This document shows, one piece after another, positions 1 to 64,000 of a DNA stretch of 64,000 bases (the first letter of the stretch is position 1; each line of letters starts with the position of its first letter). The stretch comes from Myxococcales bacterium (GTDB lineage: Bacteria; Myxococcota_A; UBA9160; UBA4427). Below the pieces are notes generated by a model that was given only the letters and a program-made list of their open reading frames with translations, searched no databases and was not told the DNA's origin. The stretch lies in assembly GCA_022563535.1 (NCBI GenBank), contig JADFNE010000014.1, forward strand, positions 1 through 64,000, written 5' to 3'. A program made the translations under genes and the position numbers.

Positions 1-1
1 C

Positions 2-1321
2 GTTAGCCGTCGCGACGGCAATTTCCGCCCGCAGATCTACGTGATGAATGCGAATGGCTCTGATCAGCGAAACTTAAGCAATAATCCTTCATCAGATTCA
101 GAGCCTTTCTGGTCACCGGATGGAACCAGGATCGTTTTCTCGAGCCAGCGTTCCGATGGTGGAAGCGCTAACCCTGACATATATGTCATGAACGCCGATG
201 GCTCCAACCCGCAAAGGCTAACCATCAATTCCGCGCTTGACCTGCATCCATCCTGGTCGCCGGAGGGAGCGAAGATTACTTTTAGGAGCAGGCGTGATGG
301 CAGTACCGATTTCAGTGATGAAATCTACTTAATGAATCCGGATGGCTCAGATCAACAAAGACTGACCAATAATTCTTCGATAGACCGGCAACCTGCCTGG
401 ATAAGAACTCTATTTCTCCCCGACACAGGTCAGACGACTTGTTATGTACCCGGCTTCGGTGACGTGAAAGGCTGCGCTGGGACGGGCCAAGATGGAGAAT
501 ACTCCATCAATCCCATGAGCTTTACCGATAATGGTGACGGCACGGTAACGGATAACCTAACAACTCTCATGTGGCAGCAGGATGGCGCCAGTAGCAGTCT
601 CAACTGGTATGAGGCTTCGGGCACCATGGATGCCACCGATAATCCAACTTCTACTGATGTCTGCGGCTCGCTTGCACTGGGGGGACACAACGACTGGCGG
701 CTACCCACGCCGATAGAACTCATGGGCATAGTGGACTACGGGACAGACGGCCCTGCGATAGACACCACGTATTTTCCGAACACCGCTAGTTTTTCGACTG
801 CACAATATTGGACATCTACTACTCTCAACATCTCCCCGTCAAATGCATGGGTCGTCTTCTCAGACGAGGGAGATGTTAGATGGGCACGTAAGGGAGCCGA
901 TTTCAGCAGCCAGCATGTTCGTTGTGTGCGCGGTGTTTCATTTGTAGCCCGCTACACCGATAAGGGAAACGGAACTGTAACGGACAGAGTGACGGGCCTT
1001 ATATGGCAACAAGAGGATGACAATACAGGAAAGACTTGGCAGCAGGCCCTTGATTATTGCAATGGACTTGCGCTTGCTGGACACAGTAACTGGAGACTGC
1101 CGAATGCGAAGGAGCTTGAATCCATCACCGACTACACCAAGAACACACCCGCAATAGACTCCAATTATTTTTTGAACACGGCTGAGGATCATGCTTCCTA
1201 TTGGTCGTCTACTACCTACAAATTCACTCCGAGCAGCGCGTGGGTGGTGTACTTCAGATGGGGACTCTTACAAGCCGACGGCCAGACCGGCAACCACCAG
1301 AAAGCTCGTTGCGTGTACTGA
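2..1321 (+). CDS. PD40-repeat / DUF1566 protein, 5' end missing
   Basis: The reading frame is already open at the window edge, so the N-terminus is missing; a GTG at 41 lies inside a repeat and is not the true start. The first ~135 residues are three TolB-type PD40 propeller repeats, each with an IY(V/L)MN.(D/N)GS strand and a WSPDG or WSPEG turn. Two DUF1566 (Lcl C-terminal, C-lectin-like) domains follow, each with DNGDGTVTD or GNGTVTD, LMWQQ/LIWQQ, WRLP, Y(F/W)xSTT and a closing RCV. Such proteins are usually exported and often surface-bound; binding or adhesion is an inference. The segment is visibly AT-richer than the genes after 2.4 kb, which suggests a different origin. Confidence is high for the domains and low for the function. 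Confidence 0.85.
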   Translation, partial: VSRRDGNFRPQIYVMNANGSDQRNLSNNPSSDSEPFWSPDGTRIVFSSQRSDGGSANPDIYVMNADGSNPQRLTINSALDLHPSWSPEGAKITFRSRRDGSTDFSDEIYLMNPDGSDQQRLTNNSSIDRQPAWIRTLFLPDTGQTTCYVPGFGDVKGCAGTGQDGEYSINPMSFTDNGDGTVTDNLTTLMWQQDGASSSLNWYEASGTMDATDNPTSTDVCGSLALGGHNDWRLPTPIELMGIVDYGTDGPAIDTTYFPNTASFSTAQYWTSTTLNISPSNAWVVFSDEGDVRWARKGADFSSQHVRCVRGVSFVARYTDKGNGTVTDRVTGLIWQQEDDNTGKTWQQALDYCNGLALAGHSNWRLPNAKELESITDYTKNTPAIDSNYFLNTAEDHASYWSSTTYKFTPSSAWVVYFRWGLLQADGQTGNHQKARCVY

Positions 1322-1742
1322 GTCACGCATTCTGCACAGCTGCGTCCAAAAACATTCTGCAGTTGAAGTGTTGCAGTTGCAACGCTCGGGAATTGCATCA
1401 TAAATCCGACTAGATGCCGATCCACGATTGGCGCCACTCGTTACGCCGATACACCATGGCATGCAGAGTATTCGCCCTCGACGAAGCTACGACTACCGGA
1501 TCCGCGAGGCGATCTGTGAGTCGGGTGATCAACGACAATTACTTTTGCCGCACCGTGTTGCCTCAGTTTTCAATGCTACCGCATGCCTCGTGTAGGAATC
1601 GTACCCGACTGCCCCTAATTCCACTGGGGAATGATTGATTCCGGTGAACTTCAACCAATCCCGGCCCAGAATGCAACCACATAGACATCCGCTCTAATTC
1701 TCAGCGACGAGATCTGGGTGTGCGAAATAAGAGGAAAGACAG
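1322..1742. other. Intergenic stretch without recognisable gene
   Basis: About 420 bases follow the DUF1566 gene. Short open frames occur on both strands, but none has a recognisable domain or a convincing ribosome site. A small palindrome (TTGCAGTTGCAA, about 1370-1381) is present. I see no gene here. Confidence 0.5.
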
Positions 1743-2048
1743 ATGACCGAACCACCGGTAGAGTCCGGAAGCCCCCCTTGCTTCGGGCCACCAGTTTTTT
1801 TCGTGGCGAAGATGTGCGGATACGCACGACTTCCTGTGAATCGGGCTTCCATGACCGCCAGAACCGCAGACTCAAGTGCTCTCCCTCTTGCGCCATTGAA
1901 GGCTGTTCCCGTTTCGGAACTTACACGCGGCGAGTACGAGTTCGTCATTCGCTTCCTGTTTGGAGTCCTCGCCCGGTTAGCGCGACGGGGACTCGCGATT
2001 TCGCCCAACTTGGCAACAGAGATAAACGCGGGCCGCAGTGCTTTTTGA
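1743..2048 (+). CDS. Possible small hypothetical protein (101 aa)
   Basis: The ATG at 1743 is preceded by AGAGGA at about 1730-1735 with a good 7-base spacing, which is the main argument that this frame is translated. The product has a cysteine- and proline-rich start and an amphipathic stretch ending LFGVLARLARRGLAISP. I do not recognise a family. Third-position GC is mixed and the opposite strand is also open, so this may be a chance frame or a piece of a non-coding repeat. No neighbour suggests a role. Confidence 0.3.
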   Translation: MTEPPVESGSPPCFGPPVFFVAKMCGYARLPVNRASMTARTADSSALPLAPLKAVPVSELTRGEYEFVIRFLFGVLARLARRGLAISPNLATEINAGRSAF

Positions 2049-2150
2049 GCGCGAAACCCGCCGTCTCCGGTTCGGGTTGGCCATGGCTTAACGGCCAACA
2101 CCCCGCGGAATCGCGGAGTTTTCTCGGACTGTTCCCAAGTGCGCGCGCGA

Positions 2151-2170
2151 AGTCTCTGCAATGCGAGACT
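2151..2170 (-). terminator. Hairpin just 3' of tRNA-Ser
   Basis: AGTCTC and GAGACT form a perfect 6-bp stem around an 8-base loop. It starts 4 bases past the encoded CCA of the tRNA on the minus strand. No U tract follows, so it could be a 3'-trailer processing hairpin rather than an intrinsic terminator. Confidence 0.35.
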
Positions 2171-2173
2171 AGG

Positions 2174-2265
<92 letters not shown>

Positions 2266-2395
2266 GCGGCCAGGCAGCCTAGCATTATTGTTCTCGACCG
2301 GCGTTGGGGAGCAGAGTTCGGGGCGGGTTCTCAGAAGGGCTTCGATCCGCTAGGGTCTTCGCCGAATCAAATCAGCGGGAGAGGGAGAGAGCTAC

Positions 2396-2638
2396 TTGGC
2401 GCGAGACGACCTCATTCAGGCAACCGGCAGTGTCGACAAGATTCTGGGCGGCGGCCGCTATCAAATCACCCTCGAGTCCGGACAGGAAGTGACTGCACAG
2501 CTGTCTGGCCGAATGCGGCGTTTCCGAATTCGCGTCATTCCCGGCGACCGAGTCACCGTCGGCCTCTCACCCTACGATCCCACCCACGGCTTCATCACAT
2601 TCCGATTGCGAGAAGGTCAGAGCAGACCCGGCGGCTGA
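2396..2638 (+). CDS. infA: Translation initiation factor IF-1
   Basis: This 80-residue protein covers the whole S1/OB fold of IF-1, including LIQATGSVDKILGGGRYQI, an LSGRMRRFRIRVIPGDRVTVGLSPYD-like core and a short basic tail. IF-1 binds the 30S A site with IF-2 and IF-3 during initiation. The start is a TTG at 2396, set by a purine-rich GGGAGAGGGAGAG at 2378-2390, and length and homology support it. The gene stands alone between the divergently transcribed tRNA-Ser and an acyltransferase, not in a ribosomal-protein operon. The family normally has a lysine-rich KMRK segment where this protein has GRMRRFRIR, which is within usual variation. Confidence 0.9.
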   Translation: MARDDLIQATGSVDKILGGGRYQITLESGQEVTAQLSGRMRRFRIRVIPGDRVTVGLSPYDPTHGFITFRLREGQSRPGG

Positions 2639-2688
2639 TTTCGCGCCGGGTGTTTTTCGACCGGGCGTCGCTGCTGCGAGGAGTTTTG

Positions 2689-3351
2689 GTGCAATCGAAT
2701 CCAAAATTCATGGTCGTCGCCGTGTTGCGAGTCATCCAGGCTTGGGATCGACTGCGGCTGGCCTTCCGGTCAGCCCTGAATCCGGGACTCCACATCCACC
2801 CGGGCGCCAGCACCAACCTGGCATCCGCCAAGTTCGACCTGGGACCCGGGGCAAGCCTGTCGATCAGTACTGGAGTCACAACCGAACGACGCAATTTGGG
2901 CGTGCACTTCGAACTCGGTGCCAATGCAAATGTTGTCATCGAAGACGGCGTGTGGTTGCGCTCGGATGTCGGGCCGGTGTTTCTGCGGGCCTACGCCGGT
3001 GCGCGGATTCGAATCGGACCCGAGACCCAACTGAATGCGTGCATGTTGAGTGCCAAGCAAGAAATCACAATTGGACGGCGTGTGCTGATCGGCATGGGGA
3101 CACGAATCTTCGATTCGGACCAGCATGCCATCGACGTCGAACATCCCGAAGTTACGCTTCCGGTCCGTATCGAGGATCATGCGTGGATCGCGGCGGATGT
3201 TACGGTCTTGCGCGGAACCACGATCGGAAACAGCAGTGTCGTGAGCACACGCTCGGTCGTACGCGGTATTGTCGAGCCCCATACGGTGGTCTCTGGAATT
3301 CCGGCCAAGCTCTACGGCAAGGTGGGCGATCGAGCTTCTCTGCCGGATTGA
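2689..3351 (+). CDS. Left-handed beta-helix acyltransferase (WbbJ/MaaT-like)
   Basis: This 220-aa protein is made of hexapeptide repeats of the LbH fold (IHPGAS, LGANAN, IEDGVW, IGPETQ, IGRRVLIGMGTRIFD, IEDHAWIAADVTVLRGTTIGNSSVVST) and ends in the SGIPAKLYGK motif of sugar O-acetyltransferases. It probably transfers an acetyl group from acetyl-CoA to a sugar in polysaccharide or LPS synthesis; the acceptor cannot be read. I chose the GTG at 2689 because GCGAGGAG lies 5 bases upstream; an ATG at 2710 is the alternative. The frame stays open far upstream, but that part overlaps infA and tRNA-Ser and is not coding. Confidence 0.82.
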   Translation: MQSNPKFMVVAVLRVIQAWDRLRLAFRSALNPGLHIHPGASTNLASAKFDLGPGASLSISTGVTTERRNLGVHFELGANANVVIEDGVWLRSDVGPVFLRAYAGARIRIGPETQLNACMLSAKQEITIGRRVLIGMGTRIFDSDQHAIDVEHPEVTLPVRIEDHAWIAADVTVLRGTTIGNSSVVSTRSVVRGIVEPHTVVSGIPAKLYGKVGDRASLPD

Positions 3352-3417
3352 ATTCGGCCGGATTGAGTCCTGCCAGCTTGAGCCGCTGCCGAAAACCAAA
3401 ACTCGGAATTCACGACA

Positions 3418-4236
3418 ATGGTCAGTTCCACGAAATTGTTTCATTCCGACAGTCCCGGTGTTCTGGGTCTCGATCCGGCACTCGCTGCCGCCGGTCTCAA
3501 CGTCGCCGCTGTTCTCGCTCCCAGGGAGTACGACGCCCTGGTTCCCGAGTCCTGGAAATCTCGACATCTGCTCCCGCATGCGGCTTCGGTGATCGTGATC
3601 GGCTCGGGCGGGGCAGATTTCTATTGGGCGGCGCGAAAGGCACGGCCCGGCTCAGAGCATCCCGTCGACGAGTATTGCGAAGAGTTGGTCACCCGAGCCG
3701 CAGACCGGCTCGAGGCTGCGGGGTTCGCTACCCGCGCGGCTTTCTATTGGGAGCGCCGTACGTCGAACGATTGCGAATCCGGCGAGTTCGCCGATTTTGT
3801 CGCGTTGGCTCGAGCCGCGGGCTTGGGCGCTCCCAGCCGCTTGGGGCTGTTGCTCCATCCGCGTTATGGACCCTGGTTTGCCATTCGGGCGTTGCTGCTG
3901 AGCGAGCGTCCGCCAGCCGAAGGCGCACGCGAAAAAATAGCGTTTGCGAATCGTTTTGATCCGTGTCCGAACTGCAGCGCACCGTGCGTTGCGGCGTGCC
4001 CCGGAAACGCGGTTGGCCGGAGCGAAGAATTCGCAGGGGAACGCTGTGCACAGACTCGCCACGAGGTTCGTGGGTGCGCCACGCGCTGCGACGCACGCAT
4101 GGCCTGTCCGGAGGGGGCGGATTATCGCTATGACGCCGAAGCCTTGTCCCACCACATGACATCACACTTTCGTACGGATGATCCGAAGCCAGGAGTTCCC
4201 CCGGGGCATAGGTTTCGCTGGGACGCTGAAAGATAG
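3418..4236 (+). CDS. QueG-like iron-sulfur protein
   Basis: The 272-aa protein has a C-terminal ferredoxin-like cluster motif, Cys183-x2-Cys186-x3-Cys190-x3-Cys194-Pro (CPNCSAPCVAACP), followed by further cysteines (ERC, GCATRC, ARMACPEG) that could ligate a second cluster. The N-terminal half contains RRTSNDCESGEF-type sequence and GAPSRLGLLLHPRYGPWFAIRALLL, resembling epoxyqueuosine reductase and related 4Fe-4S double-cluster proteins. It is shorter than typical QueG (about 350-380 aa), so a true queuosine step is not assured. It lies 66 bases after the acyltransferase and upstream of fusA, with no functional link visible. An Fe-S redox protein is likely; the substrate is unknown. Confidence 0.65.
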   Translation: MVSSTKLFHSDSPGVLGLDPALAAAGLNVAAVLAPREYDALVPESWKSRHLLPHAASVIVIGSGGADFYWAARKARPGSEHPVDEYCEELVTRAADRLEAAGFATRAAFYWERRTSNDCESGEFADFVALARAAGLGAPSRLGLLLHPRYGPWFAIRALLLSERPPAEGAREKIAFANRFDPCPNCSAPCVAACPGNAVGRSEEFAGERCAQTRHEVRGCATRCDARMACPEGADYRYDAEALSHHMTSHFRTDDPKPGVPPGHRFRWDAER

Positions 4237-4457
4237 GGTCCAACTGGAAAAACCTTTGACACCTCGCTAGATTGCGCGGCCACTACGGACCGAGTTCGTA
4301 ACCCCCAAAAAAGAAAGAGCGACCGTTTTAGTGGCACCCGACGGTGGCCGATTACCCCCTCCGACTTGCTGGCGCGTCGTCTTTGCTGTGTTGCAACGGC
4401 GAACAACAGCGAAGTCAGACGTCAGAAATCAGTCAATAGCCAACGGAAGGCAAGAAC

Positions 4458-6560
<2,103 letters not shown>

Positions 6561-6609
6561 GTGTAGTGGCGCGATTCTGAGCGAATTGGGGTTCTGTTGA
6601 TTGGGGGAC

Positions 6610-6765
6610 GCCAGAATCGGCGAGAGGTGGGCTCCGGCTCATGGCTCGCAATCGTTTCCGCGCGCTAGCTTTGAGTTGCTTCTGTGGTTTCAGGTTATGT
6701 GGCTTCGGTGCGCTGTTGGTGGCTGCGCTTTACTTCGCCTGAGCCCACCTCTCGCCGATTCTGGC
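6610..6765. repeat. Perfect 25-bp inverted repeat around a 106-bp core
   Basis: The sequence at 6610-6634 is the exact reverse complement of 6741-6765. The arms begin GCCAGAATCGGCGAG. The 106-bp spacer holds no coding frame of note. It starts 50 bp after the fusA stop and ends 90 bp before the stop of the convergent SLC13 gene. It could be a small non-autonomous element, a structured RNA or a two-way terminator. Confidence 0.85.
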
Positions 6766-6855
6766 TCGAGGCCGCGCGAATTCAATTGCAGGTTTGGTCG
6801 AGAGCGGATTGTGTTGGCCGGATGCCGGCTCGCGGTTGGGCGGGTGTGCGCGGGG

Positions 6856-8634
6856 TTAGAAGGGCCAGACGTAGGGGATTACTGTCAGGGCGATGATGCC
6901 GCAGATGATGTTGAGAGGGAGTCCGACTCGGATGAAGTCGCTGAATTTGTAGCCTCCGGGGCCGTAGACGAGCAAGTGGGTTTGGTAGGCGACCGGGGAA
7001 GCGAAGGCGCAGTTGGCGCCCAGCGCAATGGCGATCACGAAACTTCGGGGGTCGACTCCCGCCTGGTTTGCGGCGGCGACTGCAACCGGAAACATCAGGG
7101 CCGCGGCGGCATTGTGGTGGAGCATTTCGGCGAGCAGCACCGTAACGATGTAGATCGTGGCGAGCACGGCGAGGGGGCCGTAGGGTTCGGACTGCGAGAC
7201 CAGAACGTTTGCGATCGCGGTAGCCGCACCGGTCTTTTCGATTGCCGCCGCGACGCCAAGACCCGCGGCGATCACGATCAGAACGTGCATCTGGACGCTC
7301 TTTCGCGCCATCCCACCCGTGATGCAGCGGGCGGCAATCAAAATTCCACCGGCGACGAACGATCCGATCGAGATCGGCAACGTATCGGTGGCGGCGAGCA
7401 CCACCATCACCACGAAGACCCCAATTGCGAACCAGGCGCGGTCGTGGCGTGGCGCATGGGATTCGGGCACCTCGCTGACCAGATAGAAGTCGGGACTGTC
7501 GCGGTGTCGCTCGGCAAAATTGGCGGCGGCCTGGAAGACCAATGTATCGCCAGCTCGCAGGATGATCTCGCCGAGTTTTCCCGGCACCCGCTCGCCGTTG
7601 CGATGCACGGCGATCACGGCTGCATCGTAGGTGCTGCGAAAACCCGCGTCCTTCAGCGTTTGATTCACCAAGGGTGAGGATCGCGAGACGACGGCTTCGG
7701 TGAGACGGTGTTGGTGCGAGCCCCGCGCGGGGGTGTCTTCGTCGTCAATGGGAACCAACCCGCGGATGCGCTGCAAATCGACGATCGTCGAAACCACCCC
7801 TGCGAAGACGAGGTGGTCTCCGCCGTGGATGATCTCTGCTGGACCCACGGAGGTGATCGTGTCCTCTCCACGGCGAATCTCGAACAAGAAGAGACCCGGT
7901 AGCGCACGTAGCCCCGCATCTTCGATGCTCTGGCCGATCAATCCGCATTCAGGCTCGACCAGCATCGACACCGTGTACTCGCGACGATGTTGGCCGACTT
8001 CGGAGGTTGGGTCGGTGCGCGAGGGCAGGATGCGCGGCGCCACGAAGATCAGGTACAGCAATCCCACGAGCGTAATCGGGATGCCCACGGGAGCGAGTTC
8101 AAACAGCGCGAGCGGTTTCATGCCGGCCTGGGTCACCAGGCCCGCGACAGCGAGGGTGACGCTGGTACCGATCACTGTGATCGTGCTGCCGAGAATCGTC
8201 GTATAGCTGAGCGGGATCAGAAGCCGGCTCGGTGCGACGTGGTTGCGCCGGCACCAGTCGATCAGCAGCGGAGTCATCATTGCGACGATCGGCGCATTGT
8301 TGAGGAAGGCGGACAAAAAGCTGAGGGCGGGAAGGGTGCGTACCATGCTGCCGAATTCGGTTTTTGCGCGACCAAAGAGTCTGCCCAGGGTCAGTTCGAG
8401 GGCGCCGGTCTCGCGCATCGCGGCCGACAGTACGAAGAGCGCCGCGACCGTAGCCATGGCGGGATTCGCAAAGCCGCTGAAGGTCTCTTCAGGGGTCAGG
8501 ACCCCGGTCGTACCGAGTACGATCAGCCCGGCCAACATGACGAGATCGGGCGGCGCAAGTCCTCGCACCATTGCCACCAGCACGAGGAAAATCACCCCGA
8601 GTGTGAGCCAGCCCTGCCATTCGAGGGAATCCAT
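6856..8634 (-). CDS. SLC13/DASS-family transporter with two RCK_C (TrkA-C) domains
   Basis: The 592-aa membrane protein starts MDSLEWQGW and has about ten hydrophobic segments in two halves. Between them, around residues 215-390, are two TrkA-C type domains (VSMLVEPECGLIGQSIEDAGL; VSRSSPLVNQTLKDAGFRSTYDAAVIAVHR). Conserved NNAPIVAMMTPLL and HHNAAAALMFPVAVAAA segments match the paired hairpins of SLC13/ArsB-like carriers. Members move anions such as sulfate, dicarboxylates or phosphate coupled to Na+; the substrate cannot be told. The TrkA-C modules suggest ligand regulation. The frame stays open upstream of 8634, but that extension overlaps another gene and has no family similarity, so I set the start at the ATG. 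It lies downstream of the TerB-like gene on the same strand. Confidence 0.85.
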   Translation of the reverse strand: MDSLEWQGWLTLGVIFLVLVAMVRGLAPPDLVMLAGLIVLGTTGVLTPEETFSGFANPAMATVAALFVLSAAMRETGALELTLGRLFGRAKTEFGSMVRTLPALSFLSAFLNNAPIVAMMTPLLIDWCRRNHVAPSRLLIPLSYTTILGSTITVIGTSVTLAVAGLVTQAGMKPLALFELAPVGIPITLVGLLYLIFVAPRILPSRTDPTSEVGQHRREYTVSMLVEPECGLIGQSIEDAGLRALPGLFLFEIRRGEDTITSVGPAEIIHGGDHLVFAGVVSTIVDLQRIRGLVPIDDEDTPARGSHQHRLTEAVVSRSSPLVNQTLKDAGFRSTYDAAVIAVHRNGERVPGKLGEIILRAGDTLVFQAAANFAERHRDSPDFYLVSEVPESHAPRHDRAWFAIGVFVVMVVLAATDTLPISIGSFVAGGILIAARCITGGMARKSVQMHVLIVIAAGLGVAAAIEKTGAATAIANVLVSQSEPYGPLAVLATIYIVTVLLAEMLHHNAAAALMFPVAVAAANQAGVDPRSFVIAIALGANCAFASPVAYQTHLLVYGPGGYKFSDFIRVGLPLNIICGIIALTVIPYVWPF

Positions 8635-8750
8635 CGTGGGCGACGATACCGGGAAGTGGCCAAAAGCTCCAACGACCGAGCTGGCATCCGGGTCGGCCGC
8701 TGAATCTGGGCAAAAACCAACAGTCGGGAGAATTGCCTGCTCGCAGTCTG

Positions 8751-9281
8751 CTAGGACTTTGGCAGGCCCTGGAACTCGGCCAGGTGACTCTTCCAGCCAG
8801 CCTTGACCGCGTTGGTCTCGTTTCGAGACAATCCCAGTTCTTCGGCGATTTTGGACACTTCGGCGCTCTCGGTGGTGGAGATGGTCCCGTCTGCCGCCGA
8901 AACCGCGTACAGGCACTCGACCAGACCCAGTCGCTGCTCTCGGTTGGAGATCTTGCGAAATTCTCTCGTGATCAGGTAGTTCGACGTGCCGCCTTCTTCG
9001 CGCGCCTGGCCCAGGCTGATCTCGACGACCAACTTCGCTTCGCTCTCTGCAAGATCTCCCAGGGAGGTTGCCGCCCGCACCATGGCGTCGATTTCGCTGT
9101 CCTCGATGCGCAGGTCCGCGTGGGCGATCCGGGCCAACACGTAGGCGAACGCCGCGAGGTAGTGGGCGCGCTCGGGGGCCATGCCATCGAGTGCTGCGAT
9201 GATTCGATCGAGGGCTTCGGGCTCGGTGTTCGAGCGATCGTCCTGAATGTCGATACCCAAGAAGCGCTTCAACAGGGACAC
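8751..9281 (-). CDS. TerB-like helical protein
   Basis: The 176-aa protein has the all-helical TerB/DjlA-type pattern: AFAYVLARIAHADLRIEDSE, IDAMVRAA and a second acidic repeat LVECLYAVSAADGTISTTES, with two loops rich in Asp and Glu that may bind metal. The family occurs in tellurite-resistance clusters and as stand-alone proteins of unknown role. No other ter gene is nearby. The start is the GTG at 9281, which has GGGAGA about 6 bases upstream; earlier in-frame ATGs add a tail with no family features. It is 116 bp upstream of the SLC13 gene on the same strand and may be co-transcribed. Confidence 0.7.
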   Translation of the reverse strand: MSLLKRFLGIDIQDDRSNTEPEALDRIIAALDGMAPERAHYLAAFAYVLARIAHADLRIEDSEIDAMVRAATSLGDLAESEAKLVVEISLGQAREEGGTSNYLITREFRKISNREQRLGLVECLYAVSAADGTISTTESAEVSKIAEELGLSRNETNAVKAGWKSHLAEFQGLPKS

Positions 9282-9371
9282 GCTGATTCTCCCATGACGG
9301 TGCGGGTGCATTACGCTGGACATCGCAGTTTCGGACACCGGCCCAACCCCGGCAAGGGGCGTGCATGGATC

Positions 9372-9406
9372 GGCACTGGGTATAGGCACTGGGTATAGGC
9401 ACTGGG
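9372..9406. repeat. 13-bp tandem repeat, 2.7 copies
   Basis: GGCACTGGGTATA occurs at 9372-9384 and 9385-9397, and the first nine bases recur at 9398-9406. It lies in the divergent gap between the TerB-like gene and the GT39-like gene, 15 bp before the start of the latter. Confidence 0.9.
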
Positions 9407-9421
9407 CTAAGCTCGCGAGCG

Positions 9422-10882
9422 GTGGATATCCGGGGCGGCAGCAGGACTTGGGTAATTGCGGGGGCGCTTCTCGCGCTTTGGGCCGTCGGCATCCGCGTCA
9501 ACAACGCACTGTTCTATCCGCTTCACTTCGGTTTCGATGCGCCCGCAAATTGGGACTATATCGCGAGTCTTCTGACGTCCTGGCGTTTACCCGCACCGGG
9601 CGACGGTTGGTCGACCTCGCACCCTCCGCTCTTCTACTACCTGTCTGCGTTGGTCGGTCGAGCCATGCAGTTGGGCAGTACCACGAACGCGGTGGACGTC
9701 GAGGCCATCACCATTGCAGTTCGCCTGATCAGCAGCGCCATCGGTCTGGTTGGAATCGCGCTCGCCGTCGGGTGGGTGCGGCGCAGTGACCCTTTGAATC
9801 GGCCGCGGATTTTGATCGCAGCAGCGCTGCTGCTCTTCCTGCCGGTCCATGTCTACGTGAGTGCCATGCTGGGAGAGGAAATTCTCTCGAGTGCCTTGAT
9901 GTCGGCGGTACTGGTTGGGGTCGCGGTCGATCTGCAGCGCGAACCCGAACAACGACTGCCGCCGATCGCCGTTGCCGGACTCGGTGTACTGGCTGGTCTG
10001 GCGTTTCTCACCAAACTGACGGGTCTGTTGGTGGTGGTGGCGGTCGGGTTCGCGTATCTGGCCGATGGACTCCGCCGGCGGGAAATCCCCAAAATGCTGC
10101 GGAGAGTTGCAGTGTTTGGCGTCGTGGCGATCAGCATCGGCGGTTGGCCCTATCTCCACAACAAAGCCGAGTACGGCTTCTTCTATCCGCAGAACCTGAG
10201 GGTTCACGAGATGATGTTCACGATGCCCCCCGGTGAGCGGGGCCTTGGCGACTACCTGAACTTTCCGCTCGCAACGTTTCGAGATCCCCAGGTGCTGGCG
10301 CCAGAGCTGCTGCACTCGGTTTGGGGCACCACCTATACGACGCTTTGGTTCGATGGACATCGCGTGATGCTTCCGCGACGGGAAAGTTCAGTAGCGTACA
10401 TGGGCTCGCTACTTCTCGTCCTGGGCCTGGTCCCGACACTTGCGTTCGCGCTGGGGTTCGCACGTGGAATTCGTCGCGCTCTGCGCGAACCCGGTGGGCC
10501 CGACACCTTGTTCACTGCGATCATTGCGCTGACGCTTGCGGGGTATGTGTTGTTTACCTGGCAGAATCCCTGGTACGCGACACTCAAGGCGAGCTACTTG
10601 CTCGGGGCGCTCGTGCCCTATGGGGTCTACACCAGCGAAGTGCTCGCGGAGTGGATGCGTCCGGGGCGGCGGGCGAGACAAATTGCGGTTGCGCTTTCAC
10701 TGGTTGTGTTGCTCGCGGGATCCGCCGTGACGTTTACCGTGAACCTGGTCTTCGAGAAGGGAGAAGGACCTGGCTTTCGATGGCCGAAAGTCGATCCCAG
10801 CCGACACTACGAACGTGTGATTCCAACTCGTCAGATGAATCTGGACACAAACGAGTGGTCGCCGGGGGAATCCTCGCAATGA
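9422..10882 (+). CDS. GT39/ArnT-like integral membrane glycosyltransferase
   Basis: The 486-aa protein has about ten hydrophobic segments and an early periplasmic loop with GFDAPANWDYI and HPPLFYYLSALVGR. This is the pattern of GT-C enzymes (protein mannosyltransferases, ArnT) that use polyprenyl-phosphate sugars. The likely catalytic acid is the Asp of GFDAPANWDY; the classical motif is DE, so the match is loose. The start is the GTG at 9422. The stop overlaps the next gene's start by 4 bases (ATGA), so it is co-translated with a methyltransferase. Donor and acceptor are unknown; a role in envelope glycan modification is an inference. Confidence 0.75.
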   Translation: MDIRGGSRTWVIAGALLALWAVGIRVNNALFYPLHFGFDAPANWDYIASLLTSWRLPAPGDGWSTSHPPLFYYLSALVGRAMQLGSTTNAVDVEAITIAVRLISSAIGLVGIALAVGWVRRSDPLNRPRILIAAALLLFLPVHVYVSAMLGEEILSSALMSAVLVGVAVDLQREPEQRLPPIAVAGLGVLAGLAFLTKLTGLLVVVAVGFAYLADGLRRREIPKMLRRVAVFGVVAISIGGWPYLHNKAEYGFFYPQNLRVHEMMFTMPPGERGLGDYLNFPLATFRDPQVLAPELLHSVWGTTYTTLWFDGHRVMLPRRESSVAYMGSLLLVLGLVPTLAFALGFARGIRRALREPGGPDTLFTAIIALTLAGYVLFTWQNPWYATLKASYLLGALVPYGVYTSEVLAEWMRPGRRARQIAVALSLVVLLAGSAVTFTVNLVFEKGEGPGFRWPKVDPSRHYERVIPTRQMNLDTNEWSPGESSQ

Positions 10883-11532
10883 GCGACGGCGACGATACCC
10901 AGAGCAATACCCAGAGCGATGCCTACACGAGACGTCTCGAGACTCTTGGTGACGCCGGTTGGAAGCGTTTCTTTGACGTCCAGGCACCGTACCGCTGGAA
11001 TATCCGTCGCCTCGCCCTGGGTTTCACTTTGGATGTCGGCTGTGGCATCGGCCGCAACCTGTTGCATCTAGGGGGCCACGGCGTCGGAATCGACCCCAAC
11101 GCGGATTCGATCGAAACCGCCAGGCGACGCGGTTGTACGGTACTGACCAGCGATGCCTTCGACAGTTCTGAATACGCGCGCGCCGACCACTTCGATTCCC
11201 TGCTGCTCGCTCACGTGGTTGAACACATGAGTGTCGACCAGGCGAGCGACCTGGTCGCACGCTACCTCGGTTTCATTCGCCCGGGTGGCAAGGTCGTGCT
11301 GATCGCGCCCCAGGAAGCGGGTTACCGAAGCGACGATACCCACGTCCAGTTCATGGACTTCAGCGCATTGGAAGTGATTCTTTCCCGAGCGGGAGTCGAG
11401 TACGAACGCAGCTATTCGTTTCCGTTTCCCCGCCCCGTGGGCCGGGTGTTTCTTCACAATGAATTCGTGGTGATGGGTCGCCGACCCGCATCCCGAGTCG
11501 GATCGACAGGAGTTCGATCCACTCATCTGTAA
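10879..11532 (+). CDS. Class I SAM-dependent methyltransferase
   Basis: This 217-aa protein has SAM-binding motif I LDVGCGIGRNLLHL, motif II GIDPNADSIETARRRG, and the post-motif LLLAHVVEHMSVDQASDLV with IRPGGKVVLIAPQEAGY. It belongs to the small-molecule Methyltransf_11/23 group. The ATG at 10879 overlaps the preceding GT39-like gene by 4 bases, so the pair is probably translationally coupled. That suggests the methyl acceptor is a glycan or a lipid-linked intermediate, though the sequence does not show this directly. Confidence 0.83.
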   Translation: MSDGDDTQSNTQSDAYTRRLETLGDAGWKRFFDVQAPYRWNIRRLALGFTLDVGCGIGRNLLHLGGHGVGIDPNADSIETARRRGCTVLTSDAFDSSEYARADHFDSLLLAHVVEHMSVDQASDLVARYLGFIRPGGKVVLIAPQEAGYRSDDTHVQFMDFSALEVILSRAGVEYERSYSFPFPRPVGRVFLHNEFVVMGRRPASRVGSTGVRSTHL

Positions 11533-11728
11533 AACGCTTCAGATACCTGGGAACCGACTTGAGATAGAGAAGCCGACCCTCCAGCGGGACTTCACGTCGG
11601 GGGGCGCAGCAACGAGAAGCGAAAATCTCGCTGGGCATGCCCACGAGAAAGCGGGAGTTGATCGAACGGCAGGACCTGCGCCACCAGACGATCACACGCA
11701 TGGAACACAGGGATGCCCGGGTAGGCGC

Positions 11729-12715
11729 CTAACGCAGGAACAAATCCTGAGCCAAGCTCCTGGCGCCGTATCCGAAACGCCAGTAGCCCCGGTTCAAGAC
11801 CTCGTGTGCGATTGCGGGCAGGCGCGAGAAAAAGCCCGAGGCCATCTGGTCGCGCAGTTTGGCGTGGTGGATCTTGCCTTCGGTCAGGTCGACGACGCTC
11901 TGCCGGGGGGAGAAGCCCTTGTCGGCAGCGATGCGGAACCGTTCGCGCGCAGTCGAGAAGAAGGTGACGTTGTGTCGGAACGCGCCAATCGCAAGCTGCT
12001 CCCGTGCCTTCCCCAACTGTTCGCGCAAGTTGAAGCGCTGGAGTCCGAACTGATTGGTTCCGTGCAAGCGGTATTCGATCAGGTTCTCCTCGATGATGCG
12101 AATGTCGGCGACTCCCGCGATGCTAAAAGTGAGCCACGCATCGTGACAATCGTGCAGATCGGGGAAGGGCAGGTAGACGTTGCGATACCGGGAGCGAAAG
12201 GCGAGGGTGGTACCCGCTGCGACGACGTGCTTGACGAAGACTTCGGCGGCGCGTCCCTTGCGTACCAGTGCACGCTCCCGCGGATGGAACCAGAGCGAGT
12301 CCCAGAGATTGTATCCGAGGGGTTCGAGCGCTTCGTCTACCACGCGACCGTTGCTGAAGACGGCTCCGGCGTCGGGATGGGTCTCCAACTCGTCGACCAT
12401 TTTTTCGATTTTGTCGGTGTGCCAGACGTCATCGTGATCGGCCAGGAAGATGAATTCTCCCCGACACAGCGAGACGGCCTTTTCGAAGTTGGGGGTCGTG
12501 GTGAGGTTTTCGGAGTTGCATTCGAGTTTTACCTCGAAGGGGGCGCCGTCTCTGAAGCGTTCGAGTGCGGCGATGGTGCCGTCGGTTGACCCGTCGTCGC
12601 ACACCACCAGTTCATCTGGCAGCTGGCTCTGCTCGGCGATGCTGGCGAGCTGCTCGGCGAGCCAGGGCCCCGGGTTGTAGGTCGTCATGGCGATAGAGAT
12701 GCGGGGCGCAGTCAT
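11729..12715 (-). CDS. Family 2 glycosyltransferase
   Basis: The 328-aa GT-A protein starts ISIAMTTYNPGPWLAEQL, followed by LPDELVVCDDGSTDGT and the metal-binding region FIFLADHDDVWH. These are the nucleotide-sugar binding and DxD elements of GT2. The C-terminal half is the rhamnosyl-/galactosyl-transferase-like accessory region. It has no membrane segments, so it acts in the cytoplasm on a lipid-linked or nascent glycan. It is transcribed away from an LbH acyltransferase, and the 235-bp gap between them holds a 10-bp repeat array. Confidence 0.85.
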   Translation of the reverse strand: MTAPRISIAMTTYNPGPWLAEQLASIAEQSQLPDELVVCDDGSTDGTIAALERFRDGAPFEVKLECNSENLTTTPNFEKAVSLCRGEFIFLADHDDVWHTDKIEKMVDELETHPDAGAVFSNGRVVDEALEPLGYNLWDSLWFHPRERALVRKGRAAEVFVKHVVAAGTTLAFRSRYRNVYLPFPDLHDCHDAWLTFSIAGVADIRIIEENLIEYRLHGTNQFGLQRFNLREQLGKAREQLAIGAFRHNVTFFSTARERFRIAADKGFSPRQSVVDLTEGKIHHAKLRDQMASGFFSRLPAIAHEVLNRGYWRFGYGARSLAQDLFLR

Positions 12716-12770
12716 TGTTTCAACTCACTGAAACTCGCGAGCACGAGTATGAATACCCGTGTATCGGGCG

Positions 12771-12820
12771 ACGACCATGAACGACCAATAACGACTATCG
12801 GTGAACATAGACGACCATAG
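12771..12820. repeat. Five degenerate 10-bp tandem units
   Basis: Units ACGACCATGA, ACGACCAATA, ACGACTATCG, GTGAACATAG and ACGACCATAG follow each other without gaps; the next ten bases are a weaker copy. The 10-bp period equals about one helical turn. The array sits in the divergent promoter region between the GT2 gene and the LbH acyltransferase. Confidence 0.7.
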
Positions 12821-12950
12821 CCGACGACGGCATTTTGGGAAACGGAATGGGACCGCGACAGGAACGCGATTGGGTTATCCTGCGCATCGCGATCGTTGTG
12901 ACTGCGCAAGGCAAGGCGCGGGATCTTCAGATTGTGGGAAAGGAGATTGC

Positions 12951-13415
12951 GTGGCCGGGGTCCAGTTCATCGAGGCGAAGATCGAAGATGTCGAGTTCGG
13001 AGACGATGTCACGGTCGTAAAGCCCGTCAATCTCTACGGTTGCAAAATTGGCGACGGATGCTTCATCGGGCCGTTTGTTGAAATTCAGCGCGACACAGTC
13101 GTGGGTGCCCGCACTCGGGTTCAGTCACACAGCTTTTTGTGCGAGATGGTGACGATCGGAGAAGATTGCTTCATCGGTCACGGCGTGATGACCATCAACG
13201 ATCGATTCCAGCAGGGCGCTCCTTCGGCTGAGAAGGAGAATTGGGGGGCGATCAAGATTGGAGACCGCGTGTCGATCGGCAGCAACTCGACACTGTTGCC
13301 GGTCACGATCTGTGATGACGTGGTCGTTGGCGCCGGGTCGGTCGTTACGAAAGATATTTCCAAACCCGGAATCTACGTCGGCAATCCCGCGCGTTTCACC
13401 AGGGTGCTTTCGTAA
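12951..13415 (+). CDS. LbH N-/O-acetyltransferase (WbpD-like)
   Basis: The 154-aa protein consists of hexapeptide repeats (VEFGDDVTV, GCKIGDGCFIGPFVEIQRDTVVG, VTIGEDCFIGHGVMTINDRF, IKIGDRVSIGSNSTLLPVTI) and closes with VVGAGSVVTKDI and YVGNPARF. This is the layout of UDP-sugar N-acetyltransferases such as WbpD and of related small acetyltransferases in O-antigen pathways. The start is the GTG at 12951, fixed by GGGAAAGGAG at 12936-12945 with 5 bases between. It is transcribed divergently from the GT2 gene and convergently with the ROK kinase. Confidence 0.83.
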   Translation: MAGVQFIEAKIEDVEFGDDVTVVKPVNLYGCKIGDGCFIGPFVEIQRDTVVGARTRVQSHSFLCEMVTIGEDCFIGHGVMTINDRFQQGAPSAEKENWGAIKIGDRVSIGSNSTLLPVTICDDVVVGAGSVVTKDISKPGIYVGNPARFTRVLS

Positions 13416-13448
13416 CGCATTTGGATCGCGCCGGAAGTTTGCGTCGGG

Positions 13449-14339
13449 CTACGTTTGCTTCGAAAAGAGACTCGGCAACAGCGCGGCGCCGATCGTTCCC
13501 GCGCGGTCTCCCAACTCACTGACCAGCAACGGGACCTCTGCCAACGGCTTGGCAAACGAGACCTCGAGCAACGTCTTGCGACAGCTCGGTTCAATCAAAT
13601 CAAAGGCCGGGGAAATTCCGCCGGTAAAGACGATCGCGTCGACGTCGAGAACGTTCTGCATCGAACGAATTCCCATGGCGAGCACCTCTCCCATCATCTC
13701 GAAGACGGCCAGGCCCGCGGCCTCTCCCCCCCGCGCGTTGTCGGCGATGTCACGGATTTCCTCGGCCTCGCCACCGAGCTCCGCATACTTTCGCTTCAAC
13801 CCCGGGGTTCCGACATAGGTCTCGAGGCATCCTGTTGCCCCACATACGCAGGGCCAGTTCTCATCGCGATTGACCACGACGTGTCCCAACTCTCCGGCGA
13901 ATCCGTTGGCACCTCGCCGAGGCACTCCGTCGATCACCACGCCGCCGCCGATGCCCGTGCCCAGGGTGAGGATCAAGAAGCTTGGATGCTGCTGACCGTG
14001 TCCGAATTGCAGTTCGGCAAGGGCCGCCGCGGTACCGTCGTTTTCGACGCTGACTGGACAGTCGAGCAGTCGGCTGAGTTCGCTCTGCATCGGAACGCCT
14101 TCGAAGCCCGGCAGGTTGGGGAGGCGCCAACAGCGACCGCTCGAATCGACTTCGCCGGGGATCGCGAAACCCACAGAGTCGGGTTCGGGGGCGAGTTCGC
14201 GGATGGCGTCTGCGATGTCGGCTAGCAGTGCCAGCGGTTCTTTGGTTTTGTCGGTGGGAATCGAGTGCGCTTCGAGCACTTGCGCGCCGTCCACAATCGC
14301 GATCTTGATACGCGTCCCACCGAAATCAACACCAATCAT
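13449..14339 (-). CDS. ROK-family sugar kinase
   Basis: The 296-aa protein starts IGVDFGGTRIKIAIVDG (phosphate-1 motif). It contains VENDGTAAALAE, LTLGTGIGGGVV, the GELGH catalytic region and the ROK zinc motif C-x-C-G-x2-G-C-L-E (CVCGATGCLE). It probably phosphorylates glucose or a similar hexose; no DNA-binding domain is present, so it is not a ROK repressor. I used the internal ATG at 14339 because the upstream 13 residues do not fit the family. It begins 54 bp after the stop of the MerA/Lpd-like oxidoreductase and may be the last gene of the arsenic-type operon. Confidence 0.83.
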   Translation of the reverse strand: MIGVDFGGTRIKIAIVDGAQVLEAHSIPTDKTKEPLALLADIADAIRELAPEPDSVGFAIPGEVDSSGRCWRLPNLPGFEGVPMQSELSRLLDCPVSVENDGTAAALAELQFGHGQQHPSFLILTLGTGIGGGVVIDGVPRRGANGFAGELGHVVVNRDENWPCVCGATGCLETYVGTPGLKRKYAELGGEAEEIRDIADNARGGEAAGLAVFEMMGEVLAMGIRSMQNVLDVDAIVFTGGISPAFDLIEPSCRKTLLEVSFAKPLAEVPLLVSELGDRAGTIGAALLPSLFSKQT

Positions 14340-14393
14340 CGTCGCGTCAGTATGCCGAAAGCTGCGGGGTTGGATCAAGCCGTGGGTGTGTTC

Positions 14394-15944
14394 TCAACGC
14401 CTCAGGGCGAGAAATGATCGGAAGATCCTGGCTACGGTCGGAGTCAGCTTGGTCTTGTTATATGCGTCGCCGAGCTGGCGGATGGCTTCGGCTTGGGTCG
14501 GGTAGGGGTGAATCACCGAGGCGAGTCGCGACAAGCCGACGCCGCCCGCCATCGCCACACTGATTTCGCTGATCATTTCGCCGGCGTGCTTTGCCACGAT
14601 CGTGGCACCCAGGATCTTGTCCTTTCCCTTCTCGGTGTGAATCTTGACGAAGCCTTCCTCCTCTCCTTCCGTGATCGCGCGATCGACCAGAGCGAACGGA
14701 CGTAGATAGGTATCGAGTTGGATGCCCTTCGCCATGGCATCGCGTTCGTACAATCCGACGTGTGCAATCTCCGGCCGGGTGTAGGTGCACCACGGAATCG
14801 TGAGGGCAGAGAGCTTCTTGCGCCCGAAGAACAGGGCATTTTGAATCACCGCGCGTGACGCGAAATCGGCCGCGTGAGTGAACTGGGTCGACATGCAAAC
14901 GTCGCCGGAGGCAAATATGTTCTTGTTGTGTGTTCGCAAGCAATCGTCGACCAATACACCCCGGCGATCATGCCGGACGCCGGCCTGTTCTAGCCCGATG
15001 CCTTCGACGTTGGGGATGCGACCTGCACCGACGAGAATGGCGTCGACCTCGATTGGGTCTTCCTTCCCTTGTCGCGACAGCCGAAGACGTTTGATCGGCC
15101 CGGCGCTTTCGATCTCCTCGACCTGGGTGTCGAGGGCCACGTCGACTCCGTCCCGTTCGAGGGCTGTGCGCAAGATTGCCGCGGCGTCGGGATCCTCCCG
15201 GGAGAGGAACTGGCTCCCCCGTGCGATCAAGGTGACTCGACTCCCGAGGCACGCAAATGCCTGTGCGAGTTCGCAACCGATGGGGCCACCGCCAATGATC
15301 GCGAGGCGCTCTGGTAGTTCAGTGAGCGAGAAGATCGTCTCATTGGTGTAATAGCCAGCTTCTGCCAGCCCCTTGATCGGCGGAATGAAGGGACGGGCAC
15401 CGGTGGCGATCACCGCTTTTTTGAAATCCAGCACTGCACCCGCGACTTCGATCTGGTTGCGACCTATGAACTGACCGTCGCCAATGAAAACATCGACTCC
15501 GAGATCGTCGCGGAATCGGCGCGCGGAATCGTTCGCGCTAATGCGGCTGCGAATCTCGCGTAGTCGCTCCATCACGCCGGAGAAATCAACTTCGACGCTG
15601 TCGTCTGGGACGTTGACGCCAACCGCCGCGGCCGAGCGCAGGTCTCCAATCGCGTGGGCCGAACGCAGTAGCGACTTGGAGGGAATACAGCCGGAGTTGA
15701 GGCAATCACCGCCCAACAGTGCGCGTTCGATCAAGGCAACCTTGGCTCCGATCCCGGCGGCTCCGGCGGCCGCGACCAGACCGGCAGTGCCGCCGCCGAT
15801 CACGACCAGATTGTATCGACCCGTTGGCTCCGGATTGATCCAGTCGGCGGGGTGCACGTTGGCGACCAAAGCTCGGTTGTAAATGTCGTGGGGCGGAACC
15901 TCGATCGCAGTCACGGCTCGACTCGTCGTCATGGACTCGCTCAC
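14394..15944 (-). CDS. MerA/Lpd-like FAD disulfide oxidoreductase
   Basis: The 516-aa flavoprotein has the FAD site VVIGGGTAGLVAAAGAAGIG and the redox pair Cys81/Cys86 in GGDCLNSGCIPSKSLL, then the NAD(P)H site AIIGGGPIGCELAQAFACLG and FASGDVC. The C-terminal dimerisation domain ends in HPYPTQAEA, which carries the His-Pro of the disulfide-reductase active site. The N-terminal 40 residues are an extra tail without the HMA domain of true mercuric reductase. The C-terminal cysteine pair of MerA is absent, so mercury reduction is unlikely. It follows the TVP38 gene by 7 bp in the ArsM/ArsS run; TVP38-oxidoreductase neighbours are a known arrangement. The substrate is unknown. Confidence 0.82.
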   Translation of the reverse strand: MSESMTTSRAVTAIEVPPHDIYNRALVANVHPADWINPEPTGRYNLVVIGGGTAGLVAAAGAAGIGAKVALIERALLGGDCLNSGCIPSKSLLRSAHAIGDLRSAAAVGVNVPDDSVEVDFSGVMERLREIRSRISANDSARRFRDDLGVDVFIGDGQFIGRNQIEVAGAVLDFKKAVIATGARPFIPPIKGLAEAGYYTNETIFSLTELPERLAIIGGGPIGCELAQAFACLGSRVTLIARGSQFLSREDPDAAAILRTALERDGVDVALDTQVEEIESAGPIKRLRLSRQGKEDPIEVDAILVGAGRIPNVEGIGLEQAGVRHDRRGVLVDDCLRTHNKNIFASGDVCMSTQFTHAADFASRAVIQNALFFGRKKLSALTIPWCTYTRPEIAHVGLYERDAMAKGIQLDTYLRPFALVDRAITEGEEEGFVKIHTEKGKDKILGATIVAKHAGEMISEISVAMAGGVGLSRLASVIHPYPTQAEAIRQLGDAYNKTKLTPTVARIFRSFLALRR

Positions 15945-15951
15945 CTCAAAA

Positions 15952-16713
15952 TTAGTCGGTGGGTTGCTTCGCGTTGTCTTCCACGGCCATCGTTCCGGCG
16001 TTGGGTGTGCTTTTGGCCAACGCCGTTTTTGCGATCCGGGTGACGATCGTGGTCACGGCGAGGGTTGCCACCAACCCCAACCCCAATACCAAGTAGTGAG
16101 CTGCGCCTTTGTCTACATCCCCGGCCGCGAAGGCCGCAGCATCTCCCGCGACCCTTCCGTAGTAGACGTAGAGAAGTGTTCCGGGAAGCATCCCGATCGA
16201 AGCGATCAGGTAGTCCCGAAAACTCACGCGCGTCACACCCAGGGCGTAGTTCATGAAGTTGAAGGGAAAGGCCGGAGAGAGTCGCAGCAAGAAGACGATC
16301 TTGAGACCCTGGTCGCCCACGGCGGAATCGAGGGCCGAGAACCGGGGATGGTCGCGCAGGCGTTCTTCGATCAATCCGCGCACGAGGTATCGGGCCACGA
16401 GAAATGCGAGGGACGATCCGATGACGGCCGCAGTGAAAACGTAGATCGTGCCCTGGACCAGATTGAACAACGCGCCCCCGGTCAGGGTCAGCAACGCCCC
16501 GGGCAAGAATGCCAGCACGCCGGCGATATAGGCCGCGATGAACACGATGGGGCCGAGGCTCCCGTGGTCTTCCACCCAACCTTGGAGTTGCGGAACGTAG
16601 CCGCCCAACTGCCGTGTGAGCGCAAAGAAGACGCCGAGTGCCACGACGATCCCAGCGATTTTGACGAGTCTTGCTCGGCCCGCGCTCGGGGGAGTGGTCT
16701 CAGGGCGAGACAT
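15952..16713 (-). CDS. TVP38/TMEM64-family membrane protein
   Basis: The 253-aa protein has about five hydrophobic segments and the VTT/SNARE-associated domain: FLPGALLTLTGGALFNLVQG, SSLAFLVARYLVRG, RLSPAFPFNFMNYALGVTRVSFRDYLIAS and GMLPGTLLYVYYG. DedA/TVP38 proteins are inner-membrane proteins linked to lipid scrambling and ion homeostasis. Its ATG shares one base with the stop of the ArsS-like gene (TGATG), and its own stop is 7 bp before the oxidoreductase, so it is firmly inside the operon. A transport or membrane-protection role for the arsenic products is an inference. Confidence 0.83.
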   Translation of the reverse strand: MSRPETTPPSAGRARLVKIAGIVVALGVFFALTRQLGGYVPQLQGWVEDHGSLGPIVFIAAYIAGVLAFLPGALLTLTGGALFNLVQGTIYVFTAAVIGSSLAFLVARYLVRGLIEERLRDHPRFSALDSAVGDQGLKIVFLLRLSPAFPFNFMNYALGVTRVSFRDYLIASIGMLPGTLLYVYYGRVAGDAAAFAAGDVDKGAAHYLVLGLGLVATLAVTTIVTRIAKTALAKSTPNAGTMAVEDNAKQPTD

Positions 16714-17708
16714 CAGGCGTTTTCCTGCAGTGTCCCGCCGCAGCTCGAACCCGCGCCCGCAGTGCAGCCAAAACAGTGCTCTGCTGTCGCAATGGGTCTG
16801 CCATAGAGAAGTCCGAAGTCGTCCAGGTCCCAGATGGTCTTCTGGGGGCCGGGCATCGCCAGTTCGAGCTGTTGGTTGAAGTCGCAGTCGTAGAGGGTGC
16901 CGTCGTACCCAATCGAGACGAGGTCTCTGCACATCAAGCTCGAAACCGTCTTCGGATTGAAGTGGTTGACCAGCAATGAGAGATACTCGGAGGCGCGGCC
17001 TGAGCGCTCCAGATCGTGGGCGAATCGCTTGATCGGCATGTTGGTAATCGTGAGCAGACGGTTGAAGCGGATGTCGAATCGCGTGCCGAGTTCTTCGCGA
17101 AACTCGAGTTCCAACTCGGCTTGGGGTGGCGGGAGTGATGGGCCGCCGGGGTTGTAGACGAGGTCGAGGATCAAGCCGGTGTCGGGGTCGCCGTAGCCGA
17201 GTCGACCGAGCAGGCGGAGCCCCTCGATGCTCTTGTCGAAGACCCCCCGCCCACGCTGGGCCTCCACGTTTTCCGCGGTGTAACAGGGCAGCGAAGCCAC
17301 GACCTCGACCTGGTGCTCGGCCAAAAACTTCGCGGTGTTCTCCTGCCCCGGTTCGAACAAGATCGTGAGGTTGCAGCGATCGATTACTCGCCGACCGAGC
17401 CTGCGGGCACCGATGACCAATTCATAAAAGTGTTCGCTCATCTCCGGCGCGCCACCCGTGAGATCGAGTGTCCGGATCTCGGGATTATTCGCGAGCAATT
17501 CGAGGACGCGCTCGATCGTCGCCTTGTCCATCGCCTCGCTGCGATTGGGACCCGATTCGACGTGGCAGTGGTGGCAGGCGAGATTGCAGCGCTTGGTGAC
17601 GTTGAGCTGAAGGGTTTCGCAGCGATTGCGCCGCAAGCCCCGGTCCCAATGAAGTGCGGTATTGACCGCATCATCGAATCGGGCTGGGGTACCGAGAACA
17701 CTCAACAA
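16713..17708 (-). CDS. arsS: ArsS-like radical SAM enzyme (arsenosugar biosynthesis)
   Basis: The 331-aa protein carries the radical-SAM cluster motif Cys41-x3-Cys45-x2-Cys48 (CNLACHHC), the LDLTGGAPEM motif, and a cysteine-rich C-terminus ending CFGCTAGAGSSCGG that is diagnostic of the ArsS group. ArsS is thought to add a 5'-deoxyadenosyl group from SAM to methylated arsenite to build arsenosugars. Some family members are selenoproteins; I see only cysteine codons here. The start is a TTG at 17708 with GGGAG 6 bases upstream, overlapping the end of the methyltransferase gene, so the two are translationally coupled. Confidence 0.85.
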   Translation of the reverse strand: MLSVLGTPARFDDAVNTALHWDRGLRRNRCETLQLNVTKRCNLACHHCHVESGPNRSEAMDKATIERVLELLANNPEIRTLDLTGGAPEMSEHFYELVIGARRLGRRVIDRCNLTILFEPGQENTAKFLAEHQVEVVASLPCYTAENVEAQRGRGVFDKSIEGLRLLGRLGYGDPDTGLILDLVYNPGGPSLPPPQAELELEFREELGTRFDIRFNRLLTITNMPIKRFAHDLERSGRASEYLSLLVNHFNPKTVSSLMCRDLVSIGYDGTLYDCDFNQQLELAMPGPQKTIWDLDDFGLLYGRPIATAEHCFGCTAGAGSSCGGTLQENA

Positions 17709-18862
17709 CAGGAACTCCCTTTGTCACTGGACTCGCGGGTTTCGCGGTAATCGTGGCCCTTGGTTTCGCGCGGGTCCCGGGTATGGCTGCGGCAGCAGTC
17801 GAACTCAGCGCGATCCTCTTCGGCGACGGCGACCCGAGGCGGAACCGCGATGATCTGGTCGCTGTACGGCTCCGCGTTGAAGATTTTGTAGGTCTTGGCA
17901 CAGACGGCCGTCCGTTCGCCGCGCACCAGGGTATGTCCGTCGTCGTCGACGACCTGCTTCCAGGGACCGCGGTAGATCACGGCTTCGTTTGCTTCGAGAC
18001 GGGCCCCTTCTTTTCCCTTGGTGCCCGTGATCGTAACCGAGCGGAATTCGATTCCATCCACGACCGCAAAGGGCTTGTCTTCCCATTTGTCGATCTCGAT
18101 TCCGTAGAAACCTGTGCGTTCGAGCTGGGCGAGGAGGTCCGATTCGCAAAACGCCCCCGAAATGCAGCCGCTCCAGAGTTTGGGATCGGCCTTCAGTTCG
18201 TCGCTGACCACTTCGTCGCTGACGATGTCCGAGATGGCGATGCGCCCGCCCACGTCGAGCACCCGGTAGATCTCCTCGATCAACTGATGCTTGTCTTCTT
18301 CGCGCACGAGGTTGAGAACGCAGTTCGAGACCACGATGTCGATCGATCCGTCTGGAATCATCGGGGCGTCGCGGCGCATCCGATCCTTGGCGTCTTCCAG
18401 GGCATCGAGGGAGTCGACGCCTGAAATCGGATTCTCTTGCATCCAGCTGTCGAGTTCATCCATGTCGAGCTTCAGATCTTGAATTCGCCCACGCAAGAAT
18501 TCGACATTGCGGTAACCGTTCAATTCCGAAACCTTGGGAGCCGCAGAGCGCGCCAGGTTCAGCATGTCCGGGTTCATGTCCACGCCGATGACACTGCCCT
18601 CGGCCCCGACAATCTGTGAAGCGATGAAGCAGATCTTGCCACCGCCACTGCCCAGGTCGAGTACGCGGTCTCCAGCGTTTACGTATCGCGAGGGATCGCC
18701 GCAGCCGTAGTCTCGCTCGAGTACTTCTTGTGGAATGATCTCGAGGTATTGGGGGTCGTAGTCGATCGGGCAACAGAGTGCAGGCTCACGTGTGTTGGCC
18801 GCACGGCTGTAGCGATCGGAGGTAGCACGCTCACTGCTCGGATTCTGAACTGACGTTGACAT
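17702..18862 (-). CDS. arsM: ArsM-like arsenite S-adenosylmethionine methyltransferase
   Basis: The 386-aa protein has motif I VLDLGSGGGKICFIASQ (GSGGG at 71-75), VIGVDMNPDMLNLAR, and CVLNLVREEDKHQLIEEIYRVLDVGGRI. Cysteines typical of ArsM-type enzymes are present: Cys30-Cys31 (ALCCPIDYDP), C54 (DYGCGDP), C in SNCVLN and SGCISGAFC, plus C-terminal pairs FDCC and SSCC. It should methylate arsenite stepwise from SAM, supplying substrate to ArsS, which it overlaps. It is the first gene of the five-gene run and is preceded by AAGGAAAG and by three 14-bp repeats at 18901-18942. Longer upstream frames lack features and were not used. Confidence 0.85.
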   Translation of the reverse strand: MSTSVQNPSSERATSDRYSRAANTREPALCCPIDYDPQYLEIIPQEVLERDYGCGDPSRYVNAGDRVLDLGSGGGKICFIASQIVGAEGSVIGVDMNPDMLNLARSAAPKVSELNGYRNVEFLRGRIQDLKLDMDELDSWMQENPISGVDSLDALEDAKDRMRRDAPMIPDGSIDIVVSNCVLNLVREEDKHQLIEEIYRVLDVGGRIAISDIVSDEVVSDELKADPKLWSGCISGAFCESDLLAQLERTGFYGIEIDKWEDKPFAVVDGIEFRSVTITGTKGKEGARLEANEAVIYRGPWKQVVDDDGHTLVRGERTAVCAKTYKIFNAEPYSDQIIAVPPRVAVAEEDRAEFDCCRSHTRDPRETKGHDYRETRESSDKGSSCC

Positions 18863-18900
18863 GTCGCCTGCTTTCCTTTTTAACGATCCGTTTTCGGTAT

Positions 18901-18942
18901 ACAAGATCCGAAACACAACATCTGATATACAACACCTGAAAT
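18901..18942. promoter_or_regulatory. Three tandem 14-bp repeats upstream of arsM
   Basis: Three consecutive units read ACAAGATCCGAAAC, ACAACATCTGATAT and ACAACACCTGAAAT (consensus ACAA-A-CTGA-A-). They lie 39-80 bp before the arsM start in the gap shared with the divergent SDR gene. Position and repetition suggest operator sites, but no regulator gene of the ArsR or other type is seen in the window. Confidence 0.55.
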
Positions 18943-19102
18943 TGAACGGGCGATGATAGAACAAGCCGACATCCGGGCCCGCAAGTGGCGATGAACTCGA
19001 ATTGGACGAGTTGTTTTGGGCAGAGCTTGCGGGAAGAATCCCCACAGGAATTGAGCGCGGCAGCGCGTCAGTCTCTCGCCCCCAACCCATAGGGATCTCA
19101 CA

Positions 19103-20008
19103 ATGAGCGACATCAGCTATCAAAATCGAGTGGCGATCATCACCGGAGCCGGCGGGGGTCTGGGGAAGACCTACGCCCTGGAATTCGCCCGTCGAGGCGC
19201 CATGGTGGTGGTCAACGACCTCGGCGGCGCCGCCGACGGCACCGGCGCCGGTTCGACACCCGCCGATGACGTGGTCGCGGAAATTGCCGAAGCCGGGGGC
19301 AAGGCTGTTGCCAATCACGATTCAGTGGCGACTCCCGAAGGCGGCGAGTCGATCGTGCAAGCCGCACTGGACAATTTTGGCAAGGTCGACATTGTGATCA
19401 ACAACGCGGGGATCTTGCGGGACAAGACTTTTGCCAAGCTGACGCCCCCTGATCTCGAAATTGTTCTCGACGTGCACTTGAAGGGCGCATTCTTCGTTTC
19501 CCAGCCCGCCTTTCGCAACATGAAGGAAAATCAGTACGGCCGATTCGTCTTTACGGCGTCGGGAGCCGGCGTGTTCGGGAACTTCGGCCAATCGAACTAT
19601 GGTGCTGCAAAGATGGGTCTGGTCGGCCTTTCGAATGTTCTGGCGGTCGAGGGAGCCAAGTACAACATCAAGTCGAACGTGATCGCGCCGATCGCCCGAA
19701 CTCGCCTGACCGAGAATCTGCTCGGACCCTTGGCGGAGCATCTCGATCCAGGCTGCGTAACGCCGCTGGTCACCTACCTCGCCTCGGATGCCTGCGAGCA
19801 CACCCACGAAATCTACGACGTGGGCGGAGGGCGATTCGCGCGCATCTTCATCGGCTTGTGTGAGGGCAAGACCTTTGGCAAGGGTGCCAAGCCCAGCGCA
19901 GAAGAGATCCGCGACAGCATTGGCGAGATCAACGACACCGATGGGTTCACGATTCCCACCAGCATTGCCGGTGAGATGGAAGCGGTCGTGAAGTCGTTCA
20001 AGGACTAG
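19103..20008 (+). CDS. SDR, HSD17B4-like 3-hydroxyacyl-CoA dehydrogenase
   Basis: The 301-aa protein has the NAD-binding TGAGGGLGKTYALEFARRG, the insertion VVNDLGGAADGTG typical of the dehydrogenase domain of peroxisomal multifunctional enzyme type 2, NNAGI, a catalytic Ser region ASGAGVFGNFGQ and Tyr-x3-Lys in NYGAAKMG. It probably oxidises 3-hydroxyacyl-CoA. It lacks the fused hydratase and SCP2 domains. A tandem MaoC protein is encoded far away at 47.8-48.9 kb. It is divergent from arsM; the adjacency need not be functional. Confidence 0.85.
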   Translation: MSDISYQNRVAIITGAGGGLGKTYALEFARRGAMVVVNDLGGAADGTGAGSTPADDVVAEIAEAGGKAVANHDSVATPEGGESIVQAALDNFGKVDIVINNAGILRDKTFAKLTPPDLEIVLDVHLKGAFFVSQPAFRNMKENQYGRFVFTASGAGVFGNFGQSNYGAAKMGLVGLSNVLAVEGAKYNIKSNVIAPIARTRLTENLLGPLAEHLDPGCVTPLVTYLASDACEHTHEIYDVGGGRFARIFIGLCEGKTFGKGAKPSAEEIRDSIGEINDTDGFTIPTSIAGEMEAVVKSFKD

Positions 20009-20030
20009 TACTTAAAAATTTTGTTTTGGC

Positions 20031-20510
20031 TCAGAGCTGCTCGATGTGCGAATCGAGTATTGGCCACTCGATGGCGTCCTGGGATGCAAAAGCCTTCAAC
20101 AGGAGTTGGCGGTCGGGGTTGTCGTCCTTTCCGCAAAACTCCTTGATGGTCCCCTGGAGCTTTTTGGCCGCTGGCTCGGGAGGGTTGTTTTCTTTGAGGC
20201 TTCCGTCTTCGTGATCGATCTCCAGGGCGTCGAGCCATTCGACGAGGATCTCCTTCCTGCATTCCAGAAAGTAGATTGCGAGCATTTCTTCGGCTACGGG
20301 ATTGTTGTTGACCCGGGACAGGGCCTTGCGCACCAGTGCAGCGCGGCTCGCGAAGGGTTGCTTGATCACGAACTTTGGACGGCTCTTGAACGCCGCCGCC
20401 GCGGCGTAGACGGCCTGGGTGAAGCTGCCCGGCGATTTTTCTGCAATTTCGCGAAAAAAGGCCTCGGCCTGCTCGGTATCCATCGCCGCAAAAATTTGAA
20501 CTGCCCGCAT
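20031..20510 (-). CDS. Hypothetical helical protein (159 aa)
   Basis: I do not recognise this protein. It is predicted to be mostly helical and soluble: MDTEQAEAFFREIAEK, FTQAVYAAAAAFKSRPKF, RKALSRVNNNPVAEEMLAIYFLE and KLQGTIKEF. There is no signal peptide or membrane segment. The NNPVAEEMLAIYFLECRKEILVEWLD-type region, with paired acidic and hydrophobic residues, resembles a tetratricopeptide-like or HEAT-like scaffold, but no clear repeat period is visible. It stands alone, convergent with the SDR gene, 22 bp away. Confidence 0.65.
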   Translation of the reverse strand: MRAVQIFAAMDTEQAEAFFREIAEKSPGSFTQAVYAAAAAFKSRPKFVIKQPFASRAALVRKALSRVNNNPVAEEMLAIYFLECRKEILVEWLDALEIDHEDGSLKENNPPEPAAKKLQGTIKEFCGKDDNPDRQLLLKAFASQDAIEWPILDSHIEQL

Positions 20511-20716
20511 CGTCCGTGCTCCCTGATTTACCCTTGCAGGTGCCAGTAGTTAGCATCCAGTCTCCGGCCCCGCTGCAGGACACCCGCAGGCTCCAGCCCG
20601 GGGCCCCCATGGGGCCATTCTCGACGGGAAAACGCCGCGCATATCGGCCGATCGAGGCTCGAAGTCCATTGCGATGTCTTTAGATTGGGAGTCTCGAGGT
20701 CGATAAGCTGGGTACT

Positions 20717-21136
20717 ATGATTGAAGATGTGATGTCTGATTCGACTGTCGATGATCCCAGAAAACTCAGCGAACTGTTGGCTCGCATTGCCGAACTTGCG
20801 CAGTCCCATAACGTGAGTTCCGTTGTCGTCGGAATCACTGCCGAGGTCGGAAGCCTCCTGTTCTCCGAGTTCGTGGACTATCTACGCAGCGCCTTACGAG
20901 TGGAAGACGGGATCTATCGCATGACGCGAGAACGGGCAGTGATCCACCTGGCGGACCTCAATATGGAAGGTGGCCAGGTGGTGTTCAATCGCTTGCTCGA
21001 GGAATTCATCGAAGAGTTTCCGATGGCCAAAGAACCGAAATTCGACATCAACTTCTGTTTGGCCGAAGCGGGCTGCGAAACCCTCGCGAACAAACAGATT
21101 CTGGCGGAGATTTTTCCCAGCCGCATGCTCCACTAA
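20717..21136 (+). CDS. Short protein resembling a degenerate GGDEF domain
   Basis: The 139-aa protein contains FVDYLRSALRVEDGIYRMTRERAVIHLADLNMEGGQVVFNRLLEEF (residues about 55-100), which follows the strand-turn-strand pattern of the GGDEF core, where a GG(D/E)EF turn normally precedes a strand and the helix. Here the active turn is replaced by MTRERAV, so diguanylate cyclase activity is not expected. The N-terminal half is helical (KLSELLARIAELAQSHNVSSVVVGI). It may be a GTP or c-di-GMP binding remnant or an unrelated fold. An in-frame ATG at 20732 is an alternative start. No signalling partner is adjacent. Confidence 0.6.
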   Translation: MIEDVMSDSTVDDPRKLSELLARIAELAQSHNVSSVVVGITAEVGSLLFSEFVDYLRSALRVEDGIYRMTRERAVIHLADLNMEGGQVVFNRLLEEFIEEFPMAKEPKFDINFCLAEAGCETLANKQILAEIFPSRMLH

Positions 21137-21237
21137 ATCGAAGGCACGATTTGAAGCTGGGGGTCGAGGCTTCTCGCATACTTCGAGGCTTCCGTTTCTC
21201 GGCTGCGGCGCTTTACCCATGAGTACGTCTCAGTGCT

Positions 21238-22532
21238 TTGCCCAGCGTCGCTGGGTGCCGGTTCTCGCTACGGTGCACCTACGTGGGACTCTCGGCGAAC
21301 ACCATTGCGCGTCGGCTCGAATGCAGGGCGCAGCTTTCATGGGGACGGTTTGCCGTCTCAGCCCTCGTCTGTGGATGGTTGTCGTTCTCGACTGTCGCCA
21401 GGAACGCCGAGGCGGAAGAGTTCTCGACCATCTCCAGCAGTAGCGTCCTCGGACGCAATACCGGGATTCCGACGGGCACGTCCGATCCGTTTGATACGGA
21501 TACGGTCTCAGCCGAGCAAGTCGGCCGGGTTGACTTCGTTGTCGAATCCGTCGTCTACTTCAAGAACATGGAGCTCTTCGGGCTCGACGTGGTCGAAGGG
21601 GAAACCTTGTTCGGGGTTCTGCTTCCGATCCGGTTCCGCTACCGGGCCCACGAGCGTCTTCAGCTCGAGTTGGGCGGGTTGTTCGGAGAAGACTTCGGGG
21701 ACTCGAAGCGGCTGAATGTTGCGGAGCCGCTCTTTCGCATCGGCTTTTCACCGTCGCCAAGGGTGCATCTCGTCGCGGGAACGATCTACCCAACCCACTG
21801 GATCCACGATGCGCTGGTCGACGATACGAACAAACTGCGCGGTCGCGCTGAACAGGGCGTTCAACTCAGGGTCGATCGCGATCGAGTGAAGCAGGATCTT
21901 TGGATCAATTGGCGGGTCCGGGAAACCGGCATGTGGGCGGAAGAGTTCGAAATTGCTTCGGCGAACTAGCTGCGGCTAATCCAGCAAAGGCTTTGGCTCG
22001 ACGGCCAGTTGATCTGGAACCATGCGGGAGGGCAGATCTCGACCAGCGATCGGCTCGAACACAATCTGTCTTTCATGGTTGGCGGTTCATTCGGAGGGCC
22101 CATCGGCAAATCATCTCGCTGCGATCGCGGCTGCATCGATGGACTGCGGCTCGCCGGTCGATTCTTCTACAGCATCAAGAGTGGGCGCGGAATCGAGCGC
22201 CAGACAGGGACGGGGTGGGAAGCATCCGCAGCGCTGACGACGCCGCTCAGCCAGACCATTCGGGGCAGACTGCACGCCTCATATTTCGGAGGCAGCAGCT
22301 TGCTGGGAGAGCGCGGCGATCCGCTGTATCGCCTCGATCGCTATGCGCAGCTTGGAGGCAGCCTGTTGTTCCGCCCATTGCCCGGTCTGGGGATCGAGAC
22401 GGGGATCTTGGGACAGTGGACCGACGCCGAACTCAATTTACCTACACGGTAAACTTCGTCTGGGGGCAGGCCTTCGTCACGCCGCTGCGGAAGGTCCAGA
22501 GCAAGGCTGCCCCCGGGCTTGCCGCTCCCTAA
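21238..22532 (+). pseudogene. Decayed outer-membrane-type protein gene
   Basis: One reading frame runs from about 21238 to 22436 but is cut by an in-frame TAG at 21967-21969; the sequence on both sides reads as one protein (...FEIASAN, stop, LRLIQQRLWLDGQLIW...). Near 22437 the frame shifts by one base, after which FTYTVNFVWGQAFVTPL continues in another frame to 22532. A signal-peptide-like SALVCGWLSFSTVARNAEAEEF lies near residue 45, and alternating hydrophobic strands (FRYRAHERLQLELGGLF, GRLHASYFG) suggest a beta-barrel. The apparent TTG start is weak, and an ATG in another frame at 21219 hints at a third lesion. The function is unknown; it may be a sequencing error rather than decay. Confidence 0.65.
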
Positions 22533-23329
22533 TGAGTATCCGCGAGAAGAGCATCAAGGCGCTCTGCCCAGGGGCCCGGTGTACCGCTGCCGATTTCGCG
22601 GCCGTCGAGCTGGACGATTGAAACAGCACCCCGCACCGCATTGACGGCGATCAACTCCCGGGCGTCGGCGATGTCGCCCTTGTCGAGGGTCGCAATGCTG
22701 AGTTCGGCAGTGCACTCCGAGATGATGTCGAGCGCGATCCCCGCGATCGCGCCGAGCGCAAGATCCGGAGTTGCAAGGGTTCCCGCACGATTGACGATCA
22801 GCAAATTTGTGCTTGCGCCTTCAACGAGGTGTCCGTTCCCGTCGTAGAGCAGCGCTTCATCCGCGCCTGCATTCGTCGAAGCCGCGCGCGCTTCTTCGTA
22901 GACTTTCTGATGGGTGAGCTTGGCTCCCGAGAGCGAGCTGGGGCCGTGGTGGCTCATGGGTGCGGTGATTGCGGTCCAGCGATTACTCTCGGGGCCGATG
23001 GCGCGCGCCGTGGCCAGCAGGCTTGTACCCGGGCTGCGCGCCCTCGAGAGGGCCTCGATTCTGACGATTCCACTTCCGTCGGCGAAAGCCGCTCGGCCCA
23101 GATCCTCGAAGGCACGAAAAACCAATGAAGGATCGAATGCTCCGAGGCCGATCGCCTTGGCGTCCCGCTGCAACCGGCGCGCGTGATGATCGGGGTGATG
23201 TGCTCGGCCCGCCGTCACCCGGGCGGTGGTGTAGCAACTGGGCGTACTTTCACTCGATTGCTGGACGAGGCGGGCGACCGCTGGGTCGTTCTCATCAACC
23301 AAGCGGCCGTCGAGCCATAGGGTTGTCAC
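22529..23329 (-). CDS. Class IV aminotransferase (PabC/IlvE/DAT-like)
   Basis: The 266-aa fold-type IV PLP protein has YTTARVTAGRAHHPDHHARRL, the catalytic lysine in SGAKLTHQKVYEEARA, EALLYDGNGHLVEGASTNLLIV (the family signature) and a C-terminal ELIAVNAVRGAVSIVQLDG. It could be 4-amino-4-deoxychorismate lyase, a branched-chain or D-amino-acid aminotransferase; these share the fold and I cannot tell which. The start is the GTG at 23329 (VTTLWLDGRLV), 17 bp after the citrate synthase stop, so it is probably in an operon with gltA. Confidence 0.8.
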   Translation of the reverse strand: MTTLWLDGRLVDENDPAVARLVQQSSESTPSCYTTARVTAGRAHHPDHHARRLQRDAKAIGLGAFDPSLVFRAFEDLGRAAFADGSGIVRIEALSRARSPGTSLLATARAIGPESNRWTAITAPMSHHGPSSLSGAKLTHQKVYEEARAASTNAGADEALLYDGNGHLVEGASTNLLIVNRAGTLATPDLALGAIAGIALDIISECTAELSIATLDKGDIADARELIAVNAVRGAVSIVQLDGREIGSGTPGPWAERLDALLADTH

Positions 23330-23346
23330 AGATCTCGTACCCGACG

Positions 23347-24633
23347 CTAGCGATCGTCGATGGGGACGTAGCTGCGCACGGTTGATCCGGTGTAGATCTG
23401 TCGCGGGCGCGCGATCTTGAAGTCTGAGGACTGGTGGAGTTCCAGCCACTGGGAGATCCAGCCCGGCAGACGGCCCATTGCGAACAACGCCGTAAACATG
23501 TTCGACGGAGTTCCGATCGCGTTGTAGATCACGCCAGAATAGAAATCGACGTTGGGGTAGAGCTTGCGCTCAATGAAGTATTCGTCCTTGAGTGCGATTT
23601 CCTCGAGTTCAACGGCAATTTCGAGCAGCTTGCTGTGAACGCCCAACTTGTTGAGAACGTCGTGAGAGGCCGCCTTGATGATCTTGGCCCGGGGGTCAAA
23701 GTTCTTGTAGACCCGGTGACCAAAACCCATCAGCCGCGAAGTGTCGTCCCGACTCTTCGCGCGCTCGACAAACTCCTTGGCGCTCATTCCTTCGTCGCGA
23801 ATCTCGGCCAGCATGTCGATCACGGCCTGGTTGGCTCCGCCATGCAGCGGACCCCATAGCGCGTTGATCCCCGCGGCGATTGCACCGAACAGATTCACCA
23901 TCGACGAACCCACGAGTCGCACGCAACTGGTTGAACAGTTTTGCTCATGGTCCGCGTGCAGGATCAGCAACAGGTCGATTGCCTTTTCGATTACCGGATC
24001 CGGTTCGTAGTCTTCACACGGGTTCGCAAACATCATGTGCAGAAAATTGCCGACGTAACTGAGGCTGTTGCGCGGGTACATGAATGGGTGACCGATCGAA
24101 TGCTTGTACGCGTACGCGGCCAGGGTCGGGAGTTTCGCGATGAGCCTGTGAGACGAAATTTCCACCTGCATTTTGTCTCGAGGTTCGAGGGAATCCGGGT
24201 AGAAGGTGGACAACGCACCCACAGCGGCCGAACAGGAGGCCATCGGATGAGCGTCCTTGGGGAACGCGCCGTAAAAGCGCTTCATGTCTTCGTGGAGCAT
24301 GGTGTGGCGCTGGATCGATTCCTTGAAGGTATCGAGCTGATCTTTCGTCGGAAGGTTGCCCTTCATGAGCAGGTAGGCGACTTCGAGGAAGGAACTCTTG
24401 GCGGCCAATTCTTCAATGGGAATGCCGCGGTAGCGCAAAATTCCCTTGTCCCCGTCGATGAAGGTGATTGCGCTCTTGGTCGAGCCCGTGTTCGCGAAGC
24501 CCGGATCGAAAGTCGTCAAACCGGTTTCGGCGCGGAGTCCGGTGATGTCGATCGCTTGCTCCCCCTCGGAACCAATCAAGATGGGGAGTTCAATTGTCTG
24601 GTCACCGATCTTGAGTATCGCGACTTCGCCCAT
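23347..24633 (-). CDS. gltA: Citrate synthase (type II)
   Basis: The 428-aa protein condenses acetyl-CoA and oxaloacetate. Recognisable elements are GDKGILRYRGIPIEELA, the histidine regions HSIGHPFMYPRNSLSYVGNFLHMMF and LHADHEQNCSTSCVRLVGSS, GPLHGGANQAVIDML, MGFGHRVYKNFDPRAK, and YPNVDFYSGVIYNAIG with the catalytic Asp. Length and the N-terminal beta-rich region fit the NADH-sensitive hexameric Gram-negative type. Two ATGs are possible; I used the second (24633) because GGAGG is 8 bases before it but only 2 bases before the first. The aminotransferase follows directly. Confidence 0.95.
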   Translation of the reverse strand: MGEVAILKIGDQTIELPILIGSEGEQAIDITGLRAETGLTTFDPGFANTGSTKSAITFIDGDKGILRYRGIPIEELAAKSSFLEVAYLLMKGNLPTKDQLDTFKESIQRHTMLHEDMKRFYGAFPKDAHPMASCSAAVGALSTFYPDSLEPRDKMQVEISSHRLIAKLPTLAAYAYKHSIGHPFMYPRNSLSYVGNFLHMMFANPCEDYEPDPVIEKAIDLLLILHADHEQNCSTSCVRLVGSSMVNLFGAIAAGINALWGPLHGGANQAVIDMLAEIRDEGMSAKEFVERAKSRDDTSRLMGFGHRVYKNFDPRAKIIKAASHDVLNKLGVHSKLLEIAVELEEIALKDEYFIERKLYPNVDFYSGVIYNAIGTPSNMFTALFAMGRLPGWISQWLELHQSSDFKIARPRQIYTGSTVRSYVPIDDR

Positions 24634-25079
24634 GTTCATTCCCTCCCCATTCCTCGTTAACGCGCTTGTTACGGCGCCTTACTCCGGTCGATTGTCCCCT
24701 CCGCATCTCTGCGGTGGTGCTCCGGCGCAATTCCGTTCAAGGTAAATCGATGAACGTTTCACACTTCCATTGGCATTGGCGATTGATTTCAGCGTTTACA
24801 GCCTGAGCCTGTTGGCCGAAAGGCCAAGCAAAGTCTGTCTGATCGGCTACAGCTCAAGTCTCCCCGGCGGCGCACATGGGACTCGACTCTCGTCCGTCGC
24901 CTGTCTCATCCGACTTCCGACTCGAGCCTCACCGCCGAAGCGTGCCCCGTGACACTAGCGAAAACGCGCAATTCCCGATAGCCCGACCGCCGGAAACGCT
25001 ACATAAATCAAGCACTCACGGTGCCATTGTTAAACCTGTTTTTCATCGTCTATCGCCGCGAATCAAGTTCGGGGAGTCG
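24634..25079. other. Intergenic region upstream of gltA
   Basis: About 445 bp separate gltA from the end of the ArnT-like gene on the same strand. It must carry the gltA promoter, but I could not pick convincing -35/-10 boxes. A small CCGC...GCGG hairpin occurs near 24697-24712. No gene seen. Confidence 0.5.
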
Positions 25080-26801
25080 TCAGCGGACGGCCACCGGAGG
25101 TGGTTGGGTCCCGGACGGACTGATGACCACCAGTTTGCGCTCACCACTGCGCGAGTGCGCGCGCACTTCGAACTTTGCCACCCGCGGTACTTGATCCACT
25201 TTCGTTTGCTTGACGATGATATTGCGACCGCCGGAGTCGAGAAAATCGCGCAGACTCTGCTCGCTGCGCAGGTTGACTACGGGATGTCCCGAGTAATACG
25301 CGATGCCACCCGCCAGGGCCGGATGATCGAACACGCCGATTGGAGAACCGCTTTCGCTCAAGACCGCTGCGGCCCGAGAAATTGGTCTGGGAGATTTCTC
25401 ATCGTCAAAGGCGGGATAGGCGACCGCGAAGACCAGGACTTCCAGCAGGTAGATTCCCGCGAGCGGCGCACTCAACTGAACGAGCGGAGACGCTCGTCGC
25501 GCCATCAACAACAAACTCGCGGCCAGGCTGAACGTCGCGATGACAAGCAAGATCGAACCGAATGCGGCGGGCAACGCGAAGCCCGGGTAGCTGGGCAGGG
25601 CCGCTCCCCCGTTTCCCCAGACGAACGCGCCGAACCCCAACGCGGCGATTGCGACTCCAGCCAGTGTGGCCCAGACCACTCGCGGCAATTGGTTTCGCCG
25701 CACTAGAAACTCGTCGATCGCGGCGCCACAGAGGATCGCGACAGCCGGGTAGGTCGGCAGCAAATAAAGGCCGCGCTTGCCCGCCGAGAGCGAGAAGAAG
25801 GCGAAGCACAGTCCCACCCACACGATTAGAAGTCGCGTTCCGTTTCGTTGCACGGAAATCGATTCCCGTGTGGCTGTGCGCCAGACCTGGATCCCAACCC
25901 AGGGCCACAACAACGACCAGGGTAGGAACTCGAGGGGGAAGTGAATGAAAAAATATGAAAACGGGCGGACGTGTGCCGTGCCGGAAAAGAATCGAGCAAA
26001 CACATTTTGGACGATGGCCTGGTCGAAAAAACCCGACGGAGCCATTGCGGTCGCCAGTGCAAGCCAAGCAACCGCTGGTCCTAGAGAGATGGCAAAGCTT
26101 CGCGCCGGAAACACTTGTCGGAAGTTTCGCAACTTCCCCTGCCAGGCCAGGTACAGGGCGAACGCCGGGATTGGCAAGAGTGCCACGGGTCCCTTGGTCA
26201 GCAGCGCCAGACCCAGCGCAATGTGAAGTGCATAGAACCAGCGACTGCGTTCACCCTCGGCGCCGTTGGGGTTTTCAACTCGACGTCGTCGGAGATCGAC
26301 TTGACGGTCCAGTTGAAAGAGCGCGTAGAGAGCCAGCAACACGAAGAAGGTCAAGACGATGTCGAGTTGTGCGCGGCGAGCCATATGGGCAAAGCGAAAA
26401 ACCGTAAGCAACACCGCACCACTGATCATGCCAGCGACAGGGCTTCGCGTGAGTGCGGTTCCAAATTGCAGGGTGAGCCAGATACATCCAACTCCGGCCA
26501 GTGCGGAGGGCAGGCGCGCGGCCAATTCGGTGACGCGTCCGGGAACCGCGCCGAACAGGGCGGCCATCCAGTAGTAGAGCGGGGGTTTCTGGGTATAGGG
26601 GGCGCCGTTTAGATGTAGCACCACGAGGCCGGTGGAGCCGTGTTCGAAGGATCGGAGCTCCTCGGCTACGGCTGCAAAGCGCGGTTCGTCCGGAGCCCAG
26701 AGGTCCGTGGCGCCCAGGCGAAAGAACAGCATGAACGCCGCGGCGATCAACAGCCCACCGATTGCCTGCTGCGGTCTCGCCGCCCTGCGAATGGAGTCCA
26801 A
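25080..26801 (-). CDS. ArnT-like GT39 glycosyltransferase
   Basis: The 573-aa membrane protein begins with a hydrophobic segment and the loop LWAPDEPRFAAVAEELR, which holds the catalytic Asp-Glu of ArnT/PMT enzymes, then YTQKPPLYYWMAAL, another hallmark of the periplasmic site. About twelve hydrophobic segments follow. ArnT-type enzymes transfer a sugar such as aminoarabinose from undecaprenyl phosphate to lipid A; others modify proteins or different lipids. The start is a TTG at 26801 with GAGAGG 7 bases upstream. No arn pathway genes are nearby, so the sugar is unknown. Confidence 0.85.
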   Translation of the reverse strand: MDSIRRAARPQQAIGGLLIAAAFMLFFRLGATDLWAPDEPRFAAVAEELRSFEHGSTGLVVLHLNGAPYTQKPPLYYWMAALFGAVPGRVTELAARLPSALAGVGCIWLTLQFGTALTRSPVAGMISGAVLLTVFRFAHMARRAQLDIVLTFFVLLALYALFQLDRQVDLRRRRVENPNGAEGERSRWFYALHIALGLALLTKGPVALLPIPAFALYLAWQGKLRNFRQVFPARSFAISLGPAVAWLALATAMAPSGFFDQAIVQNVFARFFSGTAHVRPFSYFFIHFPLEFLPWSLLWPWVGIQVWRTATRESISVQRNGTRLLIVWVGLCFAFFSLSAGKRGLYLLPTYPAVAILCGAAIDEFLVRRNQLPRVVWATLAGVAIAALGFGAFVWGNGGAALPSYPGFALPAAFGSILLVIATFSLAASLLLMARRASPLVQLSAPLAGIYLLEVLVFAVAYPAFDDEKSPRPISRAAAVLSESGSPIGVFDHPALAGGIAYYSGHPVVNLRSEQSLRDFLDSGGRNIIVKQTKVDQVPRVAKFEVRAHSRSGERKLVVISPSGTQPPPVAVR

Positions 26802-26916
26802 CCGACAACCTCTCGGAGTGCTGGGGCCGCGCGGGAGTCAGTCTCGGCACTTGCGAGCTGATGACGCTTCAATCTGCGAGCAATCGACGGTACCCTGAAT
26901 CCCCAGGAGGTGCCCC

Positions 26917-27537
26917 ATGTCCGCGACCGAGATCCACAGCGCCGCTGAAGAACTAGTTGGCCGATTGCGTGAAAGCACGATAAAGACTGTCGATGTGGCT
27001 CAATTTCTCGACTCTCTTTCCGGAGAAGATCGCGTCCGAGCGGTTCGTGGGATGGGTGGGAAGGAACAGCGCAGGCTGTACGACGCTGTCGAAGGCTTCG
27101 CTCCGGTTCGACTGGTAGAGTTGGTTCCTCCGAGCGTTGAAGACCTCGGAGTCGTGCGGCACTACGGCAAGAACTCTCTTCCATTGTTCACCGAGTTCGA
27201 GAAGCGGTTTTCGCGAGCTCCCGATCGCAACCCAGCAGCGCCGGGGGAATTGATGGGGTTCAATTTTCAGACCATGTCCCCGGTTACCGGCCCGGGTTAC
27301 TTCGTGGCCACCGAAGATGAGCAACGGGGGGAAGTGCTCGTCGACTACCGGCGCCTGCCCGACTGCCATCCCGCCGGATGGCCCGCAATCAAGAGCAATG
27401 AACGAGGTCTCTCGCGCTTCGTCTACGGCTTCATGGTCGATACCCTGCGCCGGGTTTCCGAGCACGTGACCATCGGGTCAGCGTCGCGCGACGGGAAGGA
27501 TCTGGGGAATTGGTTCGTTCTCTGCAGAGAACCGTGA
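26917..27537 (+). CDS. Conserved-looking hypothetical protein (206 aa)
   Basis: I do not recognise a family. The start is firm: ATG at 26917 follows an AGGAGGT with 6-base spacing. The N-terminal 50 residues are helical (AEELVGRLRESTIKTVDVAQFLDSL), followed by a mixed alpha/beta region with VEGFAPVRLVELVPPSVEDLGVVRHYGKNSLPLF, FNFQTMSPVTGPGYFVA and EVLVDYRRLPDCHPAGWPAIKSNERGLSRFVYGFMVDTLRRV. The overall pattern is a soluble cytoplasmic domain of unknown role. It is transcribed alone, divergent from the ArnT-like gene and convergent with yciH. Confidence 0.7.
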   Translation: MSATEIHSAAEELVGRLRESTIKTVDVAQFLDSLSGEDRVRAVRGMGGKEQRRLYDAVEGFAPVRLVELVPPSVEDLGVVRHYGKNSLPLFTEFEKRFSRAPDRNPAAPGELMGFNFQTMSPVTGPGYFVATEDEQRGEVLVDYRRLPDCHPAGWPAIKSNERGLSRFVYGFMVDTLRRVSEHVTIGSASRDGKDLGNWFVLCREP

Positions 27538-27591
27538 GCGTCAACTCTCGACACTCACGCAGGGGCGGTCGCTGCGTTTTCAGCGACGCGT

Positions 27592-27969
27592 TCAGCCGCC
27601 GGCTCGCTTGACTTTGAAATCGCGCTTCTTCAGTTCTTCAACCAATACATCGCAGTGGTCGCCCTGGATTTCGATCACTCCTTCCTTCACCGAGCCGCCG
27701 CCGCCGCAACGTCGCTTCAAATCTTTGGCCAATTCTTTGAGTTCTGCTTCCGGGAGTGCAATGCCGGTGAGGGTTGTCACGGTCTTTCCGTTGCGTCCCT
27801 TTGTTTCTCTCCGCACCCGAACAATGCCGTCGCCCTGGTCGAGCGCGACGTCGAGCTTGCGGGGGTTCTTGCGACACACGCAGCGCTTGCTCGGCAGGCC
27901 GCAATGCGGACACATGCGGCCGTGGTCCGAGGAGTAGACCAGGTTCGAATCGTCGTTGCGGGGGGCCAT
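27592..27969 (-). CDS. yciH: SUI1/YciH-family translation factor
   Basis: The 125-aa protein has a short zinc-finger-like N-terminus (CPHCGLPSKRCVC) and a SUI1/eIF1 domain: VRVRRETKGRNGKTVTTLTGI, ELAKDLKRRCGGGGSVKEGVIEIQGDH and LKKRDFKVKRAGG. YciH is the bacterial eIF1 homologue that affects initiation fidelity. I chose the ATG at 27969, as longer forms overlap the upstream CoA-binding gene. It follows that gene by 28 bp and is probably co-transcribed. Confidence 0.87.
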   Translation of the reverse strand: MAPRNDDSNLVYSSDHGRMCPHCGLPSKRCVCRKNPRKLDVALDQGDGIVRVRRETKGRNGKTVTTLTGIALPEAELKELAKDLKRRCGGGGSVKEGVIEIQGDHCDVLVEELKKRDFKVKRAGG

Positions 27970-27997
27970 GTGCTGGGTGTCTCTTTTTGTCGGGCGG

Positions 27998-28432
27998 TTA
28001 GCCGGAGTGGGAAGCTTCGGCACCGAACAGTCGCCGGTGTTCGACCATGATACAGCGATCCTGAATCACGGTTATTCCTTCCGCGCGTAGCTCCGCGGCA
28101 GCGGCACCGTGATAGATCCCCAGTTGCATCCACACCGCCCTCGGTCGAATCTGCAGTTCAAGGATCTCCCGAGCGTGTTCGGGAATATTTTCTGGCGCCC
28201 GGAACAAGTTCACGAGGTCTATCGGCACATCGACATCAGAAAGGCTTCCGTACGTTCTTTCGCCGAGGATGTCCCCAGCCTGGGGATTGACCGGAATGAT
28301 TCGCGCTCCCTGGGCTTGCATGTACTTGGGGATGCGGTGGGCATCTTCGGATTCGTCTTCCTTGATTCCGACGATCGCGATGATTTTGGCGCTGCGAAGA
28401 ACTTCTCTCAACTCTCGGTCGTCATCCGACAT
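27998..28432 (-). CDS. CoA-binding domain protein (YccU-like)
   Basis: The 144-aa Rossmann-like protein contains IAIVGIKEDESEDAHRIPKYMQAQGARIIPVNPQ, ERTYGSLSDVDVPIDLVNLFRAPENIPEHA and AVWMQLGIYHGAAAAELRAEGITVIQDRCIMVEHRRL. These are the CoA-binding domain motifs of the YccU/succinyl-CoA-ligase-alpha group. The Cys in DRCIMVEH is conserved in the family. The biochemical role is not established. It precedes yciH and is divergent from the M16 protease pair. Confidence 0.85.
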   Translation of the reverse strand: MSDDDRELREVLRSAKIIAIVGIKEDESEDAHRIPKYMQAQGARIIPVNPQAGDILGERTYGSLSDVDVPIDLVNLFRAPENIPEHAREILELQIRPRAVWMQLGIYHGAAAAELRAEGITVIQDRCIMVEHRRLFGAEASHSG

Positions 28433-28524
28433 GCGAGAATATCCCTGTTGGGTCAATGCGACGTCGCAGATATTTAGACCGCGACGGTCGACATCGGTCG
28501 ACACCCTCGATACGGTATCGCGCC

Positions 28525-30003
28525 ATGGGTTTTGCGCAGCACGAGACGAACCGCAAATGTCGGCGACGGGACGCCCCCAGCGGTGTTCTCAGGAAAAAAC
28601 GACTGCTAGGCCTGTTTACGGCCACGCTCTGCGGGCTGGTCATCGCCACTCCGTATCCCCTTCACCCCGTCTATGCCCAGGAGATGGCCCAAGAGATGGC
28701 CCAATTGAGCGATCTCGCCGATCCGATTGAGCGGCTTCGGGAGACGCTGCTTCCCAACGGGCTGAAGATCTACACACTCGAAGATCACCGAACTCCGGTG
28801 GTTTCGTTCCAGGTCTGGGTACAAGTAGGTTCTGTGGACGAGACCCGGTACACCGGGCTCGCGCACTTGTTCGAGCACATGATGTTCAAGGGATCGAAGA
28901 ATCTCGGCCCGGAGCAACACGCCCAGTGGGTGCAATCTCGCGGCGGGCGGATCAACGCTTTTACAAGCCGCGATGTCACCGTGTATCACGAGGATGTGAC
29001 TTCGGAATCACTGCCCCTGGTGATCGACCTCGAAGCCGAGCGCTTTGGCAATCTGAACATTGGCGACCGTTCTCTCACCAGCGAGCGCGAAGTCGTGTTG
29101 GAAGAACGACGACTCAGGTCCGAGGACAGTCCCAGGGGTCGCGCCTCCGAGGCCCTTTCCGCGCTGCTCTGGAAGGCCCATCCGTATCGAAGGCCGGTCA
29201 TCGGCTGGCGCAGCGATATCGAGGCGGTGACGGTCGAAGCTTGTCGCGCGTTTTTCAAGTCGTACTACGCGCCAAACAACTTCATCATCGTCGTGGTCGG
29301 CGACTTCGATTCAGAAGCAACGCTCTCACATATCAAACGATCCTTTGGCGCGCTTCCCCGCGGCCCCGAAATAGTCCGCACTCCGACCGTCGAGCCCGAA
29401 CAACGGGGCGAGCGACGCGCCACCATCGAATTCGATGTAAAGGCCCCGATGGTGATTGCGGCCTGGCACGCGCCGCCCACGGGTCACGAAGACGGGCCGA
29501 GCCTCGATGTGGCGGGCCAGATTTTATCCGGCGGACGGTCGAGCCGTCTCTACCGATCCCTCGTCTACGATGCACAGCTCGCAACTCACGCCAGGGCGTA
29601 CTACATCGAATACCACCAGGCCGGGATGTTCTACGCGAGCGCGGGGGTGCGTCCGGACAGCTCGATTGACGAAGCAGAGTCACTGTTGTTTTCGGAAATC
29701 CGTCGCATGGCAGAGGAGGGGGTCGACGAGGAGGAGGTCGCCAAGGCGACGCGCCAGCTCGAGGTCGCATTGGTCGGGAGTCTGGCCACGAACCACGCAC
29801 TGGCGAACCGGATCGGAATTGAAATTACGGCATTCGGCAAAGTTCGCCCGTTGGCGAGCCGCCTGGAGGAAATTCGGCGCGTTACCCCAGCGGACGTGCA
29901 ACGCGTGCTGCGGACCTACGTGAAAGACGACCAGCGCAGCGTCGTGCGGATGATTCCTGTTCATGCAGAACAAACAGATAAAAGCGAGCGGCAAAGCCCA
30001 TGA
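28525..30003 (+). CDS. M16 zinc metallopeptidase, catalytic subunit
   Basis: The 492-aa protein carries an N-terminal signal peptide (RKKRLLGLFTATLCGLVIAT... to VYAQE) and the inverted zinc motif His114-x2-Glu117-His118 (HLFEH), with the distal Glu in the SEREVVLEERRL segment. The second half has the usual non-catalytic M16 lobe (GGRSSRLYRSLVYDAQLA). It should be a periplasmic peptidase. An EMAQEMAQ repeat lies just after the signal. The next gene overlaps it by 4 bases and encodes the inactive partner, so they likely form a heterodimer. Confidence 0.9.
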   Translation: MGFAQHETNRKCRRRDAPSGVLRKKRLLGLFTATLCGLVIATPYPLHPVYAQEMAQEMAQLSDLADPIERLRETLLPNGLKIYTLEDHRTPVVSFQVWVQVGSVDETRYTGLAHLFEHMMFKGSKNLGPEQHAQWVQSRGGRINAFTSRDVTVYHEDVTSESLPLVIDLEAERFGNLNIGDRSLTSEREVVLEERRLRSEDSPRGRASEALSALLWKAHPYRRPVIGWRSDIEAVTVEACRAFFKSYYAPNNFIIVVVGDFDSEATLSHIKRSFGALPRGPEIVRTPTVEPEQRGERRATIEFDVKAPMVIAAWHAPPTGHEDGPSLDVAGQILSGGRSSRLYRSLVYDAQLATHARAYYIEYHQAGMFYASAGVRPDSSIDEAESLLFSEIRRMAEEGVDEEEVAKATRQLEVALVGSLATNHALANRIGIEITAFGKVRPLASRLEEIRRVTPADVQRVLRTYVKDDQRSVVRMIPVHAEQTDKSERQSP

Positions 30004-31433
30004 AGATTCGATCGGTTCTCGTCGCGGGGGTGACCATTACGGGATCGCTTTGGCTGCTATCGGGTTGTGCCGGGCCACGTCCAGCGTGGGAACTCCCGAC
30101 GCCACCGGTGAGGGAAGCCCCGATCATCGCCGAGGGTTCACTGATCCGGCGGACCCTGCCCAACGGCCTGCGCATCCTGATGTTGGAAGATCACTCGCGC
30201 CCGGTCGTGTCATTTGGGCTGGCCGTGCGCAGGGGCATCGCGATCGAAGCGCCGGGGGAGGAGGGCGTGGCCGCGCTCTGCAGCGAAGTCATGCAGCGCG
30301 GCGCTGGAGATCGGAACGCCCTCGCGATGGCGCGTTCGATAGACGAATTGGGCGCGACGTTTGGCGTCGCCGCCTCCTGGGATGCGATCCACATCCGTGC
30401 ATCGGGCCTGGCGAGAGATGCCGATACGTTTTTGCAAATTGTCGCGGACGTCACACTGCGTCCGCGTTTCGATGAGATCGAAATCCAAAAAGCGCGCGAC
30501 GAACAACTGGCCGGTCTCGCGAGTGGAAGCGACAACCCGAGGACCCTCCTGTCTTGGCAACTTGCCCGAACGCTGTATCCAGAGCACCGCTACGGAGTCC
30601 CCAGTAGGGGACTGCCGGAAAGTGTGCGTGCGCTTTCAAGGGCTGACGTACGCTCCTACTACGATCGAGTCTTCCACCCAAACAACGCAGTCTTCTACGC
30701 GACCGGAGACTTCGACAGCGGGCGACTGCTCGAGCAAGTCGAACTCGCGCTGGGGGCCTGGGCACGACACGCAGTTCCAGACCCGGTGGCTGCGCCGCCC
30801 CTACGGGTTCCAACGGCGCGCAAGATCGTAGTGGTGGACCGTCCGGAACTGTCCCAGGTGCGAATCGCGGTAGCCCACGAGGGCCTGCGACGCAGCGACC
30901 CGCGGAGAATCCCCGCCTCGCTGCTGAACGACATCTTGGGAGGGAGTGGGTTTTCGTCGCGTCTCACCGTGAGCATCCGCTCAAACGCGGGACTCACCTA
31001 CAGCATTCGATCGGGCTTCGCGCTGCGCAGACGTCCCGGGCGCTTCAGCGTTACGACGTTTACCAGGGTGAATCAGGTGCGTCCGATGCTCGATCTATTG
31101 CTCGCAGAAGTGAAAGCGATCCGCAGCGATCGGCCGATCAGCGAGTACGAACTGCGCAACGCCAAGGCCTTCAGCGTGGGACAGTTCGCGCTCGGTCTCG
31201 AAACCTCGGTTGCGGTCATGGGGAGTCTGGTCAATCTCGATCTCTACGACCTGCCGGAAGATTCCCTCGACACCTATCGTGGACGCATACAACAGGTGAC
31301 TCATCCCGAGGTCAAAGCGCTGGCGCAGGAGCTACTCTACCCCGACCGCGCCGCCATCGTCGTAGTGGGTCCCGCCGAAAAGTTGCTGCCGGAACTCGAG
31401 TCTCTCGGTCCGATCGAAGTCGTGACCTGGTAG
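30000..31433 (+). CDS. M16-family lipoprotein, non-catalytic partner
   Basis: The 477-aa protein has a lipobox (WLLSGC at residue ~23) and two M16 lobes. The HxxEH site is replaced by LCSEV, so it cannot bind zinc. It keeps the arginine/tyrosine element of the substrate-positioning lobe (SRLTVSIRSNAGLTYSIRSGF). Gene pairs of one HxxEH subunit and one R/Y subunit are known to work as heterodimers in bacteria. The lipid anchor suggests the complex is held at a membrane. The ATGA overlap implies coupled translation. Confidence 0.88.
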   Translation: MKIRSVLVAGVTITGSLWLLSGCAGPRPAWELPTPPVREAPIIAEGSLIRRTLPNGLRILMLEDHSRPVVSFGLAVRRGIAIEAPGEEGVAALCSEVMQRGAGDRNALAMARSIDELGATFGVAASWDAIHIRASGLARDADTFLQIVADVTLRPRFDEIEIQKARDEQLAGLASGSDNPRTLLSWQLARTLYPEHRYGVPSRGLPESVRALSRADVRSYYDRVFHPNNAVFYATGDFDSGRLLEQVELALGAWARHAVPDPVAAPPLRVPTARKIVVVDRPELSQVRIAVAHEGLRRSDPRRIPASLLNDILGGSGFSSRLTVSIRSNAGLTYSIRSGFALRRRPGRFSVTTFTRVNQVRPMLDLLLAEVKAIRSDRPISEYELRNAKAFSVGQFALGLETSVAVMGSLVNLDLYDLPEDSLDTYRGRIQQVTHPEVKALAQELLYPDRAAIVVVGPAEKLLPELESLGPIEVVTW

Positions 31434-31457
31434 TCCGAGTTCGAGGACGCGTCCCGG

Positions 31458-32435
31458 CTAACGCGGTGAGTAGCGCGCGGAAGTAGCCCGCAGCTCGGCG
31501 ATCACGTCGTCGCGCAGAGACGCAGGTTCAAAGACCTCAGCGCCGGCACCAAAAGACATCACCCAATTGCGAAGTTCTGCGCTGCCCCCAACCTCCATCG
31601 TCAACTCGACCCCCCCATCTTCGAGCTCCGCAATCTTCTGACTCGGGTGCCAGTTGTGCTCCGTGACATGGGTTCGCCAGCTGGCATCGAAGCGAATTCG
31701 CACGCTGACTGGCGTCTCGGAAATCACGCCGAACGCGCTGGAGATGAACGCCTCGAAATCGAATGCTTCGTCGACCTCGAATGGTTTCGAGAGCGACGAA
31801 ATCGCAAGGATCCGATCGACCGCAAAGGTGCGGATCTCCCCCGACCGGTGGTCGTGACCCACTACGTAGAGTCCCCCGCTGCGATACCAGACTCGATAGG
31901 GATCGAGTTCGCGGGTGTTCTTCTGCCCGCTGCGCGCTGTGCGATATTCGATCTCGACGGTCGTCTGGCTGAGCACGCTTTCGTTGAGCTGTCGAATCGT
32001 CTCGGACAATTGCTCGTAGCGTTTGTGTGGGCCGGGGAGGACGCGAAAGGAATCGGTGAGCCGGTTCAAGTAGGCGCCGAGTTCGGGACCGAGCCCGGCG
32101 CGAACCTTGCTGAGTGCCGAGCGGATCGAATCGTGGAATACCGTGCCCTCGAGCACCCGCAGTAGATCTTCGCTGAATGCCAGTGCGAGGAGTTCATCGG
32201 GTGTAAAGGGAACGTCGCCCAGGCGGAACGAGTCCATGAAACGGTAGAAGACGCGGTTGTCCCGCTTTTCGCTCACGACGGGGAAGCCGGCGTACATCAG
32301 CGCGTCGAGGTCGCGATACACAGTGCGGCGGACGCAGTCGAGGTCGTCGGCCAATTCGTCGAGTCCAACGCCTGTGCGGGTCTTGGCCAGGCGCTGAATG
32401 AGTTGCCACTGTCGCGCGAGCTGATCTCCCCGCAT
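31458..32435 (-). CDS. WYL-domain transcriptional regulator
   Basis: The 325-aa protein has an N-terminal HTH (LAKTRTGVGLDELADDLDCVRRTVYRDLDALMYAGFPVVSE), a central WYL domain (ELDPYRVWYRSGGLYVVGHDHRSGEIRTFAVDRI) and the WCX C-terminus. WYL regulators of the YafY/PafBC type often respond to DNA damage or nucleic-acid ligands. An AAGGAGG lies 8 bases before the ATG. It is the third gene after efp and the patatin gene on the minus strand, 58 bp behind the latter. Confidence 0.9.
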   Translation of the reverse strand: MRGDQLARQWQLIQRLAKTRTGVGLDELADDLDCVRRTVYRDLDALMYAGFPVVSEKRDNRVFYRFMDSFRLGDVPFTPDELLALAFSEDLLRVLEGTVFHDSIRSALSKVRAGLGPELGAYLNRLTDSFRVLPGPHKRYEQLSETIRQLNESVLSQTTVEIEYRTARSGQKNTRELDPYRVWYRSGGLYVVGHDHRSGEIRTFAVDRILAISSLSKPFEVDEAFDFEAFISSAFGVISETPVSVRIRFDASWRTHVTEHNWHPSQKIAELEDGGVELTMEVGGSAELRNWVMSFGAGAEVFEPASLRDDVIAELRATSARYSPR

Positions 32436-32493
32436 GCTTGCCCCCTCCTTGCTCCCGCCTGGTCGCTGGAGCTTAACCGAGGGTGAAGCTGCG

Positions 32494-33756
32494 CTACATC
32501 GGGTCGTCCGAAAAGAATCTGGCGAGTTCGTCCTCGTGCTCCCGGGCGTCGCGGTGGCCGAGTTCGATCAGGGGTCGCGCGTAGGCCTTGTCGAACAGCA
32601 AATACGAAAGTAAATCCGACTCTCTCGCCTCGGCACCCGTTCCAAGCATGCGCATCAAGACCCGCAAAAATGGTGAGAGTGAGAACTCGTTTCGGGAATC
32701 GGTCAGGAGTTGGCCTGCCATGATCCCGAGGTCTTGGGAGGGGCGAATCACCAGATCGTGAATCTTCTGCAGCGGACGCCCGTCGCCGGTTGCGACCGAA
32801 GTTGCATTGACCTTCTCGAGAAAATCCTCGCCGAAGGTCATTTCTCCATTTTTGATGAAGCGGTTGATCAGATGAAGTCGCGCGAGGTCGGAGTCGACCG
32901 GGCTCAGCATCAGCGCGTTCAACACCTTGCCCGCGAGGAACAAGGGATTGCCAAAGCCTTCGGTGCGCTGCTGGGCGAGTTCTTCGGACTCGGTCGCGGC
33001 GACGTTGCGCCCGGTTCCGATGACCAGCACGCGATTGGCTCCGAGTCGTACCGCGGGGGCCAGTGGCGTATTGAGCCGGAGTCCACCGTCGGCGTAGTAA
33101 CGCGATCCAAGCCGCACGGCGGGGAACAGCATGGGAATTGCCGCCGAGGCGAGGGTGTGCATCGGGGACAGGCGAATGGGTTGCATGCGGATGCTGCCCT
33201 GGCTCGCCCAATGGGGCAGGCTGCGTTCCTTCTGTTCGACGAAGACCACCGCATGCCCCGTCGCAATCTGGGTGGTGGTGACGCAGACCGCTTCGAGCAG
33301 CCCGGCGCGCAGGTTGCGGCGAATGCCGCGCCAGGGAATCGATTCGAGGACGAGGCGTTCGAGTGGACGCGTGTCGAGCAGCCCGTACAGACGATCCGGA
33401 CGCTGTCCTTCTCGCAGTTGCCGAGCGACCCGTCGCACGCCGAGCAGTCGACCGGGAATCTGAAGCATGTCTCGAGTCGTGAAGCGAAATATCTCGTCGA
33501 CCCGCATCCGATCCCAGATCTGCTTCAGCAAATCGCCGCGTCCGCTCTCGCGGTCTGCCGTCGCCGCCAGGAAGGCGGCGTGAATGGCGCCGACCGAAGT
33601 CCCGCACACCACGTCAAAATCGATCGGCTTCCCGAGGCGATTGGGCAATTCCTCGAACAGGTAGTTGAGCACGCCGGCTTCGTAGGCGCCCCGGGCGCCG
33701 CCGCCCGCCAAAATGATTGCGCGCTTGACCTTCGGCGGTTGAGCCTGAGCAGCCAA
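32494..33756 (-). CDS. Patatin-like phospholipase
   Basis: The 420-aa protein begins AIILAGGGARGAYEAGVLNYL, the oxyanion-hole Gly-rich loop, followed by the nucleophile motif GTSVGAIHA (Gly-x-Ser-x-Gly) and the catalytic Asp in YYADGGLRLNTPL. It probably hydrolyses acyl lipids. There is no signal peptide. The apparent start is a TTG only 8 bp after efp, with weak ribosome-site sequence, so coupling to efp is likely. The C-terminal 150 residues have no clear domain. Confidence 0.85.
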   Translation of the reverse strand: MAAQAQPPKVKRAIILAGGGARGAYEAGVLNYLFEELPNRLGKPIDFDVVCGTSVGAIHAAFLAATADRESGRGDLLKQIWDRMRVDEIFRFTTRDMLQIPGRLLGVRRVARQLREGQRPDRLYGLLDTRPLERLVLESIPWRGIRRNLRAGLLEAVCVTTTQIATGHAVVFVEQKERSLPHWASQGSIRMQPIRLSPMHTLASAAIPMLFPAVRLGSRYYADGGLRLNTPLAPAVRLGANRVLVIGTGRNVAATESEELAQQRTEGFGNPLFLAGKVLNALMLSPVDSDLARLHLINRFIKNGEMTFGEDFLEKVNATSVATGDGRPLQKIHDLVIRPSQDLGIMAGQLLTDSRNEFSLSPFLRVLMRMLGTGAEARESDLLSYLLFDKAYARPLIELGHRDAREHEDELARFFSDDPM

Positions 33757-33764
33757 GTCGAGGT

Positions 33765-34328
33765 CTAATTCACTCGCTCGACGTACGCTCCCGTGCGGGT
33801 ATCGACCCGGACCTTCTCTCCTTCCTTGAGAAAGAGTGGGACCTGGATCACCGCGCCGGTTTCGAGCGTAGCGGGCTTGGTGGCCCCGGAGCTGGTGTCG
33901 CCTTTCAAGCCCGGGTCCGATTGAGCAATGGTGATTTCGACGAAGGAAGGCAATTCAATGTTGACCGGATTTCCCTTCCAAAAGAGCACATCGACTTCGG
34001 CGTTTTCGAGCAAGAACTTTGCGTTGTTGCCGATCACTTCGTCCGAGATCGGGATCTGGTCGTAGTCCTTGGTGTCCATGAAGATGCAGCTTTCGCCGTC
34101 TTTGTAGAGGTACTGCATGGTCTTCTCTTCGATATCTGCTTCGTTCACCTTCTCGCCGGCACGAAACGTCTTGTCGACGGTCTTGCCGTTGAGCAGGTTC
34201 TTGATCTTGGTGCGCACGAAAGCGCCGCCCTTGCCGGGCTTTACGTGTTGAAAATAGATGATGACATAGGGCGAGCCATTGATGTCGATCTTGAGTCCGT
34301 TCTTGAAGTCAGAGGTGCCTAGTGCCAT
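33765..34328 (-). CDS. efp: Elongation factor P
   Basis: The 187-aa protein has the three-domain EF-P fold. The modifiable residue is Lys33 in HVKPGKGGAFVRTK, and the C-terminal signature is GAVIQVPLFLKEGEKVRVDTRTGAYVERV. EF-P relieves stalling at polyproline stretches. The lysine-type loop suggests modification by an EpmA-like or other lysine route rather than arginine rhamnosylation; no epm gene is in the window. Patatin follows after 8 bp. Confidence 0.95.
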   Translation of the reverse strand: MALGTSDFKNGLKIDINGSPYVIIYFQHVKPGKGGAFVRTKIKNLLNGKTVDKTFRAGEKVNEADIEEKTMQYLYKDGESCIFMDTKDYDQIPISDEVIGNNAKFLLENAEVDVLFWKGNPVNIELPSFVEITIAQSDPGLKGDTSSGATKPATLETGAVIQVPLFLKEGEKVRVDTRTGAYVERVN

Positions 34329-34525
34329 TTTCCGCTCGTCTTCACTTTTCGTGTAAGGGGTGATTTTGGGCCGTGCATCGTCGATCTATCCCTATCGCAA
34401 TTCCCCGCGCGATTCTTGATCTCGCAGCGTATGGGAAAGGGCGCGCAGCATAGCTGAGAGCGGTTGGGAACGCATTTCTCAGCCAAATCAGCGTGATGTG
34501 CAAGAGACGTGTAACCGATGGCCCG

Positions 34526-35569
34526 CTAGATGGGGGCGCTCTCCAACTGGAAGCGGCCGTCGACCATTGGGCCCGGGGCGATCCGGTAGCCCGGCTCGAA
34601 GCCCAGTTCCAGTCGCGCGCGTTCGGTGTCGAGGGTGAATCCGTAGTTGAGGTGGGGTGTGGTCGCACTCGTGGCGCTGGCTCTCCCGCCCATGAAGCTT
34701 GAAAGGCGTGACGCCAACGGGATCAATCCGCTGGGGATCGGCACGCTGGGTTCTCCCGTCCACTTGGCAAAGACGCTCAGGGGGACGGTTTCGAACCCCG
34801 CAATGTTGAACACACCTCGGGCCGTGCCGTGCAGCGCGAGTTGTATGGCGCGGACGACATCCTTTTCCGACACCAGGGCGCAGATCGGGTCGAACCCCAT
34901 GGATCGAATGCGGGACTTCAGCGTCGCCGCCAGGATCGGGTTGAAGTAGACCTCGCTGCCTGTGCCCACCACCGATGGCAACCGGAGCAGCACGACTCGC
35001 AGTCCGGGGTTCTGGAACTCACCCTGGAAAATCATGTCGGCATTGACCCAACAGCGAATCTCCGGCGGTGTGTCCGGTGCCAGATCCAACTCACTCGACT
35101 CAGTGAACAGGTTGGCGTTCCCAGGCGACAGGCGATACACCAGCGCACTGCCCAGACAGATCAAGTTGTTGAGATCGCGCAATTCGAGTGCATGCTTCAG
35201 CACGAGTCGAGCTTCGGCGGTCTGCGAAGTCAGGCCGCCGGCCAGGGGCGGAACACTCGTGGTCGGCCATCCGTGGGCGGGGACATAGATCAGCGAATCG
35301 ATGCGCGCTTCCTTGACCAGAGATGAATTGAAATAGGTCGCCATGCTGCGATGTCGCGCGAGATCGATTCGCGAATACGTGAGCCGGCGCTCGTCGGAAC
35401 TCAGAAACCGGTCAAAGACGCTCGGGGGCGGGCCGGGGCCGAGTGCCACGATGCGCTCGACGCTCGGGTCGTGATACAAGCTCTTGACCAGGCGCCGACC
35501 GATCGGCGAATCCGCGTGGGTAACGGCAATGCGACACCCATACGCCGCTTCGGTTCGAATCGAACTCAT
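34526..35569 (-). CDS. NAD-dependent epimerase/dehydratase-like protein
   Basis: The 347-aa extended-SDR protein starts RIAVTHADSPIGRRLVKSLY, where the usual GxxGxxG is reduced to T-H-A-D-S-P-I-G, and has VALGPGPPP, LIYVPAHGW, LICLGSALVYR, PSVVGTG and AIQLALHGTARGVFNIAG. No canonical Tyr-x3-Lys pair is obvious, so enzymatic activity is uncertain. It overlaps the upstream acyltransferase gene by 4 bases. Epimerase-acyltransferase neighbours of this kind also occur in actinobacteria (Rv0501/Rv0502 arrangement, from memory). Confidence 0.75.
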   Translation of the reverse strand: MSSIRTEAAYGCRIAVTHADSPIGRRLVKSLYHDPSVERIVALGPGPPPSVFDRFLSSDERRLTYSRIDLARHRSMATYFNSSLVKEARIDSLIYVPAHGWPTTSVPPLAGGLTSQTAEARLVLKHALELRDLNNLICLGSALVYRLSPGNANLFTESSELDLAPDTPPEIRCWVNADMIFQGEFQNPGLRVVLLRLPSVVGTGSEVYFNPILAATLKSRIRSMGFDPICALVSEKDVVRAIQLALHGTARGVFNIAGFETVPLSVFAKWTGEPSVPIPSGLIPLASRLSSFMGGRASATSATTPHLNYGFTLDTERARLELGFEPGYRIAPGPMVDGRFQLESAPI

Positions 35570-36699
35570 CGGTGCTGATCGACCAGCCGCTGCACGGCGC
35601 GTCGGACTTGCCGTGACAAGAAGCGGAGAAGCTCCGGGTCACGAGCGTCTTCGGCGCTATAGCGCTCGTAGAATCGCAGGGGTTCGCCGTATACGATTTC
35701 GTAGGAAACCGGATAGGGGAGCAGACCTAGCGGACCCAACCACGGGAAGGTCGGAGTGATGGGCAACATGGGCATGCCGAATCGTTTGGCAAATTTGCTG
35801 AGGTCGAAGAGTACGGGCATCTGGTCGTCGCTTCCCACGACTGCAGTCGGGACGATCGGAGCGCCGGCGGCGAGGGATTGTTCGATGAAGCCCACGCGGA
35901 AGTCCTGCAAGCGGTAACGCTCGCTGAAGGGTTTGAGGGCGCCGTTCATGCCTTCCGGGAGCACCATCACGGCCTGACCGCTCGCGAGCAGGTCGGCGAA
36001 ATTCTCACGGCTTCCCGTCACCTGTCCGGCCCGAGCGTAGAAGATGTTGACCCACGGCAATGTCCCCGCCCAGCGATCGACCACCGTGCGCGCCAGGCGC
36101 GGCGGATCGCACTTGAGCAAGAGGTCGGTCACCACCATCGCTGCGTCGAAGGGAAGCACCCCCGCGTGGTTTCCGGCGAGAATCACGGGCCCACGCTTCG
36201 GAATGTTCTCGTGTCCGCAGCTGCGCACGCGAAAGTAGATCCGGTAGAGCGCCGTGAAGATCGGAAGCGTGTTCCGCACGACATCGGCGGAAAGACCAAA
36301 CCGATCGTAAGCGGCGTCTCCACCGGCCAGGTGGGCAATCGAGGCGATCCGGCGCCGTTCCTCGTCGCTCAGCAGCCGATCGACCCAACTCGTTCGATCG
36401 GGAAGCTCGACCTCAGAAAGTTCGGGCACCTCGATCCACTCGCGTTCCTTGACTTGCGTTCGGTTGCGGACCGCAATCGCGGGGCGCCGGGGCGAATCGA
36501 TTCGAGGCCTGCGCGCCGCTGGCATGGCGTCGGTCTGACGCAAGAGCAGCATGCCTTCGAGGAAGGGGTCTGGCTCATCTTTGTCGACGGCAAACGGATC
36601 AGAGCCGAGTGCGGGCTTGGGCCGGCGCAGCGCCCGGGGCGCTATGCGGGATTGAGAGTTGGACGAGTGGAGAATGGCAGTGTCGGTTGCATGAGTCAT
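35566..36699 (-). CDS. PlsC-type lysophospholipid acyltransferase
   Basis: The 377-aa protein has the acyltransferase motif I NHAGVLPFD (His-x5-Asp type NHxxxxD variant), GPVILAGNHAG, motif III VLPEGMNGALKPFSERYRLQDF and motif IV APIVPTAVVGSDDQ. It carries a ~115-residue N-terminal extension without known domain. It is expected to acylate a lysophospholipid or related acceptor at the inner membrane. An AAAGGAG lies 8 bases before the ATG. It sits between a ParA-like ATPase (46 bp upstream) and an epimerase-like gene (4-base overlap). Confidence 0.82.
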   Translation of the reverse strand: MTHATDTAILHSSNSQSRIAPRALRRPKPALGSDPFAVDKDEPDPFLEGMLLLRQTDAMPAARRPRIDSPRRPAIAVRNRTQVKEREWIEVPELSEVELPDRTSWVDRLLSDEERRRIASIAHLAGGDAAYDRFGLSADVVRNTLPIFTALYRIYFRVRSCGHENIPKRGPVILAGNHAGVLPFDAAMVVTDLLLKCDPPRLARTVVDRWAGTLPWVNIFYARAGQVTGSRENFADLLASGQAVMVLPEGMNGALKPFSERYRLQDFRVGFIEQSLAAGAPIVPTAVVGSDDQMPVLFDLSKFAKRFGMPMLPITPTFPWLGPLGLLPYPVSYEIVYGEPLRFYERYSAEDARDPELLRFLSRQVRRAVQRLVDQHR

Positions 36700-36745
36700 G
36701 AGGGGGGCTCCTTTCGTCTGGCCAATTGGCCGTCCAACTGTTTTT

Positions 36746-37624
36746 TTAACTCGTGGGTTGTTGCCTCGCTTCGAGTTCCTCGGCGATGGACGCCATTACC
36801 TCTGCGCCTCGATCCTTGGGCGCGAATTCGATGATCGACAAGCCGCGAGACTGGGCCTCGTCAATTTTCACGTTGTAGCCGACAATGGCCAAAGAGAGTT
36901 CTTTCGGGAAGCGCTGTTCGAGCTTGTTGAGGATTTCGTGAGCGAGTCGAGTGCGGCGATAGAACATCGGGACCACCATCACGAGTTGAAGTCCGGGTTT
37001 GTCGTAGCGACTGCGCACCATTTCCAGGGTGCGCATCATTTCGGCGCATCCATCGAGGGCGAGAAAGGTGAGGGGGACTGGAACCACCACCTCGTCGACG
37101 GCCCGCAGGATGTTCAACGTGAGGGGCCCAAAGGACGGGGGTGCATCGAACAGGATGAAGTCGTAGTCCGAGGTGTTGGGGGCTGCGTCGAGGGTCTGGG
37201 CCAGGCGGTTCGTTGCATCCTCGTCGGTCAGCAGCCCCCCAGTCCAATTTGGAAAAAGCGCCAAGGACTTGTTCGCGACGATTACATCGAGGTTCGCAAT
37301 TCGTGTAGACATTGCCGGGAGTGCCCTCGGAAGCGCGTCTCGATCCCCTCGTCGCTCCGAAGCCTTGACGGTTTCGCCCAGGATGCTGTCTACCAAAAGT
37401 TCGATCGCGCTGTGCCGGGGGCGACGCACTTCCAAACCCAGAACCTTGCCGAGTTGCCCCTGCGGGTCCATGTCGATTGCGAGAGTCCGCCGGCCGCGCC
37501 GAAGCGCCAAGTGAGCGGCGACGTTCGCGACAAGAGTCGTCTTGCCGCTGCCTCCTTTTTCATTGATGAAGGCAATTCGACGTGGAATGGGGACCCCCCA
37601 ATCTGACACATCCGGCGAATCCAA
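36746..37624 (-). CDS. ParA/MinD-superfamily ATPase
   Basis: The 292-aa protein has a deviant Walker A K23-GGSG-K28-TT (INEKGGSGKTT), the Walker A' DMDPQGQLGK, Walker B FILFDAPPSF and the ParA LTFLALDGCAEMM region. ParA-type ATPases position chromosomes, plasmids, chemoreceptor arrays or other cargo. No parB or parS is adjacent, so this is an orphan. Its operon partners are a PlsC-like enzyme and an epimerase-like protein, which suggests membrane-linked cargo or simple co-regulation. A palindrome lies at -57 to -74 from its start. Confidence 0.87.
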   Translation of the reverse strand: MDSPDVSDWGVPIPRRIAFINEKGGSGKTTLVANVAAHLALRRGRRTLAIDMDPQGQLGKVLGLEVRRPRHSAIELLVDSILGETVKASERRGDRDALPRALPAMSTRIANLDVIVANKSLALFPNWTGGLLTDEDATNRLAQTLDAAPNTSDYDFILFDAPPSFGPLTLNILRAVDEVVVPVPLTFLALDGCAEMMRTLEMVRSRYDKPGLQLVMVVPMFYRRTRLAHEILNKLEQRFPKELSLAIVGYNVKIDEAQSRGLSIIEFAPKDRGAEVMASIAEELEARQQPTS

Positions 37625-37670
37625 TTAGGTTACTTGAACTAGTAGCCCGCCGTTTTATTCGCCCAGTACT

Positions 37671-37699
37671 TTCGTAGACGTGACAATGATGATTGTCAA
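37671..37699 (-). promoter_or_regulatory. Likely parA promoter with overlapping palindrome
   Basis: On the minus strand a perfect TTGACA (37699-37694) is followed 17 bases later by TACGAA (37676-37671), a weak -10. The perfect palindrome TGACAAT-GATG-ATTGTCA (37681-37698) overlaps the -35 element, as an operator would. Confidence 0.45.
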
Positions 37700-37800
37700 C
37701 AACGATTTGAAGCACGGGGCTTTTCCAGGGCACAACTCAAGAGAATTCCGGGTGTGCCATCCATTGCCCACTGCTCTCCCCACACGCGATCGGAGAACGG

Positions 37801-37845
37801 AAATCGAAAAGGGAAAGGGCCCGCAAACATCTGGTTTGCGAGCCC
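37801..37845 (-). terminator. Rho-independent terminator of etfBA
   Basis: On the minus strand GGGCTCGCAAAC pairs with GTTTGCGGGCCC (plus-strand 37817-37845, one mismatch) and is followed by a T-rich tract TTTCCCTTTTCGATTT. It begins 28 bp after the etfA stop. Confidence 0.85.
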
Positions 37846-37873
37846 TGAACTCACGATCGCGTGATCGGAATCG

Positions 37874-38842
37874 TCAACCCTTCGCGGCTGCGACGGCCTC
37901 CGTGAGCGCGGGAACGATATCGAACAAATCGGCCACGATTCCGACATCGGCCACTTCGAAGATCGGCGCGTCGGCGTCCTGGTTGATGGCGACGATGTAG
38001 TTCGAACCCTTCATGCCCACCAGATGCTGGATCGCACCGCTGATGCCGCAGGCGATGTAGAGCTTCGGGGTCACGACCTGACCCGAAGATCCGACCTGGT
38101 GCGCGTGGGGGAGCCAGCCGGCGTCCACCACGGGACGTGAGGCACCCATTGCGCCGCCCAGAGCGTCGGCCAGGGGCAGGATGATCTCCGGGAACTTTTC
38201 CGGGTCGCCCACACCACGGCCGCCGGACACTACGACATCGGCCTTGGTGAGGTCGATACCGGTGGTCTCACCCATCTTGATCTCGACAAACTTGGCCTTG
38301 GATCCGCTCAGATCGACGTCCAATTTGTTCACCGCACCGTCCGAAGAACCTGCGAAGGGCTCCATTGCGCCGGGCTGTACGGTGGCGACCGCTGGGCCTG
38401 CGACGCTCAGCTGGGCGTCGAGCTTGCCGTTGAAGATCCGGCGGGTGAGGGTCAGGCCCGAACCGCTGGCTTCGATGTTCGTGCAATCGCTGACGAATGC
38501 ACAATCGAGTTTGGCGGCGATGCGCGGGGCGACATCCCAACCCGTCGGCGTGTTGGACAGCAGCACGAGGTCTGCACCAGACGCCTCGACCGCCGCCAGG
38601 ATGGCGTTCCGGAAAACTTCGACGCCGTAGTTTGCAGCTTCGGGGGAATCGACCAGATAGGTCTCTCCTCCGCCCTTGCTGGCCAGGTCGCTCGCGATGG
38701 CTTCGACGCCACTCCCGATCACGAGGCTCTTGACCTCGCGGTCGCTGCCCCCGGCCACTTTATGTGCAAACGCCACCAACTCGAGGCTGGCGTCGCGTAG
38801 TTTTCCGTCATTGATTTCTGCTACGACGAGAACACTGCTCAT
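37874..38842 (-). CDS. etfA: Electron transfer flavoprotein alpha subunit
   Basis: The 322-aa protein pairs with EtfB to carry electrons from acyl-CoA and other dehydrogenases to EtfD/ETF-QO. The C-terminal FAD domain is clear: VVSGGRGVGDPEKF, LADALGGAMGASRPVVDAGWLPHAHQVGSSGQVV, LYIACGISGAIQHLVGMKGSNYIVAINQDADAPIFEVADVGIV. The start is the ATG at 38842, 22 bp after etfB; a longer frame only overlaps etfB. A strong terminator follows. Confidence 0.95.
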   Translation of the reverse strand: MSSVLVVAEINDGKLRDASLELVAFAHKVAGGSDREVKSLVIGSGVEAIASDLASKGGGETYLVDSPEAANYGVEVFRNAILAAVEASGADLVLLSNTPTGWDVAPRIAAKLDCAFVSDCTNIEASGSGLTLTRRIFNGKLDAQLSVAGPAVATVQPGAMEPFAGSSDGAVNKLDVDLSGSKAKFVEIKMGETTGIDLTKADVVVSGGRGVGDPEKFPEIILPLADALGGAMGASRPVVDAGWLPHAHQVGSSGQVVTPKLYIACGISGAIQHLVGMKGSNYIVAINQDADAPIFEVADVGIVADLFDIVPALTEAVAAAKG

Positions 38843-38864
38843 TGTAAATCTCTCTTCCGTCGGC

Positions 38865-39644
38865 TTAGAGAAGCCCGAGCTCTTTGATCTTGGTGATGAG
38901 TTGCCCGACGACTTCGTCGGTCGATCCTTCGAGGATCTCCGCGCTGTCGCTCTTCGGGGGAACGAAGATCTTTTCGATCTTGGACTTGACCGCACCGGCG
39001 CCCGCTTGATCTGCGACGCCCAGGTCGGCCATGGTCTTCACGTCCAGGGGCTTTTTCTTGGCCTGCATGATGCCCTTGAGCGAGGCGTAGCGGACCTGAT
39101 TGGCGCCCGTCTGAATCGCCACGACACAGGGTTGCGGAAGCTCGATGACATCGAGGGCACCGCCTTCGAGTTCGCGTTCAACTTTGACACTGTCACCGAC
39201 CTCGACATGGAGCACGCCGGTGGCAGAGGGCATATCGAGCATCTCGGCCAGCATGGCCGGGACTGCGGATGAGTTGCCATCGTCAGACATGAAGCCCGTG
39301 AAAATGAGATCGGGATTTTCTTCTTTTGCGATTGCGGCCAGGATCTTTGCGCAACCGAGCACGTCCGATGCGTCGGCATCCTCGTCGTTTACGTGGATGG
39401 CTCGATCTGCGCCCATGCCAAGCGAGGTTCGCAGGGCCTGGGTGACGCGGTCGGGACCGATGGAAACGACGAACACGTCAGCTTCACCGGCATCCTTGAG
39501 TTGAAGCGCCTGCTCCAACGCGTACGTGTCGTAGCTATTGATTTCGAACTTGATGTTGCTGTCCTGGATCCAGGTGCCGTCGGCGTTGACTTCCAAGCGG
39601 GCGTCCTGATGCGGGACCTGTTTTAGACACACCATGACCTTCAT
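38865..39644 (-). CDS. etfB: Electron transfer flavoprotein beta subunit
   Basis: The 259-aa protein starts MKVMVCLKQVPHQDARLEV and carries INSYDTYALEQALQLKD, VFVVSIGPDRVTQALRTSLGMGADRAIHV, the AMP-binding LIFTGFMSDDGNSSAVPAMLAEMLDMP and LPQPCVVAIQTGANQVRYASLKGIMQAKKKPL. It contributes the AMP site of the EtfAB heterodimer. The ATG at 39644 has GGAGG about 9 bases upstream. The ~210-bp leader separates it from the hydrolase gene, so it likely has its own promoter. Confidence 0.95.
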   Translation of the reverse strand: MKVMVCLKQVPHQDARLEVNADGTWIQDSNIKFEINSYDTYALEQALQLKDAGEADVFVVSIGPDRVTQALRTSLGMGADRAIHVNDEDADASDVLGCAKILAAIAKEENPDLIFTGFMSDDGNSSAVPAMLAEMLDMPSATGVLHVEVGDSVKVERELEGGALDVIELPQPCVVAIQTGANQVRYASLKGIMQAKKKPLDVKTMADLGVADQAGAGAVKSKIEKIFVPPKSDSAEILEGSTDEVVGQLITKIKELGLL

Positions 39645-39857
39645 GGGGGGAAACCTCCGGAGTTGCTGTGATTTTGAACTGGGCTCGCAACGGGTTCGTC
39701 CCGGAGCCCTGAAGAGCGCCGGAACCCTAACGGACGATTCGTGGCATTTCAACGGGGGCCGCAAACTCGCTCAGGAGGCCCCGAGCCAGCACTGCCCAGA
39801 GCTTGGGCAGGGGTGCAAAAGAAAGTCAATTGAGGCTCAGGGGCAGGTCAGATCGCG

Positions 39858-40604
39858 CTAGATCGCGCTGTAGTGCTTGTCGCTCCAATCGAGCAGGTAC
39901 TGGCAGACCTCGTCGTAGATCTCGTCGCTGCTGCGCAGCGATTCTCCCGGGACGGCAAAGTTCGCGTCGGCGTCCTGCACACTGCGGATCTCGGTCGTCG
40001 TCCCCATGCGGCGCACGGTCTTGACCAGGGATCCGATGTCGCATTGGTGATCGCGGCTTCCCTGCACGAAGAGCGTGGGAGAGGTAATGCGGTAGAGCTG
40101 TTCCGCGCTGATGGCCTCCGGCTCGCCTGCCGCGTGCAGTGGGAAGCTGATCAGAAACGTCCCCCCAATGCGAATCTGGCTCGTGGCGATCTGCGCCGCG
40201 ACTCGAGCTCCCAGCCCGTGTCCTCCAATGAACACGTGGGCAGGGGAGGTGGTCGGGTCCCGGTGCAGGGCGGCGATTGCCGTGCGGAAGGTGCGGATCA
40301 GCATTTCGCCAGTGTCGGCGCTGGCGGGCTCGCGGGCTTCCGCAAAGGGAAAATTGAAGCGAAGGGTCAGAAACCTTTCGTTGGTCAGCCGGTCTTGCAG
40401 GTGTTCGAGCAAAGGGTGGTGCAGATCGGAATCTGCGTCGTGGGCGATCACCATCGCAATGCGCTGGCAGGTGGGCCACCACTCGGGGATGCCCAGAACA
40501 GCCGAAATAGACTCGTTCCCGTGAATCGGTGCCACGAGTGGAATTTGCAATTCCTGGAACTGTGCGGTTTGCTCGACCAAGAAGACCCCTCTGGGGGACA
40601 CCAT
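39858..40604 (-). CDS. Alpha/beta hydrolase-fold protein, nucleophile missing
   Basis: The 248-aa protein resembles Tex30/KANL3-type alpha/beta hydrolases (DUF915/dienelactone-like). Seen are QRIAMVIAHDADSDLHHPLLEHL, LRFNFPFAEAREPA, HVFIGGHGLGARVAA and LFVQGSRDHQCD. In relatives the elbow is GGxSxGGR; here it is GGHGLGAR, with glycine where the serine belongs. The acidic residue (GSRDHQ) is kept, but the usual late histidine is not evident (QDADANFAVPG). It is probably not a standard serine hydrolase. It lies 150 bp after the RecB-family gene and 213 bp before etfB on the same strand. Confidence 0.75.
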   Translation of the reverse strand: MVSPRGVFLVEQTAQFQELQIPLVAPIHGNESISAVLGIPEWWPTCQRIAMVIAHDADSDLHHPLLEHLQDRLTNERFLTLRFNFPFAEAREPASADTGEMLIRTFRTAIAALHRDPTTSPAHVFIGGHGLGARVAAQIATSQIRIGGTFLISFPLHAAGEPEAISAEQLYRITSPTLFVQGSRDHQCDIGSLVKTVRRMGTTTEIRSVQDADANFAVPGESLRSSDEIYDEVCQYLLDWSDKHYSAI

Positions 40605-40754
40605 ATAGCACGGAATGGCGAAATTAAGTTCACCGGGATGGGAAGGGCGGGGGTTGAGATCGAACCACCCCCCGTGAGCTGCGGCTCTACGATCGCCTGC
40701 GCGCCACTTTGATCGAGCGACAGCCCGGAGCGGACAGTGGCTTGCGCGACATTC

Positions 40755-41561
40755 TCATTGGGGATGCTCGCGGAAGCAACGTTCGTTGTACTCGCACCAA
40801 TCACAGAGTTTGTTGCGTCGTACGGGGAATTCCGTCGCCGCTTCGATGCGGTCGATCAGGCCTCTGGTTTCGCTGCGCAGGGTTTTCAGCTGTTCGGGGG
40901 TCCGCGTCGAGGTTCGCTGCTCCCGGCGCTGCAAGTAGTGCCACACCAGGCGATAGGGTTGTTCTTCTCCGTAGCGCTCGAGCAGTCCCAATTGATAGAG
41001 CGCCAGTTGGCGGTCGTTGTTCAAGTCCTTTTGGGGCGGGACGTAGCGCCCGGTTTTGTAGTCGTGGATTTCAATCGCGCCGTCCGATCCCCGCACAACC
41101 CGGTCGATCACGCCCCGCATGGCGTAGCCAGTTGATTTGCCGTCATTTTCGTCGCCGTTCTTTTCGCTCTTCTTGTCGCCGAGGTCGAACGTCACCTCTT
41201 CTTCGATTCCGAGCGTCTCGGTGTGATCGAAGGGATGGAAGCGGCGGTAGTAGTACTCGATACAGCGCACGCCCAGGTCGCGGTAGAAGGAAACTGGCGT
41301 CCCCTGGCGCACGATCTTCACGCGCTTGACGTCGTAGTTTTCGTCCCAGAAAGCGTGGTAGCGGAAGATCACCTGTTCGAGGGAGGGGATCTGACCTTGC
41401 CCGACGAATTCATACAGCCGCTCGAGGACTTCGTGAACCCGCTTGCCCATGAAAGCCTCGATCCCCTCGCTTTCAGACGGGATCTCGAGGATGTACCTGT
41501 ACTCGAACTGCTTGGGGCACTTCTCGAAGCTGGAGAGGCGCGAGTGGCTGTACACTGTCAT
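40755..41561 (-). CDS. PD-(D/E)xK nuclease with Fe-S cysteines (RecB/Cas4-like)
   Basis: The 268-aa protein starts YSHSRLSSFEKCPKQFEYRYI, has GKRVHEVLERL, the catalytic GVIDRV...IEIHDYKTGRY (Asp, Glu, Lys of motifs II and III) and YQLGLLERY, and ends CDWCEYNERC. The one N-terminal and three C-terminal cysteines fit the 4Fe-4S iron staple of AddB/Cas4/RecB-like exonucleases. No helicase, cas or add gene is adjacent. A role in DNA repair or processing is inferred from the family. It is divergent from cysE. Confidence 0.85.
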   Translation of the reverse strand: MTVYSHSRLSSFEKCPKQFEYRYILEIPSESEGIEAFMGKRVHEVLERLYEFVGQGQIPSLEQVIFRYHAFWDENYDVKRVKIVRQGTPVSFYRDLGVRCIEYYYRRFHPFDHTETLGIEEEVTFDLGDKKSEKNGDENDGKSTGYAMRGVIDRVVRGSDGAIEIHDYKTGRYVPPQKDLNNDRQLALYQLGLLERYGEEQPYRLVWHYLQRREQRTSTRTPEQLKTLRSETRGLIDRIEAATEFPVRRNKLCDWCEYNERCFREHPQ

Positions 41562-41769
41562 GGCGTCACTCAGAAGAATCGAAAAATGAAAAATAGAAAT
41601 GAGCTACAGAGAAGAGGTACTCAATCCGAATCCGGGCTGCCACGCGCGGATGCCGATGTGGCCTCCGAAGGGCCAGGGAGCGGCCCAAGAGCGGTCGCCT
41701 GGCGAAGGCGGGGGTTTTGGGGCGGGCTGCTAGACTTGTCCGACGCGCCAGTGAAGAAAGGATCAGGCG

Positions 41770-42672
41770 ATGACGGGCAAGAACGCAGAAGCAAGGAACG
41801 GGCCACGTCTCGTGGGTGATGACGATCAATTCGAAGGCGTCGTCGAGTCCCTCACCCGGTGCGCAGAAGACGCGCTTTCCCAGGCGGCGTGCGGAGGGAT
41901 CGTCGATCCCGCCGAAGCCATTTCCTGGACTGAATTCGCCAAGCGTTTGATCCTGTATCAGCGCGACGAAGAATCCCTGCGCGGCGAAGTACCCGAACTC
42001 GCACGAGGGCTTGCGCAGCTGTTGTGCGAAATCGAGCTGCCGGGGGGGGCTGAACCCAAAGCCCTGACCCGTCAATTCATGAGCAAGTTGGTCGAGGTTC
42101 GCAACAAGTTGGCCCTCGATGTCGAGGCGGCCTACCAGGGTGATCCGGCTTCTCAGAGCTATACCGAGATTGCGGTTTCCTATCCCTCGCTCCAGGCGTT
42201 GACAGTCCATCGCATCGCCCATGAGCTTCACCTCCTGGGCGTGCCCACACTGCCCCGGATCATGAGCGAGTACGCCCACAGCACGACCGGAATCGACATC
42301 CACCCCGGAGCCACGATTGGTTCATACTTCTTTATCGACCACGGAACAGGGGTGGTGATCGGAGAGACCGCCGAAGTGGGCGACCGGGTGCGTCTCTATC
42401 AAGGTGTAACCCTGGGCGCGGCCTCTCTGCGCGACGGTCCATCGCTCCGAGGGCACAAGCGCCACCCGACGGTCGAAGACGATGTCACGATCTATGCAGG
42501 CGCCACGATTCTGGGCGGCGATACGGTGATCGGCGCCGGCAGTGTGATCGGCGGCAACGTCTGGATCACCAGTTCGATCAAGCCGGGCTCGCGAGTGATC
42601 GCCGAGGCACCACGTCAGGCCGTGCGCGGGGAAGACCCCGCCGCTGCCGCGCAATTGAAGTGGGATATCTGA
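41770..42672 (+). CDS. cysE: Serine O-acetyltransferase (CysE/EpsC-like)
   Basis: The 300-aa protein has a long helical N-terminal domain and an LbH C-terminal domain with [102 protein letters not shown] and [11 protein letters not shown]. It makes O-acetylserine for cysteine synthesis. It heads a plus-strand run: ccmH 2 bp on, then srkA and nadA. An AAAGGA precedes the ATG. Confidence 0.88.
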
Positions 42673-42674
42673 AC

Positions 42675-43190
42675 GTGCGGTATTCGCGCGGGCGTCGCAC
42701 CGCCTTGCTGTCGATCGTCGGGGCCGTGCTCGTTTTGGGGTTCTGCGCCGGCACTGCCTCGGCAATCGAAGGCGCTCCCCCGTGGAGCTATGCGATGGCG
42801 CATGATCTGATGAGCCCGTTTTGCCCGGGGCGCACCCTCGCCGAATGTCCGAGTCCACAGGCGACCGATCTGCGCTTCTGGATCCTCACCCAGGCGGCAG
42901 CGGGGGTGAGCGAAGCGGACGTGCGCATGATGCTTGCGGAGCGCTTTGGCGACGTACTCCTGGCCGCACCGCGGGCGGAGGGTTGGGGACTCACCGCATA
43001 CGTCGTCCCCATCGCGTTCTTCGTGATCGGCGGGCCCGTTGTCGTGCTCATCCTTCGCCGCCTCACGACCGGGAGCCATGCCGCGGCTGCGCTCGGAGCT
43101 GAACCGGTCAGCGTCAACGACTCCGCCAGTGACTCCGTCATCGATCCAGATCTGGAGCGACAACTGGAGAGCGAACTCGGAGACTACTGA
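42675..43190 (+). CDS. CcmH-family cytochrome c biogenesis protein (variant motif)
   Basis: The 171-aa protein has an N-terminal signal/TM (TALLSIVGAVLVLGFCAGTASA), a CcmH-like helical domain (LMSPFCPGRTLAECPSPQATDLR, VSEADVRMMLAERFGD) and a second TM helix with a cytoplasmic tail. In standard CcmH the active site is LRCxxCxxx; here the cysteines are spaced C-x7-C. CcmH keeps apocytochrome cysteines reduced. The start is probably GTG 42675, 2 bp after cysE; GTG 42660 would overlap. No other ccm gene is adjacent. Confidence 0.75.
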   Translation: MRYSRGRRTALLSIVGAVLVLGFCAGTASAIEGAPPWSYAMAHDLMSPFCPGRTLAECPSPQATDLRFWILTQAAAGVSEADVRMMLAERFGDVLLAAPRAEGWGLTAYVVPIAFFVIGGPVVVLILRRLTTGSHAAAALGAEPVSVNDSASDSVIDPDLERQLESELGDY

Positions 43191-43193
43191 TTG

Positions 43194-44249
43194 ATGGCAC
43201 AGTCAGAGTTCTTCTTTCGCATCAGTCCAGACCGGGTACTCGAGGCGGTCGAATCCGAAGGCTTTCAGACGACAGGCCATTGCATGGCACTGAACGCCCT
43301 GGAAAACCGGGTCTACGACGTGCGTCTCGAAGAAGGAAACCCGGTCGTGATCAAGTTCTACCGACCCGGACGCTGGAGTCGGGAGACCATCCTCGACGAA
43401 CACCGGATGCTCTTTGCCCTGCGCGACGCAGAAATTCCCGTGTGTGCGCCCTTGGTCTTCGACGACGGCGAAACCGTGCACGAGATTGAAGACATTTTCT
43501 ATGCCATCTGGCCGCGGACTGGGGGGCGCTCGCCCGACGAACTCGCCGACCACGAGGTCGACGTGCTGGGCCGGCTGCTCGCACGCATTCACAACACGGG
43601 TGCGGCGACTCAAATAAAGCATCGTCCAACCCTCGATGCCGCAACCCTTCCCCTGGCATCGCTTTCGCTGCTTGAAGACCGTGGCTTTCTGCCTCCGAGC
43701 GTCGCCAAACGCTACCGCGAGGTCGTCGAAGCGGTGGTCAGCGTGTACGAAGAACGCGTCGGCGGAATTGAACTGCTTCCAATTCACGGGGATTGCCACC
43801 GCGGCAACATCCTGCGCAACGACGCGGGTTGGTCCTTTCTCGATTTCGACGACATGATGATCGGCCCAGCGGTGCACGATGTCTGGATGATGATCCCGGG
43901 GCGCGACATCGAGGCGCACCGCCAGCGCGATCGCCTGGTCGAAGCCTACGAACAATTTCGTCCCTTCGACCACCGCAGTTTCGAGTTGATCGAACCCCTG
44001 CGCGCTTTCCGCTTCATCTTCTACGCCGGTTGGATCGCCAAGCGCTGGGAGGATCCGGCGTTCCCCGACGCATTCCCCCATTTCGGAACTGAGGAGTACT
44101 GGCAAAACGAAACGGCCGATCTCGAAGAGCAGTTCGATCTGATTGAATCCGGCGACGATGTGTTCGAGGAGGGCGACGCCCGGGCGGCGGCTTCGGAAAG
44201 CGAGGCCGAGGGGGGACTCACGAACAAGGATTTTTTCTGGGATCTTTGA
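43194..44249 (+). CDS. srkA: SrkA-like protein kinase (YihE/RdoA)
   Basis: The 351-aa APH-fold kinase has ENRVYDVRLEEGNPVVIKFYRPGRWSRETILDEHRML with the ATP-binding Lys, LPIHGDCHRGNIL with the catalytic Asp, and FLDFDDMMIGPAVHDVWMM as metal-binding motif. In E. coli SrkA limits death under stress and is cotranscribed with dsbA under Cpx control. Here its neighbour is a CcmH-like thiol protein, 3 bp upstream. The ATG at 43194 fits; the TTG before it is less likely. The C-terminal tail is acidic. Confidence 0.9.
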   Translation: MAQSEFFFRISPDRVLEAVESEGFQTTGHCMALNALENRVYDVRLEEGNPVVIKFYRPGRWSRETILDEHRMLFALRDAEIPVCAPLVFDDGETVHEIEDIFYAIWPRTGGRSPDELADHEVDVLGRLLARIHNTGAATQIKHRPTLDAATLPLASLSLLEDRGFLPPSVAKRYREVVEAVVSVYEERVGGIELLPIHGDCHRGNILRNDAGWSFLDFDDMMIGPAVHDVWMMIPGRDIEAHRQRDRLVEAYEQFRPFDHRSFELIEPLRAFRFIFYAGWIAKRWEDPAFPDAFPHFGTEEYWQNETADLEEQFDLIESGDDVFEEGDARAAASESEAEGGLTNKDFFWDL

Positions 44250-44320
44250 TCTTCCCGCCCCCCACTCGCTACAATCTCCCCGCAAAATAGTCCGTGAACA
44301 CCAACGGGAAAGTCACGTTC

Positions 44321-45295
44321 ATGTCCGCACCACCCTCCAAAACTACACCCAAAACTACACCGCACGACATTCCTCATGACATCGAGGACGCGATTCTCGA
44401 ACTGAAACGCGAACGTTCTGCGATCATCCTCGCCCACTACTACCAGGAATCCGAGATCCAGGATCTCGCCGATGTGGTGGGGGACTCGCTCGCCTTGGCC
44501 CAGGCCGCTCAGCAGGCCGATTGTGATGTCATTGCGTTTTGCGGCGTGCACTTCATGGCCGAGACCGCGAAGATTTTGAATCCGGACAAGCCCGTGGTGG
44601 TTCCAGATCTCGATGCCGGCTGTTCATTGGCGGACGGATGCCCGGCCGATGCGTTTCGCGACTTCATCGATCAGCATCCGGGTGCGGCAGTGCTGACCTA
44701 CATCAACGCCTCGGCCGAAGTCAAGGCCATGAGCGATCTGATCTGCACCTCGTCGAACGCCGTCAAAATGGTGGAACACCTGGGCGATTGCCCGATCATC
44801 TTTGCGCCGGATCGCCACCTGGCTCGCTACGTGGGCAAGCAAGCCAAGCGAGAAGATCTGATCGTGTGGCAGGGGGCGTGCGTCGTCCACGAGTTGTTCA
44901 GTGCGAAGGGTCTGGCGAAACTCAAGGTGCAGCACCCCGATGCGGAGGTTCTGGCGCATCCCGAATGCGATCAGGCGGTGCTCGACCAGGCCGACTTCAT
45001 CGCCTCGACCACGGGGATCATCAAGCGAGCGGTCGAGACACCGGAGATCCCGTCGATCATCGCGACCGAGGACGGTGTCTTTCACTCGATCTGGAAACAA
45101 GTGCCGGACAAGGTCTTGTTCCAGTCACCCGGCATGGACGAAAGCTGCGCTTGCAACCGGTGTCCCTACATGCGCCTCAATACCCTCGAAAAGCTCTACC
45201 TGGCACTGCGAGACCTCACCTCCCAGGTGGAGGTCGAGGAGTCGATTCGCGTCAGGGCACAGGTTCCGATCGAACGGATGCTTTCCCTGTCCTGA
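44321..45295 (+). CDS. nadA: Quinolinate synthase A
   Basis: The 324-aa enzyme condenses iminoaspartate and dihydroxyacetone phosphate to quinolinate for NAD. It has IILAHYYQESEIQDLADVVGDSLAL, FCGVHFMAETAKILNPDKPVVVPDL, the three cluster cysteines (AGCSLADGCP, GACVVHE, ESCACNRCPYM) and TTGIIKRAVETPE. The ATG at 44321 is preferred over GTG 44294, which lacks a ribosome site. It follows srkA after 71 bp. nadB and nadC are not in the window. Confidence 0.93.
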   Translation: MSAPPSKTTPKTTPHDIPHDIEDAILELKRERSAIILAHYYQESEIQDLADVVGDSLALAQAAQQADCDVIAFCGVHFMAETAKILNPDKPVVVPDLDAGCSLADGCPADAFRDFIDQHPGAAVLTYINASAEVKAMSDLICTSSNAVKMVEHLGDCPIIFAPDRHLARYVGKQAKREDLIVWQGACVVHELFSAKGLAKLKVQHPDAEVLAHPECDQAVLDQADFIASTTGIIKRAVETPEIPSIIATEDGVFHSIWKQVPDKVLFQSPGMDESCACNRCPYMRLNTLEKLYLALRDLTSQVEVEESIRVRAQVPIERMLSLS

Positions 45296-45322
45296 GAGCT
45301 GCGAGGGCAGGGCGATGGACTG

Positions 45323-46372
45323 CTAGAACTCGTACGCTTTTTTGAGTTCCGGATCGCCATCGGCCAGCATGCGCGCCAGATCGATCATCACCTTGCACTG
45401 CTTGAACGTGGCGTCGTCCTGCATTTTGCCATCCAGCATTGCGGCACCGGAACCGTCGCCCATGGCTTCGACGACACGCTTGGCAAACAGAACTTCCTCG
45501 GTGGGTGGGCTGAAGACGCGCCGTGCGATCGAGATCTGTGACGGGTGGATACTCCAGGCTCCGACGCAGCCCATCAGGAATGCATTGCGGAACTGGTCTT
45601 CGCAGGCCAACTCGTCTTTGATGTCTCCAAAGGGTCCGTAATAGGGATAGATGCCGTTGGCCGCGCAGGCGTCGACCATGCGGGCCAAGGTGTAGTGCCA
45701 CAAGTCCTGTTGGGCCGAGACCCGTGCCGAGTCCGGAGCGCCTTCTACCGGGTCCGTGCGCACGAGATATCCAGGATGGCCACCACCGACTCGGGTCGTT
45801 TTCATTCTGCGACTCGCAGCGAGGTCGGCGGGTCCCAGGGAAAGGCCCTGCATGCGGGGCGATGCTCCGCAGATTTCTTCGACGTTCGTGACCCCGAGTG
45901 CGGTTTCCAATATGGCGTGAAGCTGTATCGGTTTTTTCAGCCCCGCCTTCGCTTCGAGTTGAGCGAGCAATCGATCCACGTAATGGATGTCCCACGCCCC
46001 TTCGACTTTGGGCACCATGATGACGTCGAGTTTGTCGCCGATCTCTAGCACCAGACGGGTGATGTCGTCGAGCATCCAAGGCGAATCGAGGCTGTTGATG
46101 CGGGTCCATAGCTGGCAGGAACCGAGATCGGTGTTGCTGGCGATCTGGATTAGGCCTTCCCGTGCGGCTTCTTTCTTTTCGAGCTTGATGGCATCTTCGA
46201 GATTGCCAAGCAACACGTCGCACTTGCGTGCAATCTGCGGAACTTTGTCGACCATTTTGGGATTGCTCGGGTCGAAGAAGTGAATCATGCGCGACGGGCG
46301 CAGAGGAATTTCGCGCAGCGGTGTCGGGGCTCCGAGGGCGAGCGGTTGAAAGAAATCCTTGGCACTTCGCAT
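45323..46372 (-). CDS. CoA ester lyase (CitE/malyl-CoA lyase family)
   Basis: The 349-aa HpcH/HpaI-CitE TIM barrel has [64 protein letters not shown] (metal and CoA region), [13 protein letters not shown] and [13 protein letters not shown], then [17 protein letters not shown]. Likely reactions are cleavage of malyl-CoA, methylmalyl-CoA or citramalyl-CoA. The ATG at 46372 has AGGAGA 8 bases upstream. A tandem MaoC protein 1.4 kb away could be a pathway partner. The substrate is uncertain. Confidence 0.83.
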
Positions 46373-46524
46373 AGGGAGTTCTCCTGAGTCGTTCGCGTAA
46401 TCTATGGCTACCCATTGCGACGAGCAATCCAACCGGCTTTTAGCCTCGTCGCAGTTTCGATGAGCCCTCAACCCGATAGCCAGAATGGTCGATGTCTGAT
46501 CAAATTAGCTGCAAGCGGGATCGA

Positions 46525-46932
46525 ATGACCAACCCCAAATCACTTACTGTCGTACTCATCGACGATAGCAAGATTGTGCTCGCCCAACTCGAGGAGTTGG
46601 TCGGTACCCTCGACGGCGTAGAGGTCGTCGCGACGGCCTGTGACGGGACCGGAGCGATTCGCATCGTCCGCGACCAGTCCCCGAACCTCGCGATCATGGA
46701 CATCGTCATGCCCGGTATGGATGGACTCGCGGCGTTGCGGGTGATCAACGCAAATTTCCCAGAAACGCGAGTTGCGATGTTCTCTTCGGTAGCCGGTTCG
46801 GCCTCGAAGGCGGAAGAAGCGTTTAGACTCGGCGCCATTCAGGTCATCAGCAAGCCGATCGACAATCGGATGCTCGAAGCCCTCTTCGAGTCGGAACTTG
46901 CGTGGCGAGACAGCGCAGATTCACGGGGCTAG
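46525..46932 (+). CDS. CheY-like response regulator
   Basis: The 135-aa receiver domain has LIDDSKIVLAQLEELV with the acidic pair, NLAIMDIVMPGMDGLAALR with the phospho-acceptor Asp, MFSSVAGSA for the Thr/Ser switch and VISKPIDN with the conserved Lys. There is no output domain. It is 4 bp before a CheX-like gene that is broken by a frameshift, so the pair probably formed a regulator and phosphatase or adaptor module. ATG 46492 is an alternative start; 46525 has AGCGGGA upstream. Confidence 0.88.
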   Translation: MTNPKSLTVVLIDDSKIVLAQLEELVGTLDGVEVVATACDGTGAIRIVRDQSPNLAIMDIVMPGMDGLAALRVINANFPETRVAMFSSVAGSASKAEEAFRLGAIQVISKPIDNRMLEALFESELAWRDSADSRG

Positions 46933-46936
46933 GGGG

Positions 46937-47768
46937 ATGGCGGTCAAGTTCTTCGGTCAATTTCTCATAGAGCAAGGAGAAATCGACGCCGGGCAGCTCC
47001 GCGAAGCCCTGGAGCTGATGGACTCCGAAAACAAGCAACTCGGGGAGATCGGGATATCAGAAGGGATATCTGTGCCAGGCAGACGCCGATTCGATCAATA
47101 TTCTGCAGCGCACGCGGAATCGACAGTTCGGCAAGCTCGCCGTGGAAATGGGGTTGCTCAAATTGCCCGAACTCTACGAAATCATCGCGATCCAGCGAGA
47201 ATCTCGGCTCTTTGTAGGTGAAGCGTTGGTGCGGCTGGAGAGTCTCCCCGCGGATCGCCTGCCAACGCTACTGGATCAGTTCAAGCTCGATCAGTCTCCC
47301 TACGAGCCCGGTCGGCGAGACCGAGTTCCAGAATTCGAGCACAACCCCGCAGCAAATCTGGTGCTGGATCTCCTTCCCGTATTCTGCCTGCGTTTGGCCA
47401 AGATGCCGTTGAAGATCGGCGAAGGCCAGCCGATGTCCGAACTGTGTTCCTATCCAATGGGTGTTGGCGTCGCAATGAGCGGGAATCCCGGCCTCATCAT
47501 GACCCTCGTGTTTGATGAAGTCTTTGGACGACGGATTGCGTCGCGCGTCTCTGGGCTCGAGGCAAGCCGTCTGAGCTCCGATCTCATCTACGACGGGATT
47601 GGAGAGTTTCTCAACGTGGTCGGTGGAAACGCAGTTGCGATGCTCGAGCGAGAGGGGATCATGGTGGAACTGGGGCCGCCGGTTCGCGATAGCGGGCTTG
47701 AAGCGGGGACGGGGTTTGAGCTCGTGATTGGTGACGGGTGTGCTGCTTTGATTCTCGAGAGCATTTAG
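46937..47768 (+). pseudogene. CheX-like domain protein, frameshifted
   Basis: The start ATG 46937 has AGGGGG upstream and reads MAVKFFGQFLIEQGEIDAG... to about 47059. There the frame must shift by one base to continue as KGYLCQADADSINILQR...FGKLAVEMGLLKLPELYEII and then a CheX-like domain (GVGVAMSGNPGLIMTLVFDE, SSDLIYDGIGEFLNVVGGNAVAML) to 47768. Without the extra base it would be about 276 aa. The lesion lies between two copies of GGGATATC (47051-47058, 47063-47070). CheX removes phosphate from CheY-like regulators. It may be a pseudogene, a recoding site or a sequencing error. Confidence 0.75.
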
Positions 47769-47778
47769 GGGCGTTCGG

Positions 47779-48885
47779 CTAGGTGTAGTGAGATCGTCTT
47801 TTTGCGATGACGGCGCGGTCTAGTTCGAAGATCTTGGTTTTTTTGTAGCCCGGGGGAGCGTCGTCGTAGTTGGCGCCCTCTTCGAGATTGAACTTGTGGC
47901 CGTACAATCGCGATTCGACGATCCCCAGGTCCGAGCGTTGAGGGTGATCGCGCTTGGCCAATATTTCCGTTGAGGCGAAGACAGTCTCTCCCGCGGCGAG
48001 CGGGGCGGTGTGTCGACCGGTCTTGTAGAGGACATCGCCCAGGGTGTTGTCGCCGATATCCGGGCCGGAAATTCCCAGGCAGAGCGCAAACGGGATGCCA
48101 CCGTAGATGACGAGTTGGCCCCCCAGATAGCGCTCGGGGTCCAGATCGATCATGTGTTGGTTGCAGTGCACCTGTGACGTGTTGTCGAGGATGCCTGTGA
48201 GGTGGATGTGCTCGCTGGTCACGGTTCGACCGCGGGAATGTGCCAGCAGGGTGCCGGGCTCGAAATCTTCGAAGAAGCCGTCGTCGCCAGCGAGGTGTGC
48301 GATTTCTGCGTAGTTGTTCTTGGCGTCGTACTCCGGGAGCCACAACTCGCAATCGATTGCGTCCGGTTCGAGTTCGAAGCCGTCGATCGTGGCATCGGCG
48401 TCGCCCTTGAATACCTGCACCTTGCGCTCGAAGGTCAACACGATGGCTTCGTCGCTGCCGCCAATGTTCTTGCGCGCGGTCGACTGGACATGAACGATCC
48501 CGAGATTGGGTCGGCTGGCAGAGGGCCTCACCCCGAGAATCTTGGTTTCGACTTCGATCGTGTCGCCAGGATACACCGGTGCACCGAAGCGCATGTTGAT
48601 GTACTCGAGGTTGGCGCGCGCGTTTTCAGATATGTCTCCGACGGTCTGGCTGAACGCGACGAGCATCACCAGGCCAGGCGGACACACGAGGTCTCGGTAC
48701 CCGTGAGCCTGGGCGAAGCGTCGGTTCTTCGAACAGGGATGGGTTGCAAATGAGAAATCGCCGAAGGTTGCAAAGAGTCCATCGGTTACGGTCTTTCCCC
48801 CACGATGTCGCAAGACTTGCCCGGGCCCAAAATCCTCCAAGAAGTTGCCGGTCTTCTTGTGCAGGACGCGCAGGTTTTCGCTCAT
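47779..48885 (-). CDS. Tandem MaoC (hot-dog) dehydratase, mesaconyl-CoA hydratase-like
   Basis: The 368-aa protein has two hot-dog halves. The first has GNFLEDFGPGQVLRHRGGKTVTDG, VYPGDTIEVETKILGVRPS; the second GFFEDFEPGTLLAHSRGRTVTSEHIHLTGI and ETVFASTEILAK. The architecture matches (2R,3S)-beta-methylmalyl-CoA dehydratase (Mch). This points to C5 dicarboxyl-CoA chemistry, together with the CoA ester lyase 1.4 kb downstream. Other tandem MaoC enzymes hydrate enoyl-CoA, so the call is provisional. Confidence 0.78.
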   Translation of the reverse strand: MSENLRVLHKKTGNFLEDFGPGQVLRHRGGKTVTDGLFATFGDFSFATHPCSKNRRFAQAHGYRDLVCPPGLVMLVAFSQTVGDISENARANLEYINMRFGAPVYPGDTIEVETKILGVRPSASRPNLGIVHVQSTARKNIGGSDEAIVLTFERKVQVFKGDADATIDGFELEPDAIDCELWLPEYDAKNNYAEIAHLAGDDGFFEDFEPGTLLAHSRGRTVTSEHIHLTGILDNTSQVHCNQHMIDLDPERYLGGQLVIYGGIPFALCLGISGPDIGDNTLGDVLYKTGRHTAPLAAGETVFASTEILAKRDHPQRSDLGIVESRLYGHKFNLEEGANYDDAPPGYKKTKIFELDRAVIAKRRSHYT

Positions 48886-49111
48886 GGAAGTTCCTCGGCC
48901 GAAGGGGCGACAACACTAGCAAGCCCGCGTGACAACGCGGCTTTTCGGATGTCTTTGCCTCATCTCAAAAGTCCGCTGGGGCGGAACCCTACCAATGAAT
49001 CAAAAATCACCTACAAATACAGTTCGCCAGCTAGCAATGAGCGTCCGGGATTTCCCCGGATTGGGTTAGACCAGACCAGACCTCTCCCGAGGGGTTGTTG
49101 GAGTGGATGAC

Positions 49112-50251
49112 GTGATCATCGGAGTCCCGAAGGAAACTGCAGCCGACGAGCGCCGGGTGGCGTTGGTCCCCGAAGGCGTCAAAGCCCTGAAGAAGCTGGG
49201 AGTCGATGTGCTGATCGAATCCGGCGCGGGTGTCGCCGCCGGATTCACGGACGCAAGCTACACGGACGCAGAGGCCAAGCTCGCCGCCAGCGCCGCCGAA
49301 CTCTACGCTGTCGCCGACATCGTGATCAAGGTGCAGCCGCCGCAGGGAGATGAAATTACGGCGCTGCGCGAAGGCACCGCCCTGATCGGTCTGCTCAAAC
49401 CGCTAGACATTCCCGAACTGGCCGTGCAGCTCGCCGCACGCAATGTGAGCGCATTCTCGGTCGAGTTGATGCCCCGCATCAGCCGGGCCCAGTCGATGGA
49501 TGTGTTGTCTTCTCAGAGCACGATCGCCGGTTATCGCGCGGTCTTGCTGGCCGCGATGGCATTGCCTCGGGTGTTCCCAATGATGGTGACGGCGGCGGGT
49601 ACGCTGCGTCCTGCGAAGGCGTTCATCATTGGTGCGGGTGTGGCGGGCTTGCAGGCGCTGGGCAGTGCGAAGCGACTCGGAGCCATTACCTCCGCGTACG
49701 ACACCCGGGTGGCGGTGCGAGAGCAGGTTCAGAGTGTCGGGGCCAAGTTCATCGAGCTGGACCTGGATTCAGGCGATTCCGAGGACAGCGGCGGCTATGC
49801 CAAGGCCGAGACGGAAGAGTTCTACGTCAAGCAACGTCGGGAGTTGGGCAAACACGTCGCGGCCTCTGACATTGTGATTACGACCGCGCTGGTTCCCGGC
49901 CGCCAGGCGCCGCTTTTGATCACTGCGGAAGCTGTCGCGAATATGCGACCCGGTTCCGTCGTGGTCGATCTGGCCGCCGAGAAGGGCGGCAACTGCGAAC
50001 TCACCGAAGCGGATAAAGACATCGTGGTAAACGGTGTGACGATCATCGGCCACACCAATCTTCCTTCCGAAGTTCCCGCTCACGCAAGCCAGATGTATTC
50101 GAAGAACCTGACAACCTTCCTCGGGCACCTGCTCGACGATGGCAAACTGGTGATCGATCGAGAGGACGAAATTACCAGCGGCACCCTGGTTTCGTACCGG
50201 GGTGAAGTGGTCAGCGAAATGATCCGTTCCCGCCTCGAAGCGAACGGATAA
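49112..50251 (+). CDS. pntAa: NAD(P) transhydrogenase subunit alpha part 1
   Basis: The 379-aa protein (domain I) binds NAD(H): IIGVPKETAADERRVALVPEGV, YRAVLLAA, FIIGAGVAGLQALGSAKRLGAITSAYDTRVAVREQVQSVGAKFIEL and IGHTNLPSEVPAHASQMYSKNL. With PntAb and PntB it couples hydride transfer between NADH and NADP+ to proton flow. I preferred GTG 49112 (GGAG 8 bases upstream) over GTG 49103. pntAb follows after 50 bp. Confidence 0.93.
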   Translation: MIIGVPKETAADERRVALVPEGVKALKKLGVDVLIESGAGVAAGFTDASYTDAEAKLAASAAELYAVADIVIKVQPPQGDEITALREGTALIGLLKPLDIPELAVQLAARNVSAFSVELMPRISRAQSMDVLSSQSTIAGYRAVLLAAMALPRVFPMMVTAAGTLRPAKAFIIGAGVAGLQALGSAKRLGAITSAYDTRVAVREQVQSVGAKFIELDLDSGDSEDSGGYAKAETEEFYVKQRRELGKHVAASDIVITTALVPGRQAPLLITAEAVANMRPGSVVVDLAAEKGGNCELTEADKDIVVNGVTIIGHTNLPSEVPAHASQMYSKNLTTFLGHLLDDGKLVIDREDEITSGTLVSYRGEVVSEMIRSRLEANG

Positions 50252-50301
50252 GTCAGAACGAATCCAGCAGTACGGCAAACGTAAAGCCAAGGAGAAGGCT
50301 C

Positions 50302-50598
50302 ATGCTCGAAGCGCCCGCCATTGCAGCGTTGACCATCCTGGTTCTGGCCCTGTTCGTCGGAGTCGAGATCATCACCAAGGTTCCGCCGTTGTTGCACACG
50401 CCGTTGATGTCCGGTTCCAACGCCATTTCCGGCATCACCATCGTGGGCGCGATCCTGGCCGCCGGGAGTGACCACGGAACCCTCTCCACGATATTGGGGT
50501 TCATCGCCATTGTGATGGCCACGGTCAACGTGGTCGGTGGCTTCCTGGTGACCAACCGCATGCTCTCCATGTTCAAGAAGAAGCCGAGCAAGTCATGA
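50302..50598 (+). CDS. pntAb: NAD(P) transhydrogenase subunit alpha part 2
   Basis: The 98-aa membrane subunit has three to four helices: AALTILVLALFVGVEIITKVP, LMSGSNAISGITIVGAILAA and LSTILGFIAIVMATVNVVGGFLVTNRML. The tail is lysine-rich. It forms part of the proton channel (domain II). Its stop overlaps the pntB start by 4 bases. An AAGGAGAAGG precedes the ATG. The split alpha subunit is the arrangement known from Rhodospirillum. Confidence 0.93.
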   Translation: MLEAPAIAALTILVLALFVGVEIITKVPPLLHTPLMSGSNAISGITIVGAILAAGSDHGTLSTILGFIAIVMATVNVVGGFLVTNRMLSMFKKKPSKS

Positions 50599-51989
50599 CG
50601 CCGACTCTGATTCAATCCGCATATCTGGTTGCGGCGATCCTGTTCATTCTGGGTCTGCGCAATCTGTCTTCCCCCAAGACCGCGGTCACCGGCAACTTCC
50701 AGGCTGCGGTGGGCATGCTCATCGCCATCGTCGCAACCCTGGCCGACGCCTCTGTCGTCAGTTACGGGGTGATCATGGCGGGTATCGTCGTGGGGGCTCT
50801 GGCGGGCTCGGTGCTCGCACTGCGCATCGAAATGACCGCGATGCCCCAGATGGTCGCTCTGCTGAACGGTTTCGGCGGTGCAGCTTCTGCGCTGGTCGCC
50901 TCGGCCGAGATCTTCGGTTCGGACACAACCGGCACGACACTGGAAGGGATCGTTCCGATTGCCATCGTGATCTCAGTCCTGATCGGTTCGATCACATTGA
51001 CCGGCAGTCTGGTGGCCTTTTCCAAGCTTCAGGAGCTGATCGGAGGCGCTGCGATCCGCTACCCGGGACAGCAGTTCGTGAACGGGGCCCTCGGCCTGAG
51101 CATGCTGGGAGTTGCTGCTCTGGTGGTGATGAACACCGGCAACCTAGACGCCTTCTATGCTCTCGTCGGCATCTCTCTCGTGCTCGGCGTGGTGCTCGTG
51201 ATCCCGATCGGCGGCGCGGACATGCCGGTCGTCATCTCGCTGTTGAACTCCTGTTCCGGTATTGCCGCCTGCGCGACCGGCTTCGTGCTCGACAACAGCA
51301 CGCTGGTCGTGAGTGGCTCGCTGGTGGGGGCATCCGGCCTGATCTTGACGCAGATCATGTGTGTCGCGATGAACCGCTCGATCGGCAACGTCATTTTCGG
51401 CGCCTTCGGATCGGCCGGGCAAACCGGCAAATCGAGCGGTGAAGTTCAAGAGCAAGGCAACGTCATCTCCTACACGGCGGAAGACGCTGCGGTGATCTTT
51501 TCGAGCGCCCAGACGGTGATCGTGGTGCCGGGTTACGGCATGGCGGTTGCCCAGGCACAGCACGCGGTGCGGGACCTGACCGACACCCTGGGCGAAAAGG
51601 GGATCGACGTAAAGTTCGCCATTCATCCAGTGGCCGGCCGCATGCCCGGGCATATGAATGTGCTGCTCGCGGAAGCGGATGTTCCGTACGACCAACTCAT
51701 CGAAATGGACGAGATCAACCCGCTGTTTCCCGAAACGGACGTGGCGCTCGTAATCGGCGCAAACGATGTCGTGAATCCTTCGGCGCGGGATGATAAGGGA
51801 AGCCCCATTTACGGCATGCCCATCCTCAACGTGGATTCTGCCGAGCATGTCTTCGTGATCAAGCGCAGCATGAATCCCGGCTTTGCCGGCATTCAAAATC
51901 CGCTCTTCTTCAAGGACAATACGATGATGATCTTCGGCGACGCCAAGAAGGTCGTGATGTCCTTGGCCGAGGCAGTGCGCAAGTACTAG
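50595..51989 (+). CDS. pntB: NAD(P) transhydrogenase subunit beta
   Basis: The 464-aa subunit has about nine membrane helices (e.g. GVIMAGIVVGALAGSVLALRIEMTAMPQMVALLNGFGGAAS) and a C-terminal NADP(H) domain with VIVVPGYGMAVAQAQHAVRDL, FAIHPVAGRMPGHMNVLLAEADVPYD, LVIGANDVVNPSARDD and GFAGIQNPLFF. Its stop codon lies in a CTAG that also holds the stop of the convergent CysQ-like gene. Confidence 0.95.
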   Translation: MTPTLIQSAYLVAAILFILGLRNLSSPKTAVTGNFQAAVGMLIAIVATLADASVVSYGVIMAGIVVGALAGSVLALRIEMTAMPQMVALLNGFGGAASALVASAEIFGSDTTGTTLEGIVPIAIVISVLIGSITLTGSLVAFSKLQELIGGAAIRYPGQQFVNGALGLSMLGVAALVVMNTGNLDAFYALVGISLVLGVVLVIPIGGADMPVVISLLNSCSGIAACATGFVLDNSTLVVSGSLVGASGLILTQIMCVAMNRSIGNVIFGAFGSAGQTGKSSGEVQEQGNVISYTAEDAAVIFSSAQTVIVVPGYGMAVAQAQHAVRDLTDTLGEKGIDVKFAIHPVAGRMPGHMNVLLAEADVPYDQLIEMDEINPLFPETDVALVIGANDVVNPSARDDKGSPIYGMPILNVDSAEHVFVIKRSMNPGFAGIQNPLFFKDNTMMIFGDAKKVVMSLAEAVRKY

Positions 51990-52774
51990 GTACTAGCCAA
52001 GAACTCTTCGATCAGTCGCCGCGATCCGGCAATCATCGACTCTTCGCGTAGGGCGTCGGGTTGGTTGTATCGCAGGACCTGACCGGCGAAGTCGACATAT
52101 CCCCCCCCGGCTTCGTGAACCAGCAGATCTCCGGCGCAGACATCCCATTCGCTCTTCGGCTTTACCGAAAGGTTGAAGTCCGCGTCGCCACACGCGACCA
52201 GGGCGAGCTTCCACGCAATCGAACCCATCGGGCGGAGTTCGCCGAACAGTGGGGCGTAGGGCTCGAGCTTGCCGGCATTTTCCTCGCTGCGACTGACCGC
52301 GGCCCGGGCACCGGCGAGGGTTTTGCAATCCGAGACGCCTGCCGGCTGGCCGTTCTTGTAGACCCCGTGCCCCAACCGTCCCGAGACCGTGACTTCGGCA
52401 ATGGGGTTGTGCACGACGCCCACGACCGGTCGCTGGTCTGTGACGAGACCGATGGAGATTGCGAATTCTGGGATCTGTTTGGCAAACTCGCGGGTTCCGT
52501 CGATGGGGTCGATGATCCAGACGCGAGCTTTCTCGAGACGGGAGTGGTCGTCGGTGGATTCTTCCGTGAGGAAACCGTCGTCTGGAAATGCTTGCGCGAG
52601 AATTTCTCGGATCAACGCGTCGGCGTCGAGATCGGCTTGGGTGACCGGATTTCCCTTGGACTTCTCCCACGACTCGGGTCCGTCACGGAAGCATCGCGCC
52701 ACGAGTTCGCCCGCTCGCTGCGAGGCCACCAGGGCAACCTCGAGTTCCTCGGCGTACTCGTTTGCAGGAGTCAA
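51986..52774 (-). CDS. Inositol-monophosphatase family (CysQ-like) phosphatase
   Basis: The 262-aa Mg2+/Li+-sensitive phosphatase has EESTDD, the metal signature VWIIDPIDGTREFAKQIPEF and SEWDVCAGDLLVHEAGG. The REF rather than TNF after DGT is closer to CysQ (3'(2'),5'-bisphosphate nucleotidase) than to SuhB. CysQ recycles PAP from sulfate assimilation. It lies 63 bp behind leuD on the same strand and ends in a CTAG shared with pntB. Confidence 0.83.
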   Translation of the reverse strand: MTPANEYAEELEVALVASQRAGELVARCFRDGPESWEKSKGNPVTQADLDADALIREILAQAFPDDGFLTEESTDDHSRLEKARVWIIDPIDGTREFAKQIPEFAISIGLVTDQRPVVGVVHNPIAEVTVSGRLGHGVYKNGQPAGVSDCKTLAGARAAVSRSEENAGKLEPYAPLFGELRPMGSIAWKLALVACGDADFNLSVKPKSEWDVCAGDLLVHEAGGGYVDFAGQVLRYNQPDALREESMIAGSRRLIEEFLAST

Positions 52775-52837
52775 ACCTTGGGCCCTTCGTTCGCGGTGGA
52801 CGCGCGGTCAGTAGGGGGATTGGATAGAGAGTTTGGG

Positions 52838-53434
52838 TCAGTAGCCGGCGATGTACGGCAGAGCGTTTCCCGTGGTCTCGATTTGATCCTGCGCTTCCAG
52901 CAGCAATCCCATCGCATCCCAAGTTCCTTCGAGAAATTGGATGCGGCTGCCGTCGTCGATATGGATGGGGATGGTGCCGCCTCGGTAGCTGAGCGTGCGA
53001 GTTTCGAGGTCGATCGTCACGTCCTGTTCCGGGTCTAGTTCGACGCTGTCCATCAACTTGGCCAGGGGGTCGTCGTCCAGGGTTACGCAGACGAGGCCCA
53101 GCGCGGTGCAGTTGCCCGCGAAGATCTCGGCGAACGATGCACCGACGAAGCCGTTGAATCCGAATCGCATCAACGCCTGGGGGGCGTGCTCCCGAGACGA
53201 TCCGCAGCCGAAGTTCTTGCCGACGATCAAAATCTGCGCACCCTCGTAGGCATCGTTGTCGAGGGCGTGATTGCCCTTGGCCGCCTTGCGAGCGTCCTCG
53301 AACAGGTGCTCGCCCATGGTGTCAAACGTCACTTCCTTCATGAAGCGCGCCGGGATGATGCGGTCGGTATCGATGTCGTCTCCGCGCAGGACGCAAGCAT
53401 GGCCCATGACCTTGTCGATCGAACGTACTGCCAT
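52838..53434 (-). CDS. leuD: 3-isopropylmalate dehydratase small subunit
   Basis: The 198-aa swivel-domain subunit has GDDIDTDRIIPARFMKEVTFDTMGEHLFED, ILIVGKNFGCGSSREHAPQALMRFGFNGFVGASFAEIFAGNCTALGL and the LEGTWDAMGLLLE tail. With LeuC it isomerises 2-isopropylmalate in leucine synthesis. The ATG at 53434 is 2 bp after leuC and has GGGAGG about 10 bases upstream. Longer frames only overlap leuC. Confidence 0.94.
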   Translation of the reverse strand: MAVRSIDKVMGHACVLRGDDIDTDRIIPARFMKEVTFDTMGEHLFEDARKAAKGNHALDNDAYEGAQILIVGKNFGCGSSREHAPQALMRFGFNGFVGASFAEIFAGNCTALGLVCVTLDDDPLAKLMDSVELDPEQDVTIDLETRTLSYRGGTIPIHIDDGSRIQFLEGTWDAMGLLLEAQDQIETTGNALPYIAGY

Positions 53435-53436
53435 GA

Positions 53437-54858
53437 CTAGAGGACCTCCCTTACATCGACCACTTTGCCGGCGATCGCGGCCGCAGCCACCATGGCCGGT
53501 GACATCAGCAGCGTTCTCCCGGTGGGAGAGCCCTGTCGTCCTTGGAAATTTCGATTGCTTGAAGACGCACAGATCTCTCGTCCCCGCAGCTTGTCGGGAT
53601 TCATCGCCAGGCACATGGAGCACCCCGGCTCTCGCCACTCAAAGCCGGCCTGTCGAAAAATCTCATCGAGTCCTTCTGCCTCGGCCAGCCTCGCGACCTC
53701 GTGGGAACCTGGAACCACGAGCGCTCGCACACCGGGCTTCACCTTGCCGGTCTTGGCGACTCGAGCGGCCTCGCGCATGTCGGAGATGCGACCGTTCGTG
53801 CAGGACCCGATGAACGCAACATCGATTGGCGTGCCGGAAATTCGCTTGCCCGGGGTCAGGTCCATGTAGTCGAGGGCTTCGGTGATCGATGCCCGTTCTT
53901 CATCGGGCACTTCCGCGGGATTCGGGATGCGTCCCCCCACGCCAATGTTCTGGGCTGGGTTGATTCCCCAGGTCACCGTCGGTTCGATCAATTCTCCGGC
54001 GAGTTCGATTTCGTCGTCGAACTCGGCGCCGGAGTCGCTGGCGATGCCGCGCCATACCGCGACGGCGCGGTCGAACGCCTCACCCTGGGGCACCCTTGCG
54101 CGACCGCGCAAGTATTCGAAGGTGGTCTCGTCGGGATTCACGTACCCGCAGCGCGCACCCCCTTCGATCGCCATGTTGCACAAGGTCATGCGCTCTTCCA
54201 TCGTCATGGCATCGACCACGGGGCCCGCATATTCGTACGCGTAGCCCACGCCACCGTTGACCCCGAGTTCCCGGATGATCGCGAGGGTGACGTCCTTTGC
54301 GTAGACACCGTGTCCCAGTTTCCCGGTGATGCTCACCCGTCGAACCTTGAGGGTCGCCATCGCCAGGGTCTGGGTGGCGAGAACGTCGCGCACCTGGCTG
54401 GTGCCGATCCCGAAGGCGATCGAACCGAACGCACCGTGGGTCGAGGTGTGGCTGTCGCCGCAGGCAATGGTCATACCGGGTTGCGTCAGCCCCAGTTCGG
54501 GTCCGATGACGTGGACGATCCCCTGCTGACCGCTCGGGATGTCGAACAACTCGATCTTGAAGTCCCGACAGTTTTTTTCGAGCTCGCTCATCATGGCCTC
54601 GGCCATTGGATCCGAAAGTGGGCGGATGCGGGTGTCGGTCGGAACGATGTGATCCACGGTCGCGAATGTCCGCGCGGGAAAGCGAACCCCGAGTCCCAGT
54701 TCGCGAATCATCGCGAAGGCCTGGGGGCTGGTTACTTCGTGGATCAGGTGAGTCCCGATGAAGAGTTGCGTGTGACCGGTCGACAGTTCGCGGACCGTGT
54801 GCGCGTCCCAGACTTTTCGGAACAGGGTTCTGGGCTTCGTGTCGCTTGTTGTGCTCAT
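53437..54858 (-). CDS. leuC: 3-isopropylmalate dehydratase large subunit
   Basis: The 473-aa aconitase-family subunit has [64 protein letters not shown] and the three Fe-S cysteines: the Cys of GSCTNGR and the pair in [16 protein letters not shown]-terminal [12 protein letters not shown] binds substrate. It heads the leuCD pair, and the CysQ-like gene follows. Confidence 0.95.
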
Positions 54859-55298
54859 GGCGCAAGTTCTCCGAATCTACCGGGCCGCGATTGGGCGTTC
54901 TACCCGGGACCTGTGCAAAGGAGCGGACCGAAACGTCGTTACGCGATTTCGTTCACCGCGGGTCCGTGTTCACCGCCCGTTCCGCCGCCAGATCCTCGCG
55001 CGCAGCTCGAATAGGGGATTGATCAACTCGGGCTTGATAGCACGCGTCCGGGCTCACGGCATTGCGGCCCGATGCGCCGTTAGAATGCTCGAGCTACCCG
55101 CGGGTGAGATGGGTCGCGAGACGCGGACGGATCTTCAATCTTCCTCCGTCCCAGTCACTCCGATCTTCTCCATCTGTACTACTGTCCACTTGAACTGGCC
55201 CCCCGATTAGACGCGCACACCTCATGCGCATAGCCTGATTTGCCCTTTACCCTCGGAGCACAAGCTCACCCCAAGTTCATGGCAAATTGAGAGGATCC
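54859..55298. other. Divergent intergenic region leuC / tkt
   Basis: About 440 bp lie between the two divergent starts and must hold both promoters. I find no leader peptide with leucine codons, no T-box-like element and no convincing hairpin-plus-U-tract attenuator. Confidence 0.5.
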
Positions 55299-57353
55299 AT
55301 GCCGAGCGATCTCTCCCCCCAGCTCCGTCAGCAAGTTGAGAACACCATCCGCTTCCTCGCCGTAGATGCCGTTCAAAAGGCGAATAGCGGTCATCCCGGG
55401 GCACCCATGGCCCTGGCCGGACCCGTCTTCGAACTCTGGGATTCGCAGATGCGATTCGATCCCGAGGATGCGGAATGGCCGATGCGCGATCGTTTCGTGC
55501 TGTCGAATGGTCACGCGTCGATGCTGTTGTATTCGCTGCTGCATCTGTGGGGCTACAAGCTGCCGCTCGAAGAGCTGACGAGGTTTCGTCAGCTCGGAGC
55601 GAAGACGCCCGGACATCCGGAGTATCGCGAGACGCCCGGTGTCGAAGTCACCACCGGACCCTTGGGACAGGGGATTGCCCACGCAGTCGGTATGGCCCTG
55701 GCCGGGCGCATGACGGCCGCGCAATTTGGTTCGTCTTCCTCGTCGTCATCGTCAGAACACGAGAGCAGCGCGGGTGCACCCGGAAGCCACATGGTCTACG
55801 GCGTGTTGAGTGACGGCGATTTGATGGAAGGAATCTCCGGTGAAGCCTCTTCATTGGCCGGCCATCTCGGTTTGGGCAATCTGGTCTTCCTCTACGACGA
55901 CAACCAGATCACGATCGACGGCGGCACCGAACTCGCATTCACGGAAAACGTCAAGCAGCGATACGAGGCCTACGGCTGGCATGTAATCGACGGACTCGAC
56001 GGTCGCGATTCCGCGGGGATTCGCGTTGCCCTCGAGCGCGGCAAGGCCGAGACCGAGCGGCCCAGCCTGATCATGGTGAGTACGGTGATCGGACTGGGGA
56101 GCAAGGCGATCGAGGGAACGAGCAAGGCTCACGGTGCGCCCCTGGGTGCGGAAGAGGTGGTTCGCGCCAAGCAAAACATGGGCTGGCCGACGGACCCCGA
56201 ATTTCTGATACCGGACGAAGTCAAGGCCTACCTCGCAGAGCGCATCGAGCAAAAGCGCAACGAACGGCGCGCGATCGACACCCAGACCGCCGCATGGCGA
56301 GCGGCTGAGCCCCAGCGAGCCGCGGCGTGGGATGCGGCGCGAGCGCGCAAGCTTCCCGCCAACCTCGCTGCGTTGTTGTGCGAAGGCATGGACGGCGAAG
56401 CCGCGACCCGCAAGCACTCGGGCAACGTCTTGCAGAAGCTATCTGAACTGGTGCCCTTCATGGTCGGGGGGTCTGCCGACCTCGCGGGTTCTGCCGCTCC
56501 GCCGATCATCAAGGGCGTGGGGACGATCGGAATCGACGAGGGGCAGGGTCGCTTCGCCGGACGCAACATCCACTTCGGCATTCGCGAACACGCGATGGGC
56601 GCGATTACCAACGGCATCGCGCTGGATGGGACTTTCATTCCCTACTCGGGAACCTTTCTGATCTTCAGCGATTATATGCGGCCTTCGATCCGGTTGGCCG
56701 CCCTGATGAAGCTGCGCTCGATCTTCGTCTTCACCCACGACTCGTTCTTCGTCGGCGAAGACGGCCCCACGCATCAACCGATCGAACAAGTTGATTCGCT
56801 CCACCTGATTCCTGGCCTCACGGTGTTTCGCCCGGCGGACGGACTGGAAACCGCGATGTCCTACGCCTGGATCCTCGAACACGCGGAGGGACCTGTGACC
56901 TTGGCCTTGACCCGCCAGAACCTGCGACCCCTGGAGCGGTCGGCCGACTTCGATCGCGAGTCGATCTTGAAGGGGGGCTATATCGTCCGCGAAAGCGAAG
57001 GCGAACTCGACGCGGTGATCCTGGCGAGTGGTTCCGAGGTGATGCTCGCCTGTGACTGCGCCGCCAAGCTCGCAGCCTCGGGGATCCACGTGCGGGTGGT
57101 TTCGGTTCCCTGCCTGGAACTGCTGAATCAGCAGCCCGACAGCTATATCGATTCACTCGTGCCCGACAACGTTCCCGCCATCGCAGTCGAGGCCGGCTCC
57201 GCACAGAGCTTCCGCGCCCTGGTCGGGCGCCGCGGAATGATCTGGGGGATGAAGGGGTTCGGCGCGTCGGCACCGGGGGGCAACCTGGCTGAGCATTTCG
57301 GGTTTACTCCAGACCAGTTGAGTGAGCGCATTCGCGAATTTCTGGCAAAGTAG
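55299..57353 (+). CDS. tkt: Transketolase
   Basis: The 684-aa enzyme moves two-carbon ketol units in the pentose phosphate and Calvin-type cycles. It has [45 protein letters not shown], the ThDP motif [25 protein letters not shown]...DDNQITIDG (here [11 protein letters not shown]), and [22 protein letters not shown] with [21 protein letters not shown]. An insertion of eight serines lies near residue 145, where relatives have a short loop. The ATG at 55299 has AGAGGA upstream. yheU starts 1 bp after its stop. Confidence 0.95.
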
Positions 57354-57354
57354 C

Positions 57355-57600
57355 TTGGTCGACACCACGGACGACGATAATCGGTATCTAGTCCTGAACT
57401 CGGCGGACCTCAATGCGGATTCACTGCGCGGACTGATCGAAGAGTTTGTGAGCCGCGACGGGACCGACTACGGACAGCTGGAAAGAACGCTGGATCAGAA
57501 AGTTGATGCGGTGATGCGTCAACTCGAAGTTGGGGAAGTTTGCATTGTCTTCGATCGGGAAGAAGAGCGTGCGAATCTTATTTTGGCTTCGGAACTCTAG
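57355..57600 (+). CDS. yheU: YheU/UPF0270-family small protein
   Basis: The 81-aa protein matches the UPF0270 pattern: LNADSLRGLIEEFVSRDGTDYG, LERTLDQKVDAVMRQLEVGEVCIVFD. The family is small and cytoplasmic with unknown function. I used the TTG at 57355, right after the tkt stop; GTG 57322 inside tkt is an alternative. The family's TDYG and QLxxGE signatures are intact. It ends in a CTAG shared with the convergent POT transporter. Confidence 0.8.
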   Translation: MVDTTDDDNRYLVLNSADLNADSLRGLIEEFVSRDGTDYGQLERTLDQKVDAVMRQLEVGEVCIVFDREEERANLILASEL

Positions 57601-58940
57601 GGTTCGCTTTCCTGGATGTAGGTCTTCTCTTTGAATGCCATCGCGACCGGTACGAAGATTACGGCCGATGCAAACATCAATCCCGAAAAGAACAGGAAGT
57701 AGCTCGCGCCTTCGAGGCTGGAGGAGCCGTCGGGGTTTTGGATGAATCTGTTGATCGCCGCGGTGACGAGATTACCGAGGGATACGCTCATCAAGAAGAG
57801 CGACATGATGAAGGACTTGGTTCTTCGCGGTGCCTGGGTATAGGAAAACTCGAGCGCGGTGATGGATACGAGTACTTCGGCCGCGGTGATGATCGCGTAG
57901 GCGACGAGCTGCCAGCCGATGCTGGGAGTTTGGCCCGCTTCGATCCAGGTTTCGATCAACGCGCAGATCAAAAACGACCCGGTCGCGATGAACAACCCCG
58001 CCGAGATTTTGCGCAGGGGGGTGAGGACGATGAACCGCCCCAGCATTGGATAGACGAACTGGGTAAACAGCGGGATGAAAATCAGAATCAGGATTGGATT
58101 GAGGGCCTGGATCTGAGAAGGAAGCCATTCGATTCCCAAGAATTGGCGATCCATCTTGTTGGCCTGCAAGACCCAGGTCGATCCAGATTGATCGAATAGC
58201 GCCCAGAAGATGGCGATGAAGAGATAGACCAGGCCGAGGCGCAGCATGATGGCAATGCCTTCGCCGCTGAACGCTTGCTTGATAAAGGCACGGCCCCCGG
58301 GTGGGATATGGACGAAGCGGTTGCGCCCGAACCAAAAGACCCACGTCGCCAGGATCATCAACGCACCGGGAAGGCCGAATGCTGCGTGGGGACCGTAGTG
58401 CTCGAGCAAGAGCGGAGTGAGTAATGTCGAGATCGAGGCCCCGAGATTGATTGCGAAGTAGAAGTACGAATAGATCTTTGGCAATAGCTCGGCATTGGCG
58501 TCGCCGAACTGATCGCCCACATGAGAAGATACGCAGGGCTTGATGCCGCCAGATCCGATCGAGATCAAGCCGAGTCCGATCGCGAGTCCCACGATCGTGT
58601 CGTCCATCGCCAGCGCCAGGTGGCCCAGGCAGTAGACAATCGAGAGGCTCACGATCGTTCGGTATTTCCCGAGAAAGACGTCGGCGAGCAGGGCACCCGC
58701 GATCGGGGTGAAGTACACCGCCGTGCTGAATAGATGGTAGTACTCCGTGGCCTTTGCATCGCTCAGCACCGCGAGATCGCCAGCCGAGTCGCGCAGGTAC
58801 TGGGTCATGAAGATGACCAGGACCGCCCGCATGCCGTAGTAGCTAAAGCGCTCGGCCGCTTCGTTGCCGATGATGAAGGGGATGCCCTTGGGCATCTCAT
58901 CGCTGTTTACGGGAGCAGTTCGGTATTGGCTGCTGGCCAT
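57597..58940 (-). CDS. POT/PTR-family peptide transporter
   Basis: The 447-aa MFS protein has the proton-coupling ExxER motif Glu27-x2-Glu30-Arg31 in NEAAERFSYYGMRAVLV, the loop TPIAGALLADVFLGKYRTI, and the PTR2 signature FYFAINLGA. About 12 to 14 helices are predicted. It imports di- or tripeptides with protons. Length is at the short end of the family (about 450-500 aa). It is convergent with yheU and ends on the same CTAG. Confidence 0.9.
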   Translation of the reverse strand: MASSQYRTAPVNSDEMPKGIPFIIGNEAAERFSYYGMRAVLVIFMTQYLRDSAGDLAVLSDAKATEYYHLFSTAVYFTPIAGALLADVFLGKYRTIVSLSIVYCLGHLALAMDDTIVGLAIGLGLISIGSGGIKPCVSSHVGDQFGDANAELLPKIYSYFYFAINLGASISTLLTPLLLEHYGPHAAFGLPGALMILATWVFWFGRNRFVHIPPGGRAFIKQAFSGEGIAIMLRLGLVYLFIAIFWALFDQSGSTWVLQANKMDRQFLGIEWLPSQIQALNPILILIFIPLFTQFVYPMLGRFIVLTPLRKISAGLFIATGSFLICALIETWIEAGQTPSIGWQLVAYAIITAAEVLVSITALEFSYTQAPRRTKSFIMSLFLMSVSLGNLVTAAINRFIQNPDGSSSLEGASYFLFFSGLMFASAVIFVPVAMAFKEKTYIQESEP

Positions 58941-59081
58941 CTAGCCTTCGGCCGGGCCAGGGAGGGTGAGCGCGTGTTCTGGGCAGCTTTCGTGGTCGTG
59001 CCGGATCTTCATCTCAGTTCCTTCGATTTGGCGGCTGCATGATCCGTAATGTGGTTGGGCGCGTCAATTGGCGCGGATCAC

Positions 59082-62000
59082 TCAGCGGAAGTGCCGTCCA
59101 GGGGGGAGTTTTGTGCGCTGAAGTGTGTTCTCTGTGTTTTCCGTTGCATGGGCTGCCTTCGAAGTCAGTGCCGCAAGGTGTCCGACCTTTACGTGGATCA
59201 CACCTCGAGCGTTTTGCAGAGGCCCAGCGATCTCGATGATGGCGCTGGTCGCAAGCGGTACCCGGAAGCGGCGAAACATGTCCGGGGTCAAGATGGCGTT
59301 CGAAGTGCCGGTTTCGTCTTCGAGGGTCAAGAACGTGAAGCCCCTGGCCGTGCCCGGGTGCTGGCGGACGATCACATGGCCCGCCGTGCGCACGAAGCGA
59401 CCGTTCTCGACGCTTCGCAATTCCACTGCCGAGAGTACCCCTCTGCGGCGCAAGCCCTCTCGCAAGTAGGCCAGGATCTGCGGGCCGGTCGTGAGCCCCG
59501 ACAGCCGGTAGTCGGCCAGGGTTCGTTCGATGGGCGACAACTCCGCCAGGGGAGAAGCTGCCTGTTTGCGCTTGGGCTTGCGCCTGCGGTTGCGATCGCG
59601 GTCTGTTTGGCTGCGCGCTTCCGGCGGCAGCCCGGCAAACAGCGACCGCGGATCGCGTTCCAGCGCCGCAACCTGCCACAGGGCGGCGCGGCGATGCTCT
59701 CGTCCGGGTGCTCCGGGGAGCATCGCGAGTGCCCCCAACTCGGCGAGCGCCGTGATCTCGTCTCGCTTGAGCGTCACCCGTTTTGTGAGATCGGGCATGC
59801 CGTGAAAGGGGCCCACGGCGCGTTGCTCGAGCAACTGTTCTGCCGCTCTTTGACTCAGGCCGCCTACGTAGCGCAGTCCAATACGCACAGCGGGTACCGG
59901 GCGCTCGGCTCCGTCATCGTTGATGTCGGCGATGACGCCGGGCTCGAGAGTGCATTGCCAATCCGAGGCCGTGACATCCACGGGACGCACAACCACCCCG
60001 TGTCGCTGAGCATCTTTCACCAGGGTTGCGGGGTTGTAGAAGCCGAGGGGATAGCTGTTCAAGAGTCCGGCGAGAAAGGCCGCGGGGTGGTGTCGTTTCA
60101 GGTAGGCCGAGGCGTAGGCGATCAGTGCAAAGGATGCGGAGTGAGATTCGGGAAACCCGTAGCGCGCGAACGATGAGATGTACTGCACGATCTCATCCCG
60201 GGCTTTCGCGCTCACCCCGCGCTCCGTCATACCCGCGCGCAAGCGCGCTTCGATGCGATCCATCCGCTCTTCAGAGCGCTTGAAACCCATGGCCCGGCGC
60301 AATTCTTCTGCTTCGCCACCGCTGAAGCCCGCGGCGATCATGGCGATGCGCAGAATTTGTTCTTGAAACAGGGGAACGCCCAGGGTGCGCTCGAGCACGG
60401 GCTCGAGAGAGGGATGGGGATAGCTCACCTCTTGTCTGCCCGCGCGCCGCTCCAAGTAGGGGTTGACCATCTGTCCCACGATGGGGCCCGGGCGGATCAG
60501 GGCAATCTCGACCACCAGGTCGTAGAAGCATTTGGGTTTCAGCCGGGGAAGCGTCGCCATCTGGGCTCGGCTCTCGATCTGGAAGACGCCGATCGTATCA
60601 GCTGCGCGCATCATGGCGTAGGTCGCGGGGTCGTCTTGGGGCAGCTTGGCAAGATCGACTTCGATGCCTTCGTGTTTTTGAATCAGGCTCGTTGTGACTT
60701 CCAACGCCGCCAGCATGCCCAGGCCGAGCAAGTCGATTTTGATGATGCCCATCTGTGAGCAGTCGTCTTTGTCCCACTGCACCACCGAGCGGTCTTTCAT
60801 GCTGGCGGGCTCGATCGGGACGACTTCGTCGAGATGGCCGGCGGCGATCACGACCCCGCCACTGTGTTGTCCGAGGTGCCGCGGCAAGCCGCGGATTTGT
60901 TCGACCAGGCCGAGCAGTCGGTGGATACGCGGGGCCGCGGGATCCACTCCCGCCTGGGCAAGTGTGGCTTCGAGGGTGTCGAACTCGTCGCGGTGGTCGA
61001 TGCTCGCAATGAGTTTGGAGAGTCGCCCAATCGTCTCGGGGCTCATGCCCAGCACCTTGCCCAGCTCCCGCACGGCGAGTCGAGTGCGGTAGGTAATGAC
61101 GTTTGCCGTCATCGCGGCGCCGCGCTCGCCGTATTTCTTGAAGACGTATTGGATGACGGTTTCGCGTTGATCCCCCGAAGGCAGATCCAAGTCGATGTCG
61201 GGCCACTCTCCGCGCTCCTCCGAAAGGAAACGCTCGAACAAGAGCTTCATCCCCACCGGATCGACGGCGGTGATGGCCAGGGAATAACAAACGGCACTAT
61301 TGGCCGCCGAGCCCCGACCTTGAACCAGGATGTCCCGACTGCGGGCAAAGCAGCTGATGTCGTGGACGATCAGGAAGTATCCCGCCAGACCCAGCCTTGC
61401 AATGATCGCGAGTTCGTGTTCGAGCTGGCGATGCACTGGGCTCGGCAAGGGAGCGCCGTAGCGGCTTCGCGCACCCTCGTAGGTGAGTCGGCGGAGCGCT
61501 GCATCTTGGCTCTCCCCGGGCTCGAGGGGGTATTCGGGGAAGTGATACTCGAGCACCTCCAGGCCGAAGTGACAGCGTTCTGCGATGGTCCGGGTTGCGT
61601 GGATCCAGTCGGGACGATCGGCAAAGCGTGCCACCATCTCATGGCGTGCCTTGAGGTGACGTTCGCCGTTGCGGAGTAGCCGCCTGCCCGCGCGATCGAG
61701 GGACGTCCTGGCATAGAGACACGTCAGTGCATCGAGCAGGTTTCGTTCTTCGGGCCGAGCTGTGCGCACGTCGCCACTGGCGACAACCTGCACTCCCTGG
61801 GATTCGGCCATGGCGCTGGCGCGCCGCGCCGCGCGTTCGTGGTCGCGATCGAGGTGTCGCGAAACGTCGACCCATAACCGCGCTCGCTCGCCTTGATCCC
61901 CAGCACGTGCCCCGAACAGCGCGTGGCTGCGATCGAGAAATGTCGCATCGAGTGTTGCATCTCCCCGGACCAGCGCAGTGAGGCCGTCGGCATGTTCCTC

Positions 62001-62420
62001 GAGTTCATCCCAGGTGAGGAAGGGAGCCGACTCCGGGCGCGGTCGGTTCGGGGAGTCCTTGCTCTTCTTCCGTTGTCCCAAGGTGAGCAGTCGCGAAAGG
62101 TTGCGCCAACCCTTCGCGGACTCGACCAACAAGAGCAGCTCGCCCTCGATCGGTTGTCCCGGGCTTCGCAACCGGATCTCCGCACCGTGGATCGCCCGCA
62201 CGCCGTTGGCCGCGCAAGCCCGGTGAAAGCGCGGGCTTGCGTAAACCCCATCGCGATCCGCCAGGGCGAGGGCCGGGTACTCGAACTCGGCGGCGCGCAG
62301 GGCGATGGCTTCGGGAAGGGACGCCCCTTCGAGAAAGCAAAACGCACTGCGGGCACGCAGCTCGATGTATTCATTTGCGGGCGGGCGACTGCGGCCGTGC
62401 TTCGGGATGCTGGGGGGCAT
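59082..62420 (-). CDS. dnaE2: Error-prone DNA polymerase III alpha (DnaE2/ImuC)
   Basis: The 1112-aa C-family polymerase has a PHP domain (YIELRARSAFCFLEGAS), the catalytic PDIDLDLPSGDQRETVI with Asp408 and Asp410, HLGQHSGGVVIAAG, GFSGGEAEELRRAMGFKRS, YGFPESHSASFALIAYASAYLKRHHPAAF, and a C-terminal OB fold. DnaE2 does damage-induced translesion synthesis, usually with ImuA/ImuB; neither gene is in the window. The PHP HxH is changed to RxR. It follows the Wzz gene by 59 bp, so its own promoter may lie within that gap or upstream. Confidence 0.92.
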   Translation of the reverse strand: MPPSIPKHGRSRPPANEYIELRARSAFCFLEGASLPEAIALRAAEFEYPALALADRDGVYASPRFHRACAANGVRAIHGAEIRLRSPGQPIEGELLLLVESAKGWRNLSRLLTLGQRKKSKDSPNRPRPESAPFLTWDELEEHADGLTALVRGDATLDATFLDRSHALFGARAGDQGERARLWVDVSRHLDRDHERAARRASAMAESQGVQVVASGDVRTARPEERNLLDALTCLYARTSLDRAGRRLLRNGERHLKARHEMVARFADRPDWIHATRTIAERCHFGLEVLEYHFPEYPLEPGESQDAALRRLTYEGARSRYGAPLPSPVHRQLEHELAIIARLGLAGYFLIVHDISCFARSRDILVQGRGSAANSAVCYSLAITAVDPVGMKLLFERFLSEERGEWPDIDLDLPSGDQRETVIQYVFKKYGERGAAMTANVITYRTRLAVRELGKVLGMSPETIGRLSKLIASIDHRDEFDTLEATLAQAGVDPAAPRIHRLLGLVEQIRGLPRHLGQHSGGVVIAAGHLDEVVPIEPASMKDRSVVQWDKDDCSQMGIIKIDLLGLGMLAALEVTTSLIQKHEGIEVDLAKLPQDDPATYAMMRAADTIGVFQIESRAQMATLPRLKPKCFYDLVVEIALIRPGPIVGQMVNPYLERRAGRQEVSYPHPSLEPVLERTLGVPLFQEQILRIAMIAAGFSGGEAEELRRAMGFKRSEERMDRIEARLRAGMTERGVSAKARDEIVQYISSFARYGFPESHSASFALIAYASAYLKRHHPAAFLAGLLNSYPLGFYNPATLVKDAQRHGVVVRPVDVTASDWQCTLEPGVIADINDDGAERPVPAVRIGLRYVGGLSQRAAEQLLEQRAVGPFHGMPDLTKRVTLKRDEITALAELGALAMLPGAPGREHRRAALWQVAALERDPRSLFAGLPPEARSQTDRDRNRRRKPKRKQAASPLAELSPIERTLADYRLSGLTTGPQILAYLREGLRRRGVLSAVELRSVENGRFVRTAGHVIVRQHPGTARGFTFLTLEDETGTSNAILTPDMFRRFRVPLATSAIIEIAGPLQNARGVIHVKVGHLAALTSKAAHATENTENTLQRTKLPPGRHFR

Positions 62421-62479
62421 CCAGCCATTTTCGTCTTACTTTCGCCTTTCGTCAAGCGGGCTTCTCGCCGGGCGGGCTG

Positions 62480-63898
62480 CTAGCGCGTGTAGATGCTGCC
62501 GAGCATCGGTGGGTCGCCGATGTGTTCGAAGTGTTCGGGGTTGAGCACCGTCGGGTCGACGAGTTCGGCGAGCAGCGCGATCAGCAATGCAAGCAAGAAG
62601 CTGCCAACGATGCCGAGCTGTAGATAGCGTGCACTCGAGCGGATCGGCTCGGTCGGCGTCGATGCGGGGTCGAGTACGCTCACCCGCGGTCCCTGTTGTG
62701 ATCGCTCGAGTTCCTCCGCCAACTTTGCGTCCTGAACTTTGCGCAAGAATTCGAGGTAATTTTCTTCGAGCACACGAGAGTTTTGGGTCAGCGCCTCGAA
62801 AGCTTCGGCGTTTTCGGGGATCTGTGTCGCACGACGATCCAGAGCCGCCATTTCTCCGTCGATCTCGGAAAACTCGAGTCGCAAGTTCTCGAGGCCGCGC
62901 TCCACCACCGCGAGCCGGGCATCATGAGCGAGTTTGGACTCCTCATAAACCTGGTTCACTTCTTCGCGTTGATCTTCGAGCTGTTCGATTTGCTGCTGCA
63001 GTGCGATGACATTTGGATGCTCATCCGTATGAAGTGAACGTTGGGAGATGAGAGAAAGCTTTAGATCGGCGAGTCGAGCCTCAGCTGTGCCCCCACCGCC
63101 GGCGGTACGAGGCGCTGCCAGTCGCTCTTCTTCGGACAAGATCTGATCGCTCAAATTTTGCCGATGGGTCTCGAGGCGCTCGAGTTTTCGGAGGACGGTC
63201 TCCTGATCCATTGGCATCGATCCGCGGTGAGTCAAATAAAACTTGGTAATCGTCGTCTTGATTTCGCGAAGCTTCCCTTCAGCGCGCGTGAGTTCGCGTT
63301 CCATGAACTCCGTGGTTGTTCGCGCCTGTTGATTCCGGCGGCGGATGCTCGAATCGATGAAGCCGGCCGCGAGTTGATTTGCAATCACGGCGGCGACTTC
63401 CGGATCCGCGGAGGAGTACTCGATCGAGAAAATCGAGGCGTTTTCCTGCCCGCGTCGTCTATTACCGCGGACGGTGTCATCAGGCGCGATTGAAATATTT
63501 TTGCGCATTGACGCGATGATGTCCGCAAGCTCGGTTTCGGCGCGCTCATCGGAATACAAGTCGTATTTTTCAATCAACTTACCCAGGTTCTTGTGGGAGA
63601 GAATCTCGCCCGCCATGGCGTTGATGTTCGAGAGCGAATCGAGGCCAGAAACCGTCGAGCGGACGAACTCTTCCGGAATCTGTTGGTTGGACACGAGGAC
63701 CGTCGCCTTTGCGAGGTACATCGGCTTGAGGGTGAAGTAGAAAGACGCGGTTGCGAGGATTCCAATGACAAAAGAGATCACCATCCAGATCCACCGACGG
63801 CGGATCAGGCCCAGGGGATCGAGAGTGATCGCCTTGATCTGGGCGACGATGGCTCCGCCGCCGGCCTCGTCCTCGGCCCATTCTTCGCTAAAACTCAT
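62480..63898 (-). CDS. Wzz/GNVR-type polysaccharide chain-length protein
   Basis: The 472-aa protein has two membrane helices (WMVISFVIGILATASFYFTLKPMY near 36-60 and YLQLGIVGSFLLALLIALLAEL near 430-450) around a long periplasmic coiled coil with Wzz and GNVR elements (EENYLEFLRKVQDAKLAEEL). It regulates chain length or export of EPS or O-antigen. Its ATG overlaps the stop of the upstream tyrosine kinase (ATGA), so the split kinase/adaptor arrangement is clear. dnaE2 follows. Confidence 0.87.
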   Translation of the reverse strand: MSFSEEWAEDEAGGGAIVAQIKAITLDPLGLIRRRWIWMVISFVIGILATASFYFTLKPMYLAKATVLVSNQQIPEEFVRSTVSGLDSLSNINAMAGEILSHKNLGKLIEKYDLYSDERAETELADIIASMRKNISIAPDDTVRGNRRRGQENASIFSIEYSSADPEVAAVIANQLAAGFIDSSIRRRNQQARTTTEFMERELTRAEGKLREIKTTITKFYLTHRGSMPMDQETVLRKLERLETHRQNLSDQILSEEERLAAPRTAGGGGTAEARLADLKLSLISQRSLHTDEHPNVIALQQQIEQLEDQREEVNQVYEESKLAHDARLAVVERGLENLRLEFSEIDGEMAALDRRATQIPENAEAFEALTQNSRVLEENYLEFLRKVQDAKLAEELERSQQGPRVSVLDPASTPTEPIRSSARYLQLGIVGSFLLALLIALLAELVDPTVLNPEHFEHIGDPPMLGSIYTR

Positions 63899-64000
63899 TC
63901 GGATTCATCATTTGCGTAGTAGTAATAGTCGTCATCTTGCGAGTGCCTCGGCACCGGCACGTCGTTGAGCACCTTGCCGAGTACTTTCTCAGCCGGAAGG
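63895..64000 (-). CDS. C-terminal tail of a bacterial tyrosine kinase (partial)
   Basis: Only the last 35 codons lie in the window. They read LPAEKVLGKVLNDVPVPRHS then QDDDYYYYANDESE and stop. The VLGKVLNDVP strand and the tyrosine cluster are the usual end of CpsD/CapB/Wzc-type BY-kinases, where the tyrosines are autophosphorylated. The stop overlaps the Wzz start. The Walker motifs would lie upstream beyond the window. Confidence 0.75.
   Translation of the reverse strand, partial: LPAEKVLGKVLNDVPVPRHSQDDDYYYYANDESE

Follow-up and report, generated by a model that had tools for sequence, protein, structure and literature searches.

A TVP38 membrane protein and a MerA-like flavoenzyme as probable partners of the radical SAM enzyme ArsS

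Within an arsM-arsS operon of a Myxococcales bacterium, we found genes for a TVP38-family membrane protein and a MerA/Lpd-like flavoenzyme, a pair that recurs beside arsS in relatives of several phyla. We conclude that this pair is probably a functional partner of ArsS in redox or membrane handling; that an arsenical is its direct substrate is possible, if short of probable. The operon lies in the window, meaning the whole 64,000 nt stretch analysed (contig JADFNE010000014.1), with the following features:

17702..18862, minus strand: arsM-like SAM methyltransferase, arsinothricin-type relative, 386 aa, cysteines 30/31, 54, 181 and 233
16713..17708 (start TTG 17708 or 17705), minus strand: arsS, radical SAM (CNLACHHC) plus DUF3641, TIGR04167
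15952..16713 (ATG), minus strand: TVP38/TMEM64 membrane protein (VTT/DedA superfamily), 253 aa, PF09335
14394..15944, minus strand: MerA/Lpd-like NAD(P)H flavoenzyme (oxidoreductase), C81 and C86 as redox pair, Y481 at the position of the catalytic base, lacking a C-terminal CC
13449..14339, minus strand: sugar kinase of the ROK family, in the same orientation, its linkage confined to the genus; probably not a pathway gene
18863..19102: intergenic region upstream of arsM, the expected site of the operon promoter by position
19103..20008, plus strand: short-chain dehydrogenase (SDR), transcribed divergently and outside the operon, marks the flank of the conserved locus
20031..20510, minus strand: F88, conserved 159-aa protein, flank marker with or without arsS at the locus
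8754..9389, minus strand: TerB-like protein

The initial annotation had described a run of five genes, ArsM-ArsS-TVP38-oxidoreductase-ROK, and both the run, all on the minus strand, and its junctions were confirmed. The 5´ end of arsS (TTG 17708) overlaps the 3´ end of arsM (17702), and with an alternative start at TTG 17705, preceded by GGGAG, the arsS start and the arsM stop would overlap as TTGA. The arsS stop and the TVP38 start have one A in common (TGATG), a longer TVP38 ORF from 16932 being a false N-terminal extension. The oxidoreductase gene (GTG 15944) follows after 7 bp and the ROK gene (ATG 14339) after another 54 bp, a gap that an alternative ROK start at TTG 14378 would shrink to 15 bp. 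The five-gene order is far beyond chance: all four genomes of the window's genus keep it, and their proteins are 61-79% identical to those of the window. No consensus sigma-70 site was found in 18863..19102, and comparison by eye revealed no regulatory motif upstream of arsM common to relatives. In many relatives the TerB-like gene directly follows the oxidoreductase gene; in the window, ROK and glycosyltransferase genes intervene.

The first two products matched their proposed identities. ArsS clearly belongs to TIGR04167 (431 bits; cut-off 300), with the radical SAM CxxxCxxC motif as CNLACHHC and a DUF3641 domain (PF12345, 180 bits). From its sequence, ArsM is an arsenite-methyltransferase relative, with a SAM methyltransferase domain (PF13847) and all four conserved cysteines (C30, C54, C181 and C233), whose positions match those of BgArsM (PMC8552651). 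Its nearest family is the arsinothricin-type ArsM NF040538 (353 bits against a cut-off of 500), and it scores 126 bits against the arsenosugar ArsM NF038099, below the cut-off of 400. The arsinothricin cluster arsQML (PMC8552651) likewise joins an ArsM homologue to a radical SAM enzyme that forms an As-C bond, whereas the window encodes ArsS (TIGR04167) rather than ArsL and no ArsQ permease. Searching the window's own genome one family at a time, we detected TIGR04282/TIGR04283 glycosyltransferases on contigs C22 (212 bits; cut-off 182) and C91 (146 bits; cut-off 134), as well as an MTA phosphorylase, a candidate enzyme for adenine removal. The combination that marks an arsenosugar cassette, ArsM and ArsS in an operon with both glycosyltransferase families in the same genome, was therefore found here, although here, unlike in NCBI-annotated cassettes, both glycosyltransferases are on other contigs.

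The arsenosugar pathway of Synechocystis resembles this arrangement in that an ArsM-type methyltransferase is followed by a TIGR04167 radical SAM enzyme, which we take to be slr0304. The Synechocystis ArsM is slr0303 (PMC4284471), slr0305 encodes a TVP38 homologue (PMC3836016), and ArsS was characterised by Cheng et al. 2021, as cited in PMC12159101. In contrast to Synechocystis, the window has an arsinothricin-like ArsM, a MerA-like flavoenzyme after TVP38, and glycosyltransferases outside the operon.

The initial annotation had named TVP38, the flavoenzyme and the ROK kinase as possible ArsS partners, and a neighbourhood survey of ArsS loci upheld the first two and not the third. Among the 49 ArsS loci flanked on both sides by 5.5 kb or more, 29 had both TVP38 and the oxidoreductase, compared with 21 that had any ArsM, and coordinates placed the pair with ArsS in 27 of the 45 ArsS-bearing relatives. 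The linkage spans Myxococcota, Bdellovibrionota, Pseudomonadota, Acidobacteriota and Cyanobacteriota, the last represented by one plasmid, in orders that vary by lineage (ArsS-TVP-OXR, TVP-OXR-ArsS, ArsS-...-OXR-TVP and a fused TVP-OXR). Cultured bacteria with the fused form next to arsS include Rhodanobacter fulvus Jip2 and Rhodanobacter sp. Root480. The pair also occurs on plasmids within full arsenosugar cassettes containing annotated arsenosugar glycosyltransferases: a Cupriavidus cassette reads PiT-ArsM-ArsS-OXR-TVP-GT-GT-MTAP and an Acinetobacter cassette arsS-[TVP38/oxidoreductase fusion]-DUF547-GT-GT-MT-PiT, while a Pseudanabaena plasmid has TVP38-'mercuric reductase'-arsM-TVP38-arsS. 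On Acinetobacter portensis pJNE5-X3_NDM-1, which carries an NCBI-annotated arsenosugar cassette (TIGR04167, TIGR04282, TIGR04283), ArsS is accompanied by TVP38 and an FAD oxidoreductase, there fused as a 'bifunctional TVP38/TMEM64 family protein/FAD-dependent oxidoreductase', whereas in the window they are separate genes downstream of ArsS. Arsenosugar finishing and handling after ArsM and ArsS are largely unassigned in the literature searched, and the presence of the pair beside ArsS in five phyla makes it a strong candidate for such a step. The survey thereby names a specific protein pair, linked to or fused beside ArsS more often than ArsM is, that is testable in a cultured carrier.

The association is not exclusive. 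Neither TVP38 nor the oxidoreductase was near ArsS in 23 of 56 surveyed loci, and the pair was not near ArsS on the ArsS plasmids of B. glumae, Thiodictyon and Hymenobacter. In about 14 relatives with ArsS the pair is encoded elsewhere, and 11 relatives, some more than 90% complete, had the pair without ArsS, which led us to reject, for this pair, exclusive dedication to arsenosugars. The pair thus also exists independently of ArsS, and it may act on something other than arsenic.

The flavoenzyme exceeds the PRK06370 cut-off (785 bits versus 620; PRK06370.1-3), and its CxxxxC pair (C81, C86) is invariant in 71 of 71 homologues. Where disulphide reductases have a catalytic His before Pro-Thr, it has Tyr481 (in HPYPT), a tyrosine kept in 70 of 71 homologues; this replacement excludes glutathione reductase and lipoamide dehydrogenase as identities, and every disulphide-reductase family scores below its own cut-off. 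MerA shares the fold family, the CxxxxC pair and the tyrosine at the His position, but the window enzyme scores 390 bits against TIGR02053, below the cut-off of 454, and C-terminal vicinal cysteines (CC) were found in none of 76 homologues. The enzyme is accordingly not a mercuric reductase, in agreement with the initial description of a flavoenzyme lacking mercury-binding cysteines.

TVP38 matches PF09335 (102.3 bits; gathering score 33.9) and carries the GxxxVxxxxY motif as GVTRVSFRDY, both features of the DedA/TVP38 family (Slr0305, E. coli YdjX/YdjZ). Its AF2 model is all-helical (mean pLDDT 85.8), and a fold search of this model against the PDB gave no match at E≤0.001. Unlike the family members described so far in the literature searched, TVP38 of the window type is paired or fused with a flavoenzyme. 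No paper was found that connects TVP38 to arsenosugars, or that treats it together with mercuric reductase and arsenic, and a search on TVP38, oxidoreductase and operon returned, judging by titles and the openings of abstracts, none on the pair.

We propose that the operon product would be an organoarsenical of the arsenosugar type. ArsM would methylate As(III). ArsS homologues transfer the 5´-deoxyadenosyl group of SAM to dimethylated trivalent arsenic, and the window ArsS, judging from its family, would do the same. TVP38 and the flavoenzyme would form one two-part unit, a membrane-associated NAD(P)H reductase for arsenicals or another non-disulphide substrate, with electrons predicted to pass from NAD(P)H through FAD to the C81-C86 dithiol and most likely on to a non-disulphide electrophile. 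Pentavalent methylated or adenosylated arsenic is the first candidate; its reduction would keep the substrate of ArsS in the trivalent state or serve to condition the product. TVP38 would anchor the flavoenzyme and may move its substrate. The recurrent linkage, the fusions, the invariant CxxxxC and the Tyr that replaces His are observed; we infer arsenic as the substrate, the anchoring and the direction. Later steps may fall to the TIGR04283 and TIGR04282 glycosyltransferases and the MTA-phosphorylase-like enzyme encoded elsewhere in the genome. In relatives whose genomes yielded no ArsM and have ArsS directly before TVP38 and the flavoenzyme, the three genes might instead scavenge arsenic methylated by others, TVP38 admitting it, the flavoenzyme reducing it to the trivalent state at the membrane and ArsS adenosylating it. 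This is a long shot, though if true, arsenosugars would be made jointly by members of a community, and TVP38-MerA-like pairs would represent a new class of uptake-reductases for organoarsenicals.

Several other explanations could account for the pair. It might be a general-purpose module for membrane redox reactions or for metal(loid)/oxidant stress, without specificity for arsenic, and its attraction to ArsS loci would then reflect the redox or thiol stress that comes with making organoarsenicals; we consider this view rather unlikely but of real weight. The same general need would explain retention without ArsS, and genomes lacking ArsS do have the pair in the corresponding syntenic position (F88-SDR-TVP-OXR-TerB); moreover, the oxidoreductase is in 54 of 61 relatives, exceeding the 45 with ArsS, and the reductase tree implies 11 or more changes in the ArsS linkage state. 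Left unexplained are the fused and separate pairs that distant clades repeatedly have inside complete arsenosugar cassettes and not near other stress genes. The initial annotation named regeneration of a thiol reductant as one possible step. ArsM chemistry does require thiols, and a flavoenzyme whose CxxxxC is intact and whose superfamily is that of the class I disulphide oxidoreductases might regenerate a glutathione-, bacillithiol- or lipoyl-like compound for ArsM and ArsS. The reading is weakened by the near-universal tyrosine at the base His position, and with the family scores under their cut-offs we judge it unlikely. Similarly improbable is that TVP38 acts as a flippase or scramblase for arsenosugar phospholipids, with the flavoenzyme catalysing a step that involves a lipid or is linked to quinones. 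In its favour, the closest relative of Slr0305 among eukaryotes, yeast Tvp38, has been described as a putative lipid scramblase (PMC13174344), and other organisms are known to make arsenosugar phospholipids. Against it, none of the recurrent neighbours is a lipid-assembly gene, and the pair also occurs without ArsS.

Compared with a partnership of the TVP38-flavoenzyme pair with ArsS, a true five-gene pathway in which ROK would supply a phosphorylated sugar intermediate for the arsenosugar is very improbable. The kinase is a clear family member (PF00480, 208 bits; cut-off 23) with the CxCGxxGCxE motif, scoring 172 bits against the glucokinase TIGR00744, below the cut-off of 260, and its place directly downstream, in the same orientation, in each of the genus's four genomes would fit such a role. 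Outside the genus, however, no ROK gene was near ArsS in the surveyed loci except for a weak match in one (L094), and on this survey we rejected ROK as a pathway gene, contrary to the initial annotation. Since these four genomes conserve an unrelated glycosyltransferase gene farther out just as well, the ROK linkage reflects ordinary genus synteny, and the kinase is probably a local bystander. The survey thus separates the pair and the MTA-phosphorylase candidate from ROK, which is not worth pursuing for the pathway. In a genome of another genus (G005), the ROK orthologue (62% identity) is located away from ArsS, next to genes for phosphofructokinase and a trehalose-6-phosphate-synthase-like protein.

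We confirmed from the sequence the initial annotation's claim of five co-oriented genes, which, with the neighbours discussed below, are:

13449-18862, minus strand: ArsM, ArsS, TVP38, oxidoreductase and ROK genes, in that order
14394-15944, minus strand: the oxidoreductase, a flavoenzyme
11729-12715: glycosyltransferase gene
20031-20510, minus strand: conserved 159-aa protein with no match in Pfam or NCBIfam, which stably accompanies the locus whether or not arsS is present

The ArsM gene ends in TGTTGTTGA, which contains two in-frame TTG starts for ArsS with GGGAG upstream. ArsS and TVP38 have the A of a TGATG junction in common (the mechanical ORF start of TVP38 is 73 codons too early), and gaps of 7 bp and 54 bp precede the oxidoreductase gene and the ROK ATG, respectively. 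In family scans, ArsS scored above the TIGR04167 cut-off, a VTT domain was found in TVP38, the oxidoreductase was placed with the FAD oxidoreductases of PRK06370 type, and the last product was identified as a ROK protein. ArsS was characterised by Cheng et al., 2021 (cited in PMC12159101). For ArsM, the nearest model was that of arsinothricin-type ArsM (353 bits, under the cut-off of 500); its cysteines lie at 30, 54, 181 and 233, the same positions as reported for BgArsM (PMC8552651).

The ArsS neighbourhood survey suggested in the initial annotation drew on 84,980 species genomes scanned with ArsS, which yielded 80 loci, and on a search of 60 relatives, where ArsS was above the cut-off in 45 of 61 genomes, counting the window's own. 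Six-frame ORFs at all loci, which span Myxococcota, Bdellovibrionota, Pseudomonadota and Acidobacteriota, were compared against the five window proteins. Where at least 4 kb was available on both sides (56 loci), TVP38 and the oxidoreductase were both present at 30, TVP38 alone at 3 and neither at 23. With 5.5 kb on each side, the survey bore out the proposed link for the TVP38-oxidoreductase pair (29/49 loci); any ArsM was found at 21/49 and an arsenosugar-type glycosyltransferase at 18/49. By coordinates, the oxidoreductase lies within a few kb of ArsS on the same contig in 27 of the 45 ArsS-bearing relatives; we estimate that chance would give fewer than one case, assuming that a 5 Mb genome holds roughly one gene of this kind. 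ArsM was not found (window ArsM, E 1e-25; general ArsM model, E 1e-30) in several relatives with ArsS above the cut-off (G004, G011, G013, G015, G017, G019, G021-G023, G025, G026, G040, G041, G046, G051, G057), drafts in which some absences may be gaps. A PiT/PHO4-type phosphate transporter, possibly for arsenate or phosphate, recurs beside ArsS (loci L042, L049, L054-L056, L063, L076, L078, L081, L082, L086, L094, L095, L103, L104, L164, L166), and a DUF3047 protein lies upstream in several lineages (L037, L044, L050, L093, L097, L107, L110).

The survey did not uphold the ROK kinase as an ArsS-linked pathway gene: ROK was near ArsS at only 4 of the 56 loci, all in the window's genus, where it directly follows the oxidoreductase in 4/4 genomes. 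The glycosyltransferase gene downstream is conserved in the same four genomes, and the ROK linkage is therefore no more than genus-level synteny. The linkage is missing in G005, which belongs to a different genus within the family: its orthologue (62%) adjoins phosphofructokinase-like and trehalose-6-phosphate-synthase-like genes, as read from translations. TerB comes next after the oxidoreductase in many other relatives; the window has ROK and sugar-transferase genes separating the two.

The association extends to plasmids. An annotated plasmid of the cyanobacterium Pseudanabaena galeata carries TVP38, a gene named 'mercuric reductase' (product sharing 56% identity with the window oxidoreductase), arsM, TVP38 and arsS; one of Acinetobacter portensis carries arsS, a fused TVP38/FAD oxidoreductase, DUF547, TIGR04283, TIGR04282, a methyltransferase and PiT; and an unannotated Cupriavidus plasmid carries PiT-ArsM-ArsS-oxidoreductase-TVP38-TIGR04283-TIGR04282-phosphorylase, its ArsM 47% identical to the window's. 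The pair is absent from three further plasmid-borne ArsS loci. DUF547 genes recur in the plasmid cassettes, and the A. portensis plasmid, pJNE5-X3_NDM-1 (L166), is an NDM-1-named plasmid with an apparently complete arsenosugar cassette.

The pair is nevertheless independent of ArsS. The oxidoreductase is present in 54/61 relatives, eleven of which (G009, G016, G027, G034, G038, G039, G045, G047, G050, G052, G059) have the pair without ArsS above the cut-off. Away from ArsS, TVP38 adjoins the oxidoreductase wherever the gene is complete with enough upstream sequence; no TVP38 was seen at L128, L140 and L149, which are cut or short on one side or divergent. A second pair occurs elsewhere in the genome from which the window comes (contig 128, 4059-5900), its oxidoreductase 57% identical and its TVP38 cut by the contig end. 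The slot flanked by an SDR gene on one side and a TerB-like gene on the other variously holds ArsS and the pair, ArsS alone (L046, L060, L062, L074) or the pair alone (e.g. L121, L125, L138). In a tree of 71 oxidoreductases, linkage to ArsS changes at least 11 times, 8 of them forced by well supported branches; because sampling started from ArsS, these counts indicate repeated association and dissociation, not rate or direction. Nearly all fused forms (Bdellovibrionota, Pseudomonadota) fall in a separate clade. The fusion is already noticed as a protein in NCBI names, which give no pathway step.

A CxxxxC pair is invariant across the 71 aligned homologues, and 70/71 have Tyr (HPYPT) at the catalytic His position of lipoamide dehydrogenase and glutathione reductase, as does MerA. 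C224, C350 and C386 of the window enzyme are conserved in 78-96% of the main clade. Vicinal cysteines near the C-terminus occur in 0/76 homologues, in agreement with the initial description of a flavoenzyme lacking mercury-binding cysteines. Defining features of both mercuric and disulphide reductases are therefore missing, and we rejected both assignments, the former for want of these cysteines and the latter for the Tyr.

Given linkage, fusion and conserved redox residues, together with TIGR04283 and TIGR04282 glycosyltransferases and a 5'-methylthioadenosine (MTA) phosphorylase elsewhere in the window's genome, we infer that the pair would be a membrane-associated NAD(P)H reductase of a non-disulphide electrophile, with a pentavalent organoarsenical as the leading candidate substrate. 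We do not call it arsenosugar-specific, mainly because genomes keep the pair without ArsS; a general stress module is an alternative, as is thiol regeneration. Lipid movement is a further alternative. In earlier work, one Synechocystis TVP38 homologue, slr0305, has been treated in the context of membrane trafficking (PMC3836016), and slr0303 is the ArsM of that organism (PMC4284471). Our literature search, with most subscription papers outside its reach, found no paper linking TVP38 to arsenosugars, or to mercuric reductase and arsenic. In several lineages (L035, L059, L067, L068, L073, L081, L101; L162, L164, L166), ArsS or the arsenosugar glycosyltransferases have an MTA-phosphorylase-like gene next to them; the encoded enzyme is a candidate for the step that strips adenine from the adenosyl-arsenical, a compound resembling methylthioadenosine.
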